Below are positions 1 to 64,000 of a DNA stretch of 64,000 nucleotides, piece by piece. Each line of letters starts with the position of its first letter. Position 1 is the first letter of the stretch. The DNA is from Arthrobacter sp. QXT-31 (GTDB lineage Bacteria > Actinomycetota > Actinomycetes > Actinomycetales > Micrococcaceae), in the NCBI RefSeq assembly GCF_001969265.1, contig NZ_CP019304.1, positions 2,728,001 to 2,792,000 on the forward strand, given 5' to 3'. Under the pieces are notes generated by a model. The model made no database searches and had not been told where the DNA came from. It worked only from the letters and a program-made list of their open reading frames with translations. The position numbers and the translations under genes were made by a program.

Positions 1-1
1 C

Positions 2-1978
2 GTGCCGGAAAGCCTGCGCGGCAAGACCCTGATCGCCCTGGACCTGGCCTCCATGGTGGCAGGCGCCAAGTACCGCGGCGAGTTTGAAGAGCGGCTCAAG
101 GCCGTCCTCGAGGAGATCAAGAACTCCGATGGCCGCATTGTCACGTTCATCGACGAGCTGCACACCGTGGTGGGGGCCGGGGCCAGCGGTGAAAGCGCCA
201 TGGACGCCGGCAACATGCTCAAGCCGATGCTGGCCCGGGGCGAGCTGCGGCTGATCGGCGCCACCACCCTCGACGAATACCGCGAGAACATCGAGAAGGA
301 TCCCGCCCTGGAGCGCCGCTTCCAGCAGGTGTTTGTCGGGGAGCCCAGCGTGGACGACACCATCGGCATCCTCCGCGGCCTCAAGGAACGGTACGAGGCC
401 CACCACAAGGTTGCCATCGCCGACTCCGCGCTGGTGGCCGCCGCAACGCTGTCCAACCGCTACATCTCCGGCCGCCAGCTGCCGGACAAGGCCATCGACC
501 TCGTGGACGAGGCCGCCTCCCGCCTGCGCATGGAGATCGACTCCGCTCCGGAGGAGATTGACCAGCTCCGCCGTGCGGTGGACCGGCTCACCATGGAGGA
601 GCTTGCCCTGCAGGGCGAGACGGACGCCGCCTCCGTGGAGCGCCTTGCTGCCCTCCGCGCGGACATGGCGGACAAGAAGGAGCAGCTGGCCGGACTGAAC
701 GCCCGGTGGGAGGCGGAGAAGGCCGGCCTGAACCGGGTGGGCGACCTGAAGGCGAAGCTGGACGAGCTGCGGTCCACCGCGGACAAGGCGCAGCGCGAGG
801 GCGACCTGGAAACGGCATCCCGGATCCTCTACGGCGAAATCCCCGCGCTGGAGCGCGAACTGAACGATGCCGCGGAGGCCGAGGCCGCCGTCGCCGACAA
901 GGCCGCCCTGATGGTGGCCGAGGAGGTCACCGCCAACGACATCGCCGAGGTCATCGCGGCCTGGACGGGCATTCCGGCCGGCCGCATGCTCCAGGGGGAA
1001 AGCCAGAAACTGCTGCACATGGAGGAGGAACTCGGCCGGCGGCTGATCGGCCAGTCCAAGGCCGTCACCGCAGTGTCCGACGCGGTCCGCCGCGCCCGGG
1101 CTGGCATCAGCGACCCCAACCGGCCCACCGGCTCCTTCCTGTTCCTCGGCCCCACAGGCGTCGGCAAAACCGAGCTCGCCAAGGCGCTCGCGGACTTCCT
1201 GTTCGACGACGAACGCGCCATGGTCCGGATCGACATGTCCGAATACAGCGAGAAGCACTCCGTTGCCCGCCTCGTCGGTGCGCCTCCGGGCTACGTCGGC
1301 TACGAGGAGGGCGGCCAGCTCACCGAGGCGGTCCGCCGCCGGCCCTACTCCGTGGTGCTGCTGGACGAGGTGGAGAAGGCCCACCCCGAGGTGTTCGACA
1401 TCCTGCTGCAGGTTCTCGACGACGGCCGCCTCACCGACGGCCAGGGCCGCACCGTGGACTTCCGCAACGTGATCCTGGTGCTTACCTCCAACTTGGGCAG
1501 CCAGTTCCTCGTGGACCCCACTTTGGATGCGCAGGCCAAGCGCAACGCAGTGATGGCCACGGTGAACGCCAGCTTCAAGCCGGAGTTCCTCAACCGGCTG
1601 GACGAGGTGGTGCTGTTCGATCCGCTGTCCGTCGAGGAGCTGGCCCGGATCGTCGAGCTGCAGGTGGCCGAGCTGGCCAAGCGCCTGCACGAACGGCGGC
1701 TCTCGCTCGAGGTCACCGAAGGTGCGCGCGCCTGGCTGGCGATGTCCGGCTTTGACTCCGCCTACGGCGCCCGGCCGCTGCGCCGCCTCGTCCAGCGGGA
1801 AATCGGCGACAGGCTGGCCAAGGCCATCCTCGCCGGCGAAATCTCCGACGGCGACACCGTCCTGGTGGACACGGCCGCGGACCTCGGCGAACTCACCGTC
1901 GAAGGCCTGGAAGCACTGTCACGGTCCGACGGCGGTGCGCCGCTGGGCAGCGGGCTCACCGTCCGCCGCCGGGACTAG
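2..1978 (+). CDS. clpB: ATP-dependent chaperone ClpB, 3' part (5' end outside window)
   Basis: Hsp100 disaggregase that works with DnaK/DnaJ/GrpE to pull apart aggregated proteins in the cytosol. The visible 658 residues start inside the first AAA+ domain: Walker B IDELH, then the arginine-finger segment ALERRFQ. The ClpB-specific coiled-coil middle domain follows (about residues 180-320), then the second AAA+ domain with Walker [10 protein letters not shown], Walker [11 protein letters not shown] and sensor motif TSNLGS, and the D2 C-terminal domain. The middle domain separates it from ClpA/ClpX. The frame is open to the window edge, so the GTG at position 2 is not the true start; about 200 N-terminal residues are missing. 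No clear terminator follows before the convergent gene. Confidence 0.97.
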
Positions 1979-2007
1979 CAGGCGGGATTAGCCGCCCGGG
2001 GACATCA

Positions 2008-2757
2008 TCAGGGCAGCAGGCTTGCCTTGATGATGTTCCCGGATGCGGTGACGTAGCAGTCCACGCGGCGGTCACCCTTGGCCCAGCTGGACGTGCTCGG
2101 ATAGGCGAGGCGGTAGTTCAGGTTGTAGGCATTGGACTTCTCCGTCAGGGCCGCCGTCTGGCACGTCTCCCTGGCCTTGGTCTTCATGGCCTCACGGCCC
2201 GGGTATGCGTCACCGTCCGCGTACTGCGTGACCGCCACCAGTTGGGCCGAGTGGTCGGTGGTGCAGGCAACCACCGTGGATTTTGCCGCCTCGGGGTCGA
2301 AGTCCTTGAAGCAGTCGCCCACCCGGAAATCCAGCGGACTGACGCTGGCCAGGGGCAGGCTGGGCCTTGGTGAGGCGGCCGGTGCCGGCGGCGCGGCGGC
2401 CGTGGGATCCGCCGCCGCGGCAGGCCGGTTGGCGGACTGCATCGTGGCGGTGGCCAGGAGCGAGGTCAGAAGCCATACGAGCAGGCCGCCCACCACGAGC
2501 AGCGCGAGGACAAAGCCGATCTTCGGCAGCGTTTGCCGCATTCCAGGCTGCCTGAGCCGGGACTGGATTGAGCCGGCGAGGCTTGTGAGCCTTGATGCCG
2601 CGGGTACTGATGTGGGTTCTGCTGCGGGCTGGGCAGGTTCGGGCTTGGCAGGTTCGGGCCGGGCAGGTTGCCCGGCCTGCGCAGGTTGCTGGGAGTGCAC
2701 GGCGACGGCATGGGCCGGCCCGCGTTCCCCGTCGTGGTTGGGATCGTTGTCATTCAT
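2008..2757 (-). CDS. Septum-formation family membrane protein
   Basis: A 249-residue protein with a Pro/Ala/Glu-rich cytoplasmic N terminus, one transmembrane helix at about residues 80-105, an Ala/Pro linker, and an extracytoplasmic domain. That domain has the features of the actinobacterial Septum_form family (VGDCF near its start, then VVACTTDHSAQLVA). Four cysteines in the outer domain probably form two disulfides. Members occur in Micrococcaceae, but their role in division is poorly defined. The ATG at 2757 is chosen because an AGGAAGGGG ribosome site lies about 11 nt upstream. A GTG four codons earlier sits too close to that site. It converges with clpB. Confidence 0.75.
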   Translation of the reverse strand: MNDNDPNHDGERGPAHAVAVHSQQPAQAGQPARPEPAKPEPAQPAAEPTSVPAASRLTSLAGSIQSRLRQPGMRQTLPKIGFVLALLVVGGLLVWLLTSLLATATMQSANRPAAAADPTAAAPPAPAASPRPSLPLASVSPLDFRVGDCFKDFDPEAAKSTVVACTTDHSAQLVAVTQYADGDAYPGREAMKTKARETCQTAALTEKSNAYNLNYRLAYPSTSSWAKGDRRVDCYVTASGNIIKASLLP

Positions 2758-3081
2758 ATGGGGCGGCACCCCTTCCTGGCGTTCGCTTGGCGGTGAGCAT
2801 CCGGCGCTCTGCGTTTCCGCGGTGCGGCCCCGGCGGCCAACAGCCGGATCTCCATGCCCGCTTAATTCAGTCGTTCAGGAGACTCTATCGAACAAAAAAT
2901 CCCTGCACGCTTCGAATTGCCGCGGAGAAGCGGGCCACGGCGGCCACCCAAGGTCCCCGTGGCAAGCAGATGCCGCCGAAAGCATGTAATCTAGGGGTAC
3001 GACAAATTGACCAATCATTCCGGGGCCTCACCATCGCCAAAGGTGACCACCTCCGGTCCAAGTACAAAAGGGGGTCACGCC
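2758..3081. promoter_or_regulatory. Divergent intergenic region
   Basis: This 324-nt gap separates the septum-formation gene (leftward) and the DUF3073 gene (rightward). I see no credible coding frame in it. It must hold the promoters of both genes. Candidate elements for the rightward gene are the AT-richer stretch near 2985-3020 (TGTAATCT, TTGACC). The purine-rich AAAAGGGGGTC just before 3082 can serve as ribosome site. No promoter is assigned with confidence. Confidence 0.4.
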
Positions 3082-3315
3082 ATGGGGCGCGGCCGTCAAA
3101 AGGCAAAAGCTACTAAGCAGGCTCGGGACATCAAGTACTACTCCCCGAACACCGATTATTCGGCCCTACAGCGCGAGCTCACGGGTCCGGGCAGTCGTGC
3201 CACGAGCCATTTCGCGAATGAACCGGCCGAGCCGGACTATTCAGCTTACGTGGATAAGTACGCGGACGATTTGGATGAAGACGACGACGAGGTAGACAGC
3301 CGTCGCATCGGTTAG
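3082..3315 (+). CDS. DUF3073 family protein
   Basis: A 77-residue hydrophilic protein starting MGRGRQKAKATKQAR, the hallmark of the actinobacterial DUF3073 family. The N-terminal third is very basic. The C-terminal half is acidic, with a DEDDDE run ending in SRRIG. There is no membrane segment or signal peptide. The function of the family is unknown; a nucleic-acid-binding role is only a guess from the basic head. The ATG at 3082 gives the family's usual start and follows a purine-rich ribosome site. The gene is monocistronic and followed by a strong hairpin. Confidence 0.85.
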   Translation: MGRGRQKAKATKQARDIKYYSPNTDYSALQRELTGPGSRATSHFANEPAEPDYSAYVDKYADDLDEDDDEVDSRRIG

Positions 3316-3480
3316 TTGCTGCCGCTGACCTGCCGCAAGGCAGTACGCTGTACGCCGCCGTCGTGCACCTCCCGGGCAATTCCCGCATTCGGGCTGCCCG
3401 CTTCCCTCCCTGACCCGGATATCTGGCCTTAGCCAGAAACCTGGGGCAGAGGGATCCGTCCGGTGTCACCACAGCTACTA

Positions 3481-3523
3481 AGGCCCGCCGGGCTCGCCAG
3501 TCTTTGGCGTGCCCGGCGGGCCT
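3481..3523 (+). terminator. Rho-independent-type hairpin after DUF3073 gene
   Basis: A perfect 13-bp inverted repeat (AGGCCCGCCGGGC at 3481-3493 and its complement at 3511-3523) with a 17-nt loop, followed by a short CTTT. It lies 165 nt after the DUF3073 stop and before the VOC gene. The T-run is short, as is common in high-GC actinobacteria. Confidence 0.7.
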
Positions 3524-3609
3524 TTGGCATCGGCCGTGAATCCCGTCGAAACCGCGCCCCTGAGGAATTAGGCTGGGAGGAATTCAGCCAACGAAAGGGG
3601 CACGGACGC

Positions 3610-4404
3610 ATGGTGCAGCGCAACGGGTACGGCCTCGGAGAGCTCTGCTGGGCGGACGTCCAGACACCCGACGTGGCGGCTGCGAAGGCCTTCTACGCCG
3701 CCGTCTTCGGATGGCGCTACGAGGACTTTCCCACCCCCGATGGACGCAGCTACGCCAAGGCGTTCCTCGATGACGACCTCGTGGCTAGTGTGGCGCCCCA
3801 GCCGCACCAGGGCGGCGCAGCGCTGCCTGCGCACTGGAACGTCTACTTCGCCGCAGTCGATGCCCGGGCCGCCGCAGAGGAAGCCCAGCATGCCGGCGGC
3901 ACTGTCCAGTTTGGGCCGGAGGATATCGGGGACACCGGAACCATGGTGTTCGTGGAACCGCCGGGCGGTGGTGCCACGGGCATCTGGCAGGCCGGAACAC
4001 ACCCGGGCAGCGGCCGGCACAATGAGCCCGGCGCGTTCGCTTGGGCCGAACTGCTCACGCCCGAGCCGCAGGCCGCCGTCGGATTTTTCCAGCAGCTGTT
4101 CGGGCACGAGGCGACCGAGTACCCGCAGGACGACGGCGGCACCTACACCACGCTGATGGTGAACGGCACCGAGGTGGCCGGCGTCGCCCCTGTCCCGGAA
4201 GAGGATGAAGACGACGCAGGTGGCGAGTCCGGCAGCCGCGGGTGGCAGGTGTACTTCGGCGTCTCCAGCGTCAAGGAAGCCGTGCTGGCCGCCGTGGCGG
4301 CCGGAGCCGAGGTACTGGTGGAGCCGGAATTCTCCGAGGACGGCGGCACCATCGCCACCCTGAAGGACCCGCAGGGCGGCGTGTTCAGCGTCCTGGAGGT
4401 CTAA
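3610..4404 (+). CDS. VOC family protein with two glyoxalase/bleomycin-resistance domains
   Basis: A 264-residue cytosolic protein made of two vicinal-oxygen-chelate modules in tandem (about residues 1-130 and 140-264). Each begins with a CW/FAW-A-L/V-xTP element and contains an AxxFYxxxFGW-like helix (AAKAFYAAVFGW; AAVGFFQQLFGH). The second half ends with the typical DPQGGVFSV strand. It resembles the Streptomyces-type two-domain VOC hydroxylase/resistance-like proteins, but the substrate cannot be read from sequence. The ATG at 3610 is preceded by GAAAGGGG; the frame is open further upstream, but that part overlaps the terminator. It stands alone, convergent with purM. Confidence 0.8.
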   Translation: MVQRNGYGLGELCWADVQTPDVAAAKAFYAAVFGWRYEDFPTPDGRSYAKAFLDDDLVASVAPQPHQGGAALPAHWNVYFAAVDARAAAEEAQHAGGTVQFGPEDIGDTGTMVFVEPPGGGATGIWQAGTHPGSGRHNEPGAFAWAELLTPEPQAAVGFFQQLFGHEATEYPQDDGGTYTTLMVNGTEVAGVAPVPEEDEDDAGGESGSRGWQVYFGVSSVKEAVLAAVAAGAEVLVEPEFSEDGGTIATLKDPQGGVFSVLEV

Positions 4405-4423
4405 CCCAAGCGCCTTAAACGCC

Positions 4424-4477
4424 GAGTGCTCCGTAGATGCCCTTATGAACCTTCATAACGGCAGTTACGGAGCACTC
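4424..4477. terminator. Nested inverted repeat between convergent VOC and purM genes
   Basis: A perfect 12-bp outer stem (GAGTGCTCCGTA at 4424-4435, complement at 4466-4477) encloses a smaller perfect hairpin, TTATGAA-CC-TTCATAA (4443-4458). It sits in the 85-nt gap between two convergent genes. It probably acts as a bidirectional terminator. The nested form also resembles a dispersed intergenic repeat. Confidence 0.55.
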
Positions 4478-4489
4478 GATGTGCTTAAG

Positions 4490-5653
4490 CTACGCGTAGG
4501 CGTTGACCAGCTGGACTGCGCCGCCGTCTACGCCCTTGGCCCCCTGCACGTAGTCCGGTCCGGTCTTCACCACGGCGTCGGAATCGGCGCTGACGGAGCC
4601 CATGATCCAGGACGGCAGGCCGCGCTCGTTCAGGCGGGCCACGGCGGCGTCTGCGGCCTCGGGGGAGACCACGGCCACCATGCCGACGCCGAGGTTCAGC
4701 GTGCGCTCCAGATCGGCCAGCGGCACGCGGCCCAGTTCGGAGACGAGCTTGAAGATGGCGGGCAGCTCCCAGGTGGAGCGGTCAACGGTGGCCACGAGGC
4801 CCTGCGGCAGGACGCGGGCCAGGTTGGCGGCGAGCCCGCCGCCGGTGACGTGGCTGAAGCCGTGCACGGCTTTGCCGGCGGTGACGGGGAATTCCCGCGC
4901 GAGGTCCAGGCAGTCGGCGGCGTAGACACGGGTGGGTTCCAGCAGTTCCTCGCCCAGCGTGCGGCCGAGTTCGGAAACCTGGCGGTCCAGGGCCCAGCCG
5001 GCGTGGTTGATGACGCGGCGGACCAGGGAGTAGCCGTTGGAGTGCAGGCCGGAGGAGGCCATGCCGATCACCACGTCGCCGGCACGGACGCGGTCGGGTC
5101 CGAGCAGCGCGTCGGCTTCCACAACGCCGGTGGCGGCACCGGCGACGTCGTATTCGTGTTCGCCCAGCAGGCCGGGGTGCTCGGCGGTTTCGCCGCCCAC
5201 CAGCGCGGTGCCGGCCACGGAGCAGGCGGCAGCGATGCCGCGGACGATGTCCGCGATGCGCTCCGGAACCACCTTGCCGCAGGCGATGTAGTCGGTCATG
5301 TACAGCGGCTCGGCGCCCACCACCACGATGTCGTCCACCACCATGCCCACGAGGTCGTAGCCGATGGTGTCGTGGATGTCCATGGCCTGGGCGATGGCCA
5401 CCTTGGTGCCCACGCCGTCCGTGGACGTGGCCAGCAGGGGCTTCTTGTAGGTCAGGAGCTTCGAGACGTCGTACAGGCCTGCGAAACCCCCGACGCCGCC
5501 AATCACCGACGCGTTGTGGGTCGCCTTGACGGCGTCCTTCATGAGCTCGACGGCGCGGTCGCCTGCCTCAACGTCCACACCGGCGGCCGCGTAGGTGATG
5601 CCGGTGTTGTTCTGGGCAGCATTCATGTCAGCAGTGGAGGAAGCGGAAGTCAT
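4490..5653 (-). CDS. purM: Phosphoribosylformylglycinamidine cyclo-ligase (AIR synthetase)
   Basis: Converts FGAM plus ATP to aminoimidazole ribonucleotide, step five of purine synthesis, in the cytosol. The 387 residues show the AIR synthetase order: TYAAAGVDVEAGD near the N terminus, the nucleotide-binding STDGVGTK, the DDIVVVGAEPL segment, GGETAEHPG, and ASSGLHSNGYSLVR. The C-terminal domain carries the glycine-rich THGGGL-like turn as TGGGLAANL. The ATG overlaps the purF stop by four bases (5650-5653), so translation is probably coupled. Length is about 40 residues above the E. coli enzyme, mostly from the N-terminal extension and the C-terminal tail. Confidence 0.96.
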   Translation of the reverse strand: MTSASSTADMNAAQNNTGITYAAAGVDVEAGDRAVELMKDAVKATHNASVIGGVGGFAGLYDVSKLLTYKKPLLATSTDGVGTKVAIAQAMDIHDTIGYDLVGMVVDDIVVVGAEPLYMTDYIACGKVVPERIADIVRGIAAACSVAGTALVGGETAEHPGLLGEHEYDVAGAATGVVEADALLGPDRVRAGDVVIGMASSGLHSNGYSLVRRVINHAGWALDRQVSELGRTLGEELLEPTRVYAADCLDLAREFPVTAGKAVHGFSHVTGGGLAANLARVLPQGLVATVDRSTWELPAIFKLVSELGRVPLADLERTLNLGVGMVAVVSPEAADAAVARLNERGLPSWIMGSVSADSDAVVKTGPDYVQGAKGVDGGAVQLVNAYA

Positions 5654-7413
5654 AGGGACTCTTTCTTGTCAGCGCCAACGGTCGCAGCGTCGGGGTGGAG
5701 ATCGGGCACGCGGTCGGCGTCGGTGAGCAGGTTCTCGAGCTCGGAATCCGGTCCCGGATCACAGCCAGTGGCCCCCGGCTTTTCGGCGGGGTCCTCGGTG
5801 ACCGGGATGTTCTCCGGGTTGCCGGGGGTGGCGGCGGCCGGTTCGATGGCGGCTTCCGCCGCGGCCTCGGCCGGGGCACCGGCGGTTGCTGCTGTTGAAC
5901 CGGCAGCCGCACTGGTGGTGCTGGCGGAGGTGGCAGGCAGGCCGCCCAGGTCCGTGCGCTCCAGCAGGTTCTTGCCGAGCTTGTCGGCGCCGGGCAGTTC
6001 GATGGGGTACTTGCCCGTGAAGCAGGCGGTGCAGAGCCGCTCGCGCGGCTGCTGGGTGGCACCGATCATGCCGTCTTCGGAGATATAGGCCAGGGAATCG
6101 GCGCCGATGGCCTGGGAGATCTCCTCGATGGTGGCACCGTTGGCGATCAGCTCCGCCCGGGAGGCGAAATCGATGCCGTAGAAGCAGGGCCACTGGACCG
6201 GCGGGGAGGAAATCTTGACGTGGACGGCGGCTGCACCGGCTTCCCGCAGCATCCGGACGATGGCTCGCTGGGTGTTGCCGCGGACGATCGAGTCATCCAC
6301 CACCACCACGCGCTTGCCGCGGATCACGGATTCCAGGGCGTTGAGCTTCAGCCTGATCCCCAGCTGGCGCAGCGTCTGCGAGGGCTGGATGAACGTGCGG
6401 CCCACGTAGGAGTTCTTGACGAAGCCGTGCGCAAACGGGATGCCGGATTCCTCGGCGTAGCCCACGGCCGCGGGGGTGCCGGATTCGGGGACCGGGATGA
6501 CGATGTCGGCCTCGTGCGTGTTCTCGCGCGCAAGCTGGCGGCCCATCTCCACACGGGATTCGTAGACGGAGCGTCCGCCAATGGCGGCGTCGGGGCGGGC
6601 GAGGTAGACGTATTCGAAAACGCAACCCGCCGGCGTCGGATCCGCGAAGCGGCGGGACCGCACGCCCTGTTCGTCGATGGCGATGAACTCGCCGGGTTCG
6701 ATCTCCCGGATGAAGCTGGCGCCGACGGTGGCGAGGGCGGACTGCTCGGACGCCACCACCCAGCCGCGCTCCAGCCGGCCCAGGCAGAGCGGGCGGATGC
6801 CGAAGGTGTCGCGGGCCGCGTACAGCGTGCCTTCATCCATGAAGACGAAGCAGAAGCCGCCGCGGATCTTGGGCAGCAGTTCGAGGGCGGTCTCCTCGAG
6901 GGTCTTGCCCTCTTCGCCTTCCAGCAGCGCCGTCACCAGCGCGGTGTCGGAGGTGTTGCCCTGCTTCATTTCGCCGCTGAGCTGGCCGCCGTTGCGCTCG
7001 TGGATCATGGCGTTGAGTTCGGCGGTGTTGGTGAGGTTGCCGTTGTGCGCCAGGGCCACCGTGCCGGTGGCGGTCGCGCCGAGCGTGGGCTGCGCGTTGG
7101 CCCAGTGGCTCGCGCCGGTGGTGGAGTAGCGGCAATGGCCGACGGCCAGGTGCCCGGTCAGGGTGTTGAGCGTGGTCTCGTCGAAGACTTGGGATACGAG
7201 GCCCATGTCCTTGTAGACGTTGATCCGCTTGCCGTCGCTGGTGGCTATACCAGCCGACTCCTGACCGCGGTGCTGTAGTGCATACAGCCCGTAGTAGGTA
7301 AGTTTTGCTACTTCTTCACCTGGTGCCCAGACCCCGAAGACGCCGCAAGCGTCCTGTGGGCCCTTTTCGCCAGGGAGAAGATCATGAGAAAGTTTTCCAT
7401 CGCCGCGTGCCAC
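5650..7413 (-). CDS. purF: Amidophosphoribosyltransferase with extended C-terminal tail
   Basis: Commits PRPP to purine synthesis by forming phosphoribosylamine from glutamine. An N-terminal propeptide of about 22 residues precedes the catalytic cysteine in DACGVFGVW (C23 in the precursor), a glutaminase Ntn hydrolase. The phosphoribosyltransferase domain carries the PRPP loop VVVVDDSIVRGNT. Four cysteines for a Bacillus-type Fe-S cluster are plausible (including PPVQWPCFYGID and RLCTACFTGKYP). The family fold ends near residue 500. The last 85 or so residues are Ala/Pro/Glu-rich low complexity, unlike the usual length. First gene of the purF-purM operon. Confidence 0.96.
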   Translation of the reverse strand: MARGDGKLSHDLLPGEKGPQDACGVFGVWAPGEEVAKLTYYGLYALQHRGQESAGIATSDGKRINVYKDMGLVSQVFDETTLNTLTGHLAVGHCRYSTTGASHWANAQPTLGATATGTVALAHNGNLTNTAELNAMIHERNGGQLSGEMKQGNTSDTALVTALLEGEEGKTLEETALELLPKIRGGFCFVFMDEGTLYAARDTFGIRPLCLGRLERGWVVASEQSALATVGASFIREIEPGEFIAIDEQGVRSRRFADPTPAGCVFEYVYLARPDAAIGGRSVYESRVEMGRQLARENTHEADIVIPVPESGTPAAVGYAEESGIPFAHGFVKNSYVGRTFIQPSQTLRQLGIRLKLNALESVIRGKRVVVVDDSIVRGNTQRAIVRMLREAGAAAVHVKISSPPVQWPCFYGIDFASRAELIANGATIEEISQAIGADSLAYISEDGMIGATQQPRERLCTACFTGKYPIELPGADKLGKNLLERTDLGGLPATSASTTSAAAGSTAATAGAPAEAAAEAAIEPAAATPGNPENIPVTEDPAEKPGATGCDPGPDSELENLLTDADRVPDLHPDAATVGADKKESL

Positions 7414-7460
7414 TGGTCGATTATCTCACGTCATGGGGTAAGGAATTTCCGGCGGCCGGA

Positions 7461-7817
7461 TTATGACCGCAGGCCGGGGCTCCCGCCGTCGTCGTCTCCG
7501 GTCTCCCCGGTGGCGTCCGGAACGGCTTCGACGACGCCGCGGCGGGAGCGGCGGACGCTGGCCCGGTCCAGCACCAAGGCGGTAATTGCGCCGAGAATCA
7601 CACCGGCCGCCGCGCACGGCACCATGAAGAAGCCGTACACGGTGCCGCGGTCGTAACTGACATCGCCGGGCAGGGCGAAGGCGATGACCGCCGCCGCGGC
7701 GAAGCCCAGCAGCCCGCCCACGATCAGGAAGGGAACATACTTGGGGGCACGCCTGACGGTGATTTCGCGCCGTTCAGGAAGTTCGTGCCGTTCAGGGGTG
7801 GGCTGGTCGGAAGACAT
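7461..7817 (-). CDS. Small two-helix membrane protein, function unknown
   Basis: A 118-residue protein with a charged N terminus (PERHELPERREITVRR), two hydrophobic helices at about residues 27-47 and 60-83, and a charged, acidic C-terminal tail. Both termini are probably cytoplasmic. I do not recognise a characterised family. It lies 47 nt upstream of purF in the same direction, so it could share transcription with purF-purM, although purF may have its own promoter in the gap. Confidence 0.6.
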   Translation of the reverse strand: MSSDQPTPERHELPERREITVRRAPKYVPFLIVGGLLGFAAAAVIAFALPGDVSYDRGTVYGFFMVPCAAAGVILGAITALVLDRASVRRSRRGVVEAVPDATGETGDDDGGSPGLRS

Positions 7818-7862
7818 GCCATCTAGCCTACTGTCATCCCGGCCGCCGGGCCTGCCGGGGGT

Positions 7863-8708
7863 TCAGGCCTGCACCAGCCGCTGCCGCTGCTCGCCCAGGA
7901 GGTCCCCGCCGGACAGCCGCATGACGTCCCCGGCTTCCAGGTACGGGAAGCGCCCGGACAGGGCTACGCCCTCCGGAGTTCCGGTGGTGATCAGGTCGCC
8001 GGGTTCGAGCACCATGTACTGCGAGAGCCGGCGGACCAGTTCCGCGGGGCCGAACACCATGTCCGCCGTCGAGCTGTCCTGCCGGACCTCGTCATTGACC
8101 CAGGACGCAAGCCGGATGTCGTCTTCGTCGACGGCCGCCGCCGGTACCAGCCACGGACCCACCGGGTTGAAGGTGGGGCAGGACTTGCCGAGCGACCATT
8201 GCGGGCCGGAGTGCTCCAGCTGGTACTCGCGCTCGGAGACATCGTTGGACAGAACGTAGCCGGCAATGCACCTGGCTGCCTCGGCATCGGATGACAGGTA
8301 GCTGGCCCGCCGGCCGATCACCACGCCCAGCTCCACCTCCCAGTCCACGCGCTGCGCCCCGGGCGGGATGACGACGTCGTCGTCCGGGCCCACCACGGTG
8401 TTGGGGTGCTTGAAGAAGATAATGGGTCGCTCCGGCACGGGAAGGCCGGATTCGGCGGCGTGCGCGGCGTAGTTCAGCCCCACGCCGATCACGGCGCCGG
8501 GCCTGGCGATCGGCGCTCCGATCCGCTTGCCGTCGACCGTTACCCGGGGCAGGCCCGTCAGGTCCAGGTCGGGCAGTTGGCCGGCCCAGGTCTCCAGGAA
8601 GTTCCCGTCAATGTCCTGGGTGACCGGCCGCAGGTCGTAAGCCTGGCCGTCGTCGTCGATGACCACCGGAACTTCATTGCCCGCCGGGCCAATGCGCATC
8701 AGCCGCAT
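7863..8708 (-). CDS. Fumarylacetoacetate hydrolase (FAH) family protein
   Basis: A 281-residue cytosolic enzyme of the FAH superfamily. Typical motifs are GVGLNYAAHAAE, the proline-rich FFKHPNTVVGP segment, the metal-binding acidic residues of DWEVELGVVIG, and the C-terminal TGTPEGVA turn. Family members hydrolyse or decarboxylate 2-oxoacid-type substrates such as acylpyruvates and 2-hydroxyhepta-2,4-diene-dioates. Here it follows uraH by 11 nt. That suggests a link to purine or ureide breakdown, possibly like ureidoglycolate lyase-type activities, but this is inference. The ATG at 8708 is chosen for its AAAGGAGA site 5-6 nt upstream; a longer frame runs into uraH. Confidence 0.85.
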   Translation of the reverse strand: MRLMRIGPAGNEVPVVIDDDGQAYDLRPVTQDIDGNFLETWAGQLPDLDLTGLPRVTVDGKRIGAPIARPGAVIGVGLNYAAHAAESGLPVPERPIIFFKHPNTVVGPDDDVVIPPGAQRVDWEVELGVVIGRRASYLSSDAEAARCIAGYVLSNDVSEREYQLEHSGPQWSLGKSCPTFNPVGPWLVPAAAVDEDDIRLASWVNDEVRQDSSTADMVFGPAELVRRLSQYMVLEPGDLITTGTPEGVALSGRFPYLEAGDVMRLSGGDLLGEQRQRLVQA

Positions 8709-8719
8709 GCTGTCTCCTT

Positions 8720-9058
8720 TCAGCTGCCGCGGTAGGTGGAGTAGGCGAACGGGCTCAGCAGCAGCGGCACGTGGTAGTGCTCGGTGCCGGTGACCTCGAA
8801 GACCAGGTCCACCTCCGGGAAGAACGTTGTGCCGCCCTGCTGGGCGTAGTAATCGCCCGTGGCGAAGTTGAGCCGGTAGTTTCCGGGGGCCAGGACCTCC
8901 GGACCCAGGTCCTTCGCGCGGCCGTCTGCATCGGTGATGCCGCTTGCCAGCTCTGTCCACTTGTCGCCGTCGTTCGCGTAAAGCACGACGGCGACACCCG
9001 CCGCCGGGCGTCCGGCGCCAGTATCCAGGACGTGGGTTGTCACGTGGGAAACGCTCAT
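8720..9058 (-). CDS. uraH: 5-hydroxyisourate hydrolase (transthyretin-like)
   Basis: Hydrolyses 5-hydroxyisourate, the product of urate oxidase, to OHCU. The 112 residues match the HIUase family length. It has the N-terminal HVTTHVLDT motif, the central LNFATGDYYA, the FFPEVDLVFEV strand and the diagnostic C-terminal YRGS tetrapeptide that separates HIUases from transthyretin. It acts as a homotetramer in the cytosol. The ATG overlaps the uraD stop by four bases, indicating coupled translation. Urate oxidase itself is not encoded in this window. Confidence 0.95.
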   Translation of the reverse strand: MSVSHVTTHVLDTGAGRPAAGVAVVLYANDGDKWTELASGITDADGRAKDLGPEVLAPGNYRLNFATGDYYAQQGGTTFFPEVDLVFEVTGTEHYHVPLLLSPFAYSTYRGS

Positions 9059-9552
9059 TCGCTGATCACTCCTTCCAGACGCAGCAGGGCGATTTCCCGC
9101 AGCTGCTGTGCAACGATGGCGTCTTCCTGCGCCGGGGTGTTGGCCAGGCGCTCGTTGAGCGCTGCCAGGATTTCGGGGGCGGTGCGGCCTGCGGCGCGGA
9201 TCAGGAAGACCCGGCCGAACTTTTCCTCGTACGCGCGGTTGCCGCGTGCGAGGGCGTCGGCCACCTCGGTGTCAGCGGGGTCCACGCCGGCCTGTTCGGA
9301 CCTGGACATGGCCGCCTCGGTGGTCTGGGCCTTGGGGCGTTCGCCGATCCGGGGATGGTGTGCCATGGCGCCCTCCACCTCTTCGGGGGTGAACGGTGCG
9401 GCGGCGGCGCGGGCTCCGTCAAGGAGCTCCTGGCGCGAGGCGAACGGGCGCGCTGCGGCGACCTGGTCCACCCAGCGCGGGACGTCGATGCAGGGGCGCA
9501 GGACCGCGCTGGCGGCATCCCTGTCCGCGGCATTGAATTCGGCAAGCTTCAC
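9055..9552 (-). CDS. uraD: OHCU decarboxylase
   Basis: Decarboxylates 2-oxo-4-hydroxy-4-carboxy-5-ureidoimidazoline to S-allantoin, following uraH in urate catabolism. The 165 residues form an all-helical OHCU domain with the conserved HPRIGERP motif and its catalytic His, and a FLIRAAGRT segment. The GTG at 9552 (VKLAEFN) is preferred because GAGG lies 8 nt upstream and the family usually starts with this LAEFNA element. The 25-residue extension to 9627 lacks family similarity. First gene of a uraD-uraH-FAH operon. Confidence 0.92.
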   Translation of the reverse strand: MKLAEFNAADRDAASAVLRPCIDVPRWVDQVAAARPFASRQELLDGARAAAAPFTPEEVEGAMAHHPRIGERPKAQTTEAAMSRSEQAGVDPADTEVADALARGNRAYEEKFGRVFLIRAAGRTAPEILAALNERLANTPAQEDAIVAQQLREIALLRLEGVISE

Positions 9553-9842
9553 GTTGTGATCCTCAAGCAGATGCTGGCATCCATGGTGACGGCTATGCGG
9601 AGGTCCGGGTCCTCTCCCGGTGCTCACGGTCCCCTTTCATCGCAGACCATGAGTTCCGCATCATGGAACTGTTATTTCAGCATACGTAATAGTGAAGCCG
9701 AGCATGCGCGCCGGTGTCAAGAGACTACAGCAGGGGGCCGAGCGTGGCGGATATCGCAATGCAACCGTGTATATAGGCGCTTCCTCACCTTTCGCCGGGT
9801 CTTTCCCCGACCCTCCATCACTTGCTGCCGAATACTTCCGCA

Positions 9843-9931
9843 CGCTCTCTCAGTTGTCGTGTCCTTTTGACCGACGCTCTTTCACCCGGTGAGAGAGGGT
9901 CTGCGTTTTTCCTGCGCGTAGTGAGAGAGCG
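9843..9931. repeat. GAGAGAG inverted-repeat element in spacer
   Basis: Outer arms CGCTCTCTCA (9843-9852) and TGAGAGAGCG (9922-9931) are perfect complements 69 nt apart. Inside lies a second hairpin, CTCTTTCACC (9877-9886) against GGTGAGAGAG (9888-9897) with one mismatch. The two right arms share GTGAGAGAG, so the element holds both inverted and direct repeats. The layout is that of a dispersed intergenic repeat rather than a simple terminator. Confidence 0.5.
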
Positions 9932-9940
9932 TCGCTGGCT

Positions 9941-9984
9941 GGGGGGGGGGCGGGCTCGGGGGCGGGGCGGGAGGGGGGAGGGGG
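9941..9984 (+). repeat. G-tract with quadruplex-forming potential
   Basis: A ten-G run followed by at least five further runs of three or more G (CGGG, CGGGGG, CGGGG, CGGG, AGGGGGG, AGGGGG) within 45 nt, just upstream of the response-regulator promoter region. The density satisfies the common G-quadruplex pattern on the plus strand. The exact homopolymer length may be uncertain, because such runs are error-prone in sequencing. Confidence 0.6.
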
Positions 9985-10081
9985 CCCTCGATGGCCCAAG
10001 AATTGCCAAAGCTGTGAGAACTAGCCTGTCCACGCCGTGGCTATCCACCGCGGCACCGTACTGGCCGGAAGATAATCGGAT

Positions 10082-10765
10082 ATGCAGATCCTGGTGGTTG
10101 AAGACGACGAATCGGTGGCGGCCGGAGTGCTGGAGGGCCTGACGAGGGCCGGGTTCCAGGCTCGGCACGTTGCCCACGGGGCCGGGGCGCTCGCCGAGGT
10201 CCGCTCCGCCAGTCCCGATTTCGTGCTGCTGGACCTCGGCCTGCCGGACATGGATGGCACGGACGTCTGCCGGTCCATCCGCTCATTGACCAGGACGCCA
10301 ATCATCGTCGTCAGTGCCCGCGACGAGGAAATCGACCGGGTGCTGGCCCTGGAGCTGGGGGCGGACGACTACCTGGTGAAGCCGTTCGGAATGCGCGAGC
10401 TCATCGCACGGATCCGGGCCGTGGCCCGCCGCACGGCCGATCCGCAAAGCGATGCCACTCCGCCCGCCGACGGCACCCGCACCATCGGCAGCCTGAGCAT
10501 CAACCAGCGCTCGCGCCGGGTCCTGGTGGCCGGCAACGAAATCCACCTCACCGCCAAGGAGTTCGAGCTCCTGTACTACCTGGCGGAGGACCCGGGCGCC
10601 GTCTGCCAGCGCACCGACATCCTGCGCGCGGTGTGGGACGGCACCTGGTACGGAACCACCGAGACCCTGGATGCGCACGTGGCCGCGATCCGGAAAAAGC
10701 TCGGCGACCCCCGCTGGATCGAGGCGGTGCGCGGCGTAGGGTTCAGGCTGGACGTGCCCGGATGA
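10082..10765 (+). CDS. OmpR/PhoB-family response regulator
   Basis: A 227-residue DNA-binding regulator. The receiver domain (residues 1-115) has the acidic pair ED-D at 7-9, the phosphoacceptor D51 in LLDLGLPDMDG, the switch Ser in IVVSA and the Lys in LVKPFG. The winged-helix effector domain (about 135-225) shows LTAKEFELLYYLAE and the recognition-helix and wing sequence ETLDAHVAAIRKKLG ending RGVGFRLD. Its stop overlaps the start of the kinase gene (10762-10765), so the pair is co-translated. The signal and targets are not identifiable. Confidence 0.95.
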   Translation: MQILVVEDDESVAAGVLEGLTRAGFQARHVAHGAGALAEVRSASPDFVLLDLGLPDMDGTDVCRSIRSLTRTPIIVVSARDEEIDRVLALELGADDYLVKPFGMRELIARIRAVARRTADPQSDATPPADGTRTIGSLSINQRSRRVLVAGNEIHLTAKEFELLYYLAEDPGAVCQRTDILRAVWDGTWYGTTETLDAHVAAIRKKLGDPRWIEAVRGVGFRLDVPG

Positions 10766-12162
10766 GGTGGCGGCTGATTTCCGCGTTCATGGCCATCACG
10801 CTGCTGGTGGTGCTGGTGCAGGACATTCCGCTGGGCAGCTACCTGGTCCGGGTGGAACGCGACCGGCTGGCCACCTCCCTGGAACGCGACGCCTTCCTGC
10901 TCAGCGGGCGGGCACAGCAGCTGCTCGAAACGGGCGGCACTGCCGCCGGGACGGTGGCCGTCGCCGTCCGTGATTACGGCCGCGCCAGCGGCGCCCGCGT
11001 CGTCGTCGTGGACCGCTCAGGTACCGCAGTGGCAACGTCCGACGACGACCAGTCATCTACCGGTTCCTCTTACCTTTCGCGCCCCGAAATTTCCGCCGCG
11101 CTCGCCGGCCGGATCACCTCCGGACAGCGGCACTCGGACACGCTGGGGTTTGACCTGGTGTACGTCACGGTTCCCGTCCTCAGCGGAGAGAACATCACCG
11201 GCGCCGTCCGCCTGACCTATCCGGCGTCCGTGGTGGAGGACCGCGTGACCGGGCAGCTGAGGGTGATGTGGGCCGTTGCGGGCACCACCGTGCTGCTCGC
11301 CGGACTGCTGGCCTACCTGATGGCCGGTGCCGTGACCAGGCGCATCAAGCGGTTGCAGAAGGCCACGGAACTGCTGGCGGAAGGCAACCTCGCCACCCGC
11401 ACCGAGGAGGAGCAGGGGCCGCCCGAGCTGCGCACCCTGGCCCGGTCCTTCAACCAGATGGCGGACCGGCTGGAGCACGTGCTGCAGCAGCAGCGGGGCT
11501 TTGCCAGCGACGCCTCCCACCAGCTGCGCACGCCGCTGACAGGACTCCGGCTGCGGCTGGAGAACGCCGTGGACGCGGTCGGCAACGATCCCGACGGCGC
11601 ACGCGTCATGGTGGCCGACTCGCTGGAGGAGACGTACCGGCTGCAGCGCATCATCGACGGCCTGCTCCTCCTCAGCCGGGCGGATGGGCGCAATGTGGAG
11701 CGTGAGGAAGTGGATCTCAGCGGGATCGCCCGGACCCGCGTGGAGCAGTGGGAGGCGCTGGCCGAGGAAAGCGGAGTGCGGACGGTACTGGACGCGGTTC
11801 CGGGGGCGAGGGTCATGGCGATGCCGGGAGCTGCGGAGCAGATCATCGACAACCTCATTGACAACGCGCTGGCCGTGGCACCGCCGGACTCGGAGATCCG
11901 CCTGCTGATCCGGCCGGACGGCACCTCCACAGGGTATGCGCTTCACGTGCTCGACGACGGTCCAGGGCTTTCCGAGGAGGACCGGCAGAAGGCCTTCAAC
12001 CGGTTTTGGCGCGGCCAGTCGACGTCGGAGGGCAGCGGACTGGGCCTGGCCATCGTCCAGCAGCTTGCCGAGGCAAGCGGCGCGAGCGCGTCCCTGGAGG
12101 CCCGGCCCGGTGCCAGAGGACTGGATGCACGCGTCCTGTTCAAAGCTGCTTCGCGTCCATAA
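10762..12162 (+). CDS. Membrane sensor histidine kinase
   Basis: A 466-residue partner of the preceding regulator. A first transmembrane helix (about residues 5-25) is followed by a 150-residue extracytoplasmic sensor region. A second helix (about 170-192) leads into a HAMP domain, with the dimerisation H box ASHQLRTPLTG (H253) and an ATPase domain with N box IDNLIDNAL, G1 DDGPGLS and G2 GSGLGLAIV. The ATG sits inside the regulator's stop (ATGA). The short sensor domain does not match a known ligand-binding fold that I can name. Confidence 0.93.
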   Translation: MRWRLISAFMAITLLVVLVQDIPLGSYLVRVERDRLATSLERDAFLLSGRAQQLLETGGTAAGTVAVAVRDYGRASGARVVVVDRSGTAVATSDDDQSSTGSSYLSRPEISAALAGRITSGQRHSDTLGFDLVYVTVPVLSGENITGAVRLTYPASVVEDRVTGQLRVMWAVAGTTVLLAGLLAYLMAGAVTRRIKRLQKATELLAEGNLATRTEEEQGPPELRTLARSFNQMADRLEHVLQQQRGFASDASHQLRTPLTGLRLRLENAVDAVGNDPDGARVMVADSLEETYRLQRIIDGLLLLSRADGRNVEREEVDLSGIARTRVEQWEALAEESGVRTVLDAVPGARVMAMPGAAEQIIDNLIDNALAVAPPDSEIRLLIRPDGTSTGYALHVLDDGPGLSEEDRQKAFNRFWRGQSTSEGSGLGLAIVQQLAEASGASASLEARPGARGLDARVLFKAASRP

Positions 12163-12267
12163 CGCGACTTGCGCGCTTCATGGACTTACGGATATGTGTG
12201 AGGCCTGTCATACTTGTTGAAGACGCGTTATGTGCGCCGTGTTGTGTAATACGCAATTAGGCACTCC

Positions 12268-12390
12268 ATGACGAAGAAGAAACCTGAAGATCGGCGCCGC
12301 CGCCCGCATCCACGTCGAACATACCGAACTGAGTGTCCGGTCTGCGGGACGGGGATTTCGAACCATGGCCGGTCAGTTACATTTGGCTGA
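12268..12390 (+). CDS. Possible 40-residue basic peptide with a CPVC motif
   Basis: A short frame starting [12 protein letters not shown], very rich in Lys/Arg, with a single CPVCG knuckle near its centre and the ending VTFG. It lies in the spacer upstream of the mycothiol-dependent dehydrogenase. It has no good ribosome site, and it could equally be non-coding leader. The CxxC knuckle and the composition look like small actinobacterial zinc-ribbon proteins. Listed as a candidate only. Confidence 0.3.
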
Positions 12391-12436
12391 GGTGCCGCAG
12401 CCAAAGAGCCCTGCGCTCAGGAAGGAACGTGAACTC

Positions 12437-13573
12437 GTGGTTCATAAAGTCAAGGCAGTTGTCGTCCGGGAAAAGGACGCCCCGGTATCGGTGGAGACGA
12501 TCCTGGTACCGGATCCGGGCCCGGGCGAGGCCCTCGTGGACATCCTGACGTGCGGGGTGTGCCACACGGATCTGCATTACAAGCTGGGCGGCATCGGGAA
12601 CGACTTCCCGTACCTGCTCGGCCACGAGGCCACCGGTGTGGTGTCCGCGGTCGGCGAGGGCGTCACCGAGGTCGCCGTCGGTGACCGGGTGATCCTGAAC
12701 TGGCGCGCGGTGTGCGGGCAGTGCCGGGCGTGTGCGAAGGGCCAGCCGCAGTACTGCTTCAACACGGCCAACGCGACGCAGAAAATGACCCTGGAGGACG
12801 GCACCGAGCTGTCCCCGGCGCTGGGCATCGGAGCCTTCGCCGAGAAGACCCTGGTGGCTGCCGGGCAGTGCACCAAGGTCGACGAGGACGCCGATCCGGC
12901 CGCTGTGGGGCTGCTAGGCTGTGGTGTGATGGCCGGCATCGGTGCCGCGATCAACACCGGCGAGGTCAAGCGCGGCGAGTCGGTGGCCGTGATCGGCTGC
13001 GGCGGCGTGGGTATCGCCGCGATCGCCGGTGCGAAGCTGGCGGGTGCGACGACGATCATCGCCGTCGACATCGACGACAACAAGATTGAGATGGCCAAGT
13101 CCCTGGGTGCGACGCACGGGGTGAACTCCCGTGCCGGTGATCCGGTTGAGGCCATCCGGGCGCTCACGAACGGCAACGGCGCCGACGTCGTGATCGAGGC
13201 CGTCGGCCGTCCCGAGACGTACAAGCAGGCGTTCTACGCCCGCGACCTCGCCGGCCGTGTGGTCCTGGTGGGTGTCCCGACGCCGGAGATGCAGCTGGAA
13301 CTGCCGCTGCTGGACGTGTTTGGCCGGGGCGGATCGCTGAAGTCCTCCTGGTACGGGGACTGCCTGCCCTCCCGCGACTTCCCGATGCTGGTCTCGCACT
13401 ACAAGCAGGGCAACCTGGACCTGGACGCGTTCGTGTCCGAACGGATCACCATCGACCAGGTCGAGGAGGCCTTCGACAAGATGCACGAGGGCAAGGTCCT
13501 GCGCTCCGTCGTCGAAATCCAGCCCGCCGCCGAAACCCGCACCGTCACCGCAACCGAAGGAGCATCAGTATGA
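12437..13573 (+). CDS. mscR: S-(hydroxymethyl)mycothiol dehydrogenase (mycothiol-dependent formaldehyde dehydrogenase)
   Basis: Oxidises the adduct of formaldehyde and mycothiol to S-formylmycothiol with NAD; it can also reduce S-nitrosomycothiol. The 378-residue zinc MDR enzyme has catalytic-zinc ligands in [10 protein letters not shown] (C39) and GHEATG. The structural-zinc site is [10 protein letters not shown] with a following Cys, and the Rossmann glycine motif is [12 protein letters not shown]. The overall sequence matches actinobacterial MscR rather than glutathione-type FDH. The GTG at 12437 has AAGGA about 10 nt upstream. Its stop overlaps the start of the next gene, the companion hydrolase. 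Confidence 0.93.
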
Positions 13574-14190
13574 GTGTCACCATCGAAAACCTCGTCACCT
13601 CCGGTACGTTCTCGCTCGACGGCGGGACCTGGGATGTGGACAACAATGTCTGGATCGTCGGCAACGATGAGGAATGCGTGATCATCGATTCGCCGCATGA
13701 CGCGGCCGCGATCATCAACCAGGTCAAGGGCCGCACGGTCAAGGCCATCCTGCTGACCCACGCGCACAACGACCACATTGGCGCCGCCCGTGAGGTCTCG
13801 GAGGCTGTCGGTGCCCCGATTTACCTGAACCCGGAGGACCGCGTCCTGTGGGAGCAGGTCTACCCGGACTTTGAACCGCAGCGGCAGCACGCCGACGGCG
13901 ACGAATTCCAGGTGGGCGGGGCAACGCTGAAAGCCATCCACACGCCGGGCCACTCTCCGGGGTCCACCTGCTTCTACCTGGAAAGCGAGGGGACCGTGTT
14001 CACCGGGGACACCCTGTTCAACGGCGGACCCGGCGCGACCGGCCGCTCGTACAGCGACTACCCGACCATCCTGACCTCCATCCGCGAACGCCTCCTGACC
14101 CTGCCGGCGGAAACGGTCGTCCGGACCGGGCACGGAGACAACACCACCATCGCCGCCGAACGCGAAACCCTCGCCAAGGTGGCCCAGTAA
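13570..14190 (+). CDS. MBL-fold metallo-hydrolase, probable S-formylmycothiol hydrolase
   Basis: A 206-residue metallo-beta-lactamase fold protein with the dinuclear metal motif HAHNDH, the later His of HTPGHSPGS, the bridging Asp in FTGDTLF, and the terminal His in TGHGD. It resembles glyoxalase II-type thioester hydrolases. Its ATG overlaps the mscR stop by four bases. In actinobacteria this gene pair is recurrent, which points to cleavage of S-formylmycothiol to formate and mycothiol. The substrate is inferred from context. Confidence 0.88.
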
Positions 14191-14201
14191 GAAAAAACCA
14201 C

Positions 14202-14255
14202 GACCGCTGAACGCATGGCGTACCGGGAACGTCCGGTGCGCCATGCGTGGCGGTC
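14202..14255. promoter_or_regulatory. Long imperfect hairpin between the MBL hydrolase and the FDH-like gene
   Basis: Left arm segments GACCGC, ACGCATGGCG and CCGG pair with CCGG, CGCCATGCGT and CGGTC on the right, with small bulges. The plus strand lacks a T-run, but an A6 tract precedes it, so it would look like a terminator on the minus strand. It may stabilise or attenuate the transcript entering the downstream oxidoreductase gene. Confidence 0.55.
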
Positions 14256-14292
14256 AGACAGGCACAAAAGCAGCCATAAGGAAGTTGGAACA

Positions 14293-16653
14293 ATGAAGTT
14301 CGGGAAGCAGCCCGCCCCCGTCGCGGACATCAACGAGGACGAGCTTGAAGTCCACAAGCCGAAGACAGAGGCCGCCGGCGTCAAGGCCGTGATGGTGGCG
14401 CTGGAACGCGCCGTGGCGCAGGCGGGTGTGACCCGCACCGCACATTCGCTGCTTCGGCTGAACCAGCGCGGCGGCTTCGATTGCCCCGGCTGCGCCTGGC
14501 CGGAGTCCGACAAGAAGCGCAAGGCCGCCGAATTCTGCGAGAACGGCGCCAAGGCCGTGGCCGAGGAGAACACCCTCCGCACCGTGGGCGCGGAGTTCTG
14601 GGCGAAGCACTCCATTGCCGAGCTGTCGGAGAAGACCGAGTACTGGCTGGGCAACCAGGGCCGCCTCAGCGAACCGGTGGTCATCAGGGAGGGTGAGACG
14701 CACTACTCGCCGATCTCCTGGGCCGACGCGTTCGAACTGATCGGCGAGCACATCCGGGCCAGCACGCCGGACCGCTGCGTCTTCTACACCTCGGGCCGCA
14801 CGGCGAACGAGACGGCGTTCATGTACCAGCTGTTCGCCCGGTCCCTGGGTACCAACAACCTGCCGGACTGCTCCAACATGTGCCATGAGTCGTCGGGTTC
14901 GGCGCTGAACCCGACCATCGGCATCGGCAAGGGCACGGTATCGCTGGATGACATCCACGACGCCGAACTCATCTTCGTCGTCGGGCAGAATCCCGGCACC
15001 AACCACCCCCGCATGCTGTCCGCGCTGAAGGAATGCAAGGACAAGGGCGGCAAGGTGGTGGCCGTGAACCCGTTGCCCGAGGCGGGCCTGTTCAACTTCC
15101 GGGACCCGCAGACGATCTCCGGCGTGGTGGGCGGCGGCACGCCACTGGCCGACGAATACCTGCAGATCAAGGTCGGCGGCGACCTTGCCCTGTTCCAGGC
15201 ACTGGGCCACCTGCTCCTGAAAGCCGAAGAGCAGAACCCGGGGACCGTCGTCGACCGTTCCTTCATCGACGCGCAGACGGACGGCTTTGAGGCGTACGTT
15301 GAAGCCCGCCAGGAACTGGACTGGGAGGAGACGGAGCGGGCCACCGGCCTGAGCCGGGAGCAGATCGAGACCGTGGCGGGCATGCTGGTCAAGTCCAAGG
15401 CCAGCATCTTCTGCTGGGCGCTCGGCGTTACCCAGCAGCCGCATTCCGTGGACACCATCAAGGAGATGGTCAACGTTCTGCTGCTGCAGGGCAACTTCGG
15501 CAAGCCCGGCGCCGGCGCCTGCCCGGTGCGGGGACACTCCAACGTCCAGGGCGACCGGACCATGGGGATCTGGGAGAAGCCCAAGGAATGGCTGCTCGAA
15601 GCCCTCGACAACGAGTTCGGCATCCAGTCGCCGCGGCACCACGGCCATGACGCCGTGGAGTCCATGGAGGCGTTCGAGCGCGATGAGGTGGACGTGTTCG
15701 TGTCCATGGGCGGAAACTTCTCGCTGGCATGCTCGGACACCGAGACCCTGGAAGCCGGAATGCAGCGGATCGGGCTCACCGTCCACATCTCCACCAAGCC
15801 CAACCGGTCACACATCGTGCACGGCCGCACCTCCCTGATCCTGCCCACGCTGGGACGGACGGACAAGGACGACAAGCACCCCAAGGGTGCCCAGTTCCTG
15901 TCCGTGGAGGACTCCATGTCCGTGGTCCACTCCACCCAGGGCAGGCTGCAGCCGGTGTCGGACCACCTGCTCGCCGAGCCCGTGATCGTGGCACGGATGG
16001 CCGAGGCCACGTTCGGACCGGACCACTCCGTGAACTGGCGGGCCATGGCCGAGGACTACGACGTGGTCCGCGACCACATCGCCCGCGTCCTGCCCGGATT
16101 CGAGGACTTCAACGCGCGGGTCCGGACCAAGAACGGCTTCGTGCTGCCCAACCCGCCGCGCGACACCCGGTCCTTCGCAACGGACATCGGCCGCGGCCGC
16201 TTCACGGTCAGCCCGCTGGAGTACCTGACGCCGCCGGCCGGCCACCTGGTGCTGCAGACCATCCGCAGCCACGACCAGTACAACACCACGTTCTACGGCC
16301 TGGATGACCGGTACCGCGGCATCTCCGACGGCCGCCGCGTGATCCTGGTGCACCCGGAGGACCTGGCCGAGCAGGGCTTAAAGGACCGAGACCTCGTGGA
16401 CGTGGTCAGCACGTTCCAGGGGACAGACCGCCGGGCCGAGAAGTTCCGGCTGGTGGCCTACCCGACGGCGAAGGGCTGCGCCGCGGCGTACTTCCCCGAG
16501 GCCAATGCCCTGGTCCACAAGGAAAACGTGGCCCGCGTATCCAACACCCCCGGTTTTAAGGCCATGTTCGTCCGCTTCGAGCCGCACGCGGGCGGGATTA
16601 CGACGGCGGAGGCCGGCGCTGCTGCGGACCTCGAGACCGCTACGGCTGGCTAG
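14293..16653 (+). CDS. FdhF/YdeP-type molybdopterin oxidoreductase (formate dehydrogenase-like)
   Basis: A 786-residue cytosolic molybdopterin enzyme of the FdhF/YdeP (FDH-alpha-like) group. An N-terminal cysteine segment (GFDCPGCAWPE) could hold an Fe-S cluster. The molybdopterin core follows, with TSGRTANETAF, GQNPGTNHPRM, PVRGHSNVQGDR and the C-terminal molydopterin-binding beta-barrel (SHDQYNTTFYG). It is likely to oxidise formate made by the two preceding genes, completing formaldehyde to CO2. The electron acceptor is not evident, as no small subunit is adjacent. The ATG has AAGGAAGTTGGA upstream. It follows the hydrolase by 102 nt. Confidence 0.88.
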   Translation: MKFGKQPAPVADINEDELEVHKPKTEAAGVKAVMVALERAVAQAGVTRTAHSLLRLNQRGGFDCPGCAWPESDKKRKAAEFCENGAKAVAEENTLRTVGAEFWAKHSIAELSEKTEYWLGNQGRLSEPVVIREGETHYSPISWADAFELIGEHIRASTPDRCVFYTSGRTANETAFMYQLFARSLGTNNLPDCSNMCHESSGSALNPTIGIGKGTVSLDDIHDAELIFVVGQNPGTNHPRMLSALKECKDKGGKVVAVNPLPEAGLFNFRDPQTISGVVGGGTPLADEYLQIKVGGDLALFQALGHLLLKAEEQNPGTVVDRSFIDAQTDGFEAYVEARQELDWEETERATGLSREQIETVAGMLVKSKASIFCWALGVTQQPHSVDTIKEMVNVLLLQGNFGKPGAGACPVRGHSNVQGDRTMGIWEKPKEWLLEALDNEFGIQSPRHHGHDAVESMEAFERDEVDVFVSMGGNFSLACSDTETLEAGMQRIGLTVHISTKPNRSHIVHGRTSLILPTLGRTDKDDKHPKGAQFLSVEDSMSVVHSTQGRLQPVSDHLLAEPVIVARMAEATFGPDHSVNWRAMAEDYDVVRDHIARVLPGFEDFNARVRTKNGFVLPNPPRDTRSFATDIGRGRFTVSPLEYLTPPAGHLVLQTIRSHDQYNTTFYGLDDRYRGISDGRRVILVHPEDLAEQGLKDRDLVDVVSTFQGTDRRAEKFRLVAYPTAKGCAAAYFPEANALVHKENVARVSNTPGFKAMFVRFEPHAGGITTAEAGAAADLETATAG

Positions 16654-16660
16654 CAGACCC

Positions 16661-16702
16661 GCACAACGGCCCCGCTTCCTTTCGGAAGCGGGGCCGTTGT
16701 GC
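16661..16702 (+). terminator. Strong terminator of the formaldehyde-oxidation operon
   Basis: A perfect 19-bp stem (GCACAACGGCCCCGCTTCC at 16661-16679, complement at 16684-16702) with a TTTC loop, followed by TTTG. It starts 8 nt after the stop codon of the FDH-like gene. Confidence 0.9.
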
Positions 16703-16848
16703 TTTGCGTGTTCCCTGCCGGAGGGCGAGTGGTTACGTGGACGTCCGCTTTCCGTGACCTACCCGTGGGTAACCGTTCACCCGGTCCTGTGAGGGTGGGT
16801 GCTGCCGGCCGAAATGGCCGGGAGCATTCACTCGACCGGAGGATCTTC

Positions 16849-18669
16849 GTGTACCTGACCGCCAGACCGTTTAAGTTACGCCCCGCCCGGCCTTTGGCCA
16901 TGACCGCCAGCACCCTGGCCGTCATTGCCGCCGGGTCCCTGCTGAACCCCGCCGCCGGCAACGCCGCCGAGGCAACTGACTGGACGGCCACGGCCTACCG
17001 CGGAAGCGTCAACGTCGTCGAAGGACCTGACGAAGACCAGCAGGTTGTGGACGGCGTCGCCTTTGTCGACTCGGACCAGGACTCCGTGCAGGACGAAAAA
17101 GAGCGCGGTCTTGCCGGGGTGACCGTGTCCAACGGGCGTGACGTCACCAAGACGGACAGCCAGGGCCGTTACCAGCTGCCGGCGTTCGACAACATGACGG
17201 TGTTCGTGACCCAGCCGCGCGGCTACCAGGTCCCGGTGGACTCGGACAACGTGGCGCAGTTCTTCTACCACCACCTGCCCGAGGGCTCCCCGGATCTGAA
17301 GTTCGGCGGCATCGACCCCACCGGCCCGCTGCCGGACCAGGTGAACTTCCCGCTGGCCAAGAGCAGCCTGACGCAGTCGCCTGAACAGCACTGTGTAATC
17401 GGCGGAGATGTCCAGACTTACGACCAGGACGAAGTGGAGTACGCCCGCACGGGCGCCTTCGCCGACCTGGCGGCCCGCAACGACTACGCAGGCTGCGGCG
17501 CCCTGTTCATCGGCGATGTCGTGGGCGACGACCTCTCGCTGTACCCGCAGACCCGGGAACTGGCCGGCATGCTGAACGGCCCCGCCCGCTTCCTGCCCGG
17601 CAACCATGACCTGGACTTCGATGCCGTCAGCAGCGAGCACACGTTCGACACCTTCAAGGCCAACCTTGGCCCGGAGTACTACTCGTACGACGCCGGCAAG
17701 GCCCACGTCGTCGCGCTGAACACCGTGGAGTTCCCCACCAAGCTTCCGGCCGCCAAGGGCGACTACACCGGCTCGCTGGATGAGCAGCAGCTCGAGTGGC
17801 TGCGCAGGGACATCGCCCAGGTGCCGCGGAACCAGCTGATCGTGCTGGGAGCACACATTCCGCTGCTCGACTATGCCGACCAGGGCAGCAGCAAGCACCA
17901 GGTGGAGCAGGTCAAGGAGATCTACAAGATCCTCGAAGGCCGCAAGGTCGTCGCCCTGGGCGGACACACCCACAGCATCGAGAACCTCCGGGAAGGCGAC
18001 TCCCTGGCAGGCTGGTCCGAGGTCTTCGGGGTGGAAAAGCTGCCGTTCACGCACATCACCGCCGGCGCCATCTCCGGCGACTGGTACTCCGGGCGCCAGA
18101 CCTCCGAAGGGTACCCGCTCGCTTTCCAGCGCGACGGCGGCCTGCCGGGCGTGCTGACACTGGACATCAAGAACACAGAGTTCCGGGAGCGCTTCACGGT
18201 CCGCGGTGAGGATGAATCCCTGCAGATGTCCCTCGGCCTGAACACCCCACGCTACCGCGAGTGGTATGCGGAGAACGTGGACAACAAGGGCGAGGCCCCC
18301 GAGTTCACGGACCCGCTGACCGTTTCCCGCGAGGACCTGGCCAACACCACCTGGCTGACCACAAACTTTTGGATGGGCAGCACCGGAGCCACCGTCAAGG
18401 TACAGATCGACGGCGGCCAGGCCGTCGAGGCGGTCCGCACCCAGCAGATGCAGGGCGAAGGCCAGCTGGCCGGCGCTGAATACTCCGATCCGGTGGCCGT
18501 GCAGGAACAGCTGGTCAACGGCGGCAGCCTGGCCGACCGCATGATGCACCTGTGGCGGCTGCAGCTGCCCGCCGACCTGGCGGCCGGCCAGCACACCGCC
18601 ACCGTCACCTCCACCGACGTGTACGGCCGAACGTTCACGGAGACCCTGACCTTCGAGGTTGCCGGATAA
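16849..18669 (+). CDS. Secreted calcineurin-like metallophosphoesterase
   Basis: A 606-residue exported protein. The basic head and hydrophobic core of a signal peptide occupy residues 1-42, with probable cleavage after AGNAA. A Calcineurin-like N-terminal carboxypeptidase-like domain (VDGVAFVDSDQDSVQD, GRYQLPAF) precedes the metallophosphatase core with GGDVQTYDQD, FIGDVVGDD, GNHD and GGHTH. A beta-sandwich C-terminal domain follows. Family members cleave phosphomonoesters or diesters in envelope or nutrient phosphate turnover. The GTG at 16849 has GGAGGA 5 nt upstream. No operon partner; flanked by terminators on both sides. Confidence 0.88.
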   Translation: MYLTARPFKLRPARPLAMTASTLAVIAAGSLLNPAAGNAAEATDWTATAYRGSVNVVEGPDEDQQVVDGVAFVDSDQDSVQDEKERGLAGVTVSNGRDVTKTDSQGRYQLPAFDNMTVFVTQPRGYQVPVDSDNVAQFFYHHLPEGSPDLKFGGIDPTGPLPDQVNFPLAKSSLTQSPEQHCVIGGDVQTYDQDEVEYARTGAFADLAARNDYAGCGALFIGDVVGDDLSLYPQTRELAGMLNGPARFLPGNHDLDFDAVSSEHTFDTFKANLGPEYYSYDAGKAHVVALNTVEFPTKLPAAKGDYTGSLDEQQLEWLRRDIAQVPRNQLIVLGAHIPLLDYADQGSSKHQVEQVKEIYKILEGRKVVALGGHTHSIENLREGDSLAGWSEVFGVEKLPFTHITAGAISGDWYSGRQTSEGYPLAFQRDGGLPGVLTLDIKNTEFRERFTVRGEDESLQMSLGLNTPRYREWYAENVDNKGEAPEFTDPLTVSREDLANTTWLTTNFWMGSTGATVKVQIDGGQAVEAVRTQQMQGEGQLAGAEYSDPVAVQEQLVNGGSLADRMMHLWRLQLPADLAAGQHTATVTSTDVYGRTFTETLTFEVAG

Positions 18670-18695
18670 CAACAGGCGCACTGCCCGCATCCGGC

Positions 18696-18727
18696 AAGCC
18701 CCGGCACGACTCATCGTGCCGGGGCTT
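18696..18727 (+). terminator. Terminator after the metallophosphoesterase gene
   Basis: A perfect 14-bp stem (AAGCCCCGGCACGA and complement) with a CTCA loop, beginning 27 nt after the stop codon and followed by TTTA-like sequence. Confidence 0.88.
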
Positions 18728-18762
18728 TACCGTTGCGGAAGAGCGCATAAGCGTTCGACAAA

Positions 18763-18777
18763 TGAACGTCATGTTTA
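18763..18777. promoter_or_regulatory. Operator-like palindrome upstream of the BCCT gene (site 1)
   Basis: TGAACGTCATGTTTA, a near-palindrome of form TGAAC-N5-GTTYA. Closely related copies lie at 18826, 23506 and 23593 in front of the other genes of this block. It is 124 nt upstream of the transporter start, beside the possible promoter element TTCGAC. The binding regulator is not known. Confidence 0.6.
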
Positions 18778-18825
18778 AAAAATAAGCGCGGAAGTCTTGT
18801 CGGCTGTATGTGATCCACGGCACAA

Positions 18826-18840
18826 TGAACATCGCGTTCA
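18826..18840. promoter_or_regulatory. Operator-like palindrome upstream of the BCCT gene (site 2)
   Basis: TGAACATCGCGTTCA, a perfect match to TGAAC-N5-GTTCA, 60 nt before the transporter start and 63 nt (six helical turns) from site 1. That spacing is typical for cooperative binding by a dimeric regulator. Confidence 0.6.
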
Positions 18841-18900
18841 ATTCGTTTGGGAGGGACGACGTCGTCCTTGCCCCTAGTGAAGACAGTCGAAAGAGGTTTC

Positions 18901-20850
18901 ATGAGTACGGGAAGTTCCACATCAGAACCGCCGGTTATCGAGGTGGCAGACGAGTCTCCGGTAGATGACACTGCCCACCTGCACCATGCCGAGGCGGAGG
19001 AGGTAAAAATCCTCGAAGAGCTCAGGGACGGGGCGGAAAAGCGCCGCAGCTTCCTCAAGCGGGGCTTTGAAGGCCTGGACAAGACGATCTTCGCCGTCAC
19101 GGGGGCACTCGTCATCGCCTTCGTCATCTGGGGCTTTGCCGACACGGCCAGCTTGTCCACCGTGTCCCAGGCCGCGCTCGACTGGGTCCTGGCAAGCACC
19201 GGTTGGGTCTTCGTGCTCCTCAGCCTCCTGTTCCTCGTCTATGTGCTGTGGGTGGCCGCCGGACGCTTCGGCCACATCTCCCTCGGCAGGGACGGGGAAC
19301 GCCCGGAATTCCGCACCTCCTCCTGGATCGCGATGATGTTCGCCTGCGGCATGGGAATCGGGCTGATGTTCTACGGCGTCGCCGAACCCCTTTACCACTA
19401 CATCTCCCCGCCCCCTGCCACCGTGGATGGCCAGACGGCCGAAGCGGTCGAGACCGCCATGGCCACCACGCTGTTCCACTGGACGCTGCACCCATGGGCC
19501 ATTTATGCCGTCGTCGGTCTCGCCATGGCCTACAGCACGTTCCGCATGGGGCGCAAGAACCTGGTCTCTGAGGCCTTCGTGTCCCTCTTCGGGCGCCGCG
19601 CCATGAATGGCGCCGGCGGCAAATTCATCAACATCCTGGCCATCTTCTCCACCCTCTTTGGCTCCGCGACGTCACTGGGGCTTGGCGCCCTGCAGATCGG
19701 CAGCGGCCTGCAGTTCAACGGCGTGGTGGGGGAAGTCGGCACGCCACTGCTCGTCGTCATTATCGCGGTGCTCACCATCTGCTTCGTGGTCTCGGCCGTC
19801 TCCGGGATCGAGCGCGGCATCCAGTACCTGGCCAACACCAACATGGTCCTCGCGGTCCTGATGGCTGTCGTCATTTTTGTCATCGGCCCCACCCTCTTCA
19901 TCCTCAATCTCCTGCCCTCGGCGCTCGGCTCCTTCGCCGAGCAGTTCCCGTCCATGGCTGCCCGCACCGAGGCTTCCGGGGACGAGGCAATGCGCCAGTG
20001 GCTGTCCGGATGGACCGTCTTCTACTGGGCCTGGTGGATCTCCTGGACGCCCTTCGTCGGCATGTTTGTGGCGCGCATTTCCCGCGGCCGCACCATCCGC
20101 CAGTTCGTCACCGGCGTCCTGGCCGTCCCCTCCCTGGTTTCACTCCTCTGGTTCGCCATCTTCGGCGGCACCGCCATCGACATCCAGCGCCAGGCGGACG
20201 CCTCAGCAGATCCCAATGACGGAATAGCAAAAGTGGTGGACGGCGCGCCCACCATCTCCTTCGACGGGGCCCTGTTCGCAATGTTCAACAACCTCAACGT
20301 GCCCCAGATTGTGACCATCGCTCTGGCCGTGCTGGCCATGGTCCTCACGTCCATCTTCTTCATCACCGGAGCTGATTCCGCGTCCATCATCATGGGCTCC
20401 ATGAGCTCGCGCGGCACACTCGAACCCTCAAAGCCCGTCGTGGTGTTCTGGGGAACCCTGATGGGGGCGGTCGCAGCCGTGATGCTGCTGGCCGGCGGAG
20501 ACACTCCGGCAGAAGCCCTGGCAGGTGTCCAGCGCATCACCATCGTGGCCGCCTTGCCGATTGTCCTGATGATGCTGGGCATGTGCATCGCCCTGACCCG
20601 CGACCTGCACAAAGACCCCACATATCTGCGGGAGCGCCTGTCGGAGTCCGTGATCCGGCGCTCTATCCGCAAGGCCGTGGACGAACACGGCCACAAGAAG
20701 TTCACTCTCACCACCGAGGAGAGCTCAGAACCGCTCACCGGGCAGATGCAGGCCATCGATGCCACCGCCGCCGGCCAGCCCATCTACCCCTCGGGGAAGG
20801 GCAAGAAGGACGGGGCAGAGAGGCGTCAGGCGACCGAGGTGCGTAGCTAA
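18901..20850 (+). CDS. BCCT-family betaine/choline/carnitine-type transporter
   Basis: A 649-residue inner-membrane carrier with twelve predicted helices between about residues 60 and 575 and long charged cytoplasmic tails. The BCCT signatures are GMGIGLMFYGVAEPLYHY (TM3 region) and the tryptophan-rich TM8 segment WAWWISWTPFVGMF. It imports quaternary amines or related zwitterions by Na+ or H+ coupling; the substrate is uncertain. The ATG at 18901 has AGAGG 5-6 nt upstream. Two TGAAC-N5-GTTYA sites lie upstream. Its neighbours are an enolase-superfamily enzyme and dehydratases, so it may feed their substrate. Confidence 0.92.
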   Translation: MSTGSSTSEPPVIEVADESPVDDTAHLHHAEAEEVKILEELRDGAEKRRSFLKRGFEGLDKTIFAVTGALVIAFVIWGFADTASLSTVSQAALDWVLASTGWVFVLLSLLFLVYVLWVAAGRFGHISLGRDGERPEFRTSSWIAMMFACGMGIGLMFYGVAEPLYHYISPPPATVDGQTAEAVETAMATTLFHWTLHPWAIYAVVGLAMAYSTFRMGRKNLVSEAFVSLFGRRAMNGAGGKFINILAIFSTLFGSATSLGLGALQIGSGLQFNGVVGEVGTPLLVVIIAVLTICFVVSAVSGIERGIQYLANTNMVLAVLMAVVIFVIGPTLFILNLLPSALGSFAEQFPSMAARTEASGDEAMRQWLSGWTVFYWAWWISWTPFVGMFVARISRGRTIRQFVTGVLAVPSLVSLLWFAIFGGTAIDIQRQADASADPNDGIAKVVDGAPTISFDGALFAMFNNLNVPQIVTIALAVLAMVLTSIFFITGADSASIIMGSMSSRGTLEPSKPVVVFWGTLMGAVAAVMLLAGGDTPAEALAGVQRITIVAALPIVLMMLGMCIALTRDLHKDPTYLRERLSESVIRRSIRKAVDEHGHKKFTLTTEESSEPLTGQMQAIDATAAGQPIYPSGKGKKDGAERRQATEVRS

Positions 20851-20884
20851 GCACCCCGCCCTACCCCGACCGTTCTCCAACCGG

Positions 20885-20925
20885 ACAACAAAATGGCCTC
20901 CCCTGAGGGGAGGCCATTTTGTTGT
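20885..20925. terminator. Bidirectional terminator after the BCCT gene
   Basis: A perfect 20-bp inverted repeat (ACAACAAAATGGCCTCCCCT at 20885-20904; complement at 20906-20925). Both strands end in T-rich arms (TTTTGTTGT). It lies between the convergent transporter and enolase-superfamily genes. Confidence 0.9.
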
Positions 20926-21060
20926 GGGGAAATCAGTGCGGGCGTCCCTGAGATTCCGGAGCGGACAGAGCTGTGTGGGTGAACCGCCGCCGTCGGGCTT
21001 CCGCACCCCGACGGCGGATGGCCTCCGGGTCTCTTCCGGGGAAGCTGGCAGATCACGAAA

Positions 21061-21105
21061 AAACGCTTGGTTCCCCTGGCCCGGGGCCAGGGGAACCAAG
21101 CGTTT
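21061..21105 (-). terminator. Terminator of the MDR/enolase-superfamily operon
   Basis: A perfect 22-bp stem with a one-base centre (arms 21061-21082 and 21084-21105). On the minus strand it is followed by GCGTTTTTTCG, a six-T tail. It begins 12 nt beyond the stop codon of the enolase-superfamily gene. Confidence 0.92.
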
Positions 21106-21116
21106 AGCAGGTGACT

Positions 21117-22241
21117 TTAGTTGGACCAGACGGCGACGGGCTCGCCGAGGACGTCTTCGTTCACTTCGATGCCGAGTCCGGGTGCTTCCGGGGGCAGGAT
21201 GCCGCCGTCGCGGTGGATGACGTCGAACTTCGCGGTCTCGAGGGTGACCATGTCGGCGGTGTTCAGGACGCAGCGGAGCAGCTTTTCGGGGATGGTGGCA
21301 CCGAGGTGGGCGACTCCGGCGAACGCGATGGCCGAGCCGACGGTGTCCTGGACGCTGACGGTAAGTCCGCCGCCGCGGGCGATGTCGCGCTGGCGCCGTC
21401 CGGGGGTGAGCCCGCCGGACTTGGAGACCTTGAGGTTGATTCCGTCGGCGGCGTCCTGGGCTATGGTCCAGATGACGTCCTCGTCCTGCTGGATGAGCTC
21501 ATCCAGGATGATGGGGTACTGGAACCGCTGGCGAAGCGACATGGTCTCACGGCGGGTGGACACTGGCGCCTCGAACACGAAGTCCAGGCCGGGCTTGAGC
21601 AGCGCCTGCATGCGCAGGACGGTTTCGGGCGTCATGCCGCCGTTGGCATCGACAAAGTAGAACTCTCCCGGCTCCCGGTCCGCGAGGCAGGCGGTGATGC
21701 GCTCGGCGTCGAGGGCGGGGCCGCCCTCGCTGTCGGCCGTCCCGACCTTAATGGAGTGGCCCCGGTAACCGCGGGCCCGGTGGTCGGCGACCCGTGCGCG
21801 CATTTCCTCGGGGTCCCCTGCGTGGATCGAGGACATCATGCTCATCGGGACGCCGGTGGAGCCGCCGAGCAGTTCGTAAACCGGCAGCCCCACGGACTTG
21901 CCAAAGATGTCCCAGCAGGCGATATCCAGCGGCGCCTTTGCGTGGTTGTGGCCCACGAGCGTGGCGTCCATCAGATCGTAGTTCCGGTCCACCTGGCGGG
22001 GGTCGCGGCCCAGGAGTGCCGGTGCGAGCTCGGCAATGCCGGCCCGGGCGCCCAGGGCGTGGGCGGCGACGTACGTGGCGCCGAAGGGCGTGCTTTCGCC
22101 CCAGCCTGTTGTTCCGTCGTCCGTGGTGATCTTGACGATGGAGGCGTCGAAGGACTCGTAGGTGCGTCCGCCGGACAGGTGGTAGATCCCGCCGGAGTAG
22201 GGCAGGTCCACCTGGAACAGTTCAATGCGTTCGATTTTCAT
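21117..22241 (-). CDS. Enolase-superfamily (mandelate racemase/muconate lactonizing) enzyme, possibly a cis-3-hydroxy-L-proline dehydratase
   Basis: A 374-residue TIM-barrel enzyme that abstracts a proton alpha to a carboxylate. The N-terminal capping domain carries the HLSGGRTYESFD and WGESTPFG loops. Barrel residues visible are K165 (HSIKVG), metal ligands D198, E224 and D247, and K271/K274 (LKVSKSGG). The two-lysine pattern and the FQVDLPYSGGIYHLSGG head resemble the cis-3-hydroxy-L-proline dehydratase group as I recall it; the assignment is tentative. The ATG at 22241 fits the family start MKIERIELF. It lies 34 nt after the MDR gene, in the same operon. Confidence 0.8.
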   Translation of the reverse strand: MKIERIELFQVDLPYSGGIYHLSGGRTYESFDASIVKITTDDGTTGWGESTPFGATYVAAHALGARAGIAELAPALLGRDPRQVDRNYDLMDATLVGHNHAKAPLDIACWDIFGKSVGLPVYELLGGSTGVPMSMMSSIHAGDPEEMRARVADHRARGYRGHSIKVGTADSEGGPALDAERITACLADREPGEFYFVDANGGMTPETVLRMQALLKPGLDFVFEAPVSTRRETMSLRQRFQYPIILDELIQQDEDVIWTIAQDAADGINLKVSKSGGLTPGRRQRDIARGGGLTVSVQDTVGSAIAFAGVAHLGATIPEKLLRCVLNTADMVTLETAKFDVIHRDGGILPPEAPGLGIEVNEDVLGEPVAVWSN

Positions 22242-22275
22242 GGTCAGATTTCCGTCTTGTTGGGGTTTGCGGGGT

Positions 22276-23427
22276 TCACGCGTGGGCAGCAGGCGGGAGG
22301 AGGACGAGCTTTCCGGTGTGCTTCTTGGACAGGAAGTCCTCCTGGGCCTGGGCAATGTTGGACAGCGGGTAGGTTTTGGAGACGACCGGGTGGATCTCAT
22401 TGGCCTCGATGTAGGTGATGAGGTTTTCGAAGACCTCGTCCTCCTGGAAGGTGCAGCCGAGCAGGCTCAGGTCCTTGAGGTAGATGGTGCGCAGGTCGAT
22501 CTCGGCCACGGGGCCGGAAATGGCGCCGGCGATGGCGTAGCGGCCGCCGGAGCGCAGGAGCTCGAGCAGTTGCCCGGCTTCCGGTCCGCCCACAATGTCA
22601 ATAACGACGTCGAACGAGTTGCGTCCCAGCTCGGCCACCAGGTCCGTTCCGCGGTCGACGGTACGGTCGGCGCCTTCAGCCCTGACCTGGGCGGCCTTGG
22701 CGGCAGAGCAGACGGCCGTGACGGTGGCGCCGCGGCGCTTGGCCAGCTGGACGGCGGCGAGGCCGACGCCGCCGGACGCTCCGGTGATGAGGACGCGTTC
22801 GGCGCCCGCTTGGGCGCGGTGCAGCATGTTCTCCGCCGTGGAGTAGGCGCAGGGAATGGCGGCCAGATCGGCGTCGGACCAGTCTGAGTTAACGGCGTAG
22901 GTCTCCCGTGAGGGGGCGACGGCGAACTGGGCGAAACCGCCGTCGCATTCGCTGCCAAAGGTCCAGCACTCATAGGGGCGGTACCCGACGTAGGTGCGCA
23001 GCATGTTCCGTACGAGCACCCGCTCGCCGATCCGGTCAGGGGAAACACGCTCACCGACGGCCACGATGCGTCCGGCCGCGTCGGCGCCCTGGATCCGGGG
23101 GAAGGTCAGCGCCTCGCCTGACCAGGTGGCGTCCGAATCGGAGATTTCAGCAAAACCTTCGGCGCCGCCGGCATTGGTTCCGGAATCGACGGCTTTGGAG
23201 TACCAGCCGATCCGTGTGTTGATGTCGGTGTTGTTGATCCCGGCTGCTCCGACTTCGATGAGAACCTCGCCCTCACCGGGGGTGGGAACAGGAACATTAG
23301 TGCGGTACTCCAGCTTCTCCAGCCCGCCATGCCCGGTCAGCAGCACCGCCGCCATGACCTCGGGGAGCGTACCTTGGGAAGTTGCTTCCAGACCGGAAAC
23401 GGTCCCTTTTTCAGTGCCAGTGCTCAC
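22276..23427 (-). CDS. MDR-family (zinc-independent alcohol dehydrogenase/quinone oxidoreductase-like) protein
   Basis: A 383-residue NAD(P)-dependent medium-chain dehydrogenase. The GroES-like domain (about 25-160) has GAAGINNTDINTR and GADAAGRIVAVG and lacks the usual Cys/His zinc pair. The Rossmann domain has ITGASGGVGLAAVQLAKRRG. It belongs to the quinone oxidoreductase-like branch, so it may act on an enone or 2-oxo intermediate. About 24 extra N-terminal residues precede the typical MAAVLLTGHGG start. The GTG at 23427 has AGGAG 4 nt upstream. First gene of the two-gene operon, with an operator-like palindrome 79 nt upstream. Confidence 0.85.
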   Translation of the reverse strand: MSTGTEKGTVSGLEATSQGTLPEVMAAVLLTGHGGLEKLEYRTNVPVPTPGEGEVLIEVGAAGINNTDINTRIGWYSKAVDSGTNAGGAEGFAEISDSDATWSGEALTFPRIQGADAAGRIVAVGERVSPDRIGERVLVRNMLRTYVGYRPYECWTFGSECDGGFAQFAVAPSRETYAVNSDWSDADLAAIPCAYSTAENMLHRAQAGAERVLITGASGGVGLAAVQLAKRRGATVTAVCSAAKAAQVRAEGADRTVDRGTDLVAELGRNSFDVVIDIVGGPEAGQLLELLRSGGRYAIAGAISGPVAEIDLRTIYLKDLSLLGCTFQEDEVFENLITYIEANEIHPVVSKTYPLSNIAQAQEDFLSKKHTGKLVLLPPAAHA

Positions 23428-23505
23428 AGAACTCCTATGTTCGTCTCTGCTGTTGATCGAAGGACATCCCTGACGAGGGCTCTCCAGCGGATCACCTCAC
23501 ATACT

Positions 23506-23520
23506 TGAACGTCACGTTCA
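23506..23520. promoter_or_regulatory. Operator-like palindrome in the MDR/IlvD divergent promoter region
   Basis: TGAACGTCACGTTCA, a perfect palindrome around its central base and the best copy of the TGAAC-N5-GTTYA motif. It lies 79 nt upstream of the leftward MDR gene, where it could overlap that promoter. Confidence 0.65.
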
Positions 23521-23547
23521 TTTTCAGGCCCATAACCTTATCGTGTC

Positions 23548-23561
23548 AACGGTAAACCGTT
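23548..23561. promoter_or_regulatory. Second palindrome type in the divergent region
   Basis: AACGGT-AA-ACCGTT, a perfect 6-2-6 palindrome just upstream of the -35 element of the rightward promoter. It is unrelated to the TGAAC motif, so a second regulator may act here. No cognate protein is identified. Confidence 0.45.
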
Positions 23562-23564
23562 TGC

Positions 23565-23593
23565 TTGACTAGCTGTGAGCTGTGCCATAAATT
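23565..23593 (+). promoter_or_regulatory. Sigma70-type promoter of the IlvD/Edd gene
   Basis: TTGACT (23565-23570), a 17-nt spacer, and TAAATT (23588-23593): a near-consensus housekeeping promoter, notable in this GC-rich background. Transcription would start near 23600, inside the adjoining TGAAC-N5-GTTTA site, which fits repression. Confidence 0.7.
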
Positions 23594-23607
23594 GAACAAG
23601 GCGTTTA
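23593..23607. promoter_or_regulatory. Operator-like site overlapping the IlvD/Edd transcription start
   Basis: TGAACAAGGCGTTTA matches TGAAC-N5-GTTYA and abuts the -10 element. A further half-site TGAACGCA follows at 23613. This is the fourth copy of the motif in the block. Confidence 0.5.
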
Positions 23608-23693
23608 CTAAATGAACGCACTGGTTTGGATCTCCAGGCTTTCCTTGCCAAGGATCCGGGCTGGTGTCGACACAAAATTTGAGAGGTGGCCTG

Positions 23694-25415
23694 ATGCGTA
23701 GCGCACAGTGGTTCGGACGGGATGATCTCGCAGGGTTCCTGCACCGCTCGTCGCTGGCGGGCACCGGGCTCGGCCGGCACGCTCTTGATGGGCGGCCGGT
23801 CATCGGCATCTGCAACTCGTGGTCGGACCTGGTCAGCTGCAACTTCCACCTGAAGGGCCTGGCTGATGCTGTCCGGCGCGGCGTCGCGCAGGCCGGCGGC
23901 GTCGCGGTGGAGTTCACCACCATGAGTCTTGGCGAGGCCCTGATGAAGCCGACCGCAATGATGTACCGCAACCTCGTGGCGATGGAGGTCGAGGAATCCA
24001 TACGCGCGTATCCGCTCGACGCCGTGGTGCTGCTTGGCGGATGCGATAAAACGGTTCCGGCGCAGCTCATGGGAGCGGCCGGCGCAGATGTGCCGGCGAT
24101 CGCGCTCACCGGCGGCCCGGCCAATCCCGCTGTCTTCCGCGGCCGGGAACTCGGAGTCGGAACGGACCTGTGGGCCTACGTTGACGAGCTGCGTGCCGGA
24201 CGGATGAGCCAGTCCGACTTCGCTGAACTCGAGGCGGCATCCGGCCCCTCGGTCGGGCATTGCCCGGAGCTGGGCACTGCATCCACGATGGCAGCGCTCA
24301 CCGAAGCACTCGGGATGGCCCTTCCGGGCAGCGCCACCGTGCCGGCCACCCACTCACGCCGCTACGCCCTGGGCGAGGCCACCGGCGAACGGGCCGTGGA
24401 TCTCGCCCGCAGCGGTCTCCGGCCCTCCCGGATCCTCACCCCCGCGGCCTTCGACAACGCGATCACCGCCCTGATGGCCCTCGGGGGATCCACCAACGCT
24501 GTCATCCACCTGCTTGCGATCGCGCGGAAGGCCGGGGTGGAGCTTGCCCTGGACCGGTTCGACCAGATCTCCGCCCGGACCCCCCTGATTGCCAACCTGC
24601 GCCCCAGCGGGGAAGAGCTCTTCGCGCGGCTCAACACCGTCGGCGGCATCCCCGCAGTCCTGCACCGGCTGGAGCCCCTGCTGGACACGGACACGCTGAC
24701 CGTAACCGGAAAGCCCCTCCGCGAAAGCATCCGGCCGGCCGCCGTCGAGGACGTGGTGCTGTCCACGCTCGACAGCCCGTTCGCCCCCAGCGGGGGCATC
24801 GCCGTCGTCAAGGGCAACCTCGCACCCGACGGCGCGCTGATCAAGACCAGCGCCGCGACCCCGGCGCTGCTGCGCCACCGTGGCCCCGCGCTGGTCTTCG
24901 ATGACCATCACGAGCTCAGCCACCGCATCGACGACCCTGACCTGGACGTCACGGCCGATACCGTGCTCGTGCTCCGCAACATCGGCCCGGTCGGGGGACC
25001 GGGAATGCCGGAATGGGGAGCGCTGCCCCTGCCCGAGAAGCTGCTCCGGCAGGGAGTCACTGACATGGTCCGCATTTCCGATGCCCGCATGAGCGGAACG
25101 TGCTTCGGCACCATGGCCGTGCACGTCGCCCCGGAAGCCGCCGTCGGCGGACCGCTGGGCAAGCTGCGCACCGGGGATCCGGTGGTGCTCGACGTCAGGC
25201 AGCGGACTCTCGCCGTCGACCTCCCGGACAGTGAGTTCCTCAGCCGGCCATCCTTTACCCCTCCCCGTACCCCGCCCAAGGGATACCGGAAGCTGGTCAA
25301 CGACCACATCCTCCAGGCCGACAAGGGCTGCGACTTCGACTTCATGGCCGACGGCGGGCCCGCACCGGACCTGGCCCCGGGCTCCATCCCGGCGGGATGG
25401 CACGGAGGTTGGTAA
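23694..25415 (+). CDS. IlvD/Edd-family dehydratase (sugar-acid or hydroxy-acid type)
   Basis: A 573-residue Fe-S dehydratase. Cluster cysteines are likely those of ICNS, GGCDKTVPA and GHCPELGTAST. The C-terminal domain shows VKGNLAPDGALIK and the SDARMSGT motif carrying the base serine. The family converts 2,3-dihydroxy acids (sugar acids or branched-chain precursors) to 2-oxo acids. The sequence looks closer to sugar-acid dehydratases than to biosynthetic IlvD, but the substrate is not identifiable. The ATG at 23694 has GAGAGGTGG upstream. Divergent from the MDR/enolase-superfamily operon across four regulatory elements, so probably one pathway. Confidence 0.87.
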   Translation: MRSAQWFGRDDLAGFLHRSSLAGTGLGRHALDGRPVIGICNSWSDLVSCNFHLKGLADAVRRGVAQAGGVAVEFTTMSLGEALMKPTAMMYRNLVAMEVEESIRAYPLDAVVLLGGCDKTVPAQLMGAAGADVPAIALTGGPANPAVFRGRELGVGTDLWAYVDELRAGRMSQSDFAELEAASGPSVGHCPELGTASTMAALTEALGMALPGSATVPATHSRRYALGEATGERAVDLARSGLRPSRILTPAAFDNAITALMALGGSTNAVIHLLAIARKAGVELALDRFDQISARTPLIANLRPSGEELFARLNTVGGIPAVLHRLEPLLDTDTLTVTGKPLRESIRPAAVEDVVLSTLDSPFAPSGGIAVVKGNLAPDGALIKTSAATPALLRHRGPALVFDDHHELSHRIDDPDLDVTADTVLVLRNIGPVGGPGMPEWGALPLPEKLLRQGVTDMVRISDARMSGTCFGTMAVHVAPEAAVGGPLGKLRTGDPVVLDVRQRTLAVDLPDSEFLSRPSFTPPRTPPKGYRKLVNDHILQADKGCDFDFMADGGPAPDLAPGSIPAGWHGGW

Positions 25416-25464
25416 CGCCACGGGGTGCCGACATCCAGAAAATAACAGGGGAAGAGGGACGAAG

Positions 25465-25779
25465 ATGTTGACGGTATTGGCTGACATAAGTGGATGGGTA
25501 GGCGCCTTCACCACACTTGCCGCGTATACCGCCTTTTCCATGGGCTGGATTACCAACGGACGTCTCTTCCAGACAGCGAACCTGATCGGATCCGCCGCGC
25601 TGATAATCAACGGCTACCACCAGGAAGCATGGCCCTTCGTGCTCCTGAACGCCGTCTGGGGCACCATCTCCATCGCGGCCCTGGTCCGCCTGCGACGAAA
25701 CAGGCCCAGCGGTAACCGCTCAACTCCGCTCGCGGCCAGGGTAACCAGGCCCGCCGCCGTCGACGTCCTGACCGACTGA
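25465..25779 (+). CDS. CBU_0592-type small membrane protein
   Basis: A 104-residue protein with three hydrophobic helices (about residues 6-26, 34-53 and 56-76) and a basic tail. WVGAFTTLAAYTAFSMGWI, LFQTANLIGSAALIINGYH and WPFVLLNAVWG match the small CBU_0592-like family as I recall it. Function unknown. It follows the dehydratase by 49 nt with GAAGAGGGACGAAG before its ATG, so it is probably co-transcribed. Confidence 0.65.
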   Translation: MLTVLADISGWVGAFTTLAAYTAFSMGWITNGRLFQTANLIGSAALIINGYHQEAWPFVLLNAVWGTISIAALVRLRRNRPSGNRSTPLAARVTRPAAVDVLTD

Positions 25780-25802
25780 CACGACGGGCATGAGGATGGC
25801 GT

Positions 25803-26585
25803 TTAGGCGCTCATGACTTCGCCTGCGGCGTCTTCCTGGATGGCTCGGCTGTATCCGAGTGTGAGTTTCGTGTCGATCAGGTGGAAAATGTTCCGCCGAA
25901 TGTGCTCGAGGACCAGTTTCTGGGCTTTCTCGGTCTGGTCCTGGGCAACCGCCCGGACCAGCTCCAGGTGTTCAGCAGTTGCCGTTTCGGAGTCAAGTTC
26001 CCCGCCGAGGGGAGCCCACAACTGTAGGACTGACTCTTCCTGCAGCCGGATTTCGGCCGCCGCGAGCCTCGGTGACTGCGGCGAAACGGCCAACTCAATG
26101 TGGAAGCGGCTGTCAGCGGAAGCACGAACCTCCGGGCTCCTGGCCAAAATCAAGGCGCGGGCAAGTTCGCGAAGACGCTCAAGGTTATGTGCTTCCGCAC
26201 GTTCACAGGCCAGGCGTATGGTGGTGGCCGCAATCGCCGAGTGTTCGTCCCCGATGTCACGGATCTCGGAAATGGATGTCGAAAGAAACCAATCACGGAC
26301 CCTGTCGGTAGGGGTTTGCGGCTGACTGACCACAAAGGTACCTCCGCTCCGGCCGCGGCGGGTCTCGACGATGCCCCGGTCCCGTAACTCGGCCAAAGCT
26401 TCCCGAAGCGTCGCGCCGCCAACTCCGAACATCTCCGAGAGCGCCGCTTCAGGCGGCAGCCGCTGACCCACCTCAAGCAAACCGAGGCCGATGCCGGTGG
26501 AGATTCTTTCGACAATCGCATCCGACCTCTCGATTTCCGGCAGGGACCGATAGATCTGCGACTGCAATGACGTCGTCGAGGTCAT
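25803..26585 (-). CDS. GntR-family regulator, FadR subfamily
   Basis: A 260-residue transcription factor. The N-terminal winged helix (about 25-90) has LPPEAALSEMFGVGGATLREALAELRDRGIVETRRGRSGGTFV. The C-terminal all-helical FCD ligand domain includes metal-binding histidines (FHIELA near residue 160; EHLELVRAV; EHIRRNIFH). Such regulators sense carboxylates. It converges with the dehydratase operon and is divergent from the small ORF and Cache genes, so either may be its target. The family's operator form differs from the TGAAC palindromes, so it is not an obvious owner of those. Confidence 0.9.
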   Translation of the reverse strand: MTSTTSLQSQIYRSLPEIERSDAIVERISTGIGLGLLEVGQRLPPEAALSEMFGVGGATLREALAELRDRGIVETRRGRSGGTFVVSQPQTPTDRVRDWFLSTSISEIRDIGDEHSAIAATTIRLACERAEAHNLERLRELARALILARSPEVRASADSRFHIELAVSPQSPRLAAAEIRLQEESVLQLWAPLGGELDSETATAEHLELVRAVAQDQTEKAQKLVLEHIRRNIFHLIDTKLTLGYSRAIQEDAAGEVMSA

Positions 26586-26963
26586 TCTCCGCTCCCACCA
26601 TGATTAAGGGTCGTAAGTATTACTGCAGCGCGTCGACCGGACCCATCCCGTTGCGAAAGCGGTGATCCGATGCGCCTCCACTTGCCCCGGCGCGCCCCGC
26701 GTCTGGAGCAAAGCTACCCTCCAGAAAACATTAAGTACAGTCTTTTTTGCAGCGGGTCGATCCGGCGCGAAAGCCGGCCATAGTCCCGGCGGAGTCCAAA
26801 TAAGTCTTTTCAAATTGGCCGAGTAAAAGTGCTGGACTGAATGTATTGAAGGGCGTATCTTTGCTAGAGCAAAGGACGTGACTACCGTCACACCGGCAAC
26901 AGCAGCCCTCCAGCCGTGGGCGGCAACAGACCACCGAAGAACGAGCAGAAAATGGAAGCCGCC
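26586..26963. promoter_or_regulatory. Intergenic region between the GntR gene and the small ORF
   Basis: A 378-nt region without a convincing gene. It is notably AT-rich between 26725 and 26880 (TTTTTTGC, AAATAAGTC, CAAATTGG), consistent with promoters for the divergent genes. I could not fix -35/-10 pairs or an operator. Confidence 0.4.
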
Positions 26964-27173
26964 ATGACCGCACTCACTAACTCCATCGATATCCATGTCA
27001 CGACCCGGCGCGCGCTGGACGAGCGCCTTGAGGAAGCCGTGAACAAGCTCCAACAACTGGCCATGCACACCCGCACGCACGGCATTGTGGTGGCCCGTAA
27101 CAAGCCGGGACACTATACGGCCGCGCTCTCTGACCAGGTCCCGTTCGGGGTTACGCGCGAAATTATGCGCTAA
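26964..27173 (+). CDS. Small protein of unknown function
   Basis: A 69-residue frame starting MTALTNSIDIHVTTRRALDERLEEAVNK in shorter pieces, with an amphipathic helical middle and the ending GVTREIMR. It has no membrane segment. An alternative ATG lies four codons upstream; the later one is chosen because GGAAG sits 5 nt before it. Its last 11 bases overlap the 3' end of the Cache gene on the other strand. I do not recognise a family, but amino acid composition and placement favour a real gene. Confidence 0.5.
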   Translation: MTALTNSIDIHVTTRRALDERLEEAVNKLQQLAMHTRTHGIVVARNKPGHYTAALSDQVPFGVTREIMR

Positions 27174-27900
27174 CTGCTGCGGAAGCCTTCAGCGGGTCGG
27201 TGTAGATCAGCGCGAGCCCCAGGTGGGGGACATCCAGGGCCAACCGCTGCTGCTCCGCAGCTCCGGGTTTGATCCGGTCGCCCACCAGATACATCGGGGA
27301 GTTGCCGAGAATGACGCGGTTGCTGGCGTTGATGAGGGCGGCGTTGCCCGGGACCACGCGCAGGTGGGGCATGATGAGGGCTTCCAGGTCCTTGATGCGG
27401 ATATCGCATCCAGCGACCCCCATGAAGGTTCCGTGGACGTAAACGGGGGCTGTGAACGTCAGGATGTACTCCTCGAAGCCGAGATAGTCGATGTACGGGC
27501 CCCAGAGGGTCTGTTCACCTGTGGACGCGGCAGTCGAGAAGAAGGGCAGCTTCTCAAAGTCGTAGTACCGGTTACTGCCCGGAGTGCGGTCAAGATCAAG
27601 CCGGCCCATGGATCCGGGTTCCTTGCGGGACCACCACTCCAGGGCTTCGCTGCCCTCCGCAACGAAGCCAGGAGCGAAGAACGTCCCGGCCCCGACGGCG
27701 AAAGCGTGATTCGCCAGGAACTCCTGCGAGAGCTTATCCAGTCCGGCTAAGGCTGCTTTGTCGATCTTTGATTTGCCGCCGGGATTTCGTTCAAGCAGCG
27801 AGGCGACGCTGCCGGCGAGTCCCTTAATCCCGGCGGAGACGCCCTTGGTCCACGAAGTGAGGGCGGTGGCAGCATGCGCGGCTTCTTTGTCGTGGTTCAT
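27163..27900 (-). CDS. Free-standing Cache (PDC-like) domain protein
   Basis: A 245-residue protein that contains a double-Cache/PDC-type sensor fold: the WWSRKEPGSMGRLDLDRTP region, LWGPYIDYLGFEEYILTFTAPVY, and FMGVAGCDIRIKDLE. It has neither a signal peptide nor transmembrane helices and no output domain, so it appears to be a soluble cytosolic ligand-binder. Cache domains usually sense amino acids or amines from the outside as parts of receptors. Here it could bind the effector for the divergent GntR or the nearby TetR. The ATG has AGGAGG close upstream. Confidence 0.7.
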   Translation of the reverse strand: MNHDKEAAHAATALTSWTKGVSAGIKGLAGSVASLLERNPGGKSKIDKAALAGLDKLSQEFLANHAFAVGAGTFFAPGFVAEGSEALEWWSRKEPGSMGRLDLDRTPGSNRYYDFEKLPFFSTAASTGEQTLWGPYIDYLGFEEYILTFTAPVYVHGTFMGVAGCDIRIKDLEALIMPHLRVVPGNAALINASNRVILGNSPMYLVGDRIKPGAAEQQRLALDVPHLGLALIYTDPLKASAAVSA

Positions 27901-27945
27901 GGGCCTCCTGAATTGATTCGCTGTAACCGTGGGGCAGTCTCCGGG

Positions 27946-28533
27946 TTAGACGCCGGCTTTGGTCAGGAGTGCGTCTACGAGTGTGAAGAACATGGTGCGG
28001 TGGTCGGTGGCTTTGGGGTTGGTGAGGTATTGGATGGCTGCGCCGTCGTAGATCATGAGGAAGGACCGGGCGAGGGTGGGGAAGTCTATGAGGCTTTTTT
28101 CGCCGGTGGTTTGGGCTGCGGTGGAGAAGATGTTGCCGAGTTCTGTTTCGTAGGCGGGGTAGATTTTGGCGGCGAGGGGGCTGGCGGGGGCGTTGCGGGT
28201 GGCCCAGAGGATGAGTTCGATTTCGGCGAGGAGGCTGGCGGGTTCTTCTTCCAGTGCCCGCCAGTAGCCTTCGGCGACTTGTTCGACGGCTTTGCGGAGG
28301 CCGAGTTCGAAGTGGATGTCGCCGGAGAAGCTGCTGAGGTTCTTGAGCCAGGCTTCGGCGGCGGCGTCCATGATTTCGTCTTTGCCGCTGAAGCAGTAGT
28401 GTGCGGTGGCCAGGGGTGCGTTGGCTTCTTTGGCGATGGCCCGGACGGTTACTGACTGGACGCCTTCGCACCGCATCAGTTCAACGGTGGCTGCGATTAG
28501 CTGTTCTTTGCGTTCCTCTGCGGGTACCCGCAT
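27946..28533 (-). CDS. TetR-family transcriptional regulator
   Basis: A 195-residue regulator with an N-terminal HTH (AATVELMRCEGVQSVTVRAIAKEA across about residues 14-37, then the LATAHYCFSGKDEIMDAA turn) and a TetR_C ligand domain. It resembles BetI-like TetR regulators that respond to choline or related amines. It lies between the Cache gene and the trimethylamine monooxygenase remnant, transcribed in the same direction as both. The ATG at 28533 has GAGAGTGAG before it. Unlike the next genes upstream, its frame is intact. Confidence 0.87.
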   Translation of the reverse strand: MRVPAEERKEQLIAATVELMRCEGVQSVTVRAIAKEANAPLATAHYCFSGKDEIMDAAAEAWLKNLSSFSGDIHFELGLRKAVEQVAEGYWRALEEEPASLLAEIELILWATRNAPASPLAAKIYPAYETELGNIFSTAAQTTGEKSLIDFPTLARSFLMIYDGAAIQYLTNPKATDHRTMFFTLVDALLTKAGV

Positions 28534-28767
28534 AGCTCACTCTCTCGTCTCCCGGCATCAGGCCCCCGGTGAGGGCCTTGTCCTAAGACTATTGCCTGGA
28601 TAAACATCGCGCACCATTCATGAACTATTGACTCGAACGGCTGTCCCTGTCGTGCGGAAGTCCGTTGCCCGGGTCCGGGTCTGGGTGCCGGTGCCGGCCC
28701 GGTTGCGGTGGCGCGCCACAGCCCCGCGGTCCGGTGTGGGCCGCGGGGCGGAGGCGTGCGTGGTGGT

Positions 28768-30172
<1,405 letters not shown>

Positions 30173-30287
30173 CTTGCTCTCCAATTCCAATGAAAATTTC
30201 GGTCACGGATCCGGATCTCCGGTCGCGGATCCGCGACGGTATGGGGACGCGCTAACGCGTGGGGGGGTGGGGATGCTGCCCGGGGGA

Positions 30288-30664
30288 TCAGGCGGGGAAG
30301 GTGCGGTCGCCGGCGAAGAAGCCGAGGCCGTAGTCGGGGGTTTCGAACCTGACGGTCGTGCCTTCGGGAAGAACAGCACGTCGCGCTCCCTGGCGTGGGT
30401 GACTTCGCCGGTGGTTTCGTCGGTGAGGATGAACTCACCGGCGATGACGACCTTCATCTCGTCGTAGGTGTACGTGTACACCAGGGGTTCGGAGGCCTTC
30501 AGCTCGAAGAAGCCGGCGCTCATGACCGAGCCTTCCGGGTTGTGCAGCGAGTCGCCAATCGCAGCGACCGTGCCGGGTTCGTTCATCGACGGCAGACCGG
30601 TGTAACCGCCAACGACCTTGTGGATGGATCCGGCCTTGCTCAGGGTTCCTACGAGGGTTTCCAT
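30288..30664 (-). pseudogene. EutQ-like cupin gene with a single-base frameshift
   Basis: The ATG at 30664 has AGGAGAG upstream and opens METLVGTLSKAG. A single-domain cupin follows, with YTYDEMKVVIAGEFILTD and ERDVLFFP. One missing base near 30366 (a C/G run) shifts the frame; restoring it gives a cupin tail ending YGLGFFAGDRTFPA and a stop at 30288, for 125 residues. The span of 377 nt is exactly one base short of whole codons. It lies 115 nt upstream of the tmm start in the same direction. The uncorrected frame continues with an unrelated proline-rich tail. Confidence 0.72.
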
Positions 30665-31102
30665 AATCTCTCCTGGATCGATAGTGCGTGCATGATCAGC
30701 CCAGAACTGCGCCTTTGACAGAACTGGAAGCGGACGGGACCTGCGGGGCTGCACCGAAGGCAGCCGGGGAGCCCGATCGGGGACCCCGCGAGAGTCAGTT
30801 GCAAACCGGAGTTCTCCGGATCTGCAGGGCCAACCAGGCCCCGGCTGGTGTGATGCCAGTCACGTTTGCTCGTGGCAGAAACTCTGACATGAACGAATGT
30901 ATTAGTCAACCGTCCAAGTTCAGTTCTTTTGGGATTCCCGGGAAGTCAATGTGCAGTCCATGTCACTTATCTGGAACCGTTGACTAGGACTGCCGTCCGT
31001 GTCAGAGTGTTCCGCAGCGTGGTGATCTAGATCACAGCTGCGCTTCTCGTGCGATTCACCGCCCCGTGCAAAATCCCCATTCCGAGAAAACGGGTAAAGA
31101 CA
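30665..31102. promoter_or_regulatory. Divergent region between the two cupin genes
   Basis: A 438-nt region without a convincing gene. It should hold promoters for the leftward cupin-tmm-tetR genes and the rightward cupin-permease genes. The AT-richer part at 30880-31000 contains GAACGAATGTATTAGTC and TTGACTAGGAC. No operator is assigned. Confidence 0.4.
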
Positions 31103-31513
31103 ATGACGACAACCACCCCTCAACTCGCGACACTTACGACCGGTGCCCCAATCGATTTCTGGCCGGCGGAGTCCATGACGGTCATGAGAGCCGAATGGCC
31201 GCGGTTGCGCTGCAGGTTCATCAACTCCAAGCCTGTAGGCCGGTGGAGCGAGTTCATCCTCTCGGAGTGGGAGCTGGAGGCGTGTGGCTGGGAGGACTTT
31301 CATCCCCACACCGAGACGAACTTCGTCCTGGAAGGCGAACTCCACATCCAGAGTGAAGGCAAGACGGTCATCCTGAAGCCGGGCGACGCGGCGCGTGTTA
31401 ATTCAGGACAACTGGGGCGGTACTGGGCGCCCGTCTACGCCCGGATGGTTACCACGTACGGCCCGAACCCGGAAGGTGCAGAGTCGCACTCCTTCCGGTA
31501 CTTCGAAATCTAG
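31103..31513 (+). CDS. Cupin-domain protein
   Basis: A 136-residue single cupin. Motif 1 includes DFHPHTETNFVLEGELHI (metal His and Glu) and motif 2 is PGDAARVNSGQLGRYWA. It has no signal peptide. Such small cupins bind a metal and a small carboxylate or amine as isomerases, dioxygenases or sensors; the substrate is unknown. Its frame is intact, unlike the cupin gene on the other side. The ATG at 31103 follows GGGTAAAGACA. Next to it lies the permease gene, 261 nt downstream. Confidence 0.78.
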   Translation: MTTTTPQLATLTTGAPIDFWPAESMTVMRAEWPRLRCRFINSKPVGRWSEFILSEWELEACGWEDFHPHTETNFVLEGELHIQSEGKTVILKPGDAARVNSGQLGRYWAPVYARMVTTYGPNPEGAESHSFRYFEI

Positions 31514-32789
31514 TTCGGCACTCCTGCACATGCAGTTGGGGCTGCAATGTGCAAGGCGGTTTTCTGCATCTTTTACATCCAGCAATAGCTGCCGCCGACT
31601 GCCATTCTTCTTGAATCAAAACCACCCCCATTGATTCTGCGGGGCCAGTTGCAATCCTGCCTTACCCACTGTCTGCAGGCGCTATGGCTCTTTTCGCTGC
31701 CACTTTATCTTTTCAAGAATTAATTTCACGCAACTAAAAGACCGGACGGCTTCAGTCGTCTAAGGGAGACTGTTATGAGTAAAAATCTTTCGGATGGTGT
31801 TGGTTACCTGGAAAGGTCGATTGACTGGAAGCAGGGCCTGGCCATCGCTCTGGGTGTGCCTTTGCTGATTCTGCCCTCTTTGGGCTACCTGCCGATGTAT
31901 CTGTCGGCCGCAGCCATCCTCATCTGGGGGCTGTCCGTCATTCAGGGCTTCTTTCAGAACGCGGCGTACGCTGAAATGGCCACCACCTTTCCCAAGGCCT
32001 CCGGTCTGCCGGGTTTCGCGCAGCAAATATTCCGCACCGAGAACTACAAGGGCAAGTATGACAAGGGCAAGCTGATCGGGGGCTTCAGCGCCTGGAGCTA
32101 CTGGTTCGCCTGGAACCCGGTCCTCGCGATTTTCGCCATCCTGGTCGGCGGTTACCTGCACGGGCTCTTCCCGGCACTCGGGCAGACCTTCAGCGAGTAC
32201 CAGCTTTCACTCATCTCGGGTCTGGTGATCTTCACGGGACTCTTCATCATCAACTGGTTCGGACTCAAGGAAGGCGCCATCCTGGGCTACGTCCTGGCGG
32301 CTTTTTCCCTCATCCCGCTGGTGGTCCTGACCGCGGCACCTTTTGCCACCGGACACGTCGAGCTGGCCAATATCACCGGCAACTGGCTGCCGGCCGACTG
32401 GTCCTGGGACGCGCACCACATCCTGATCCTCTTCGGCATCTTCGCAATCGCGCAGTGGAGTGCCTGCGGCTGGGAAACGGCAGCAATCTACGGCCCTGAA
32501 TACAAAAACCCCGCCAAGGATATCCCCAAGGCACTGTTTGCGTGCGGCATCATCTGCCTTTTCTCGTATGTACTCGTGCAAACTGCAGTGATCGGCGTGC
32601 TGGGTGTTGACGGTGTGGCGGCCGAAGCTGTGTCACCGCTGATTCCGGTCGCCCAGGCTACCTTTGGCCAAGCCGGCTCCGTCGTCACCATCATCATGCT
32701 GATCGCCGCCATGATCCTGATCATCCAAACGGCCTACCTCGGTTCCTCCCGTGCCCTGCACTCGATGTCGACCGAAGGCAACCTGCCCA

Positions 32790-32797
32790 GGTATCTC
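32790..32797. repeat. Left target-site duplication of the ISL3 element
   Basis: GGTATCTC directly before the left terminal repeat, identical to 34285-34292. Part of the RYL codons of the permease. Confidence 0.95.
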
Positions 32798-34284
32798 GGC
32801 CCTTCGCAGATGAGCGTGGTTAGGGCGGTCTGAGACTTCCGCCGCGGCGTTGGACGTTTTCCGGTACGGCGTGGTGCGGCAGGAAAGAGGTCAGGGCCTC
32901 TTTGAATTGGTTGCGACCAAGCAAACCAATACCCAAAAGAGACCCTGACATGAATAACTCTATGTCTTGTTCCCACGGCCGGTGGTGCACGCGCGCGGAT
33001 ACGCTGCTCGGTGTTGAGGGCATCCACATCAGCTCTGTCACGGCGACCGGGGCCGGCCTCGTTCTGGGCGTCGAGACCGGGGAAGACGTCACCGGTTGTC
33101 CGGACTGCGGCGTCGTTGCCGTGGGCCACGGCCGCCGGCCGGTCCGGCTCCACGACATCCCGTGTTTCGGCCGGCCGGTGCGGCTGCTCTGGGCGAAGCG
33201 CGTCTGGCGATGCCCGGACCCTGACTGCCCCAGAACGACGTTCACCGAGGAGCATCCAATGGCGGTATCCCGAGCGAAACTCACGACCAGGGCAGTCGGG
33301 TGGGCGACCGATGCGCTGCAGCGTTTCGACACCTCGGTTTCCGCTCTGGCCCATCAGCTCGGCGTTTCGTGGCACACCATCTGGGACGCTGTCCGAGTGG
33401 AAGCCTCCCGCCGGATCGCAGCGACGGACCGGCTGACAGGGGTGGACGCGCTCGGGGTTGATGAGCACGTCTGGTCCCACATCGGCCCACCGGGATCCGG
33501 CATGGTCACCGGGATCGTGGACCACACGCGCGACGCCCACGGTGTGGTGCACGCCAGGTTGCTGGACCTTGTCCCGGGCCGGTCCGGGAAGGCCTACGCC
33601 GACTGGCTCAAAGAGCGCGGGACCGGGTTCACCGCCGGAATCAAAACGGCTGCGCTGGATCCCTTCCGCGGCTACGCCAACGCGATCCGCGACGAGCTGC
33701 CCGAAGCCATCACCGTCCTGGATGCCTTCCATGTCGTGAAGTTAGGCTCAGCCATGGTCGATGAGGTCCGCCGCCGGGTCCAGCAGGACACCCTCGGGCA
33801 CCGCGGCCGCAAGGGCGATCCGCTCTACGGCATCCGCCGGACCTTGCAGATCGGGGCCGAACACCTCACCGACAAACAGGCCGCCCGGCTCGACGCGAAG
33901 CTCACCCTCGGGGACCCGGACCACGAAGTCAGCCTGGCCTGGCAGTGCTACCAGAAGCTCCGAAACATCTACCACGCCAGACCGGAGAAGGGCCGCCAAC
34001 TCGTCAGCGAGGTGATGGCCCAATTCCCGACCTGCCCGATCCCGGAAGTCGCCCGGCTCGGCAGGACACTCAAACAATGGAAGGCAGCGATCCTGGCCTA
34101 CTTCGACACCTTCGGCGCCTCCAACGGCCCCACCGAAGCGATCAATGGGGTCATCGAAACCACCCGCAGAATAGCCCGCGGCTTCCGCAACTTCACCAAC
34201 TACAGACTCCGATGCCTACTCGCAGCCGGCGGCCACCGCCCCTACCGAATCAACCAGACAAACCATGCCTAAATGCGAAGGGCC
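32798..34284 (+). mobile_element. Complete ISL3-family insertion sequence (1487 bp)
   Basis: The ends are imperfect inverted repeats: left GGCCCTTCGCAGATGAGCGT, right (complement) GGCCCTTCGCATTTAGGCAT. It is flanked by the exact 8-bp direct repeat GGTATCTC (32790-32797 and 34285-34292), the usual target-duplication size for ISL3. One transposase gene fills it. It lies inside a permease gene. Confidence 0.95.
32950..34272 (+). CDS. ISL3-family transposase
   Basis: A 440-residue DDE transposase. An N-terminal zinc-binding region has CPDCGVVAVGHG and CPDPDC, followed by an HTH region (VSALAHQLGVSWHTIWDAV). The DDE_Tnp_ISL3 core shows catalytic acids in GVDEHVWSH, VLDAFHVVK and NGPTEAINGVI. Full family length and intact motifs suggest an active element. 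The ATG at 32950 (MNNSMSCSH) follows AAAAGAGACC. It carries its own start but lies in the direction of the interrupted permease. Confidence 0.95.
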   Translation: MNNSMSCSHGRWCTRADTLLGVEGIHISSVTATGAGLVLGVETGEDVTGCPDCGVVAVGHGRRPVRLHDIPCFGRPVRLLWAKRVWRCPDPDCPRTTFTEEHPMAVSRAKLTTRAVGWATDALQRFDTSVSALAHQLGVSWHTIWDAVRVEASRRIAATDRLTGVDALGVDEHVWSHIGPPGSGMVTGIVDHTRDAHGVVHARLLDLVPGRSGKAYADWLKERGTGFTAGIKTAALDPFRGYANAIRDELPEAITVLDAFHVVKLGSAMVDEVRRRVQQDTLGHRGRKGDPLYGIRRTLQIGAEHLTDKQAARLDAKLTLGDPDHEVSLAWQCYQKLRNIYHARPEKGRQLVSEVMAQFPTCPIPEVARLGRTLKQWKAAILAYFDTFGASNGPTEAINGVIETTRRIARGFRNFTNYRLRCLLAAGGHRPYRINQTNHA

Positions 34285-34292
34285 GGTATCTC
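34285..34292. repeat. Right target-site duplication of the ISL3 element
   Basis: GGTATCTC directly after the right terminal repeat; the permease reading frame resumes behind it with GGC AAA ACA. Confidence 0.95.
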
Positions 34293-34795
34293 GGCAAAAC
34301 AAATCGCCATGGAACCCCGTTCATTGCCCTGCTCGTTACCGCGGCATTCAACATGGTGCTAATTTCCACGGGGTCCCTCGCCGCCATCCTTGCAGCTGCC
34401 GCGATCGGCTACACCTGCGCCAACGGCATCAGCCTGTTCGCCTACGTCAGGGCCAGGAAGCACCCGGCCCTCGCCCAATTGGAACGGCCCTTCAAGGCAC
34501 CCAGGGGCTGGAAACACGTCGCCATGCTCTTCGGCCTGTTCAACCTGCCGCTGTGCCTGGTCGGCGTCGTCTACCTGAACAGCCTGGAGATCGGCTGGAC
34601 CTCAACCTGGCTCGGCTTCATCGTGTTGTCCCTCTACATACCAATCTGGCTGTATTCCCAGCACGAGACGAGGCGCAGAAACAACAGGGAACTGCCCACC
34701 ACCATCCCTTCAAACAGCAAACCAGACGACGACGCCGCAGACCTGGAGAAAGTACCCAGCCTCTGACTGTCCTCAACCGCTATTGAACCCCGCCT

Positions 34796-34830
34796 CCTGC
34801 CGGGACGAACCATTCGTTCGTCCCGGCAGG
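34796..34830. terminator. Hairpin between the permease 3' part and the kinase gene
   Basis: A perfect 15-bp stem (CCTGCCGGGACGAAC, 34796-34810; complement 34816-34830) with a CATTC loop, 29 nt after the permease stop. It lacks a T-run but is placed between convergent genes. Confidence 0.75.
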
Positions 34831-34919
34831 TCCGCGTGCTGGGCCGTGGGCGGACACCCTTGTCGACCCGGCCGGACCGCCGTCTTGGACTTCCTCCGCC
34901 GGAATCTGCCACCCGGACC

Positions 34920-36557
34920 CTACCTATTGCTCTTGGTCCCGCTTTGGTTGTTGGCCTTGTCGGGTTTGGGCTTGTCGACAGCGCCGGGGCCCGGAACGGG
35001 CCGCTTGGACTGACCTTCGGCCATGACCTTGTTCTCTTGCTGCTGGACAGGATCCTCAGTCCCGGTCTGTGTGCCGGGCGATGGGTTTACGACGACGAGC
35101 GGAGCAGGTTCCAGGTTCCCTGCAGGAATGCCGTTCCGCGTGGGCGCAGGCTGGGGAGCGGCGGGAAGTGCTTCAACGGGTGATTTTGTGGAGGTTGTGA
35201 TGAGTGTCTGCAGGTCGTTGCGGACCAGGCGGATGGCTGCGGTGATGTTCCGGTATTGTTCGAACGTCAAGCCGTTGCGTGCGGCTTCGTCGGTCGCGTC
35301 TTTTTCGAGGCGGTCCAATTGCACAAGGGCGCTTTGCAGGTCCCCGTCGCGTATGGCTTGGCGCACCTGGTCAAGAATGGACCGGAGCGCGGTTGAGGGC
35401 TCCAGGGCTGCCTGGAGTTGATGCAGATGGAAATCCAGAGGATTGTTTTGCACGGGCACTGCCTGTGGGGTGGGCGCTGCGGACCGATCCGGGCCAGCAG
35501 GCCCGAAGGTGGCGGACGTGGTTCCGGTCAGAATAACGGCCGCAATGGATGCGACGATCACCGTCCGCATATGCCTGCCAGGTTTGCGGCCCGCCCGCGA
35601 AGCAACATTTGGCGGACGTGAAGGAATGGGAGGACATGGCCTGCTCCGGACCTCCGGCAAGGGCGTGACGCTGACGGACGTCTGAGGAGCGACGGGAGTC
35701 TTACTGCCCGGTGCCAGCGCCAGTCGCTGCAGGGCAGTCGCGGCCTCGGCCGCAGAGGGGCGGTCGGTCGGGTATCTGGCGGTCATCGCGGTCAGCAGGG
35801 TCTTCCACTCCGGGCTGACACTGTCCGGTACGACGGGGTTCCTGTGGATTCTTGCCACGCCGGACTCGATCTGGCTTCCGGGAAACTCGACCGTACGGGT
35901 GAAGCACTCCAGCAGCACCAAACCCAGGGAGTAGATGTCGCTGGTACCGTTCAATGGCTCACCGAGGGCCTGTTCCGGACTGAGGTACGCGGCAGTGCCG
36001 ACGGTGCAGCCTGTCCTGGTCAGGTGCTCTTCGTCCATGACCCGGGCGATGCCAAAATCCGTGAGTTTGGCGCGCCACTGCTGTCCCGGCTCACCCGGGC
36101 GGGGGTTGTAGAGCAGCACGTTGCCGGGTTTGATGTCGCGATGGATCACGCCGCGGCTGTGGACATAGTCCAAGGCGGAAGCCAGATCTGCTCCCAAAGC
36201 TGCGACGTCGGCCTGCGCCAGGCTGTCGGTCCGCAAGTGGCGGCGGAGGTCCGGGCCGGCTACGTACTCCATGGCCACGAAGCTGCGTTCCATCGCGGGG
36301 TCGGTACCGGCATCGAACAACGTCACCAGGGACGGATGGACCATTGAGGCGAGAATCCGGATTTCGGCTTCCTGACGGGCCAGCAACTCCGGCTCGCCGC
36401 CTTCCTTGGAAAAGACCTTCAGGGCCACTTCACGGCCTAATGCTTCGTCGACCGCCCTGTACACCGCTGCCGCGGCACCACGGCCGACCAGTTCCTGGAG
36501 ACGGTAACGCTGGCACATAAGCTGCCCGGTCACGACCGGCCGCTGTCCCTCAGTCAT
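34920..36557 (-). CDS. PknB-type membrane serine/threonine protein kinase
   Basis: A 545-residue Hanks-type kinase. The N-terminal catalytic domain (about 12-265) has a glycine loop VGRGAAAAVY, the ATP lysine in VALKVF, catalytic HRDIKPGN, DFG as LTDFGIAR, and the activation-segment end SPEQA. A proline-rich juxtamembrane linker leads to a single transmembrane helix near 335-355. The outer part is a short helical domain (DGDLQSALVQLDRLEKDA) and a Pro/Lys/Asn-rich tail without PASTA repeats. The start at 36557 (MTEGQRPVV) has GGGAG 5 nt upstream; a longer start at 36581 is possible. Substrate unknown; it stands alone. Confidence 0.9.
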   Translation of the reverse strand: MTEGQRPVVTGQLMCQRYRLQELVGRGAAAAVYRAVDEALGREVALKVFSKEGGEPELLARQEAEIRILASMVHPSLVTLFDAGTDPAMERSFVAMEYVAGPDLRRHLRTDSLAQADVAALGADLASALDYVHSRGVIHRDIKPGNVLLYNPRPGEPGQQWRAKLTDFGIARVMDEEHLTRTGCTVGTAAYLSPEQALGEPLNGTSDIYSLGLVLLECFTRTVEFPGSQIESGVARIHRNPVVPDSVSPEWKTLLTAMTARYPTDRPSAAEAATALQRLALAPGSKTPVAPQTSVSVTPLPEVRSRPCPPIPSRPPNVASRAGRKPGRHMRTVIVASIAAVILTGTTSATFGPAGPDRSAAPTPQAVPVQNNPLDFHLHQLQAALEPSTALRSILDQVRQAIRDGDLQSALVQLDRLEKDATDEAARNGLTFEQYRNITAAIRLVRNDLQTLITTSTKSPVEALPAAPQPAPTRNGIPAGNLEPAPLVVVNPSPGTQTGTEDPVQQQENKVMAEGQSKRPVPGPGAVDKPKPDKANNQSGTKSNR

Positions 36558-36763
36558 GCGAACTCCCACACTGCGTCTCATTTGTCGTATCCGGCCTGCT
36601 GTCAGGTCGCGGAGTATTCGCTGGTCTTTACACCCCGCCCGGTAGAACGCGACGGGTAGTAAGACTGCTTAGTATTACACGCGCGGAGCTTCGTACGCCA
36701 TGAATCAGCCCCGCTGATCTCCGATCGGAATTCGCCCTTTCCTGTTCCAGGAAATGGCGTCGG

Positions 36764-36777
36764 TTACACTTCGTAAG
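36764..36777 (+). promoter_or_regulatory. Probable leaderless promoter of the TerC gene
   Basis: TACACT (36764-36769) fits an actinobacterial -10 element and ends 7 nt before the GTG at 36777, where transcription would begin. No Shine-Dalgarno sequence precedes the start codon. Both facts together suggest a leaderless mRNA. Confidence 0.45.
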
Positions 36778-37679
36778 TGGACTTAGCATTTGAACTGACA
36801 CCGGACCTTGCCGTTGCTTTCGTTACGCTTTTCGTGCTGGAAATAGTTCTGGGCGTGGACAACGTCATTTTCATCTCGATCCTGGCCAGCAAGCTGCCCT
36901 TGGAGCAGCAGGCTAAAGCCCGCAACCTCGGTCTGACCTTGGGGATGCTGATGCGGATCGTGCTGCTGTTCGCCGCATCCTGGATCATCAGCCTGACGAA
37001 CGATCTGTTCGAACTGTTCGGGAAGGGCTTTTCAGGCAGGGACCTGATCCTGACTTTTGGCGGCCTGTTCCTGGTCTACAAGGCAGTCACCGAGATCCAC
37101 GAAAAACTCGAAGGACGCGAGTCCCACGGCCCGGGCCGGCTCACCAGCGTGACGTTCGGTGCGGTGCTGACCCAGATCATCCTGCTGGACATGGTGTTTT
37201 CGTTCGACTCGGTGATCACCGCCGTCGGCATGGTCGATAACCTCCTGGTCATTGTCACCGCGGTCCTGCTCTCGTTCACCATCATGCTCTTCTCCTCGAA
37301 GTTCATCTTCTCCTTCGTGAACCGGCACCCCACCGTAAAGATGCTGGCCCTGGCCTTCCTGGTGCTGATCGGAACCTTCCTCATCGCCGACGGCTTCGAG
37401 GTCAAGATCGACAAAGCCCTGATCTACGGCCCCATGGCCTTCGCCATCATCGTCGAAGCCCTGAACCTGACCTACAAACGACGCCAGGAAAAACTTTCAG
37501 GCGAACCCATCGAACCGGTCCACCTCCGCCACGCCTACTCCAAAGCCGATGACCACGACGCCATCGCCGCCGCCACATCGACCGGGCCAGAAGCCGGGGA
37601 AGTCTGCCTCTCCCGCAAGCCCGTGAGCGGCAGGATTGTCGACGGCGACGGCCACCAGGAACCCGCCGGCCTGGGATAG
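36777..37679 (+). CDS. TerC-family integral membrane protein
   Basis: A 300-residue membrane protein with seven or more helices up to about residue 225 and a soluble charged tail. TerC signatures are EIVLGVDNVIFISILASKLP and LLDMVFSFDSVITAVGM, with the paired acidic residues thought to bind metal. Members export Mn2+ or help load metalloenzymes, and some confer tellurite resistance. The tail after residue 245 is poorly conserved. The GTG start has no ribosome site but a well-placed -10 element. It stands alone, divergent from the kinase gene. Confidence 0.92.
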   Translation: MDLAFELTPDLAVAFVTLFVLEIVLGVDNVIFISILASKLPLEQQAKARNLGLTLGMLMRIVLLFAASWIISLTNDLFELFGKGFSGRDLILTFGGLFLVYKAVTEIHEKLEGRESHGPGRLTSVTFGAVLTQIILLDMVFSFDSVITAVGMVDNLLVIVTAVLLSFTIMLFSSKFIFSFVNRHPTVKMLALAFLVLIGTFLIADGFEVKIDKALIYGPMAFAIIVEALNLTYKRRQEKLSGEPIEPVHLRHAYSKADDHDAIAAATSTGPEAGEVCLSRKPVSGRIVDGDGHQEPAGLG

Positions 37680-38016
37680 GCCGAACCTGAGGGTCCCCTC
37701 TCCCTGCCGGCAGACCTCACAGGGCGCGGCACGAGCTGTCCCCCGGGGGTGTGGCGTCACGCCCAGGGGCGTCGGGAGCCGGAGCTGCAGCAAGCAATAA
37801 TGAAGACGTCAGAAACTGTTGAGCGTGCGATGAGCTACCTAAGCTGCGCGGGGACCCTGCCGTCGTCCTCTGGCTCCAGGCTGCGGCGGGAAAACGCTTA
37901 CTCCATTTGATGAGAGCTTTCTCTTCTCCCAGTAATGCATGAACTCCTGGCCCATGGGTACGTTTGCTGCAGCAACGTGTATTTGTGTTCCTCTGGTCCG
38001 GCGGTAGGAGTGACGC
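37680..38016. other. Spacer between terC and cydA
   Basis: A 337-nt region without a convincing gene. It becomes AT-richer from 37900 (TTTGATGAGAGC, GCAGCAACGTGTATTTGTG), which is the likely promoter area of cydAB, and ends with the ribosome site AGGAG at 38006-38010. Confidence 0.4.
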
Positions 38017-39381
38017 GTGCTCACCGACGTGTATTTCCAAGTGCAACCTGTTGATCTTCTGGCGGCGCGCCTTCAGATGGCGCTGTCGCTGGGATGGCAC
38101 ATCATCGTCGCTTGCTTCGGAGTCGGAATGCCGGCAATCACGTTGTTGGCCGAGTGGCGTGGTTACAAGACCGGCGACCTGAACTACCGGCTGCTGGCAA
38201 GGCGCTGGGCCAGGGTGATGGGTGTCCTCTTCGCGGTAGGAGCCGTATCGGGAACGATTCTTTCGTTTGAGATGGGCCTGCTCTGGCCGGGGCTGATGGG
38301 CGTTTACGGTGAGGTCATTGGTCTGCCGTTCACGCTTGAGGGCATAGCGTTCTTCATTGAGGCTATTTTTCTCGGCATTTACCTCTATGCGTGGGACCGC
38401 CTCTCGCCGCGTGTCCATATGCTTACCGGTATCCCGGTGATCGTGGCAGGGGTGGCCAGTGCTTTTTTTGTGGTCACAGCGAATGCGTGGATGCAGCAAC
38501 CCACCGGCTTTGATGAGGAAAACGGGCGGATCATCGCGGTGGACCCGGTGGCGGCCATGTTCAGCCCGGCCACTCCGCCGCAGACCGTCCACATGATCCT
38601 GGCTGCCTTCATGGTTGCCGGGTTCGGAATGGCTTCGGTCTATGCCGTTGCCATGCTGCGCGGTCGGCGGGACAGGTACCACCGGCTGGGTTTTGCGGTG
38701 CCCTTTGCTGTGGCTGCGGCCATCACTCCTGTCCAGATCGGTGTTGGGGACTGGGCCGCCCACTTCGTGGCAAGCTACCAGCCAGTCAAGCTCGCCGCCA
38801 TGGAGGGCATTTTCGAGACCCAGCGCAACGCCCCGCTCCACATCGGCGGGGTCGTCATCGACGGCGAGATGCAGTACGCCATTGAGATCCCCAGCGGCCT
38901 GTCGCTTTTGGCGCACTTTGATCCGAATGCCGAGGTAATGGGCCTGAACGAGGTACCCGAAGACGCCAGGCCGCCGGTGAACGTTGTCCACCTCGCTTTC
39001 CAGGCCATGGTGGGCGGCGGATTTGCCCTGTTGGCACTGTCCGTTTGGATGGCGGTCGCCTGGAAACGCCGGAAGGACCTCCCCCGGTCCAAGTGGTTCC
39101 TGCGGGCAGCGTCGGTCTCCGGATTGATCGCCGTCGTATGCCTGGAGGCCGGCTGGGTAGTCACCGAAGTCGGCCGGCAGCCCTGGATCGTCTTTGGAGT
39201 TTTACGCACCTCCGACGCGGTCAACCCGGCGCCGGGACTGTTCTACGGTTTCATTCTGGTCTCTGTGGTGTATCTCTTCCTCACGATCGCCACGGTCTAT
39301 GTGCTGCGGCGGCTCGCCAAGGACAAGCCGGTACCCCTGGCGCCACAGGAGTCAGACGTGACCGGCTACAAGATCATCTAG
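38017..39381 (+). CDS. cydA: Cytochrome bd-type ubiquinol/menaquinol oxidase subunit I
   Basis: Catalytic subunit of the high-affinity bd oxidase that reduces O2 with quinol in the inner membrane. The 454 residues have nine helices. Haem ligands lie in ARLQMALSLGWHII (b595 His, N-terminal region) and VHMILAAFMVAGFGMA (b558 His), and the Met ligand is expected near the quinol loop. The loop after helix 6 is short, so this is the short-Q-loop form. The GTG has AGGAG 6 nt upstream. cydB follows by 10 nt. No cydC/D is in the window. Confidence 0.95.
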   Translation: MLTDVYFQVQPVDLLAARLQMALSLGWHIIVACFGVGMPAITLLAEWRGYKTGDLNYRLLARRWARVMGVLFAVGAVSGTILSFEMGLLWPGLMGVYGEVIGLPFTLEGIAFFIEAIFLGIYLYAWDRLSPRVHMLTGIPVIVAGVASAFFVVTANAWMQQPTGFDEENGRIIAVDPVAAMFSPATPPQTVHMILAAFMVAGFGMASVYAVAMLRGRRDRYHRLGFAVPFAVAAAITPVQIGVGDWAAHFVASYQPVKLAAMEGIFETQRNAPLHIGGVVIDGEMQYAIEIPSGLSLLAHFDPNAEVMGLNEVPEDARPPVNVVHLAFQAMVGGGFALLALSVWMAVAWKRRKDLPRSKWFLRAASVSGLIAVVCLEAGWVVTEVGRQPWIVFGVLRTSDAVNPAPGLFYGFILVSVVYLFLTIATVYVLRRLAKDKPVPLAPQESDVTGYKII

Positions 39382-39391
39382 GAGGCCTGCC

Positions 39392-40411
39392 GTGCCGCTT
39401 GCTGAACTGCTGATGGCAGCGATGTGGATCTGTTTGACAGCGTATGCCCTGTTTGGAGGGGCGGACTTCGGCGGTGGCTTCTGGGACCTGGTCGCAGGCC
39501 GGGCGGAGAAGGGGCGTCCGCAGCGAAACCTGATCGAGCACTCGATCGGGCCGATCTGGGAGGCCAACCATGTCTGGCTGATTTTTGTGATCATCCTAAC
39601 CTGGACCGTTGTACCGTCAGTGTTCGCTGCCGTCTCCTCCACCCTCTACATTCCCCTCACCCTCGTCGCGCTGGGCATCATCAGCCGCGGAGCCGCCTTT
39701 GCCTTCCGCAAAGTGAGCCAGGAGCTGTGGCAGCAGCGCCTGTTCGGCGGAGCCTTTGCATTGTCGTCGGTGCTGACACCCTTCTTCCTTGGAACGGTGG
39801 GCGGCGCCCTCGCCGCTGAGCGCGTGCCGCCGGGCATAGCGGCCGGCGACCCCGTGACAAGCTGGATAAACCCGACCTCGATCACCAGCGGCTTCCTGGC
39901 TGTGGCCACTACCGCCTACCTGGCTGCCGTGTACCTGACCCATGATGCTAGAAGGGAAGGGAACCCGGAGCTAACCGAGGCCTTCCGGCGGAAAGCCCTG
40001 ACCGCAGGCGTCGTCACAGGCGCCCTGGCGGTGGTGGAGCTTGTAGTACTCGCAGCGGATGCCCCCGGGCTGTTCCGGCAGCTGCTGACGCTGCCCGCAC
40101 TGCCCTTTGCAACCCTGTCAGTAGCCGCCGGGTTCGCTTCACTAGTGTTGATGTGGCGTCGCAGGTTCCTGACCGTGCGCGTCTCAGCTGCCCTCGCCGT
40201 CACCGCCTTGCTATGGAGCTGGGGAATTGGACAATATCCCTTCGTACTTCCGGGCCTCACGCTGGCCGAGGCCGCAGCCACCGAAAACGTCCTTGCTGCC
40301 AACACAATTGCAGTGCTGCTCGCCGGAATTCTGGTGCTTCCATCACTTTGGTGGCTCTACTCCATCTTCCAACGCGACCAGTTTCCCCGGGCCAACGAAC
40401 CCCACCAGTAG
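39392..40411 (+). CDS. cydB: Cytochrome bd-type oxidase subunit II
   Basis: Structural partner of CydA in the membrane. The 339 residues have eight to nine helices, with the family segments YALFGGADFGGGFWDLVAG, GPIWEANHVWLIFVIIL and NPTSITSGFLAV. The GTG start has AGGAGG 6-7 nt upstream, and the gene lies 10 nt after cydA, so they form one operon. A perfect hairpin follows at 40512. The pair would serve respiration at low oxygen or under haem-copper oxidase inhibition. Confidence 0.95.
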   Translation: MPLAELLMAAMWICLTAYALFGGADFGGGFWDLVAGRAEKGRPQRNLIEHSIGPIWEANHVWLIFVIILTWTVVPSVFAAVSSTLYIPLTLVALGIISRGAAFAFRKVSQELWQQRLFGGAFALSSVLTPFFLGTVGGALAAERVPPGIAAGDPVTSWINPTSITSGFLAVATTAYLAAVYLTHDARREGNPELTEAFRRKALTAGVVTGALAVVELVVLAADAPGLFRQLLTLPALPFATLSVAAGFASLVLMWRRRFLTVRVSAALAVTALLWSWGIGQYPFVLPGLTLAEAAATENVLAANTIAVLLAGILVLPSLWWLYSIFQRDQFPRANEPHQ

Positions 40412-40511
40412 GGCCAGCGGTACTGAAGCCGGAAGCCGCTACTTCTCGCTGCTTTCGGAACGCCGGTAATGGCGGTTCCGTCAACCTGCCGGACACGAGC
40501 GGTAGCCCATC

Positions 40512-40542
40512 GCATATGTGCCACGGCCTGTGGCACATATGC
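40512..40542 (+). terminator. Hairpin after cydAB
   Basis: A perfect 13-bp stem, GCATATGTGCCAC and its complement, with a GGCCT loop, 100 nt after the cydB stop. No T-run follows, but the isolated stem is the best terminator candidate for the operon. Confidence 0.6.
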
Positions 40543-40573
40543 CGGTCGGTAGGGGTGAGGCATGGTGTCCTGA

Positions 40574-40720
40574 GAAATCGATCTGCCAGCGGACGACGCG
40601 GACCTGCTGGAGGAGCTGAAGGCCCGGATCTCTGGTGCCAGGATCCAAGCCCAGAGGACTGGCAACATGCTGGTCATCGAGTTGTATTGGTCGCTGGACA
40701 GGGACATCATGCTGAGGTGA
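40574..40720 (+). pseudogene. Remnant of a DUF1016 (YhcG-type PDDEXK nuclease) gene
   Basis: A 48-codon frame between two stops reads LLEELKARISGARIQAQ and LVIELYWSLDRDIMLR. This matches the N-terminal helical part of DUF1016 N domains (LLxxIKxRIxxARxxA, LYWxIGRDI). It has no start codon with a ribosome site, and everything after the WSxGRDI element is missing. An old, truncated copy left after cydAB. Confidence 0.6.
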
Positions 40721-41100
40721 TTTCCAGCTGAAGGGACCCTGCCGGCAATAGCTGGCAGCGTGCCGTCCGATATGGCCGGCCTCGGGTGCGCGGTGTGCGT
40801 GACGCCGTTCTGGTTCGGACGAAGGGGCGTTCGCCAACGTAGTCCGGATCAATAGGGAAGCTGTCCCCGAGGGCCATGGGCTTCGGTATGTAGTCGTCAA
40901 TCGCCACGCCGATAGCCTTCCAGCCCGTTTAGGGGTCCGTCTGTTCCAGGAACATCTCGATCGCCGGGTGCTGGCGGACGATGGTCCGCAGCCCTGTCGC
41001 CATGTCGGTGTGCACCTTCGATCCCCGCGTCCCCGCGCACGGCGTCCAGAGTGCACTGGCTCGCTGGGGCGCGGCCGCCCATCTGTCTGTCGCTCTGCTG
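40721..41100. other. Region without an assignable gene
   Basis: About 380 nt with only short frames on either strand. A minus-strand stretch reading GLRTIVRQHPAIEMFLEQTDP then a stop at about 40929 looks protein-like but has no complete gene around it. It is probably further decayed sequence after the DUF1016 remnant. Confidence 0.35.
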
Positions 41101-41526
41101 TTATGGCTGGTTGAGTTCCTCGCGCCAGCCGGCTTCCTTTTGGAGGAACTCGTTGTCGGCGAAGTCTTCAAAGTCGCTCATATCGGTCACGCGGCGGACT
41201 TCGAGCTTGTTGCCCGGGCCCAGGGGACACCGGCTGGCCCACTCGACGGCTTCTTCCTTGCTGGCGGTCTGGATGATCCAGAAGCCGTTGAACAGTTCAT
41301 GGGTTTCCCCGTACGGGCCGTCAGTAACAACGGGGTTGTCGCCCGAAAAATCAACTACAAAAGCTTCGCTCATGTCATCGGTCAGCCCTTCCCCGGCAAG
41401 CAGCACCCCGGCGTTCATGAGCGATTCGTTGTACGCTCCCATGGCATTGATGATCTGTTCGATGTCGGCCGTTGCGTAAGCCTTCTTTGCCTCGTCCGTG
41501 GCGCGCATGATCAGCATGAACTTCAC
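41101..41526 (-). CDS. YciI-family (DGPF domain) protein
   Basis: A 141-residue cytosolic ferredoxin-like fold protein with the family's VKFMLIMRATDEAKK opening, LLAGEGLTDD, the diagnostic DGPYGE motif and EAVEWASRCPLG. Proteins of this type are found beside ECF sigma factors or alone; some YciI members are lyases or hydrolases, but most are uncharacterised. The GTG at 41526 is chosen for AAGGAG 8 nt upstream; a 26-residue extension is possible but lacks a ribosome site. No partner sigma factor adjoins it. Confidence 0.87.
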   Translation of the reverse strand: MKFMLIMRATDEAKKAYATADIEQIINAMGAYNESLMNAGVLLAGEGLTDDMSEAFVVDFSGDNPVVTDGPYGETHELFNGFWIIQTASKEEAVEWASRCPLGPGNKLEVRRVTDMSDFEDFADNEFLQKEAGWREELNQP

Positions 41527-41659
41527 TGTTCTACTCCTTCGTCCCGGGAACGCCTGATGCATCCTTCTACTGTTGCGTCGAACAGGCAAGCGCCGGATCG
41601 ACAACGATCAGAAAAATTCTTTTTCAAAGACGCCTGATCGCAAAGAACCAATCCGCTTC

Positions 41660-41797
41660 TCATTCGTTCGGCTCGTCCGCAGGGGCCTTGCGGACGGGCT
41701 GGTCTTCGTCTTCTGCAACCTGGTCGCGGCGGACACGCTGCGGGGCGCCCACCAGATCGGCGGGTACAGGAGGATCCTTCTCATCATCAGCTGTCAT
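41660..41797 (-). CDS. Small acidic hydrophilic protein
   Basis: A 45-residue frame starting MTADDEKDPPVPADLVG and ending PADEPNE, rich in Asp, Glu and Pro, with the basic patch QRVRRDQ. The ATG at 41797 has AGGA 8 nt upstream, and another ATG precedes by three codons. Composition is typical of small intrinsically disordered actinobacterial proteins. Unknown function; it may be transcribed with the YciI gene 133 nt downstream. Confidence 0.42.
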   Translation of the reverse strand: MTADDEKDPPVPADLVGAPQRVRRDQVAEDEDQPVRKAPADEPNE

Positions 41798-42123
41798 GAG
41801 GCTCATCCTATGGGTAACGAAGGGCTGCGGTAGCCGTTCACCCAAGGCGCGCCCCTCCAAGCCTGTGCGCAGGACTCGAGCAACCGGCGTGTTCTGTCGT
41901 TCATGCTCGAGTTCCCGCAGGGGGGGCGGTGTCGTTACTGCGCCGAACTTCAGGGGCTTCTGCCGCGTGGAGCAGGACGACTGGCTTCCTGATGAGATCA
42001 GCCGTTTCGGAAACCAGGTCAATTTCGTATCGAGGAAGTCATTCGTCGGAAACGCGGGCGCAAACTTCAGCCCCTACTCTGAATTACCGGGGTCAACCCG
42101 TCGGCATGAACGGAGGAGGGGAC
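41798..42123. other. Spacer before the small hypothetical at 42124
   Basis: A 326-nt stretch without a convincing gene; frames here look like shadows. The sequence near 42020-42075 is AT-richer (TTTCGTATCGAGGAAG) and may hold the promoter for the gene at 42124, whose ribosome site GGAGGAGGGG lies at 42112-42121. Confidence 0.35.
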
Positions 42124-42369
42124 GTGACGGAAGAACAAGCAATCGGAGTCGTACAGGACCTAACGAACCTTGCCGTTGGCGACGTTATTGAAGCCTGGCA
42201 CGAAGGACGGTGCTACAACCGTGGAAAGGTGCTGCAGACGATCCCGTCCATGGGGATGTTCTGGATTCTGGACACCGGCAGCGGCACCCGCAAGCTCGTT
42301 GATTTCGAATCGCTGCTGGTCCGCCGCCTCCCAGTGGAAGAACCCCGAACCAGCCCTTCCGTGGCCTAA
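42124..42369 (+). CDS. Conserved-looking small protein with a Tudor/SH3-like region
   Basis: An 81-residue frame starting VTEEQAIGVVQDL, followed by the compact beta-rich stretch AVGDVIEAWHEGRCYNRGKV and FWILDTGSGTRKLVDF. The pattern (a GDVIEAWHxGR turn followed by alternating hydrophobics) resembles SH3- or Tudor-like barrels, but this is only an impression. The GTG is chosen for the excellent GGAGGAGGGG site 3-8 nt upstream; an ATG five codons earlier is covered by that site. Function unknown. Confidence 0.6.
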   Translation: MTEEQAIGVVQDLTNLAVGDVIEAWHEGRCYNRGKVLQTIPSMGMFWILDTGSGTRKLVDFESLLVRRLPVEEPRTSPSVA

Positions 42370-42511
42370 CTTCTGGCCCCGGTGTGTCCGGCGCCAACCT
42401 GAATACTGACAGACCCGCTTTCTGCGCCCCATGCAGTAAGTTCCCCGCCTTATTCGTTCGCCGGTAATGGGGTTTCGTCAACCGGTGATAAGGGATCCGG
42501 CGACCAGCGGA

Positions 42512-42916
42512 TCAGGACGCCATGGTAGTTCGGGTTGCCCTCATCAGCCGCGTGTGGAGCCCGGGATGGGGACCGCCCTGGAGCGCTTTCTGCAGACGCG
42601 GAAGGTGGAGCTCGATGTCCCTTGCGACGGCAGTGGCGGTGGTCCAGTTATCCAGCGCCAGGGCCAGCTCAAGTCCAGTGCACAGCTGGTTCATGTGCAG
42701 AGCTCCGACCAACCAGGATTTCGTCTTCAATCGCAGTGAGGCATCCAGCGCCAGATCCCTGTTGCGGGTGCCGACGGCGGACCTGATTTGCTCAACGTAC
42801 CGGGGGAGCAAAGACCTATAGTCAGCGGTAAATGACTCTGCCGCCTCCAGGGAAGCCTGTCCCGCAAGTATTTGGAGATGCTGAATGTCCAGCGTCGGTC
42901 TGGCCCTGTTGTCCAT
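42512..42916 (-). CDS. HPt-like domain protein lacking the phosphoacceptor histidine
   Basis: A 134-residue helical protein. Residues 30-112 follow the histidine phosphotransfer four-helix pattern, with ALDASLRLKTKSWLVGAL matching the A-x-HxLKGxxxxxGA motif. The phosphorylated His is replaced by Leu (L61). A short basic tail follows. It may be a pseudo-HPt that binds a response regulator or kinase without transferring phosphate, or an anti-sigma/adaptor protein. The ATG at 42916 has a G-rich AGGGGGGG site 5 nt upstream. No receiver-domain gene adjoins it. Confidence 0.6.
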   Translation of the reverse strand: MDNRARPTLDIQHLQILAGQASLEAAESFTADYRSLLPRYVEQIRSAVGTRNRDLALDASLRLKTKSWLVGALHMNQLCTGLELALALDNWTTATAVARDIELHLPRLQKALQGGPHPGLHTRLMRATRTTMAS

Positions 42917-43303
42917 ATGTGCCCCCCCTGCGCAGTGTACAACTCGTTTCCCGCCCACGTCGGGTGTGGATCACGGCCCCAGATGCCAGAAGGCGAGTGA
43001 TTTCTGTTGCCGTCAGCCTCTGTCCTGCTTTTGCAGGTCATAGCCAGAGTGCATGGCCGGCATCAAGGATGCCGCAGCGAACGCGCAGGATGAGGTCAAG
43101 ATGCTGCAAGCCAACCACTCGAGACATGCCGTCCGAGGGTCCACGGCATCCGGATAGTCGGCGGACAGCGGTGGCCGTCCTGAGACTTGCCGAGGCCGGA
43201 CCGATCAGGCGAAGGCCGGGGACGCACTCGCCGTTGCCAACCCACAGGCGTAGATTTAGTAGCCAGGTTGCAGTTTGGTTCGTGGTTTTATGAGGAGCCA
43301 GAG
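42917..43303. other. Divergent spacer before the glycosidase gene
   Basis: A 387-nt region between the HPt-like gene and the debranching-type glycosidase gene. I see no reliable gene. The last 50 nt (TTTAGTAGCCAGGTTGCAGTTTGGTTCGTGG, in parts) are AT-richer and probably carry the glycosidase promoter, with GAGGAG at 43292-43297 as ribosome site. Confidence 0.35.
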
Positions 43304-45448
43304 TTGGCTGGATGGAATGCAGACAATGCGGCTGGATCCATGGGCGAAGGGGCCATAACCCTCGTCGCCGGCTCGTCCTTTTGTATCTCCTTGCCGAACG
43401 GGGACATCGTTCCGAGCCACCCCCACGGGGTGTTTCACCGGGACACCCGGATCCTGTCACGTTGGTCCATCGCTATTAACGGGCAGCCAGTGGAACCGTT
43501 GGGAGCCTGGAACCCTTCGCCCTACCAGGGCACCTACATGGGCAGGGCAGCGCGGGCCGATGGCCGCGCGGACACTCCACTGACCGTGGAGCGCAAACGC
43601 GAACTGGGGTCCGGCATCGTCGAGGACATCACCATTCACAACTATTCGGTCCGCCCGGCCTCCTGTGAACTGGCACTTGCCGTGGATGCTGACTTCGCGG
43701 ACCTTTTCGAAGTCAAGGACGGCCGGCCGCAACGGCAGTGGGAACGAACAAGGACTGCCAGGGCCGGGTTGCTGAGGATCGAAGCGGTGTGGCAGGAAAC
43801 CAGGAAAGAGATCGTGGTGCGGATGCGCGACGCCGAAGCCACCTCCGACGGTCTCCTCCTGCGAATGGACGTCCCCGCGCGGGGCCACTGCAGTGTCCGG
43901 GCCACCGTCCTGCCGCTGACAGCGGAAACCGAAGTTGATACAGAACTGCCCACGCTCGTCCTCTCCGCCGAGATCATCGCAGCACAGCAGGGACGGCAAC
44001 GGGCATGGGATGCACACGTCCCAATGACCAGGGTCGGGAATCCGACCGTCGAACGAAGCCTCGCACGCAGCCATGACGACATCGGAGCGCTGCGCCTGGT
44101 TGACCCCGACCACCCTGACCGGATGGTCATCGCCGCCGGAGCGCCCTGGTTCATGGCGCTTTTTGGCCGCGACTCACTCCTGACCTCCTTCATGTACCTT
44201 CCCGTCGACCCGACGTTGGCCTTGGGCGCCCTGCAAACACTGGCCGACCGGCAAGGACAGAAAACGGACCCGCTGACCGAAGAGCAACCGGGCCGGATCC
44301 TGCATGAGGTCCGGCTCGATGTCGGCACCGGCCTGGCCCTGGGAGGCCGGTCAGCCTACTACGGAACCGTGGACGCCACCCCGCTGTTCGTCACGCTGCT
44401 GGGCGAAGCCCGGCTCTGGGGACTCCCGGCCGACGACATAGCCGCACTCGTGCCCCACGCCGACCGCGCCCTGGACTGGATCCAAAACTACGGCGACCGG
44501 GACGGCGACGGGTTTGTCGAGTACGAACGCCTCAATGACCAGGGGCTCATCAACCAGGGCTGGAAAGACTCCTGGGACGGCATCAATTTTGCCGACGGCC
44601 GGCTCGCTGAGCCCCCGATCGCCCTGTGCGAGGTGCAGGGCTACGTCTACAGCGCCCTCATGGCACGGGCCCGGATAGCGTACGACGACGGCGACAATGC
44701 CCTCGCCCTCGATCTCCGGCACCGTGCCGGGCTCCTCAAAAAACAATTCAACGAACAGTTCTGGATACCAGACCGCGGATACTACGCCGTCGCCTTGGAC
44801 GGCGAGAAGAGACCGGTGGATGCCTGCGCATCAAACATGGGCCACTGCTTATGGTCAGGCATAGCCGACACCGACAAGGCCGCTTACGTTGCGCACCGGC
44901 TCCTTTCAGCGGAGATGTTCAGCGGCTGGGGGGTCCGCACCCTCGCCACCGACATGGGCGCCTACAACCCCGTCAGCTACCACAACGGCTCAGTCTGGCC
45001 GCACGACAACGCGCTCATCGCGGCAGGACTGATGAGGTACGGCTTCGTGAAGGAAGCCCAACTGATCGCCACAGCGCTGATGGACGCCGCCGAACACACC
45101 AACAACCGACTGCCTGAACTGTTCTGCGGATTCAGCCGGTCCGATTGCCCCGTACCGGTCCCGTACCCCACCGCCTGCGCTCCCCAGGCCTGGGCATCAG
45201 CGACACCGGTGATGCTCGTACGCACCCTCTTGCGCTACGCCCCGCACATACCAGACGGGCTGTTCTGGATGCAGCCGGCATTGCCACTATCCTGGGGCAC
45301 CCTTCACAGCGAGAACCTGCCACTAAAGGGCGGACGGGTCACCATCGACGTGACCGGAACCCGGGTGAACGGCGTGGACGGGCTGCCCTCCGGTGTGGTC
45401 TTCCGAAACGGGACCCGGCCGCAGGCCGAAGACTTCGCCGCATCCTAA
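43304..45448 (+). CDS. Glycogen debranching (amylo-alpha-1,6-glucosidase-type) enzyme
   Basis: A 714-residue cytosolic protein. The N-terminal GDE_N_bis domain (about 15-205; SLPNGDIVPSHPHGVFHRDTR) is followed by an (alpha/alpha)6-barrel of the GH15/GH133-like glucosidase type, with PWFMALFGRDSLLTS, GLINQGWKDSWDGI, LPELFCGFSR and NGSVWPHDNALIAAGL. Likely acts on glycogen, trehalose- or maltose-derived glucans. The TTG at 43304 is chosen for GAGGAG 6 nt upstream; the next in-frame ATG (43340) would trim 12 residues. Monocistronic. The exact bond specificity is inferred from the family. Confidence 0.87.
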   Translation: MAGWNADNAAGSMGEGAITLVAGSSFCISLPNGDIVPSHPHGVFHRDTRILSRWSIAINGQPVEPLGAWNPSPYQGTYMGRAARADGRADTPLTVERKRELGSGIVEDITIHNYSVRPASCELALAVDADFADLFEVKDGRPQRQWERTRTARAGLLRIEAVWQETRKEIVVRMRDAEATSDGLLLRMDVPARGHCSVRATVLPLTAETEVDTELPTLVLSAEIIAAQQGRQRAWDAHVPMTRVGNPTVERSLARSHDDIGALRLVDPDHPDRMVIAAGAPWFMALFGRDSLLTSFMYLPVDPTLALGALQTLADRQGQKTDPLTEEQPGRILHEVRLDVGTGLALGGRSAYYGTVDATPLFVTLLGEARLWGLPADDIAALVPHADRALDWIQNYGDRDGDGFVEYERLNDQGLINQGWKDSWDGINFADGRLAEPPIALCEVQGYVYSALMARARIAYDDGDNALALDLRHRAGLLKKQFNEQFWIPDRGYYAVALDGEKRPVDACASNMGHCLWSGIADTDKAAYVAHRLLSAEMFSGWGVRTLATDMGAYNPVSYHNGSVWPHDNALIAAGLMRYGFVKEAQLIATALMDAAEHTNNRLPELFCGFSRSDCPVPVPYPTACAPQAWASATPVMLVRTLLRYAPHIPDGLFWMQPALPLSWGTLHSENLPLKGGRVTIDVTGTRVNGVDGLPSGVVFRNGTRPQAEDFAAS

Positions 45449-45525
45449 CCCGCCATTACCGTCACGGTGATGTGCACAGCCTTGTAGATGGCCTGGAAGG
45501 CACTTGGAGGCTTTACCGTGGTCGC

Positions 45526-45723
45526 ATGGCCACATCATCACTTGACGCTCTCCCGAGGATTGGAATTCCCGCCACTCGCGCCTTGCATGCTGCCGGTTAT
45601 ATCACTCTCAGGGGACTTGCCGGGGCGTCCCGGGCGGACCTGGCAAAACTCCATGGAGTCGGACCCAAAGCGCTCCAGATCATCGAGACGGCACTGAAGG
45701 AACACGGCTTAGCCTTGAGGTAG
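45526..45723 (+). CDS. Small helix-hairpin-helix protein
   Basis: A 65-residue protein with two HhH motifs: ALPRIGIPATRALHAAGYITL and LAGASRADLAKLHGVGPKAL. The second resembles the RNA polymerase alpha-CTD and Cdd1-type HhH units, so non-specific DNA binding is likely. No convincing ribosome site precedes the ATG; GGAGG lies 16 nt upstream. It follows the glycosidase gene by 77 nt in the same direction. Homologues of this size are common in Arthrobacter, as far as I recall. Confidence 0.6.
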   Translation: MATSSLDALPRIGIPATRALHAAGYITLRGLAGASRADLAKLHGVGPKALQIIETALKEHGLALR

Positions 45724-46088
45724 ACCTGAGCTATAGGTTCCCCGACTCCCGAATCACACAACGTGCACCTTCCGCGGTCCGGGACGACTGTCCGGGCGCC
45801 TCTCGTTCCCTGGGTGGTGGACGGCGCAGGCTTGCCGATGACGGACCTGGACCTGACGTCCCATTGCCCACCTCCTTATGGCCGTTACCAGCGGTAACGG
45901 CGGTGTGGAGAAAGGGCCACGAACGCCTTTCGACTGCCCCCGAAACGCGCTCCGGAATTACGCTCCCGTGACCGGAATCCTTGCCGATTAACGGTTGCAC
46001 GAAGAACCGGAAACATCCCTCGTTTCGGGCCTGTGGCGCTCCTACGCTGGAGTCACCCCATCACTCACACCCGAAAGGTGTACCCCAT
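45724..46088. promoter_or_regulatory. Spacer with a terminator-like hairpin
   Basis: A 365-nt region without a reliable gene. A 9-bp perfect hairpin, GCCGTTACC-AGC-GGTAACGGC (45881-45901), may end transcription from the HhH gene. The downstream part carries the promoter and the ribosome site GAAAGGTG of the secreted protein at 46089. Confidence 0.45.
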
Positions 46089-46640
46089 ATGAAAAAACTA
46101 AGTGCCTGGCTGACAGCCACCATTGTGGCTCTCGGACTGGGCCTGCTGGCTCCAGGGCCCGCCTCCGCAACCCCTTCCTACTGCGGACTGGTATGGAGCT
46201 CCCTCGGCAAATCGAACCAGGCCATGAGCGGCGCATCGGTAACCAACATACGCTCGGGACAGCACCCCTGCTTCGACCGGCTGGTCATCGACATCAAGGG
46301 AAAAGCAGCCGGCTACAACGTCCGCTACGTCTCAAAGGTCGTGCAGGACGGATCCGGACATCCAATCAAATTGAGGGGCGGCGCCTTCCTGCAGGTTACC
46401 GCCAACTCACCCAGCTACGACAACGCAACTGGCAGGGCCACCTTCACGCCGGCCAATCGTTCCGAGGTCACCAACGTTTCGAAGTACCAGACATTCCGGC
46501 AGGTTGTCTGGGCAGGCAGCTACGAAGGCTACACCACCCTGGGCCTCGGCGTCCGCGCCCGGCTGCCCTTCAAGGTCCACGCCCTGCCCGGCCCCGGCAA
46601 CGGAACCAAGCTCGTAATCGACGTCGCCCACCATTGGTGA
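46089..46640 (+). CDS. Secreted AMIN-like domain protein
   Basis: A 183-residue exported protein. Residues 1-28 form a Sec signal peptide (MKKLSAWLTATIVALGLG core; cleavage after ASA). The mature part has CGLVWSSLGKS, a repeat of beta strands, GQHPCFDRLVIDIKG and a closing VRARLPFKVHAL and KLVIDVAHHW. This is the layout of actinobacterial AMIN-like proteins that probably bind cell-wall glycans. Two cysteines could form a disulfide. Monocistronic. The ATG is favoured by GAAAGGTG about 7 nt upstream. Confidence 0.75.
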   Translation: MKKLSAWLTATIVALGLGLLAPGPASATPSYCGLVWSSLGKSNQAMSGASVTNIRSGQHPCFDRLVIDIKGKAAGYNVRYVSKVVQDGSGHPIKLRGGAFLQVTANSPSYDNATGRATFTPANRSEVTNVSKYQTFRQVVWAGSYEGYTTLGLGVRARLPFKVHALPGPGNGTKLVIDVAHHW

Positions 46641-47017
46641 CACCAGATGTGACAGCCGCCAAAGTTTGACATCAAAAAGTCAGGCATGCCGGTGCCCTGC
46701 TTCCGACCGGAGGCGGGGCGCCGCTTTGCCCGCACCGTGCGGCTAGGCCTGATCCACCAACTAGCATCTCCGACTGTCGGCGAGCCTTGGGACCCGGACA
46801 GGAACAGGTCACCCCGCATCCATGCCGGACCGCCGTCGCAGGATTCGTGGGGCGGATGCGATAACGCCGGCGCCGGACCGTGGCGGCAGGTCGGTGCCGG
46901 GCCGGCGATCAACTTTTGCCAGATGATCATCATGCTTACTATTGAGTCGCATGAGGCGCATCGGTATGGGAGCCCTTCGCTGGGGAGGGCTGACCGGCGC
47001 CGGAATGGAGCTTGAAC
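46641..47017. promoter_or_regulatory. Spacer upstream of the repeat-protein/metalloprotease pair
   Basis: A 377-nt region without a reliable gene. TTGCCA (46916-46921) and TACTAT (46937-46942) are 15 nt apart, a possible but short-spaced promoter about 76 nt before the repeat-protein start. The rest is GC-rich and shows no clear element. Confidence 0.35.
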
Positions 47018-47698
47018 GTGAGCAACGAACAGGATCTGACCCCGCTGACCGATGAAGAACTGCTGGCGCAGCAAGGCGCCGCCCTGCCTGACAAGGAAGT
47101 CGCCTCCGTGCTGGACCTGAATGCGGACCTCGACCTTGGCATTGACGCGGCAGCACCAATTGACCTTGCCGTGGCAGCCAACGCCAATGTCGCAGCCCCG
47201 ATTGATGCCGCGGCCGCGGCCAATATTCTCTCGTTCGGCTCGGAGGCGCAGGCGCTCTCCGACCAGGGGGTCATCATTAATCAGGGCATCACCGCGGACG
47301 CTACCGCGGAATCGGCACAGGACAGCACAATCGACCAGGGCAATGACACTGTCGATGACGGAACCGCCACGGAGGAACCGGCCGCTGACGGGCTGCTTCC
47401 CGGCAGCGGAACAACGGACCTGGGTGCGCTGCCTACCGATCCGGCTGCTGCCTTGGACGGCGATCTGTTGAACGTCAATGTGGATCTTGCCGCAGATGCC
47501 GACATCGCCGCGCCGATCAACGGTGCGGTGGCGGCGAACGCAAACGTTGCTGCACCGATCGACGCAGCCGTGGCCGCGAACATCGGCTCGATCGACAGCA
47601 GCGCCACCGCTGTCTCCCAGCAGGACGCCATCATCAACCAAGGGATCGAGGGCGCAGCCACGGCGACCGCCGACCAGCAGTCCGACCTGCAGCAGTAA
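47018..47698 (+). CDS. Two-repeat, Ala/Asp/Asn-rich protein with a RiPP-leader-like N terminus
   Basis: A 226-residue acidic protein without signal peptide or helix-spanning segment. Residues 1-31 (LTDEELLAQQGAALPDKEVAS) resemble the ELLxxQGxxLPxxEAMS pattern of RiPP leader peptides. Two tandem repeats follow (about 34-108 and 151-226). Each has AVAANANVAAPIDAA (residues 51-65 and 170-184) and ends with a IINQGI block. They are joined by a Glu/Pro/Gly linker. Cysteine is absent. It ends 6 nt before a membrane metalloprotease gene and probably supplies its substrate or partner. The GTG is chosen for GGAG 7 nt upstream. Confidence 0.72.
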   Translation: MSNEQDLTPLTDEELLAQQGAALPDKEVASVLDLNADLDLGIDAAAPIDLAVAANANVAAPIDAAAAANILSFGSEAQALSDQGVIINQGITADATAESAQDSTIDQGNDTVDDGTATEEPAADGLLPGSGTTDLGALPTDPAAALDGDLLNVNVDLAADADIAAPINGAVAANANVAAPIDAAVAANIGSIDSSATAVSQQDAIINQGIEGAATATADQQSDLQQ

Positions 47699-47704
47699 AC
47701 CAGG

Positions 47705-50104
47705 ATGGCTACCGCGCACGGCGGACCGTTCACCCAGAGCGGCCCGCCGTCTCCTGCCACGCCTCAGGGTCCTGCCGCCCGACCCGGAGGCGTTCCGGAA
47801 TATCCCGTACGGGCCGAGGGCGTGCAGCTGCTGGGTGAGGCGAAGGACTCCGGCTACCTGGAACCGCCCTCCCTGGTCCGCAGGGCCGACGGTCAGGCCC
47901 TGCACCTGACCCGCTTGCTGTACCTGGTGATGGAGGCAGCGGACGGGACCCGCAGCATCGAGGACATCGCCGGCGACGTGACGCCGGCCTTTGGCCGGCT
48001 GGTCAGTGCCGAGAACGTGCGCGCTCTGATCCGGACGCAGCTGCTCCCCCTTGGCCTGCTGCGGCTCGCTGACGGCTCCGAGCCGGAAGTGAAACGCGCC
48101 GATCCCCTACTGGGAATGCGCCTGCGCTACACCGTCACCGATACGACGCGGACGGCCAGGATTACCAGGCCCTTCGCTGTCCTGTTCCACCCGCTCATCG
48201 CCGTTCCGGTGGTCGCTGCATTCCTGGCTGCATGCGGGTGGCTGCTGCTCAGTAAGGGACTTGCCTCGGCAACGCATAACGCCTTTGCCAACCCCGGGTT
48301 GCTCCTGCTCGTCTTCCTCGTGACCGTCCTGTCGGCGGGGTTCCACGAGTTCGGGCACGCCGCCGCCGCGATGAGGGGCGGTGCCACACCGGGAAGGATG
48401 GGCGCGGGCCTGTATCTGGTGTGGCCTGCGTTCTTCACGGACGTCACCGATTCCTACCGGCTGGGCCGTGGCGGACGGCTCCGCACAGATCTTGGCGGCC
48501 TCTACTTCAACGCGATCGTGGCCGTCATCATCATGGGCATCTGGTGGCTGACCAACGACGACGCGTGGCTGCTGGTGATCGCCACGCAAGTGCTGCAGAT
48601 GGTGCGGCAGCTCCTGCCGCTGCTGAGGTTCGACGGCTACCACATCCTTGCCGACGCCACCGGCGTGCCCGACCTGTTCCAGCACATCAAACCCACCCTC
48701 CTGGCGCTCCTGCCCTGGCGCCGGAACACCCCGGAAACCCGGGCGCTGAAGCCGTGGGCCCGTGCCCTGATCACGGTGTGGGTGCTGGTGACCGTCCCAC
48801 TCCTGTTGCTGAGCCTGGTCCTGATCGTGCTTGCGTTGCCGCGGCTGCTCGCCACCGCGGGGGCCGCCGGGGCCGCACGCTACGCGCAGGCTACCGGCAG
48901 CCTGGCAGCCGGTGACTTCACCGGAGGTGCGGCGAACATGCTGGCGATGGTGGCTATCGCCCTGCCGGTCCTGGCAATCCTGTACATGCTGCTGCGGCTG
49001 GCCCGCCAACTGCTGCAGGCCATCCTGAAACGGACCAAAGGCAACACCCTCCGGCGCGGAACGGCCCTGGTGACTATCGCGGCAATTCTTGCCGGGCTCG
49101 CCTGGGCCTGGTGGCCTCGGCCGGAAACCTACCGCCCGGTTCAGCCATACGACCGCGGGACCCTGCTGGACGCCGTCCCCACCGCCCTGTCGGGGCCCGG
49201 TTCGGCGGGACTGGTGGAAGGCCGCCAAGGCGGGACCGTGGCCCTGTGGCCGGACGGGGCGGAACTGCCGACCCGGGAAAAACCGCAGCTGGCCCTGGTG
49301 CTGGTGCCCCGCCCGGACGCCGGAACGCCGCCGGACGAGGCGTCCCGAACAACCGTCGAAGACGGGAACCAGGTGGCGCCGTCATGGGTGTTTCCCTTCG
49401 ACAAACCCCAGGCGCCCTACGGGGACGGCAACCAGGCGCTGGCGGTCAACACCACGGACGGGTCCGTCGTCTATGACATCGCCTTCGCCCTGGTCTGGGC
49501 GGACGACGGCACGCCCGTCGACACACGCAACGAGGCCTACGCCTTCGCCAACTGCACCGGCTGCGCAGCCGTTGCGGTGGGATTCCAGGTCGTGCTGGTA
49601 GTGGGGCAGGCGAACGTGGTTGTTCCCGAGAACCTGTCCGCGGCCGCGAACTACAACTGCGTATCCTGCCTCACCTATGCCCTTGCCAGCCAACTGGTGC
49701 TGACCCTTGACGGGCCGCTCAGCGCCGAGGGTGCAGCCAGGCTGCAGGCACTCTGGGAAGAGATCGCCGAGTTCGGACGCAACCTCCGCAACGTCCCGCT
49801 CACCGACATCCAAGCCCGGCTGTCTGCCTACAAGGAAATGATCACCGAGATCATCCGCACAGACCCCAGCACCGGAACACGGACCCCTGACACAACAGGC
49901 ACCCAACCGACGTCACCAACCACCCCTTCGCAGACCCCGGACGGCGGGGAACCGCCCGCCCCTCCCGCGCCGGGGGACACCACGCCCGCCAGCCCAGTCC
50001 CGGCCGTTCCCGCACCCACGGTGCCGCCGGCACCGACGATATCCGGGACACCGGCGCCTACATCGACCACCACCCCGTCTCCGGGGCTCCCGCCAGCGGG
50101 CTAA
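47705..50104 (+). CDS. Large M50/YydH-type membrane zinc metalloprotease with extracytoplasmic CxxC domain
   Basis: A 799-residue protein. A Pro-rich start is followed by a winged-helix/PqqD-like recognition region (about 50-115; GQALHLTRLLYLVMEAADG). A multi-helix membrane core follows with the zinc motif HEFGH (214-218) and the third ligand Asp in LLRFDGYH (about 310). After roughly residue 470, an outer domain carries two CxxC knuckles (NCTGC near 617, NCVSC near 652). The last 80 residues are Thr/Pro-rich. This is the architecture of peptide zinc metalloproteases of the YydH type, which process RiPP peptides. It begins 6 nt after the repeat-protein gene, so the two are translationally coupled. 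Confidence 0.85.
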   Translation: MATAHGGPFTQSGPPSPATPQGPAARPGGVPEYPVRAEGVQLLGEAKDSGYLEPPSLVRRADGQALHLTRLLYLVMEAADGTRSIEDIAGDVTPAFGRLVSAENVRALIRTQLLPLGLLRLADGSEPEVKRADPLLGMRLRYTVTDTTRTARITRPFAVLFHPLIAVPVVAAFLAACGWLLLSKGLASATHNAFANPGLLLLVFLVTVLSAGFHEFGHAAAAMRGGATPGRMGAGLYLVWPAFFTDVTDSYRLGRGGRLRTDLGGLYFNAIVAVIIMGIWWLTNDDAWLLVIATQVLQMVRQLLPLLRFDGYHILADATGVPDLFQHIKPTLLALLPWRRNTPETRALKPWARALITVWVLVTVPLLLLSLVLIVLALPRLLATAGAAGAARYAQATGSLAAGDFTGGAANMLAMVAIALPVLAILYMLLRLARQLLQAILKRTKGNTLRRGTALVTIAAILAGLAWAWWPRPETYRPVQPYDRGTLLDAVPTALSGPGSAGLVEGRQGGTVALWPDGAELPTREKPQLALVLVPRPDAGTPPDEASRTTVEDGNQVAPSWVFPFDKPQAPYGDGNQALAVNTTDGSVVYDIAFALVWADDGTPVDTRNEAYAFANCTGCAAVAVGFQVVLVVGQANVVVPENLSAAANYNCVSCLTYALASQLVLTLDGPLSAEGAARLQALWEEIAEFGRNLRNVPLTDIQARLSAYKEMITEIIRTDPSTGTRTPDTTGTQPTSPTTPSQTPDGGEPPAPPAPGDTTPASPVPAVPAPTVPPAPTISGTPAPTSTTTPSPGLPPAG

Positions 50105-50167
50105 GGCGCCGGCGCCGGAAACCGGAAGGGCTGGTCCTACTGATATCCGGGGCAGGGGACTTGCCTT

Positions 50168-50395
50168 GGTGATTTCAGCAGCGGCTGACGACCGGGACCG
50201 GCAGGCTAATTGGCACGGCGCCTGCCTTTCCAACGTCCCGGCGGACGCCTTCGGCGCCGGGACAGGCGACGGGCCAGGTCGATGGCGGCCCACAGACCGA
50301 CGGCCACCGACAGGACGACAGAGCCGTAGACGAACAGCAGCCAGGCCAGGGTGCCCAGCGGAGGGCGGCTTCGGCTCGCCGCGGCCGGGAAGTAC
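50168..50395. repeat. Direct repeat, copy 1 (intact small-membrane-protein copy)
   Basis: About 230 nt that recurs at 52151-52375 with many substitutions but clear runs of identity (GACGAACAGCAGCCAGGC; GGCGCCTGCCTTTCC versus GGCGCCTACCTTTCC). It contains the small membrane protein gene on the minus strand and part of its 3' flank. Confidence 0.75.
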
Positions 50396-50430
50396 TGGCT
50401 CCGGACGACCCGGCGCAGGGATATCACCAC
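50206..50430 (-). CDS. Small single-helix membrane protein
   Basis: A 74-residue protein with a basic head, one membrane helix (WLLFVYGSVVLSVAVGLWAAI, in two parts around residues 30-50), and a highly Arg-rich tail (RRLSRRRRRPPGRWKGRRR). The GTG start has AGGAG 5 nt upstream. A degraded duplicate lies 2 kb to the right. Function unknown. The charged tail suggests it binds nucleic acid or phospholipid at the inner face of the membrane, but that is speculative. Confidence 0.5.
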   Translation of the reverse strand: MVISLRRVVRSQYFPAAASRSRPPLGTLAWLLFVYGSVVLSVAVGLWAAIDLARRLSRRRRRPPGRWKGRRRAN

Positions 50431-50739
50431 CCATACTCCTTCAGCACGACCGTGGCGCTGCCATTTGCTGTAGGGCCGATGGAGAGGGGTCCACAGGTCA
50501 TGCCGGGATCAGCCGTATGGAAACGAAGGGAACTTACTGATGAGGAAGCCATGGCGGCCCTTCCCGCTACTGGGATTGACGCCTACTGCTCGACTCCGTC
50601 ACTTTAAGTCTCCTGACGTAGGTCATGTCAATAAGTCTGCTTTCTACCCCGAAGGCTCTCCGGCCCTGCCTGTCGCCCTGTCCGGACGGCAGCCGCGCCG
50701 GGGACGAAGTCCCTCGGCGGCCTCAGTGGGGCAGTGACC
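50431..50739. other. Spacer
   Basis: A 309-nt region without a reliable gene. It lies upstream of the minus-strand membrane protein gene, so it should contain that gene's promoter. I see no terminator or operator. Confidence 0.3.
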
Positions 50740-50907
50740 TCACCCTCCTGTTGGTCCTACCCAGGCGCTGAAGTCGCCCTTTCCTCCGCCGCCGCTATCG
50801 TCATCTTTGCCGCAGCGCAGGCAGCGCTTATAAAGGCTGCCGTCTTCGGTGTGTTCGACGTGCCACTCGTGCCGAATGTTCAGCTTGCACATCAGGGCCT
50901 TCAACAT
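50740..50907 (-). CDS. Small Cys/His protein (zinc-knuckle-like)
   Basis: A 55-residue frame too short for most gene callers. It reads MLKALMCKLNIRHEWHV, EHTEDGSLYKRCLRCGKD, and ends DFSAWVGPTGG. One Cys near the start, two His in HEWHVEH and the C-x2-C of RCLRCGK could bind zinc. The pattern C-x5-H-x2-H is similar to small Arthrobacter proteins that I recall. The ATG has GGAGAAGG right upstream. The glycine/aspartate tail is probably disordered. Function unknown. Confidence 0.6.
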   Translation of the reverse strand: MLKALMCKLNIRHEWHVEHTEDGSLYKRCLRCGKDDDSGGGGKGDFSAWVGPTGG

Positions 50908-51050
50908 GACCTTCTCCGATCCGCGTAGTCAGCCGTCCTGGCATTTCAATGATGGCCCTGGTGGTGCCGCCGGAGAAGAAGGAACTGCTTGTACACCTGC
51001 CGGGCAGTCACTGCCCGGCCGCGAGCAGTGCCAGCAGCTAGTATGCAGGC

Positions 51051-51300
51051 GTGCCCAAACGGATGAGGTTCGCGGCGTTCAGGGGGAAGCAGTTCGAGGA
51101 CGTGTACCTGCCCCACGTCACCGCCGTGAACAGCCTCGTTGAGTAGCTCCGGGAGGACGAGTCGCCGGCGGGGCGGGGCTGGGGCTCATATACATCGCTC
51201 CCCTTCACGGTGGTCAGAGGCAAAGACCCTGAAGTTCGCGCCGGGGAAGCGCGACGGGTTCCGGCCTTTGAGGAAGTCAGCGTGGAGCTTCGCAAAAGTC
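51051..51300 (+). pseudogene. Possible remnant of a uracil-DNA glycosylase-like gene
   Basis: The frame from GTG 51051 reads PKRMRFAAFRGKQFEDVYLPHVTAVNSL in pieces and stops at 51144. Beyond it, in a shifted frame, LIYIAPLHGG appears. The first piece resembles the N terminus of actinobacterial UDG-like proteins (YxPHVxxVNxLxxxLR), and the second resembles their PYVAPMHGG motif. Everything further is scrambled by stops. It is offered with low confidence; a chance resemblance is possible. Confidence 0.25.
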
Positions 51301-51773
51301 GCTAGGAGCCGGGCGCGCCGACCCCGGAAGATGGCGGCCCTGGTTGCAGGCTGGCGGCGGTGCATCAAGGGTACCGGCCTCGAGGGCTGGGCTCCTCTTC
51401 GAAAGCGTCGTCAGTGAGCCCGGTATCCCAAGAAACTCCACGGTCATTCCAAGAATGAATGCTGAAACTACTGGGGGCGGCGGCGGTCCACTAACCCACC
51501 CGGGGTCCTCGCTCCTCAACCAGTCCGCCGCTCGCCCCGCCAATGAGGGGATGGGCGTGACGAATGCCGCCGTTTCCCCTGATCGGAAGCCGCGCTCACA
51601 GCGGCAAGTTCCTGCGCTGATTCCCCGATGATCGGCCTAATGGGATACGACTACCCCCAGAAGGAACGGTTTTAGCATGCTGACGATCCGCCTCACAGTC
51701 TTCCGGTATTGACGATTGCGTTAAGTTACTAAGTACTCTTATTGTTTTTGGGAGTGTTAGGGGAAGGAAAATC
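51147..51773. other. Spacer with decayed sequence
   Basis: A 627-nt region, mostly remnants with many stops on both strands. The last 60 nt are AT-rich (TTGACGATTGCGTTAAGTTACTAAG in parts at 51710-51735) and probably hold the promoter of the GlsB-like gene. Otherwise I see nothing assignable. Confidence 0.35.
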
Positions 51774-52034
51774 ATGATCGGTTTCATCGTTGCGGGTCTC
51801 GTGATCGGGGTACTGGCGCGGTTCATTAAGCCAGGCAGGCAGAATCTGAGCTTGGTCGCCACGCTGCTGCTTGGGCTGGCCGGTTCTGTCGTAGGAGGGG
51901 TTATCGCTAGCCTGCTGGGCACCGGGGACATCTTCGAACTGAACGTCCTTGGATTCATCGTTGCCGTCATCGCCGCCGTTCTTCTGATTGGCGTCGCGGA
52001 AGGGATCTCCGGCCGCAAGGGCGCCCGCCGATAA
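51774..52034 (+). CDS. GlsB/YeaQ/YmgE-family stress membrane protein
   Basis: An 86-residue protein with three membrane helices and the family's repeats of glycine: FIVAGLVIGVLARFIKPG, LLLGLAGSVVGGVIASLLG and GFIVAVIAAVLLIGVAEG. Members (transglycosylase-associated proteins by name) are induced by osmotic, acid or general stress; their molecular role is unknown. The ATG follows GGGGAAGGAAAATC. The AT-rich upstream region suggests a non-housekeeping promoter. Confidence 0.9.
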   Translation: MIGFIVAGLVIGVLARFIKPGRQNLSLVATLLLGLAGSVVGGVIASLLGTGDIFELNVLGFIVAVIAAVLLIGVAEGISGRKGARR

Positions 52035-52150
52035 CAAGATCACGACTGCCCCTGGCGGTTCAGCACCCCGGTGCCGGAGTTCCCGTCAGCTCAGGCACGG
52101 GTGCCCAAAACCGGACAGGGCCTGCCGAGAACCGGGGGAGGGGAGGCGCC

Positions 52151-52375
52151 TGGTGAAATCAGCGGCGGCTGACGACCCGGACCGGAACGCCATTTGGCGC
52201 GGCGCCTACCTTTCCAGCGTCCTGACGGACGCCTCCGACAGCGGGACAGGTGGCGAGCCAGGTCGATTGCAGCCACAGACCAAGGGCCGCCAACACGACG
52301 ACAGAGGCGTAGACGAACAGCAGCCAGGCCCGGGCGCACAGCGGCGGGCGGCTTCTGCTCAGCAATGAAAGTCCG
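52151..52375 (-). pseudogene. Degraded second copy of the small membrane protein gene
   Basis: Reads RSRPPLCARAWLLFVYASVV and ALGLW in one frame, then AAIDLARHLSRCRRRPSGRWKG in another. It is thus the 50206-50430 gene with a frame break just after the helix and no start with ribosome site. The DNA match covers about 225 nt of the intact copy (50168-50395). A separate GTACTGGCGCCGG match near 52437 shows that an insertion split the duplicate's 5' end. Confidence 0.65.
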
Positions 52376-52500
52376 CCAGGATCCCGACTGACACAGAAGA
52401 GAACCACCCGCGTAAGTGGGGCCCAGACGGAAAGTACTGGCGCCGGCCTCCTGACGGGCTTGCACGGAGTTGGAGTCTCGCATAGCGGAGTAGTGGCCCT

Positions 52501-53120
52501 AGTCAATCATCACGAGCGATCTATATTTCAGTCAGACGGAAAAGGTCAAGTTCATCCCCGTCGTTGTGAGCGGAGAGGACGTCAGATTCATCTCTCCTCC
52601 CTTGGCCCTGACGAACTTCTATGAGATTGGCGTTCCGGGCAATCGGAGCTTGGACAGATTGCTTCGTCACCTTCACGGTCAGCCAGCCTTGGTACCAGTG
52701 GAACTGGGTGAAGTCCCGGTTTTGAACGCTCCCGATTCTAGCGACCCACCTAGAGACGAAAATGACGAGCTGTTTTCATGTGCCCTCGACTTGGCATCCC
52801 GAGGTGCAGTACAAGAAGCAGAAGAGAAGATTTTCCCCCTACTTGATTCCGGAGTCCCCGCCATTGCATCAAGGGCAGCGCACGCCATTGGAAAGATCCG
52901 ACTGCAGGATGAACAATATTCGGCATCTACTAGTGCGTTTAGACGAGCGCTGGAATGGAGCGGCGACCCGATATTCACTGAGTTAGTAGCGGAAGACCTG
53001 CGTGTTGCTCTAGCTGTTATGAACTCGCACTATGGCGAGGGAGGGCCAGTTGAAGCATCGCTGTTTTGCTTTACATACGATCAATTATCGGCGTCACAGC
53101 GCGTAGAGAAGAAGCTGTGA
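52501..53120 (+). pseudogene. Truncated SEFIR/TIR-like signalling protein with a helical C-terminal part
   Basis: The open frame begins after a stop at 52498, with a plausible GTG at 52566. Its first 60 residues read EKVKFIPVVVSGEDVRFI, PPLALTNFYEIG and LLRHLHGQPALVPVELG, like the end of a SEFIR domain (strand, PPxL, YxI, LLRxLxGQP). The N-terminal half of that domain is missing. The rest (about residues 80-206) is helical, with TPR-like pairs (ALDLASRGAVQEAEEKI; STSAFRRALEWSG). GC content is clearly lower than the neighbours, which points to acquired DNA. SEFIR and TPR proteins are common in defence or NLR-like systems. Confidence 0.5.
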
Positions 53121-53189
53121 AGCTCCAGTCGCGAGGGAACCAGGGTCTAGGATTTCGCATCGTCGATAACTCCAGCGGAGACAAGTCAT

Positions 53190-53639
53190 TCAATCGGACT
53201 TTTTGCGCAGTGCTGCCCAGGCTTGGAAACCGCCGACAAGGTCAGTCGCATGGATCAGCCCTAGCCGTTGCAGGGTGTGTGCAGCGAGACTGGAGCTGTA
53301 GCCCTCATTGCAAACGACCACGATCCGCCGGGCGGGGTCGTCGGCGATCGCGAGCCGGTGGGGGCTGGAAGGGCCGAGCCGCCACTCGAGAACGTTTCGG
53401 TCAATGACGACCGCTCCCGGAAGATCACCGTCGCGGTCTCGCTGATCGACCGGCCGTGTGTCTACGACAAGGGCGCCCGCTGCCATCTCCCGCTCAAGAT
53501 CCGACGCGTGAACACGCTCGAGCCCGCTGCGGCTCTCAATCAGTAATTCGTTGATCGTAAGAGTCCCGGGGGAACCGCTCTGATCTGAACTGCTTTGGCC
53601 GGTCGCGGCGCCGTCGTCTGAGAAATGACACTGCTTCAC
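53190..53639 (-). CDS. Rhodanese-like sulfurtransferase
   Basis: A 149-residue cytosolic single-domain rhodanese. It has VVDTRPVDQRDRDGDLPGAV (substrate region) and the active-site loop CNEGYSSS with Cys near residue 112, followed by the amphipathic helix and the closing GGFQAWAAL. It would transfer sulfane sulfur from thiosulfate or a persulfide. The first 40 residues are Ser/Gly-rich. The GTG at 53639 has GAGGAAAA upstream; an internal start is also possible. It stands alone in a region of decayed genes. Confidence 0.85.
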   Translation of the reverse strand: MKQCHFSDDGAATGQSSSDQSGSPGTLTINELLIESRSGLERVHASDLEREMAAGALVVDTRPVDQRDRDGDLPGAVVIDRNVLEWRLGPSSPHRLAIADDPARRIVVVCNEGYSSSLAAHTLQRLGLIHATDLVGGFQAWAALRKKSD

Positions 53640-53844
53640 CGTTTTCCTCGCTTGCCTGCTGATTGCTCGGTCGTTTCCACTATGAAGCGAAATGATGGGC
53701 TATTTTGGTCGTCAATTTCAAGGCTATGGAGGGAGCCAGTTCAACGGAGATGCGATTGGAGGCGTTTGCGGAGGACGACTCAATCCGACGTCCAGCACGG
53801 TGGTTGTTTTGAGGTGCGGGCTTGTTCGCCATGGATTTGTGGGA

Positions 53845-54307
53845 ATGAAAGACAGGCGGCAGTGGCTCGCGTTTGTCCTGTGCCTGCTGATCCCTCTGAC
53901 CGGCAGTGCGGGGTGCGCCTATGAATACCCCGAACCCGCGCATACCCCAACAACTGGCTCCGCGCCCGTTTACGCACCGGCAGCTGACCCGACGCCACGT
54001 ACCAGCTACCGCGAAGCCCTACAGTGCTCCGGAGGTACTGGAGCGGGAAGCTGGGAACTACGCTGAGCTGGACCGGCTCCTTGAGTCAGTGCCGGGTCCG
54101 GTCCTCCTTGCCGATGTAGGGCCGTTGGACGGGCCTCTCAGGGGTCTTGACGGCATCGAGAAGGTGCCTGCGGCCGGGCAGTACACGGTCACCGCCGCCT
54201 GTGTCGGCGCGTCCGCCGCGACGGTCGCCGTCGGACAGGAGAATCCAGGTGCCCCCTTCCGGCCGATGGAGCTCGCGCTGGATCGCGCCGTTGCCGCTGG
54301 GGCTTAG
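53845..54307 (+). pseudogene. Frameshifted lipoprotein-like gene
   Basis: The first frame encodes MKDRRQWLAFVLCLLIPLTG with a lipobox-like SAGC and a Pro/Thr linker (YEYPEPAHTPTTGSAPVY). Near 53990 the coding sequence shifts by one frame and continues VLEREAGNYAELDRLLESVPG and AAGQYTVTAACVGASAATV, ending at 54307. The combined layout is a short actinobacterial lipoprotein with a C-terminal domain carrying YTVxxxCVG. A single indel explains the break. The GC content of the upstream flank (53640-53840) is low. Confidence 0.55.
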
Positions 54308-54449
54308 CCGCAAGGACGTAGTGCAACTGCACGAGGCCATGATGCGCCTCATTGCAGCGACCAGGGCTGTCCCGGTGCCGTAAACAGCAAGGAAAACAGC
54401 CTGCTCGCAGCTGGGGCGAGGGGTTGTCTTTTAGCTGTAGGGTGGGGCA

Positions 54450-54930
54450 GTGCAAGCAGGGAAGGAATGCCGTAGCACTGTCCGGTCCGCGGGCGCGGAG
54501 CTGGCCGTGTTCGAATATGGGCCACCTCCAGGAAACGGCGTTCCCAGTCTGCTTCTCGTGCACGGATACCGGGATGACCACCGGCTTTATCTTCCGGTCA
54601 TCGCCGAACTGGCCGCAGCCCACCACATCATCACCTACGACACCCGCAACGCCGGGATGTCCTCAGTGCGGCACGCTCCTGATGACTTCACTCTCAACGC
54701 CCTGGTGAACGACGCGGCAACCGCTTCCCCGCCGGAGAGGTAACGGCCCCGGAGTCGGTACATTTGCCCGTTGCCGTAGTGGTTCCCCTCAAGGATCCCT
54801 TCCTCTCACCACACCTGAGGGAGGGGCTGGGGTCCTGGGTCAGTGACCTGACCGTCATTCACGTCGACGGCGGGCACTGGTGGCCTGCCACCCATCCCAG
54901 GAATTCGCGCACCTCCTGCGGGGTCGATGA
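54450..54930 (+). pseudogene. Alpha/beta hydrolase with a large internal deletion
   Basis: The 5' part reads LAVFEYGPPPGNGVP, LLLVHGYRDDHRLY (oxyanion loop), and TYDTRNAGMSS, then NALVNDAATAS, where the fold should continue into the GxSxG nucleophile elbow. Instead a stop follows at 54741. The 3' part then reads LPVAVVVPLKDPFLSPHLREG and VIHVDGGHWWPATHP, the late strands carrying the catalytic Asp and His, followed by a one-base shift into EFAHLLRGR and a stop at 54928. The central core with the nucleophile is gone (a loss of some 500 nt is likely). Confidence 0.75.
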
Positions 54931-54969
54931 AGCCCCAGAGGGCAGGCCCTGTCCTGCTCGGGGCGCCGC

Positions 54970-55941
54970 CTAAGACAGCACCGCCGGTGGGAAGGCGGCT
55001 CGCTTGGCCGCCTCTACTGCAAGGCGGGTGTCCTCGTCCACAAGATCGGCATTGATAGCAGTGGCTGCCTTAACTCCTGCCGAGGCTGCTGTTATCACTT
55101 CTGCCGTTGGGTCACAGATATTGCCGGCAGCCCATACGCCCGCAGCAGTCGTCAGACCATTGGGGTCCGCGCCCAAATGCCGGCCCTGCGCGGCGCCGTC
55201 TGCCTGCTGCAGTCCGAGCGACTGAAGCACCGGCGACTCGGTCCTGGCGGTGGGTTTCACGACGAGGTAGTCGCAGGCGACCGACTGGCCGGATGCCACG
55301 CGCAGTCCCCTGAGGGTGTCCTGCGATATTTCCAACGCAGCCACGCGTCCTTTGACGACGCGGATTGACCGGGCCTCAAGCTGTTCACGGTCTCCGGAAT
55401 CGAGGTCCTCCAGGAGGTGCTGAAAGAAAGTGACGTTGCCGCTCCACTGCCGGAAGAGCAGTGCCTCCTGCACCGCCGCGGGTTCCGTGGCAAGAATTCC
55501 TATGGCCCGATCGCGGATTTCCCAGCCGTGGCAGTACGGGCAATGCAGCACGTCGCGGCCCCATCGTTTGTTGATGCCAGTCACCTCCGGCAACTCATCC
55601 TCAAAGCCGGAAGCGATGAGCAGGCGCCGCGAACGGAGGCTCCGCCGGTCCTGCAGCTCAGTGATGAAAATGCCGGCTTCTTTGCGTGCCGAGACGGCCC
55701 GCCCCTGCAGGATCTCACCACCGTATGCCCGGACTTCCGTGCGGCCAGCCGCAAGAAGCTCGCCAGGCGGCAGGCCCTCATGGGCGAGGAACCCGTGCAC
55801 CTCCGGGGAACGGCCGTTCCGTGGCTCACCGGCGTCGATGACCACCACGGAACGCAGTGCCCTGCTGAGAGTCACAGCCGCGCTCAGGCCGGCTGCTCCT
55901 CCTCCGACAACCACGACGTCATAGATCTTTTCCGGTGCCAT
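54970..55941 (-). CDS. Thioredoxin reductase-like NAD(P)/FAD-dependent oxidoreductase
   Basis: A 323-residue flavoprotein. The N-terminal FAD site is DVVVVGGGAAGLSAAVTLSRA. The redox motif is CPYCHG (CxxC) in place of the usual CATC of thioredoxin reductases. An NAD(P) site of the GxxxxA type lies in AIGILATEPAAVQEAL. The closing FAD motif is GVWAAGNICDP. It probably reduces a disulfide or small-molecule substrate, and similar genes pair with TetR regulators. The start at 55941 (MAPEKIYD) has AGGGGA 4 nt upstream; a start at 55968 is possible. Divergent from tetR across the palindrome at 56064. Confidence 0.87.
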   Translation of the reverse strand: MAPEKIYDVVVVGGGAAGLSAAVTLSRALRSVVVIDAGEPRNGRSPEVHGFLAHEGLPPGELLAAGRTEVRAYGGEILQGRAVSARKEAGIFITELQDRRSLRSRRLLIASGFEDELPEVTGINKRWGRDVLHCPYCHGWEIRDRAIGILATEPAAVQEALLFRQWSGNVTFFQHLLEDLDSGDREQLEARSIRVVKGRVAALEISQDTLRGLRVASGQSVACDYLVVKPTARTESPVLQSLGLQQADGAAQGRHLGADPNGLTTAAGVWAAGNICDPTAEVITAASAGVKAATAINADLVDEDTRLAVEAAKRAAFPPAVLS

Positions 55942-56063
55942 GCGGTCCCCTAACCAGCTTCGCTTCATACGTTTCCGTACCCTCTGCATACCGCCACTAA
56001 GAGGAGCATCATAAGCATACTTATCAATCCCTTGCCATGCCGGCCTGACCCAGTCCTTTAGGC

Positions 56064-56085
56064 GTAGACAGAACGGTCTGTCTAC
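56064..56085. promoter_or_regulatory. TetR-type operator between the flavoprotein and TetR genes
   Basis: A perfect palindrome with half-sites GTAGACAG (56064-56071) and CTGTCTAC (56078-56085) around AACGGT. The form resembles TetR-family operators of the AGACAG-N6-CTGTCT kind. It lies 14-35 nt upstream of the TetR start and about 120 nt upstream of the flavoprotein start, so it can control both genes. Confidence 0.75.
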
Positions 56086-56098
56086 GTGCATCGAGACG

Positions 56099-56713
56099 AT
56101 GTATTATCCGTGTGTGCAGACCCCAGAGAGCCGGGCCGAGGAGCCCAAGCGCCTTGCGGCGGACGGGCCTCGGGAGAAGATTGTTGCCGTCGCCTACGAG
56201 CTGTTTGCCCGCCGCGGGATCCGCGATGTGGGAGTCGACGAGCTGATCCGTGCTTCAGGAGTGGCCAAGGCAACCTTCTACAGGCACTTCCCCTCCAAGG
56301 ACGACGTCGTCCTGGCCTTCCTCGAGCAGTGGTACCTGGAACGGACGGCGGCGATCCAGGAGGCGATCGCCCGGCATGCGACCAGCGACGGGGCAGCCGT
56401 GCTGACCATCTTCGACGTCTTCGACGATTGGTTCCGCCAGGGCGCGGCGCAGGTCGGCTCGTTCCTGCACGTGATGATGGAAATGGGCCCCGAGCATCCC
56501 CTCGGCAAGGTGAGCATCGAGTACCTGGACAAAACGCGGCAGGAGATCGCCGAACTTGCAGAATCCGCTGGCCTGGACAACCCCGACGACTTCGCCTGGT
56601 CCATCCACATCCTGCTTAAAGGTGCCATCGTTGCCGCGGCCGAAGGTGACCCCCACGCCGCTGCCCGCGCCAAGGCCATGGCCGCGCTGCTCATGGACGA
56701 CCGCCGGTCCTGA
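56099..56713 (+). CDS. TetR-family regulator, probably autoregulated
   Basis: A 204-residue repressor with an HTH in residues 24-70 (ELFARRGIRDVGVDELIRASGVAKATFYRHFPSKDD, given in parts) and a helical ligand-binding C-terminal domain (LHVMMEMGPEHPLGKV). It resembles the AcrR/QacR type regulating a neighbouring flavoprotein or efflux gene. The start could be the ATG at 56099 or the GTG at 56114. The palindromic operator in front of it indicates autoregulation and control of the divergent flavoprotein. Confidence 0.9.
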   Translation: MYYPCVQTPESRAEEPKRLAADGPREKIVAVAYELFARRGIRDVGVDELIRASGVAKATFYRHFPSKDDVVLAFLEQWYLERTAAIQEAIARHATSDGAAVLTIFDVFDDWFRQGAAQVGSFLHVMMEMGPEHPLGKVSIEYLDKTRQEIAELAESAGLDNPDDFAWSIHILLKGAIVAAAEGDPHAAARAKAMAALLMDDRRS

Positions 56714-56794
56714 CCGGAGGCGGCTTGAAGGACAGCAGGCCACCCGCCGTCGTAGCACACGGACACACGAAGCAATGTTTCGGCGACTCGCCCG

Positions 56795-56807
56795 TAACCT
56801 GTTTAGA
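56795..56807 (+). promoter_or_regulatory. Probable leaderless promoter of metH
   Basis: TAACCT (56795-56800) fits the TANNNT actinobacterial -10 consensus and is followed by six bases and then the ATG at 56807. No Shine-Dalgarno sequence precedes the ATG. The start of transcription would coincide with the A of the start codon. Confidence 0.45.
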
Positions 56808-59800
56808 TGCCTCGTTTTGCTCTTGATATAGAATCCGTCGCCCGCCCTGCCCGTTCGCAGGAACTCCTGGACGCCGTGAACCACCGGGTCGTCATCGCCG
56901 ACGGTGCGATGGGCACCATGCTGCAGGGCCGCGAGCTGTCGCTCGAGGTGGATTTCCAGGGCCTGGAAGGCTGCAACGAGATCCTCAACCACACGCGCCC
57001 GGACGTCATCGCCGACATCCACGACGCGTACTTCGCCACGGGCATCGACGCGGTGGAAACCAACACCTTCGGCGCCAACTGGTCCAACCTCTCCGACTAC
57101 GGCATCGACGACCGCATCACCGAACTCGCGCTGAAGGGCGCGAAGATCGCCCGCGAGCGTGCCGAGGCGGCAGAAGAAACGGACGGCCGGATGCGGTGGG
57201 TCCTTGGCTCGATGGGGCCGGGCACCAAGCTCCCCAGCCTCGGCCACACCAGCTACGACTACCTCAAGCAGACGTTCGCCCTGCAGGCCGAAGGCCTCAT
57301 CGACGGGGGAGCGGACGCATTCCTCATCGAGACCAGCCAGGACCTCCTGCAGACCAAAGCCGCCGTCAACGGCTGCAAGCAGGCCATCGTGGCCCGCGGC
57401 ATCCGCCTCCCGATCTTCGTCGAGGTGACCGTCGAAACAACCGGAACCATGCTGATGGGCTCCGAAATCGGCGCCGCGCTCACCGCGCTCGAACCGCTCG
57501 GCGTCGACGCCATCGGCCTGAACTGCGCCACCGGCCCCGACGAGATGAGCGAGCACCTTCGCCACCTCTCCAAGCAGTCCTCCGTCGCGATCGCCTGCAT
57601 GCCCAACGCCGGCCTGCCGGTGCTCACCGCCGACGGCGCGCACTACCCGCTCTCGCCTGCCGAACTCGCCGCCTCCCACGAACAGTTCGTGCGGGAGTTC
57701 GGCCTGGGGCTCGTGGGCGGCTGCTGCGGTACGACGCCGGAGCACATGGCCGCCGTCGTCGAACGTCTTGCCCCCTTCCGCACCATAAGCAACGCGCCCG
57801 ACGGCGGCGCTGCCGCCGGCAGCGGGAACGGCACGGGCAGCGGGAACGGCGCCGCCCGCGTCCCCACCGAGCAGGACCCGGGCATCGCTTCCCTGTACCA
57901 GCATGTGTCGTTCGACCAGGACGCCTCCTACCTGGCCATCGGTGAGCGCACCAACGCGAACGGTTCCAAGGCGTTCCGCCAGGCGATGCTCGAAGAGCGC
58001 TGGGACGACTGCGTGGATATCGCCCGCGAGCAGATCCGCGTCGGCGCGCACCTGCTCGATGTCTGCATTGACTACGTGGGGCGCGACGGCGTCGCCGACA
58101 TCAAGGAGGTGGTCTCGCGTTTCGCGTCCGCTTCCACCCTCCCGCTCGTCATCGACTCCACCGAACCGCCCGTCCTGCAGGCCGGCCTCGAACTCATCGG
58201 CGGCCGCCCGGTGGTCAACTCCGTCAACTACGAGGACGGCGACGGCCCGGACAGCCGCTTCGCGCGCATCATGCCGCTCGTCAAGGAACACGGCACCGCC
58301 GTGATCGCCCTGACCATCGATGAGCACGGCCAGGCGCGCACCACAGACGGCAAGGTGGCCATCGCCTCGCGCCTCGTCGACGAACTGGTGGGCGAATGGG
58401 GGATGCGCGTCGAGGACATCATCGTCGACTGCCTGACCTTCCCCGTGGCCACCGGCCAGGAGGAGACGCGACGGGACGGCATCGAAACGATCGAGGCGAT
58501 CCGCCAGATCACTGCGAAGTACCCCGGCATCAACACCACGCTCGGCGTCTCCAATGTGTCCTTTGGCCTGAACCCTGCCGCGCGCATCGTCCTGAACTCC
58601 GTGTTCCTGCACGAGGCCGTGCAGGCAGGACTGACCAGCGGCATCATCGACGCCGCCAAGATCGTGCCGCTCGCCTCCCTGCCCGAAGAGCAGCGCCAGG
58701 TGGCCCTGGACCTCGTGTGGGACCGCCGCGAATACGACGCTGACGGCAACACCACCTACGACCCCCTGGCCCGCATGCTGGACCTCTTCGCCGGCGTCGA
58801 CACCGCAGCCCTCAAGGACCAGCGCGCCGCGGAACTCGCCGCGCTGCCCACCGGTGAACGCCTGCAGCGGCGCATCATCGACGGCGAAGGCAAGGGCCTC
58901 GAGGAGGACCTCGACCTGGCGCGCAGCGAGGGCATGACCGCGCTCGGCATCATCAACGACCACCTGCTCGAAGGCATGAAGGTGGTGGGTGAACGCTTCG
59001 GCGCCGGCGAGATGCAGCTGCCGTTCGTGCTGCAGTCCGCCGAGGTGATGAAGAACGCGGTAGCCCTGCTCGAACCGCACATGGAGAAGTCCGACTCCTC
59101 GGGCAAGGGCACCATGGTGATCGCCACCGTCCGCGGCGACGTACACGACATCGGCAAAAACCTCGTGGACATCATCCTCACCAACAACGGCTACAACGTG
59201 GTCAACATCGGCATCAAGCAGGGCATCGCCGAGATCATCGCCGCCGCGGAGGAGCACGACGCCGACGTGATCGGCATGTCCGGGCTGCTGGTGAAATCCA
59301 CGGTGGTGATGAAGGAGAACCTCGCGGAGCTGCAGTCCCGCGGCCTGGCGAAGAAGTGGCCGGTAATCCTCGGCGGGGCTGCCCTGACCCGCGCCTACGT
59401 GGAGCAGGACCTGGCGGAGCAGTTTGACGGCGTGGTCAGGTACGCCAAGGACGCCTTCGAAGGCCTGGGCCTCATGGAACCGCTGGTCCGCGTGGCCCGC
59501 GGCGAGTCGCCGGATGACGTCGGCCTTCCGCCGCTGAAGAAGCGCATCCACCGCGGGGGCGCGAAGCTCACTGTGACCGAGCCGGAGGCGATGCCCGGCC
59601 GTTCCGACGTGGCATCCGATAACCCTGTGCCTGCGCCGCCGTTCTGGGGTACCCGCATCGTGCGCGGTGTTGCGCTGCACGACTTCGCGGCCTTCCTGGA
59701 TGAGCGTGCCACCTTCATGGGGCAGTGGGGGCTGAAGCCCGGCCGCGGCGAGGGCGGCGCCACCTATGAGGAACTGGTGGAACGCGAGGGCCGGCCGCGC

Positions 59801-60487
59801 CTGCGGTATTGGCTGGACCGCATCCTCGCCGAGGGAATGCTCGACGCGTCCGTCGCGTACGGCTACTTCCCGGTGGTTTCCGAAGGGGAACAGGTGGTGG
59901 TGCTGCACCACGCGGAGGATCCCGACGGCGTGCTCGGCACCCCGGGCCTCCTCGCCACGGACGGCGGGTCAGGAGGACCGATCGGTACCGAGCGGCTGCG
60001 TTTCGACTTCCCGCGCCAGCGCCGCGACAAGCACCTGTGCCTCGCCGACTTCGTGCGGTCGCGCGAATCCGGGACGATCGACGTCCTGCCGGTGCAGCTG
60101 GTCACCGCCGGTGCCAAGATCGACGAGGTGCTTGCGGAGATGTTCGCGGGGAACCACTACCGCGACTACTACGAGCTCAACGGGCTGGTCATGCAGCTCA
60201 CCGAGGCGCTCGCGGAGTTCTGGCACGCGCGCGTCCGCTCGGAGCTGGGTTTCGCCGCCGAGGAACCGAAGGACAAGGCAGGACTGTTCAAGCTCGACTA
60301 CCGCGGTGCACGCTTCTCGCTCGGATACCCCGCGTGCCCCGAGATGGAGGACCGCCGCAAGGTGGTGGAGCTGCTGCGTCCCGAGCGCATGGGTGTGATC
60401 CTGAGCGATGAGCTGATGCTCCAGCCCGAACAGTCCACCGACGCGTTCGTGTTCCACCACCCGGAGGCGAAGTACTTCAAGGTGTAA
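56807..60487 (+). CDS. metH: Cobalamin-dependent methionine synthase
   Basis: Transfers a methyl group from methyltetrahydrofolate through cobalamin to homocysteine in the cytosol. The 1226 residues match the E. coli length. The homocysteine domain (1-330) has VIADGAMGTMLQ and zinc cysteines in GLNCATGP and GGCCGTTPEH. A Gly/Ser linker (about 325-350) leads to the folate domain (ERTNANGSKAFR, NYEDG). Then comes the cap and B12 domain with the cobalt ligand in GDVHDIGKN (His780), and the AdoMet reactivation domain with YGYFPV and GYPACPEMEDR. The neighbouring convergent gene encodes a possible cobalamin or vitamin uptake system. Confidence 0.97.
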   Translation: MPRFALDIESVARPARSQELLDAVNHRVVIADGAMGTMLQGRELSLEVDFQGLEGCNEILNHTRPDVIADIHDAYFATGIDAVETNTFGANWSNLSDYGIDDRITELALKGAKIARERAEAAEETDGRMRWVLGSMGPGTKLPSLGHTSYDYLKQTFALQAEGLIDGGADAFLIETSQDLLQTKAAVNGCKQAIVARGIRLPIFVEVTVETTGTMLMGSEIGAALTALEPLGVDAIGLNCATGPDEMSEHLRHLSKQSSVAIACMPNAGLPVLTADGAHYPLSPAELAASHEQFVREFGLGLVGGCCGTTPEHMAAVVERLAPFRTISNAPDGGAAAGSGNGTGSGNGAARVPTEQDPGIASLYQHVSFDQDASYLAIGERTNANGSKAFRQAMLEERWDDCVDIAREQIRVGAHLLDVCIDYVGRDGVADIKEVVSRFASASTLPLVIDSTEPPVLQAGLELIGGRPVVNSVNYEDGDGPDSRFARIMPLVKEHGTAVIALTIDEHGQARTTDGKVAIASRLVDELVGEWGMRVEDIIVDCLTFPVATGQEETRRDGIETIEAIRQITAKYPGINTTLGVSNVSFGLNPAARIVLNSVFLHEAVQAGLTSGIIDAAKIVPLASLPEEQRQVALDLVWDRREYDADGNTTYDPLARMLDLFAGVDTAALKDQRAAELAALPTGERLQRRIIDGEGKGLEEDLDLARSEGMTALGIINDHLLEGMKVVGERFGAGEMQLPFVLQSAEVMKNAVALLEPHMEKSDSSGKGTMVIATVRGDVHDIGKNLVDIILTNNGYNVVNIGIKQGIAEIIAAAEEHDADVIGMSGLLVKSTVVMKENLAELQSRGLAKKWPVILGGAALTRAYVEQDLAEQFDGVVRYAKDAFEGLGLMEPLVRVARGESPDDVGLPPLKKRIHRGGAKLTVTEPEAMPGRSDVASDNPVPAPPFWGTRIVRGVALHDFAAFLDERATFMGQWGLKPGRGEGGATYEELVEREGRPRLRYWLDRILAEGMLDASVAYGYFPVVSEGEQVVVLHHAEDPDGVLGTPGLLATDGGSGGPIGTERLRFDFPRQRRDKHLCLADFVRSRESGTIDVLPVQLVTAGAKIDEVLAEMFAGNHYRDYYELNGLVMQLTEALAEFWHARVRSELGFAAEEPKDKAGLFKLDYRGARFSLGYPACPEMEDRRKVVELLRPERMGVILSDELMLQPEQSTDAFVFHHPEAKYFKV

Positions 60488-60506
60488 GGCGAAGCCGGTC
60501 TTTGGC

Positions 60507-63416
60507 CTAGATGGACAGGGTCTGCGTGGCTTGAGCCTGCATGGCCTGCCCGCTTCCGCCGAAGACCGGCTTTACCCGCCGCAGCGCGGCAAGGATCGCC
60601 CGCCCCACCACACAGATTCCGATGATCGTGGTGACGGCGCGCAGCGTGTCCCAGCCGGCCGTGGAGGTCAGGAGCGAGTAGAGCAGGAAGCTGCTGAGGT
60701 TGGTGCCCAGCGGAGCGCCAGGGACGTAGGAGATGCCCGTGCCGGCGCCGACGGCGAAGGGCCAGAACCACAGGTTCGTCAGCAGGCCGAACAGGTAGGA
60801 CGCCAGGGCCCCGTAGCCGCACAGCATCCACAGCTCCGCTTTCCCGCGCACCCGGCGGGGGAGCAGGCCGGCCCCGGCGCCCACCCACGCGCAGGCGAAG
60901 ATCTGGAACGGCGTCCACGGTCCGATGCCGCCCCACAGCGCACTCGAGACGGCGATGGTGGCGGCACCGAGGAGCAGACCGAAACGGGCACCGAAGGCGC
61001 GGCCGGCCAGGATCAGCAGAATAAAGACTGCCTCAACGCCCCCGACGCCGGTGCTCGCCACCCGCACCACCGAACCGACGGCGGCCAGCACGCCGAGCAA
61101 CGCGACAGTGTGCGCGGAGCGCACCGAGCCGTCGAGGGACACCACGACGGCGACGGCGGCAAGGGGCGCTATTGCCAGCGCCGCGTAGGGTGTGGCGGCG
61201 GCGGCATCCTCCGGGAGGGCCGTCGCGAGCAGCGGCCAGCAGAACGTGGCCAGAGCCAGGAGGTTTGCTGCCGCGAGAACCGCAACTTCGACAGCCCGTG
61301 GCATCCGGATCCGGCGGGTTTTTGCCCTTCCCTGCATATCCGTTGGTTGGGGAGAGACCCAAGGCTTCCGTGCAGTGCCTGCCGCTGCTGTGCCCGCCGG
61401 GGAGGTGGCCGTCAGCGCCGTAGCTGCTTCCGGGGGAGCGTTGAGAGGCGGTTCGACGGCGCCGGGTAGGACAGCGCTGGGCGACACTGATGAGGGGGTG
61501 ACGCCGTCGTGCATCGGCAGGATCCGGGCGCCGAGGCCATGGGCGAAATCAACATCGTGCGTGGCAATCAGGACCGCCGCACCGGCATCCGCTGCGGCCC
61601 GCAGCGCCGCCGAGACTGCGGTGCGCGCCGCAGGATCGAGGCCGCGCGTCGGCTCATCGATCAGGAGCACCTGGGGATCGTCCATGGTCTGCAGCGCGAT
61701 GGCAAGGATCCTGCGCTCGCCGGCAGAGAGGTCCCGGGGATGCTCGTGCCCGATCGGCATCCGGGCATTTCCCCGTAGCCGGGCAAGGCGTGATTCCGCA
61801 GGCACAGGGTTTGAACCCCCCGGGCTTGAACGCCGCGAGTCACGCGCGTGGCGCCGCTCTGCCGCCCGGAGCTCCGCCGCCACGGTGTCCCTGGTGAAGA
61901 GGTCGTCAGAGGCGTCCGGAACGAGGGCCACGCGCCCGCCGCCGGCTGCGCCTTCAACGCGCGTCCCCTCAAGCGTGCCTTCACCCAGGGCAAGCGCCAC
62001 AAGGAGCGATGACTTCCCGGCTCCGTTCGGCCCCACCAGGGCCACGACTTCCCCGCGGTGGAGGGTGAAGGATGCGTCGCGCACCAGCGGCTTGCCCTCG
62101 CGCTGCACCTCGAGTTTCGTAGCCGTCAGCACGGGCGCGTGCTCCGCCGGGTTTTCCCCTGCTTCCCCGGGCGTTGGATGGGGAACGGCCGTGGCCGGAG
62201 CGGAGGGTGCGACGCCGGGAACCAGGGTGCCGTCGTCGATGGTCCACCAGGAGTCGGCAATGGGCACGAGCGGCTTCGCCCGGTGCTCCGCCACGATGAC
62301 GCAGACGCCCGCTTCGCGGGCCAGGGCGTTGAGCACGGCGATGACGCGGCCGCGTGCTGCGGAGTCAAGGTCGGCCAGGGGCTCGTCGACCAGGAGCAGG
62401 GCCGGGTGCTCCACCACCGCAGCGGCGATGGCCACGAGCATCGCCTCACCCGCCGAAAGCGTGCTGATGTTCCGGTCCAGCAGGGCCGACACCCCGATAC
62501 GCTCCGCGACCTCCGATACCCGTGCCTTGGCGGCGGCTGATGCCACGCCGCGCAGTTCGAGGGCGAGGGCGATTTCGTCGCGGACCCGGGTGGTGGCGAA
62601 GGCGGCGCGCGGATTCTGCAGTACGACGCCGATGAGGCGGGCGGTGTCCCGCGGCGGCGTCGCGGCCCGGTCCGTTCCGGCGATGCACAGCGTGCCGGAA
62701 ATGCCGCCGCCGTCAACGTGTGAGAGGAGGCCCGCGATGCCCCGCAGGATCGTGGACTTGCCGGAGCCGGTCGGCCCGGTTATGACCGTGATGGACCCGC
62801 TCGACGGCGTGAACGTGGGGACGCGGACCTGCGCGTCACCAATGCTGAAGTGTGCGTCCCGGACGAGCAGCGGTGCTTCATCGCCGCGGCCGGACTGGAG
62901 CGGCGACCGGCTCCCGAAGCCCCGCAGCTCCAGGGCTGCGGCGACCCGGCTGGCGTGCTCGAGGGTGCGCTCGAGCACGGGAACCAGCGCGCGGGGTCCG
63001 AAACGTTCGCCCCGCAGCCGGAAAGCCAGGCGCACGGAGCCCACGGCGTCGGAGAGCGCGGGCAGCGCTGCCCAGGCCACCACAAGCATCCGGGCCATGC
63101 CCTGCATGGGGCCGCCGCGGGCCAGGACGACGAAGCCACGGGCCACGTCCACGCAGGCGTTGAGGAGGCCGAAGCCGAAGATCAAGCCGGCAATCGGCAG
63201 GGCGGACAGGACCGCCTCCTCCAGGCCCTGGGCCGTTACCGGCCCGAAGAGGACCACATGGGCATACGGGGCAGGCAACGGGATCGCCGGTATGTCGAAC
63301 AGAACCGAATCACCAATGCCTGCCCCGTTGAAAAGGATGCGGTAGATGACCCGCGCCGCGATGAAAACGACGGCGAGAGCCGCCCCTGCCCGTAACGGCG
63401 CGGGTCGAAAGGTCAC
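60507..63416 (-). CDS. Single-polypeptide ECF-type ABC transporter (EcfT-EcfA-EcfA-S fusion)
   Basis: A 969-residue protein fusing all parts of an energy-coupling-factor importer. Residues 1-160 form an EcfT-like membrane part with the coupling helix element AALELRGFGSR. Two ABC ATPases follow: Walker A GPTGSGKST and signature LSAGEAMLV with LLLVDEPLADLD in the first; GPNGAGKSS, LSAGERRIL and VLLIDEPTRGLD in the second. The Q-loop of the second is changed to LVPDAS. The last 260 residues have six or so helices (NLLALATFCWPLL, VSLDGSVRSAH) as an S component. The vitamin is unknown; convergence with metH hints at cobalamin. Its GTG overlaps the lipoprotein stop. Confidence 0.85.
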   Translation of the reverse strand: MTFRPAPLRAGAALAVVFIAARVIYRILFNGAGIGDSVLFDIPAIPLPAPYAHVVLFGPVTAQGLEEAVLSALPIAGLIFGFGLLNACVDVARGFVVLARGGPMQGMARMLVVAWAALPALSDAVGSVRLAFRLRGERFGPRALVPVLERTLEHASRVAAALELRGFGSRSPLQSGRGDEAPLLVRDAHFSIGDAQVRVPTFTPSSGSITVITGPTGSGKSTILRGIAGLLSHVDGGGISGTLCIAGTDRAATPPRDTARLIGVVLQNPRAAFATTRVRDEIALALELRGVASAAAKARVSEVAERIGVSALLDRNISTLSAGEAMLVAIAAAVVEHPALLLVDEPLADLDSAARGRVIAVLNALAREAGVCVIVAEHRAKPLVPIADSWWTIDDGTLVPGVAPSAPATAVPHPTPGEAGENPAEHAPVLTATKLEVQREGKPLVRDASFTLHRGEVVALVGPNGAGKSSLLVALALGEGTLEGTRVEGAAGGGRVALVPDASDDLFTRDTVAAELRAAERRHARDSRRSSPGGSNPVPAESRLARLRGNARMPIGHEHPRDLSAGERRILAIALQTMDDPQVLLIDEPTRGLDPAARTAVSAALRAAADAGAAVLIATHDVDFAHGLGARILPMHDGVTPSSVSPSAVLPGAVEPPLNAPPEAATALTATSPAGTAAAGTARKPWVSPQPTDMQGRAKTRRIRMPRAVEVAVLAAANLLALATFCWPLLATALPEDAAAATPYAALAIAPLAAVAVVVSLDGSVRSAHTVALLGVLAAVGSVVRVASTGVGGVEAVFILLILAGRAFGARFGLLLGAATIAVSSALWGGIGPWTPFQIFACAWVGAGAGLLPRRVRGKAELWMLCGYGALASYLFGLLTNLWFWPFAVGAGTGISYVPGAPLGTNLSSFLLYSLLTSTAGWDTLRAVTTIIGICVVGRAILAALRRVKPVFGGSGQAMQAQATQTLSI

Positions 63417-63988
63417 GCCGTCGGTGCGGCCGGTGCGCCGTCGACCGTGTAGAGCAGCTCCAGGCTCTGTCCCGGGCTGACCTTCAGGGTGGCGAGGCCT
63501 TCCTGCGCGTATGCCCAGGGGCCGGATTCCGGCTTAACCCACAGGGACCAGTAGGCGAAGGCGGCAGGCATCTTCTTGCATTCCTCGCGGTACGTGCCGC
63601 CCTTGTGGGTGATGTCCAAGTCCGCGGCTGGCACGCCGTTCACCCGGCACACCAGTTCCTTGGGGTATTGGTCGGTGCCCTCGGTCTTCACCTTTGCCTC
63701 ATCGAGCACCTTGGAAGCGAGAGTCGGCGCGTCCACGGGCACGCAGACGGATGTGTCGGCGGCAGCCTGCTTCAGGGCGCCCGAGTCGACGATCACCTTC
63801 ACCCCGGCGCAGGGCTCGGTGGCCGCGCTGGATTCAGAGGCGGCGCTGGTGGAAGCCGCTGCTGTGGAAGTCGTTTCAGAAGCGGTTGGCTGGGTGGCGG
63901 CCGGCGAGGAGCAGGCGGCGAGGCTAAACAGGAGACCTGCGGCGGCGAGGGAGCTCGCGGCGGCGGTGCGAATCTTAGTCAGTGTCAC
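63413..63988 (-). CDS. Lipoprotein with a DUF4430-like domain
   Basis: A 191-residue exported lipoprotein. The signal peptide ends in a lipobox (LFSLAAC), followed by a Ser/Thr/Ala-rich linker and a beta domain with VKVIVDSGAL, CVPVDAPTL, the YPKELVCRVNGV segment, and FAYWSLWVK. This is similar to DUF4430 (the transcobalamin-like C-terminal fold), which often accompanies ECF cobalamin importers. It would deliver ligand at the outer face. The GTG start is at 63988; its stop overlaps the start of the ECF fusion (GTGA), so the two are coupled. Confidence 0.75.
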   Translation of the reverse strand: MTLTKIRTAAASSLAAAGLLFSLAACSSPAATQPTASETTSTAAASTSAASESSAATEPCAGVKVIVDSGALKQAAADTSVCVPVDAPTLASKVLDEAKVKTEGTDQYPKELVCRVNGVPAADLDITHKGGTYREECKKMPAAFAYWSLWVKPESGPWAYAQEGLATLKVSPGQSLELLYTVDGAPAAPTA

Positions 63989-64000
63989 TTGTTAAGGGTA

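Follow-up and report, generated by a model that had tools for sequence, protein, structure and literature searches.

A two-repeat protein and an intramembrane protease with a product-like outer domain: a candidate leader-guided system in Actinomycetota

The window, a stretch of 64,000 nucleotides from the complete 5.04-Mb contig NZ_CP019304.1 of Arthrobacter sp. QXT-31, carries a gene for a 226-residue repeat protein that ends 6 nt before the gene of a 799-residue intramembrane zinc protease (Table 1), which confirms the gene pair of the original prediction. The neighborhood is that of an ordinary chromosome, with genes for glycogen debranching, cytochrome bd, TerC, a protein kinase, and methionine synthase. 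Among ten window ORFs compared with Pfam, there was no decarboxylase, aminotransferase, or methyltransferase of the daptide type, and the sole ABC protein, at 60.5 kb, was a CbiQ-linked ATPase.

Table 1. Features of the gene pair, with positions in the window.
Feature	Position	Strand	Details or basis
Repeat protein ORF	47018..47698	+	GTG start, 226 aa
Leader region of the repeat protein, residues 1-40	47018..47137	+	Conservation; homology to short-peptide leaders of sister systems
Repeat 1, residues 41-107 (core unit approximately 61-89)	47138..47338	+	Profile comparison, tree
Linker, residues 108-159, variable and of low complexity, without a second LPxKE	47339..47494	+	Alignment
Repeat 2, residues 160-226 (core unit approximately 180-207)	47495..47695	+	Profile comparison, tree
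Intramembrane zinc protease ORF with fused outer domain	47705..50104	+	ATG start, 799 aa
Winged-helix/PqqD-like candidate leader-recognition domain, protease residues 39-147	47819..48145	+	Weak Pfam matches
Hydrophobic segments, protease residues 153-470	48161..49114	+	Kyte-Doolittle scan
HEFGH zinc site, protease residues 214-218	48344..48358	+	Sequence, conservation
Distal DGY motif, protease residues 310-312	48632..48640	+	Invariant in 68/68 aligned rows
Outer CxxC-repeat domain, protease residues 560-725	49382..49879	+	CxxC model; separate gene in most sister loci
Pro/Thr/Ala-rich C-terminal tail, protease residues 726-799	49880..50101	+	Sequence

The repeat protein contains 38 acidic residues and one lysine and is devoid of Cys, Trp, and Tyr. 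The 15-mer AVAANANVAAPIDAA is present twice (residues 51-65 and 170-184), in agreement with the near-identical repeats proposed earlier, and each repeat holds a unit of the form N/D-x-A-x-A-x-N-x2-S-x2-S-x3-A…Q; the core units were placed with an HMM built from peptides and CxxC units. The leader residues L23, P24, K26, E27, V28, and S30 and the C-terminal Q226 do not vary among the 79 relatives compared, and each of these 79 proteins has the leader motif LPxKE once. Comparison of the window with four relatives gave a dN/dS of approximately 0.09-0.18 for the repeat gene, which indicates purifying selection and, together with the presence of the gene across 19 genera, argues that it is more than a chance ORF. 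A phage origin was dismissed because the protein had no match in PHROGs at E 0.1. Against solved structures, the repeat-protein alignment A4 gave no match, and alignments A6 and A7 gave one unrelated match each (E 1.6).

The HEFGH site and the two outer CxxC knuckles attributed earlier to the protease were found at residues 214-218 and at 617-620 (CTGC) and 652-655 (CVSC). HExxH is present in 79 and DGYH in all 80 of the best 80 of 349 relatives, and the combination of HExxH with a distal DG in hydrophobic surroundings is that of site-2 (M50) proteases. The window core scores 10.7 bits with Pfam PF02163, below the gathering score of 27.2, while 17 of 26 family members match this model at any score (best E 0.0049). 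The daptide protease model NF041824 matches at 94.7 bits (E 6e-27; cut-off 300) and the YydH/LiaK model NF058609 at 37.9 bits (cut-off 225). Of the earlier label "YydH-type membrane metalloprotease," the intramembrane zinc protease stands, but the YydH part is imprecise, and membership of the epipeptide systems was rejected on the same score. By sequence comparison, the known family nearest to the window protease is that of the daptide proteases. In the N-domain, Pfam PqqD matches six of 24 family members (best E 4.9e-4), the window copy not among them, and the winged-helix model PKMT_2nd matches eight of 24; the window N-domain gave a weak winged-helix match only (E 0.078) and no match in the PDB. 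The PqqD-like recognition region of the original prediction is thus plausible from its relatives but weak, the window's own copy being unmatched.

Cysteines 617, 620, 652, and 655 are invariant in 61 of 61 group-1 rows, and signaling is a common role of site-2-type proteases. Both points fit regulated intramembrane proteolysis, in which the CxxC domain would sense redox state or metal and the protease would free a regulator from the repeat protein. This reading is distinctly improbable: hydrophobic segments are missing from the repeat protein (maximum mean hydropathy 1.28), Pfam and NCBIfam have no domain that matches it, and sister systems have instead several short leader-bearing peptides, which stand beside a SARP-type regulator at the majority of g2 loci. 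The missing hydrophobic segment also counts against the reading preferred here, that of a precursor with a dedicated processing machine.

A search of named genomes with the protease alone gave 349 confirmed relatives, of which the best 80 were kept, so that the sample favors close relatives of the window protease. Within these best 80 of 349, the repeat gene lies directly upstream of the protease gene at every locus (80/80), at an intergenic distance of 6-10 nt in 49, and the loci cover 19 genera, including Arthrobacter, Kribbella, Blastococcus, Saccharothrix, and Mycolicibacterium; chance neighborhood was ruled out on the 80/80 count. Numerous bacteria of the soil have the gene pair. Among 149 genomes of the bacterial family, nine encode the repeat protein, exactly the nine that have a close protease (63-100% identical), and the two genes are adjacent; at least three of these nine loci (L037, L038, and L041) are on the same contigs as L077, L057, and L092. 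The repeat-protein model matched 29 of 394 genomes of the class, 22 with the full-length protein and seven with a single-unit form. All 29 have the protease, which lies beside the repeat protein on the same contig in all 22 full-length cases and on another contig in one of the seven single-unit genomes (G157). The conserved pairing for which a search had been proposed is therefore seen at every locus examined, and repeat homologues lacking the protease, named beforehand as the finding that would speak against the system, occur in none of the nine family genomes and none of the 29 of the class.

Two damaged loci bear on this coupling. The protease of L095 (Sinomonas susongensis) has HEFGR, with the second zinc histidine lost, and among the best 80 of 349 this is the only locus with a broken HExxH and likewise the only one whose repeat gene is truncated away from a contig end, a co-decay that fits a coupling of the two genes. 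At L088, in contrast, the protease gene is frameshifted while the repeat gene next to it is intact, which counts against coupling, although the frameshift is possibly a sequencing error. Apart from stand-alone outer-domain proteins, no other ORF family is common to the loci among the 36 most widespread, and no modifying enzyme or exporter recurs near them among the families listed. As no modifying enzyme recurs, enzyme-based searches for RiPPs would tend to miss the family.

Seven loci of the bacterial family have a sister protease (39-46% identical) with two to four short peptides per locus, and a secreted CxxC protein is present in six of the seven. A SARP-type regulator stands beside the peptides in most g2 sister loci, its BTAD domain confirmed with Pfam for L051 only. 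Peptides were retained at a profile E of at most 1e-3 together with an LP-x-[RK] motif, by which those of L182 and L192 were excluded. The sister peptides combine a leader as in the window protein (L-P-x-[RK]-E) with one core unit. Three short peptides in tandem characterize the bridge group (L174-L178, L180, and L181); they have the leader LTDEEL…ELPDRE and one core unit NANLAAPVNAAVAANVLSDGSVAYANAEQ… and match the repeat-protein model as well as the one for short peptides. Two short peptides per locus are found at L187-L190.

Profile comparison connects these precursors. Residues 8-107 of the repeat protein align with 21 bridge peptides at a probability of 99.3 (E 3e-20, score 103.9) and with 35 other short peptides at 95.0 (E 4e-8, score 43.5), and the bridge peptides align with the other short peptides at 97.9 (E 5.9e-13). 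Shuffled profiles reached maxima of 16-20, against the real scores of 43-104; an initial comparison with smaller profiles was weak (probability 25, E 7.6e-4) and became stronger once relatives were added. The pairing at every locus examined and this leader and core homology bear out the proposal that the protease has in the repeat protein a partner with a leader. In a midpoint-rooted protease tree of 49 chosen rows, group 1 forms one clade (100/100), and the bridge group joins next (93/93), followed outward by Streptomyces and then by the other short-peptide group; the daptide proteases lie far outside (100/100; long branch), L053 being counted among them from the tree alone.

Daptide clusters offer the closest known comparison for the protease. 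Daptide precursors are described as ending in Thr and having the leader motif ELExMEAP; genes for an oxidative decarboxylase, an aminotransferase, a methyltransferase, and an ABC transporter belong to their clusters, and the leader is removed by MpaP/DapP, whose recognition domain is fused N-terminally to a site-2-type protease (PMC10036551). The window system and its sisters share with that description a candidate recognition domain fused N-terminally to a site-2-type protease, short ORFs, a leader motif with E-L and P, and, as proposed here, leader removal by that protease. It differs in its two-repeat precursor ending in Gln, in the leader EL…LPxKEV, and in that the four kinds of daptide gene do not recur at window-type loci; in addition, three daptide loci had no match to the outer CxxC domain. 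Membership was rejected on the NF041824 cut-off, the C-terminal Gln, the lack of such genes among the 36 most widespread ORF families around the 80 loci, and the tree position; true daptide proteases of the same bacterial family (L052 and L054) score 382 and 406 bits with this model. A daptide-like RiPP whose modifying enzymes are encoded elsewhere in the genome would explain the shared order of recognition domain and intramembrane protease and the NF041824 match at E 6e-27. It is nevertheless highly improbable, given a score far under the cut-off, cores that all end in Gln rather than Thr, a cassette outside which the 36 most widespread ORF families listed include no further one, and the deep separation of the daptide proteases in the tree.

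The number of repeats bears on what is released. Two repeats were counted at 78 of the best 80 of 349 loci (by eye at L118); at the remaining two, the repeat gene is truncated (L095) or ended by the contig (L103). Repeats 1 and 2 fall on opposite sides of one tree branch (58 + 58 rows, 100/91), and these two clades point to one old duplication. A multi-core RiPP-like precursor, from which two cuts, by the protease or a different enzyme, would free the repeats as separate antimicrobial or signaling peptides, would agree with the several single-core peptides of the sister systems, each with its own leader, with the variable and flexible-looking linker between the repeats, and with the conserved start of repeat 2 (LDGxLLNV), which could serve as a second site. 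Core arrays usually differ in core number, whereas here the number is fixed at two, the repeats form two clades, and the leader motif is single in 79 of 79 proteins, so that such a precursor is rather unlikely. The release of two similar products, as first suggested, is probably wrong on the same grounds, and the repeat protein looks more like a product of two domains than like a series of copies released separately.

The outer domain of the protease is variably attached. The CxxC model matches the protease ORF itself at all 80 group-1 loci (best 80 of 349) and has a match at 22 of 27 sister loci, in most of them on an ORF other than the protease; there was no match at L049, L182, L188, L191, and L192, nor at any of three daptide loci, and the match at L177 spans just 51 residues. 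At L174, the CxxC gene begins inside the last codons of the protease gene, and at L063 and L080 a further outer-domain ORF stands by itself upstream of the repeat gene. Since the sister clades usually have the CxxC domain as a separate protein, two fusions seem to lie behind the window cassette, in which the several peptides, the protease, and the CxxC protein kept apart in other lineages are united. One fusion would have joined single-unit peptides into one two-unit protein, and the other would have placed the separate secreted CxxC protein onto the protease.

The product and the outer domain resemble each other in their repeating unit. The aligned core unit is N-x-A-x-A-x-N-x2-[ST]-x2-S-x3-A-x-A-x-Q, and the outer-domain unit is the same with CxxC. 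When the profile of 81 CxxC units (second-type units, out of 155; 68 first-type units were omitted) was set against that of 52 peptide cores, 27 ungapped columns aligned at a probability of 77 (E 2e-5, score 22.8); 200 column shuffles reached at most 12.2 (0/200 at 22.8), and the reversed profile reached 10.2. Against the CxxC units, repeat 2 scored 19.1 (shuffle maximum 13.7), and repeat 1 scored 13.7, barely over its shuffle maximum of 13.0. A peptide-only HMM was not significant against the CxxC domains of six single proteins (best E approximately 2-3). Conservation follows a period of 2, not 3.6, in repeat 1 (p = 0.005, unanchored), repeat 2 (p = 0.0014, unanchored), and the CxxC units (p = 0.006); the signal is strongest in the peptides, where the register was set with a pattern that itself alternates and so favors this result. 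Hydropathy has no period in the units tested. The alternating conservation suggests that the units are strand-turn-strand elements with one conserved face. It is conceivable, though doubtful, that the outer domain is a Cys-clamped homologue of the protease's own product and that this product, emerging once its leader has been cut off in the membrane, stacks onto the outer domain and is nucleated, capped, or held by it. If so, surface fibers or solenoids would be built on a new principle, a nucleator fused to the protease that produces its client, spread through Actinomycetota in fused and split forms.

Two further systems mature peptides with comparable proteases. EpeP (YydH), of M50 type, matures EpeX (YydF) and is thought to perform both cleavage and export (PMC10885120). 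The likeness lies in an M50-type membrane protease that matures a peptide; epipeptides require a radical SAM epimerase, and none recurs at window-type loci. A dual role like that of EpeP is one possible answer, by analogy, to the missing exporter at these loci. The TMcin leader is removed by an intramembrane site-2-clan protease (PF11667/DUF3267), the proposed role of an accessory protein is to escort the product, which it would contact by an extended beta-sheet, the precursor has a transmembrane helix, and the system includes a dedicated ABC transporter (PMC13252029). The intramembrane leader removal and the partner for the product proposed for the window system resemble that account, but the window repeat protein has no transmembrane helix, no ABC transporter recurs, and the window protease did not match PF11667 in Pfam. 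EpeP and TMcin are parallels to the window system and not evidence of membership.

A parallel to the shared unit is found in curli, where CsgA and CsgB share one Asn/Gln/Ala-patterned repeat unit and the partner acts as a template for the product. That partner carries no fused protease, and the export route is other than that of the window system. The likeness is one repeat unit common to product and partner, templating being a proposal in the window system, and Pfam curlin had no match at the window genes.

The preferred reading, to which a probability of roughly 0.55 is given, is that the cassette encodes a precursor together with a dedicated processing machine whose outer domain would receive, cap, or template the product. 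The leader of the repeat protein (…EL…LPDKEVAS…) would bring it to the protease at the winged-helix/PqqD-like N-domain, and the intramembrane zinc site would cut near the leader-core boundary. The acidic two-repeat product would then reach the outside with no exporter dedicated to it, and the outer domain, with a similar unit that has CxxC for SxxS, may receive, cap, or template it on release. Of the general features of RiPPs, the leader is conserved and paired with the protease, and the recognition domain match is weak. No paper on this family or its sequence motifs was found in the openly licensed PMC literature, and the view of an unstudied leader-substrate-protease system is upheld. The system is a probable leader-guided family, and a possibly new principle in it is that the processing protease would carry a homologue of what it releases. 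The family so defined, with its candidate leader-guided products, is widespread in actinobacteria, and a protease with a product-like outer domain offers a testable model for cutting, export, and assembly without a dedicated exporter.

A plasmid search gave no match for the repeat protein and three for the protease, all distant. Two Streptomyces plasmids carry a relative, and the genes there are all annotated as hypothetical. A wider genome search gave 25 hits, 19 of them in out-of-class genomes.

In one group 1 cassette, L095 from Sinomonas susongensis, the repeat gene is cut short and a zinc histidine of the protease is gone (HEFGR), so that the two partners have decayed jointly. The intact repeat gene of L088 (Arthrobacter sp. 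OVS8) is followed by a protease frame disrupted close to its start, which could be a sequencing error. L042, a family locus of genome G062, has a second, decayed protease fragment ~8 kb away from its intact cassette.

Features of the cassettes, their neighbours and the sister loci
Feature	Locus	Coordinates	Match
Shortened repeat gene	L095	7827-7979	
Protease, HEFGR	L095	7989-10379	
Intact repeat gene, disrupted protease frame	L088	7958-8700	
Decayed second protease fragment	L042	about 17600-18900	
Secreted AMIN-like protein	window	45981-46640	Pfam PF24837, E 2e-46
Separate outer-domain protein	L063	6236-7090	
Separate outer-domain protein	L080	6349-7143	
Leaderless ORF	L177	4807-5070	

The AMIN-like protein gene lies immediately upstream of the cassette in the window, without a conserved association with it. 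In the group 1 loci L063 and L080, separate outer-domain (CxxC-repeat) proteins are encoded upstream of the repeat gene.

Daptide-type proteases occur within the same bacterial family (L052, L053, and L054); L052 and L054 score 382 and 406 bits with the daptide protease model, above its cut-off of 300 bits, while L053 was assigned from its tree position only. Genome G009 carries the repeat cassette and a daptide-type protease together. Outside the class, protease matches (protease only) were strong in 19 genomes from other classes, with E-values of 1e-86 to 1e-157.

Among the sister loci, where a related protease adjoins short leader-bearing peptides, L191 and L192 form a further group: the leader of their peptides is still of the LLPER type, whereas the cores differ and are rich in Asn and Ser. 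The CxxC model found no CxxC protein in either locus. In L177, an ORF lacking the leader and having a core-like stretch adjoins three leader-bearing peptides.
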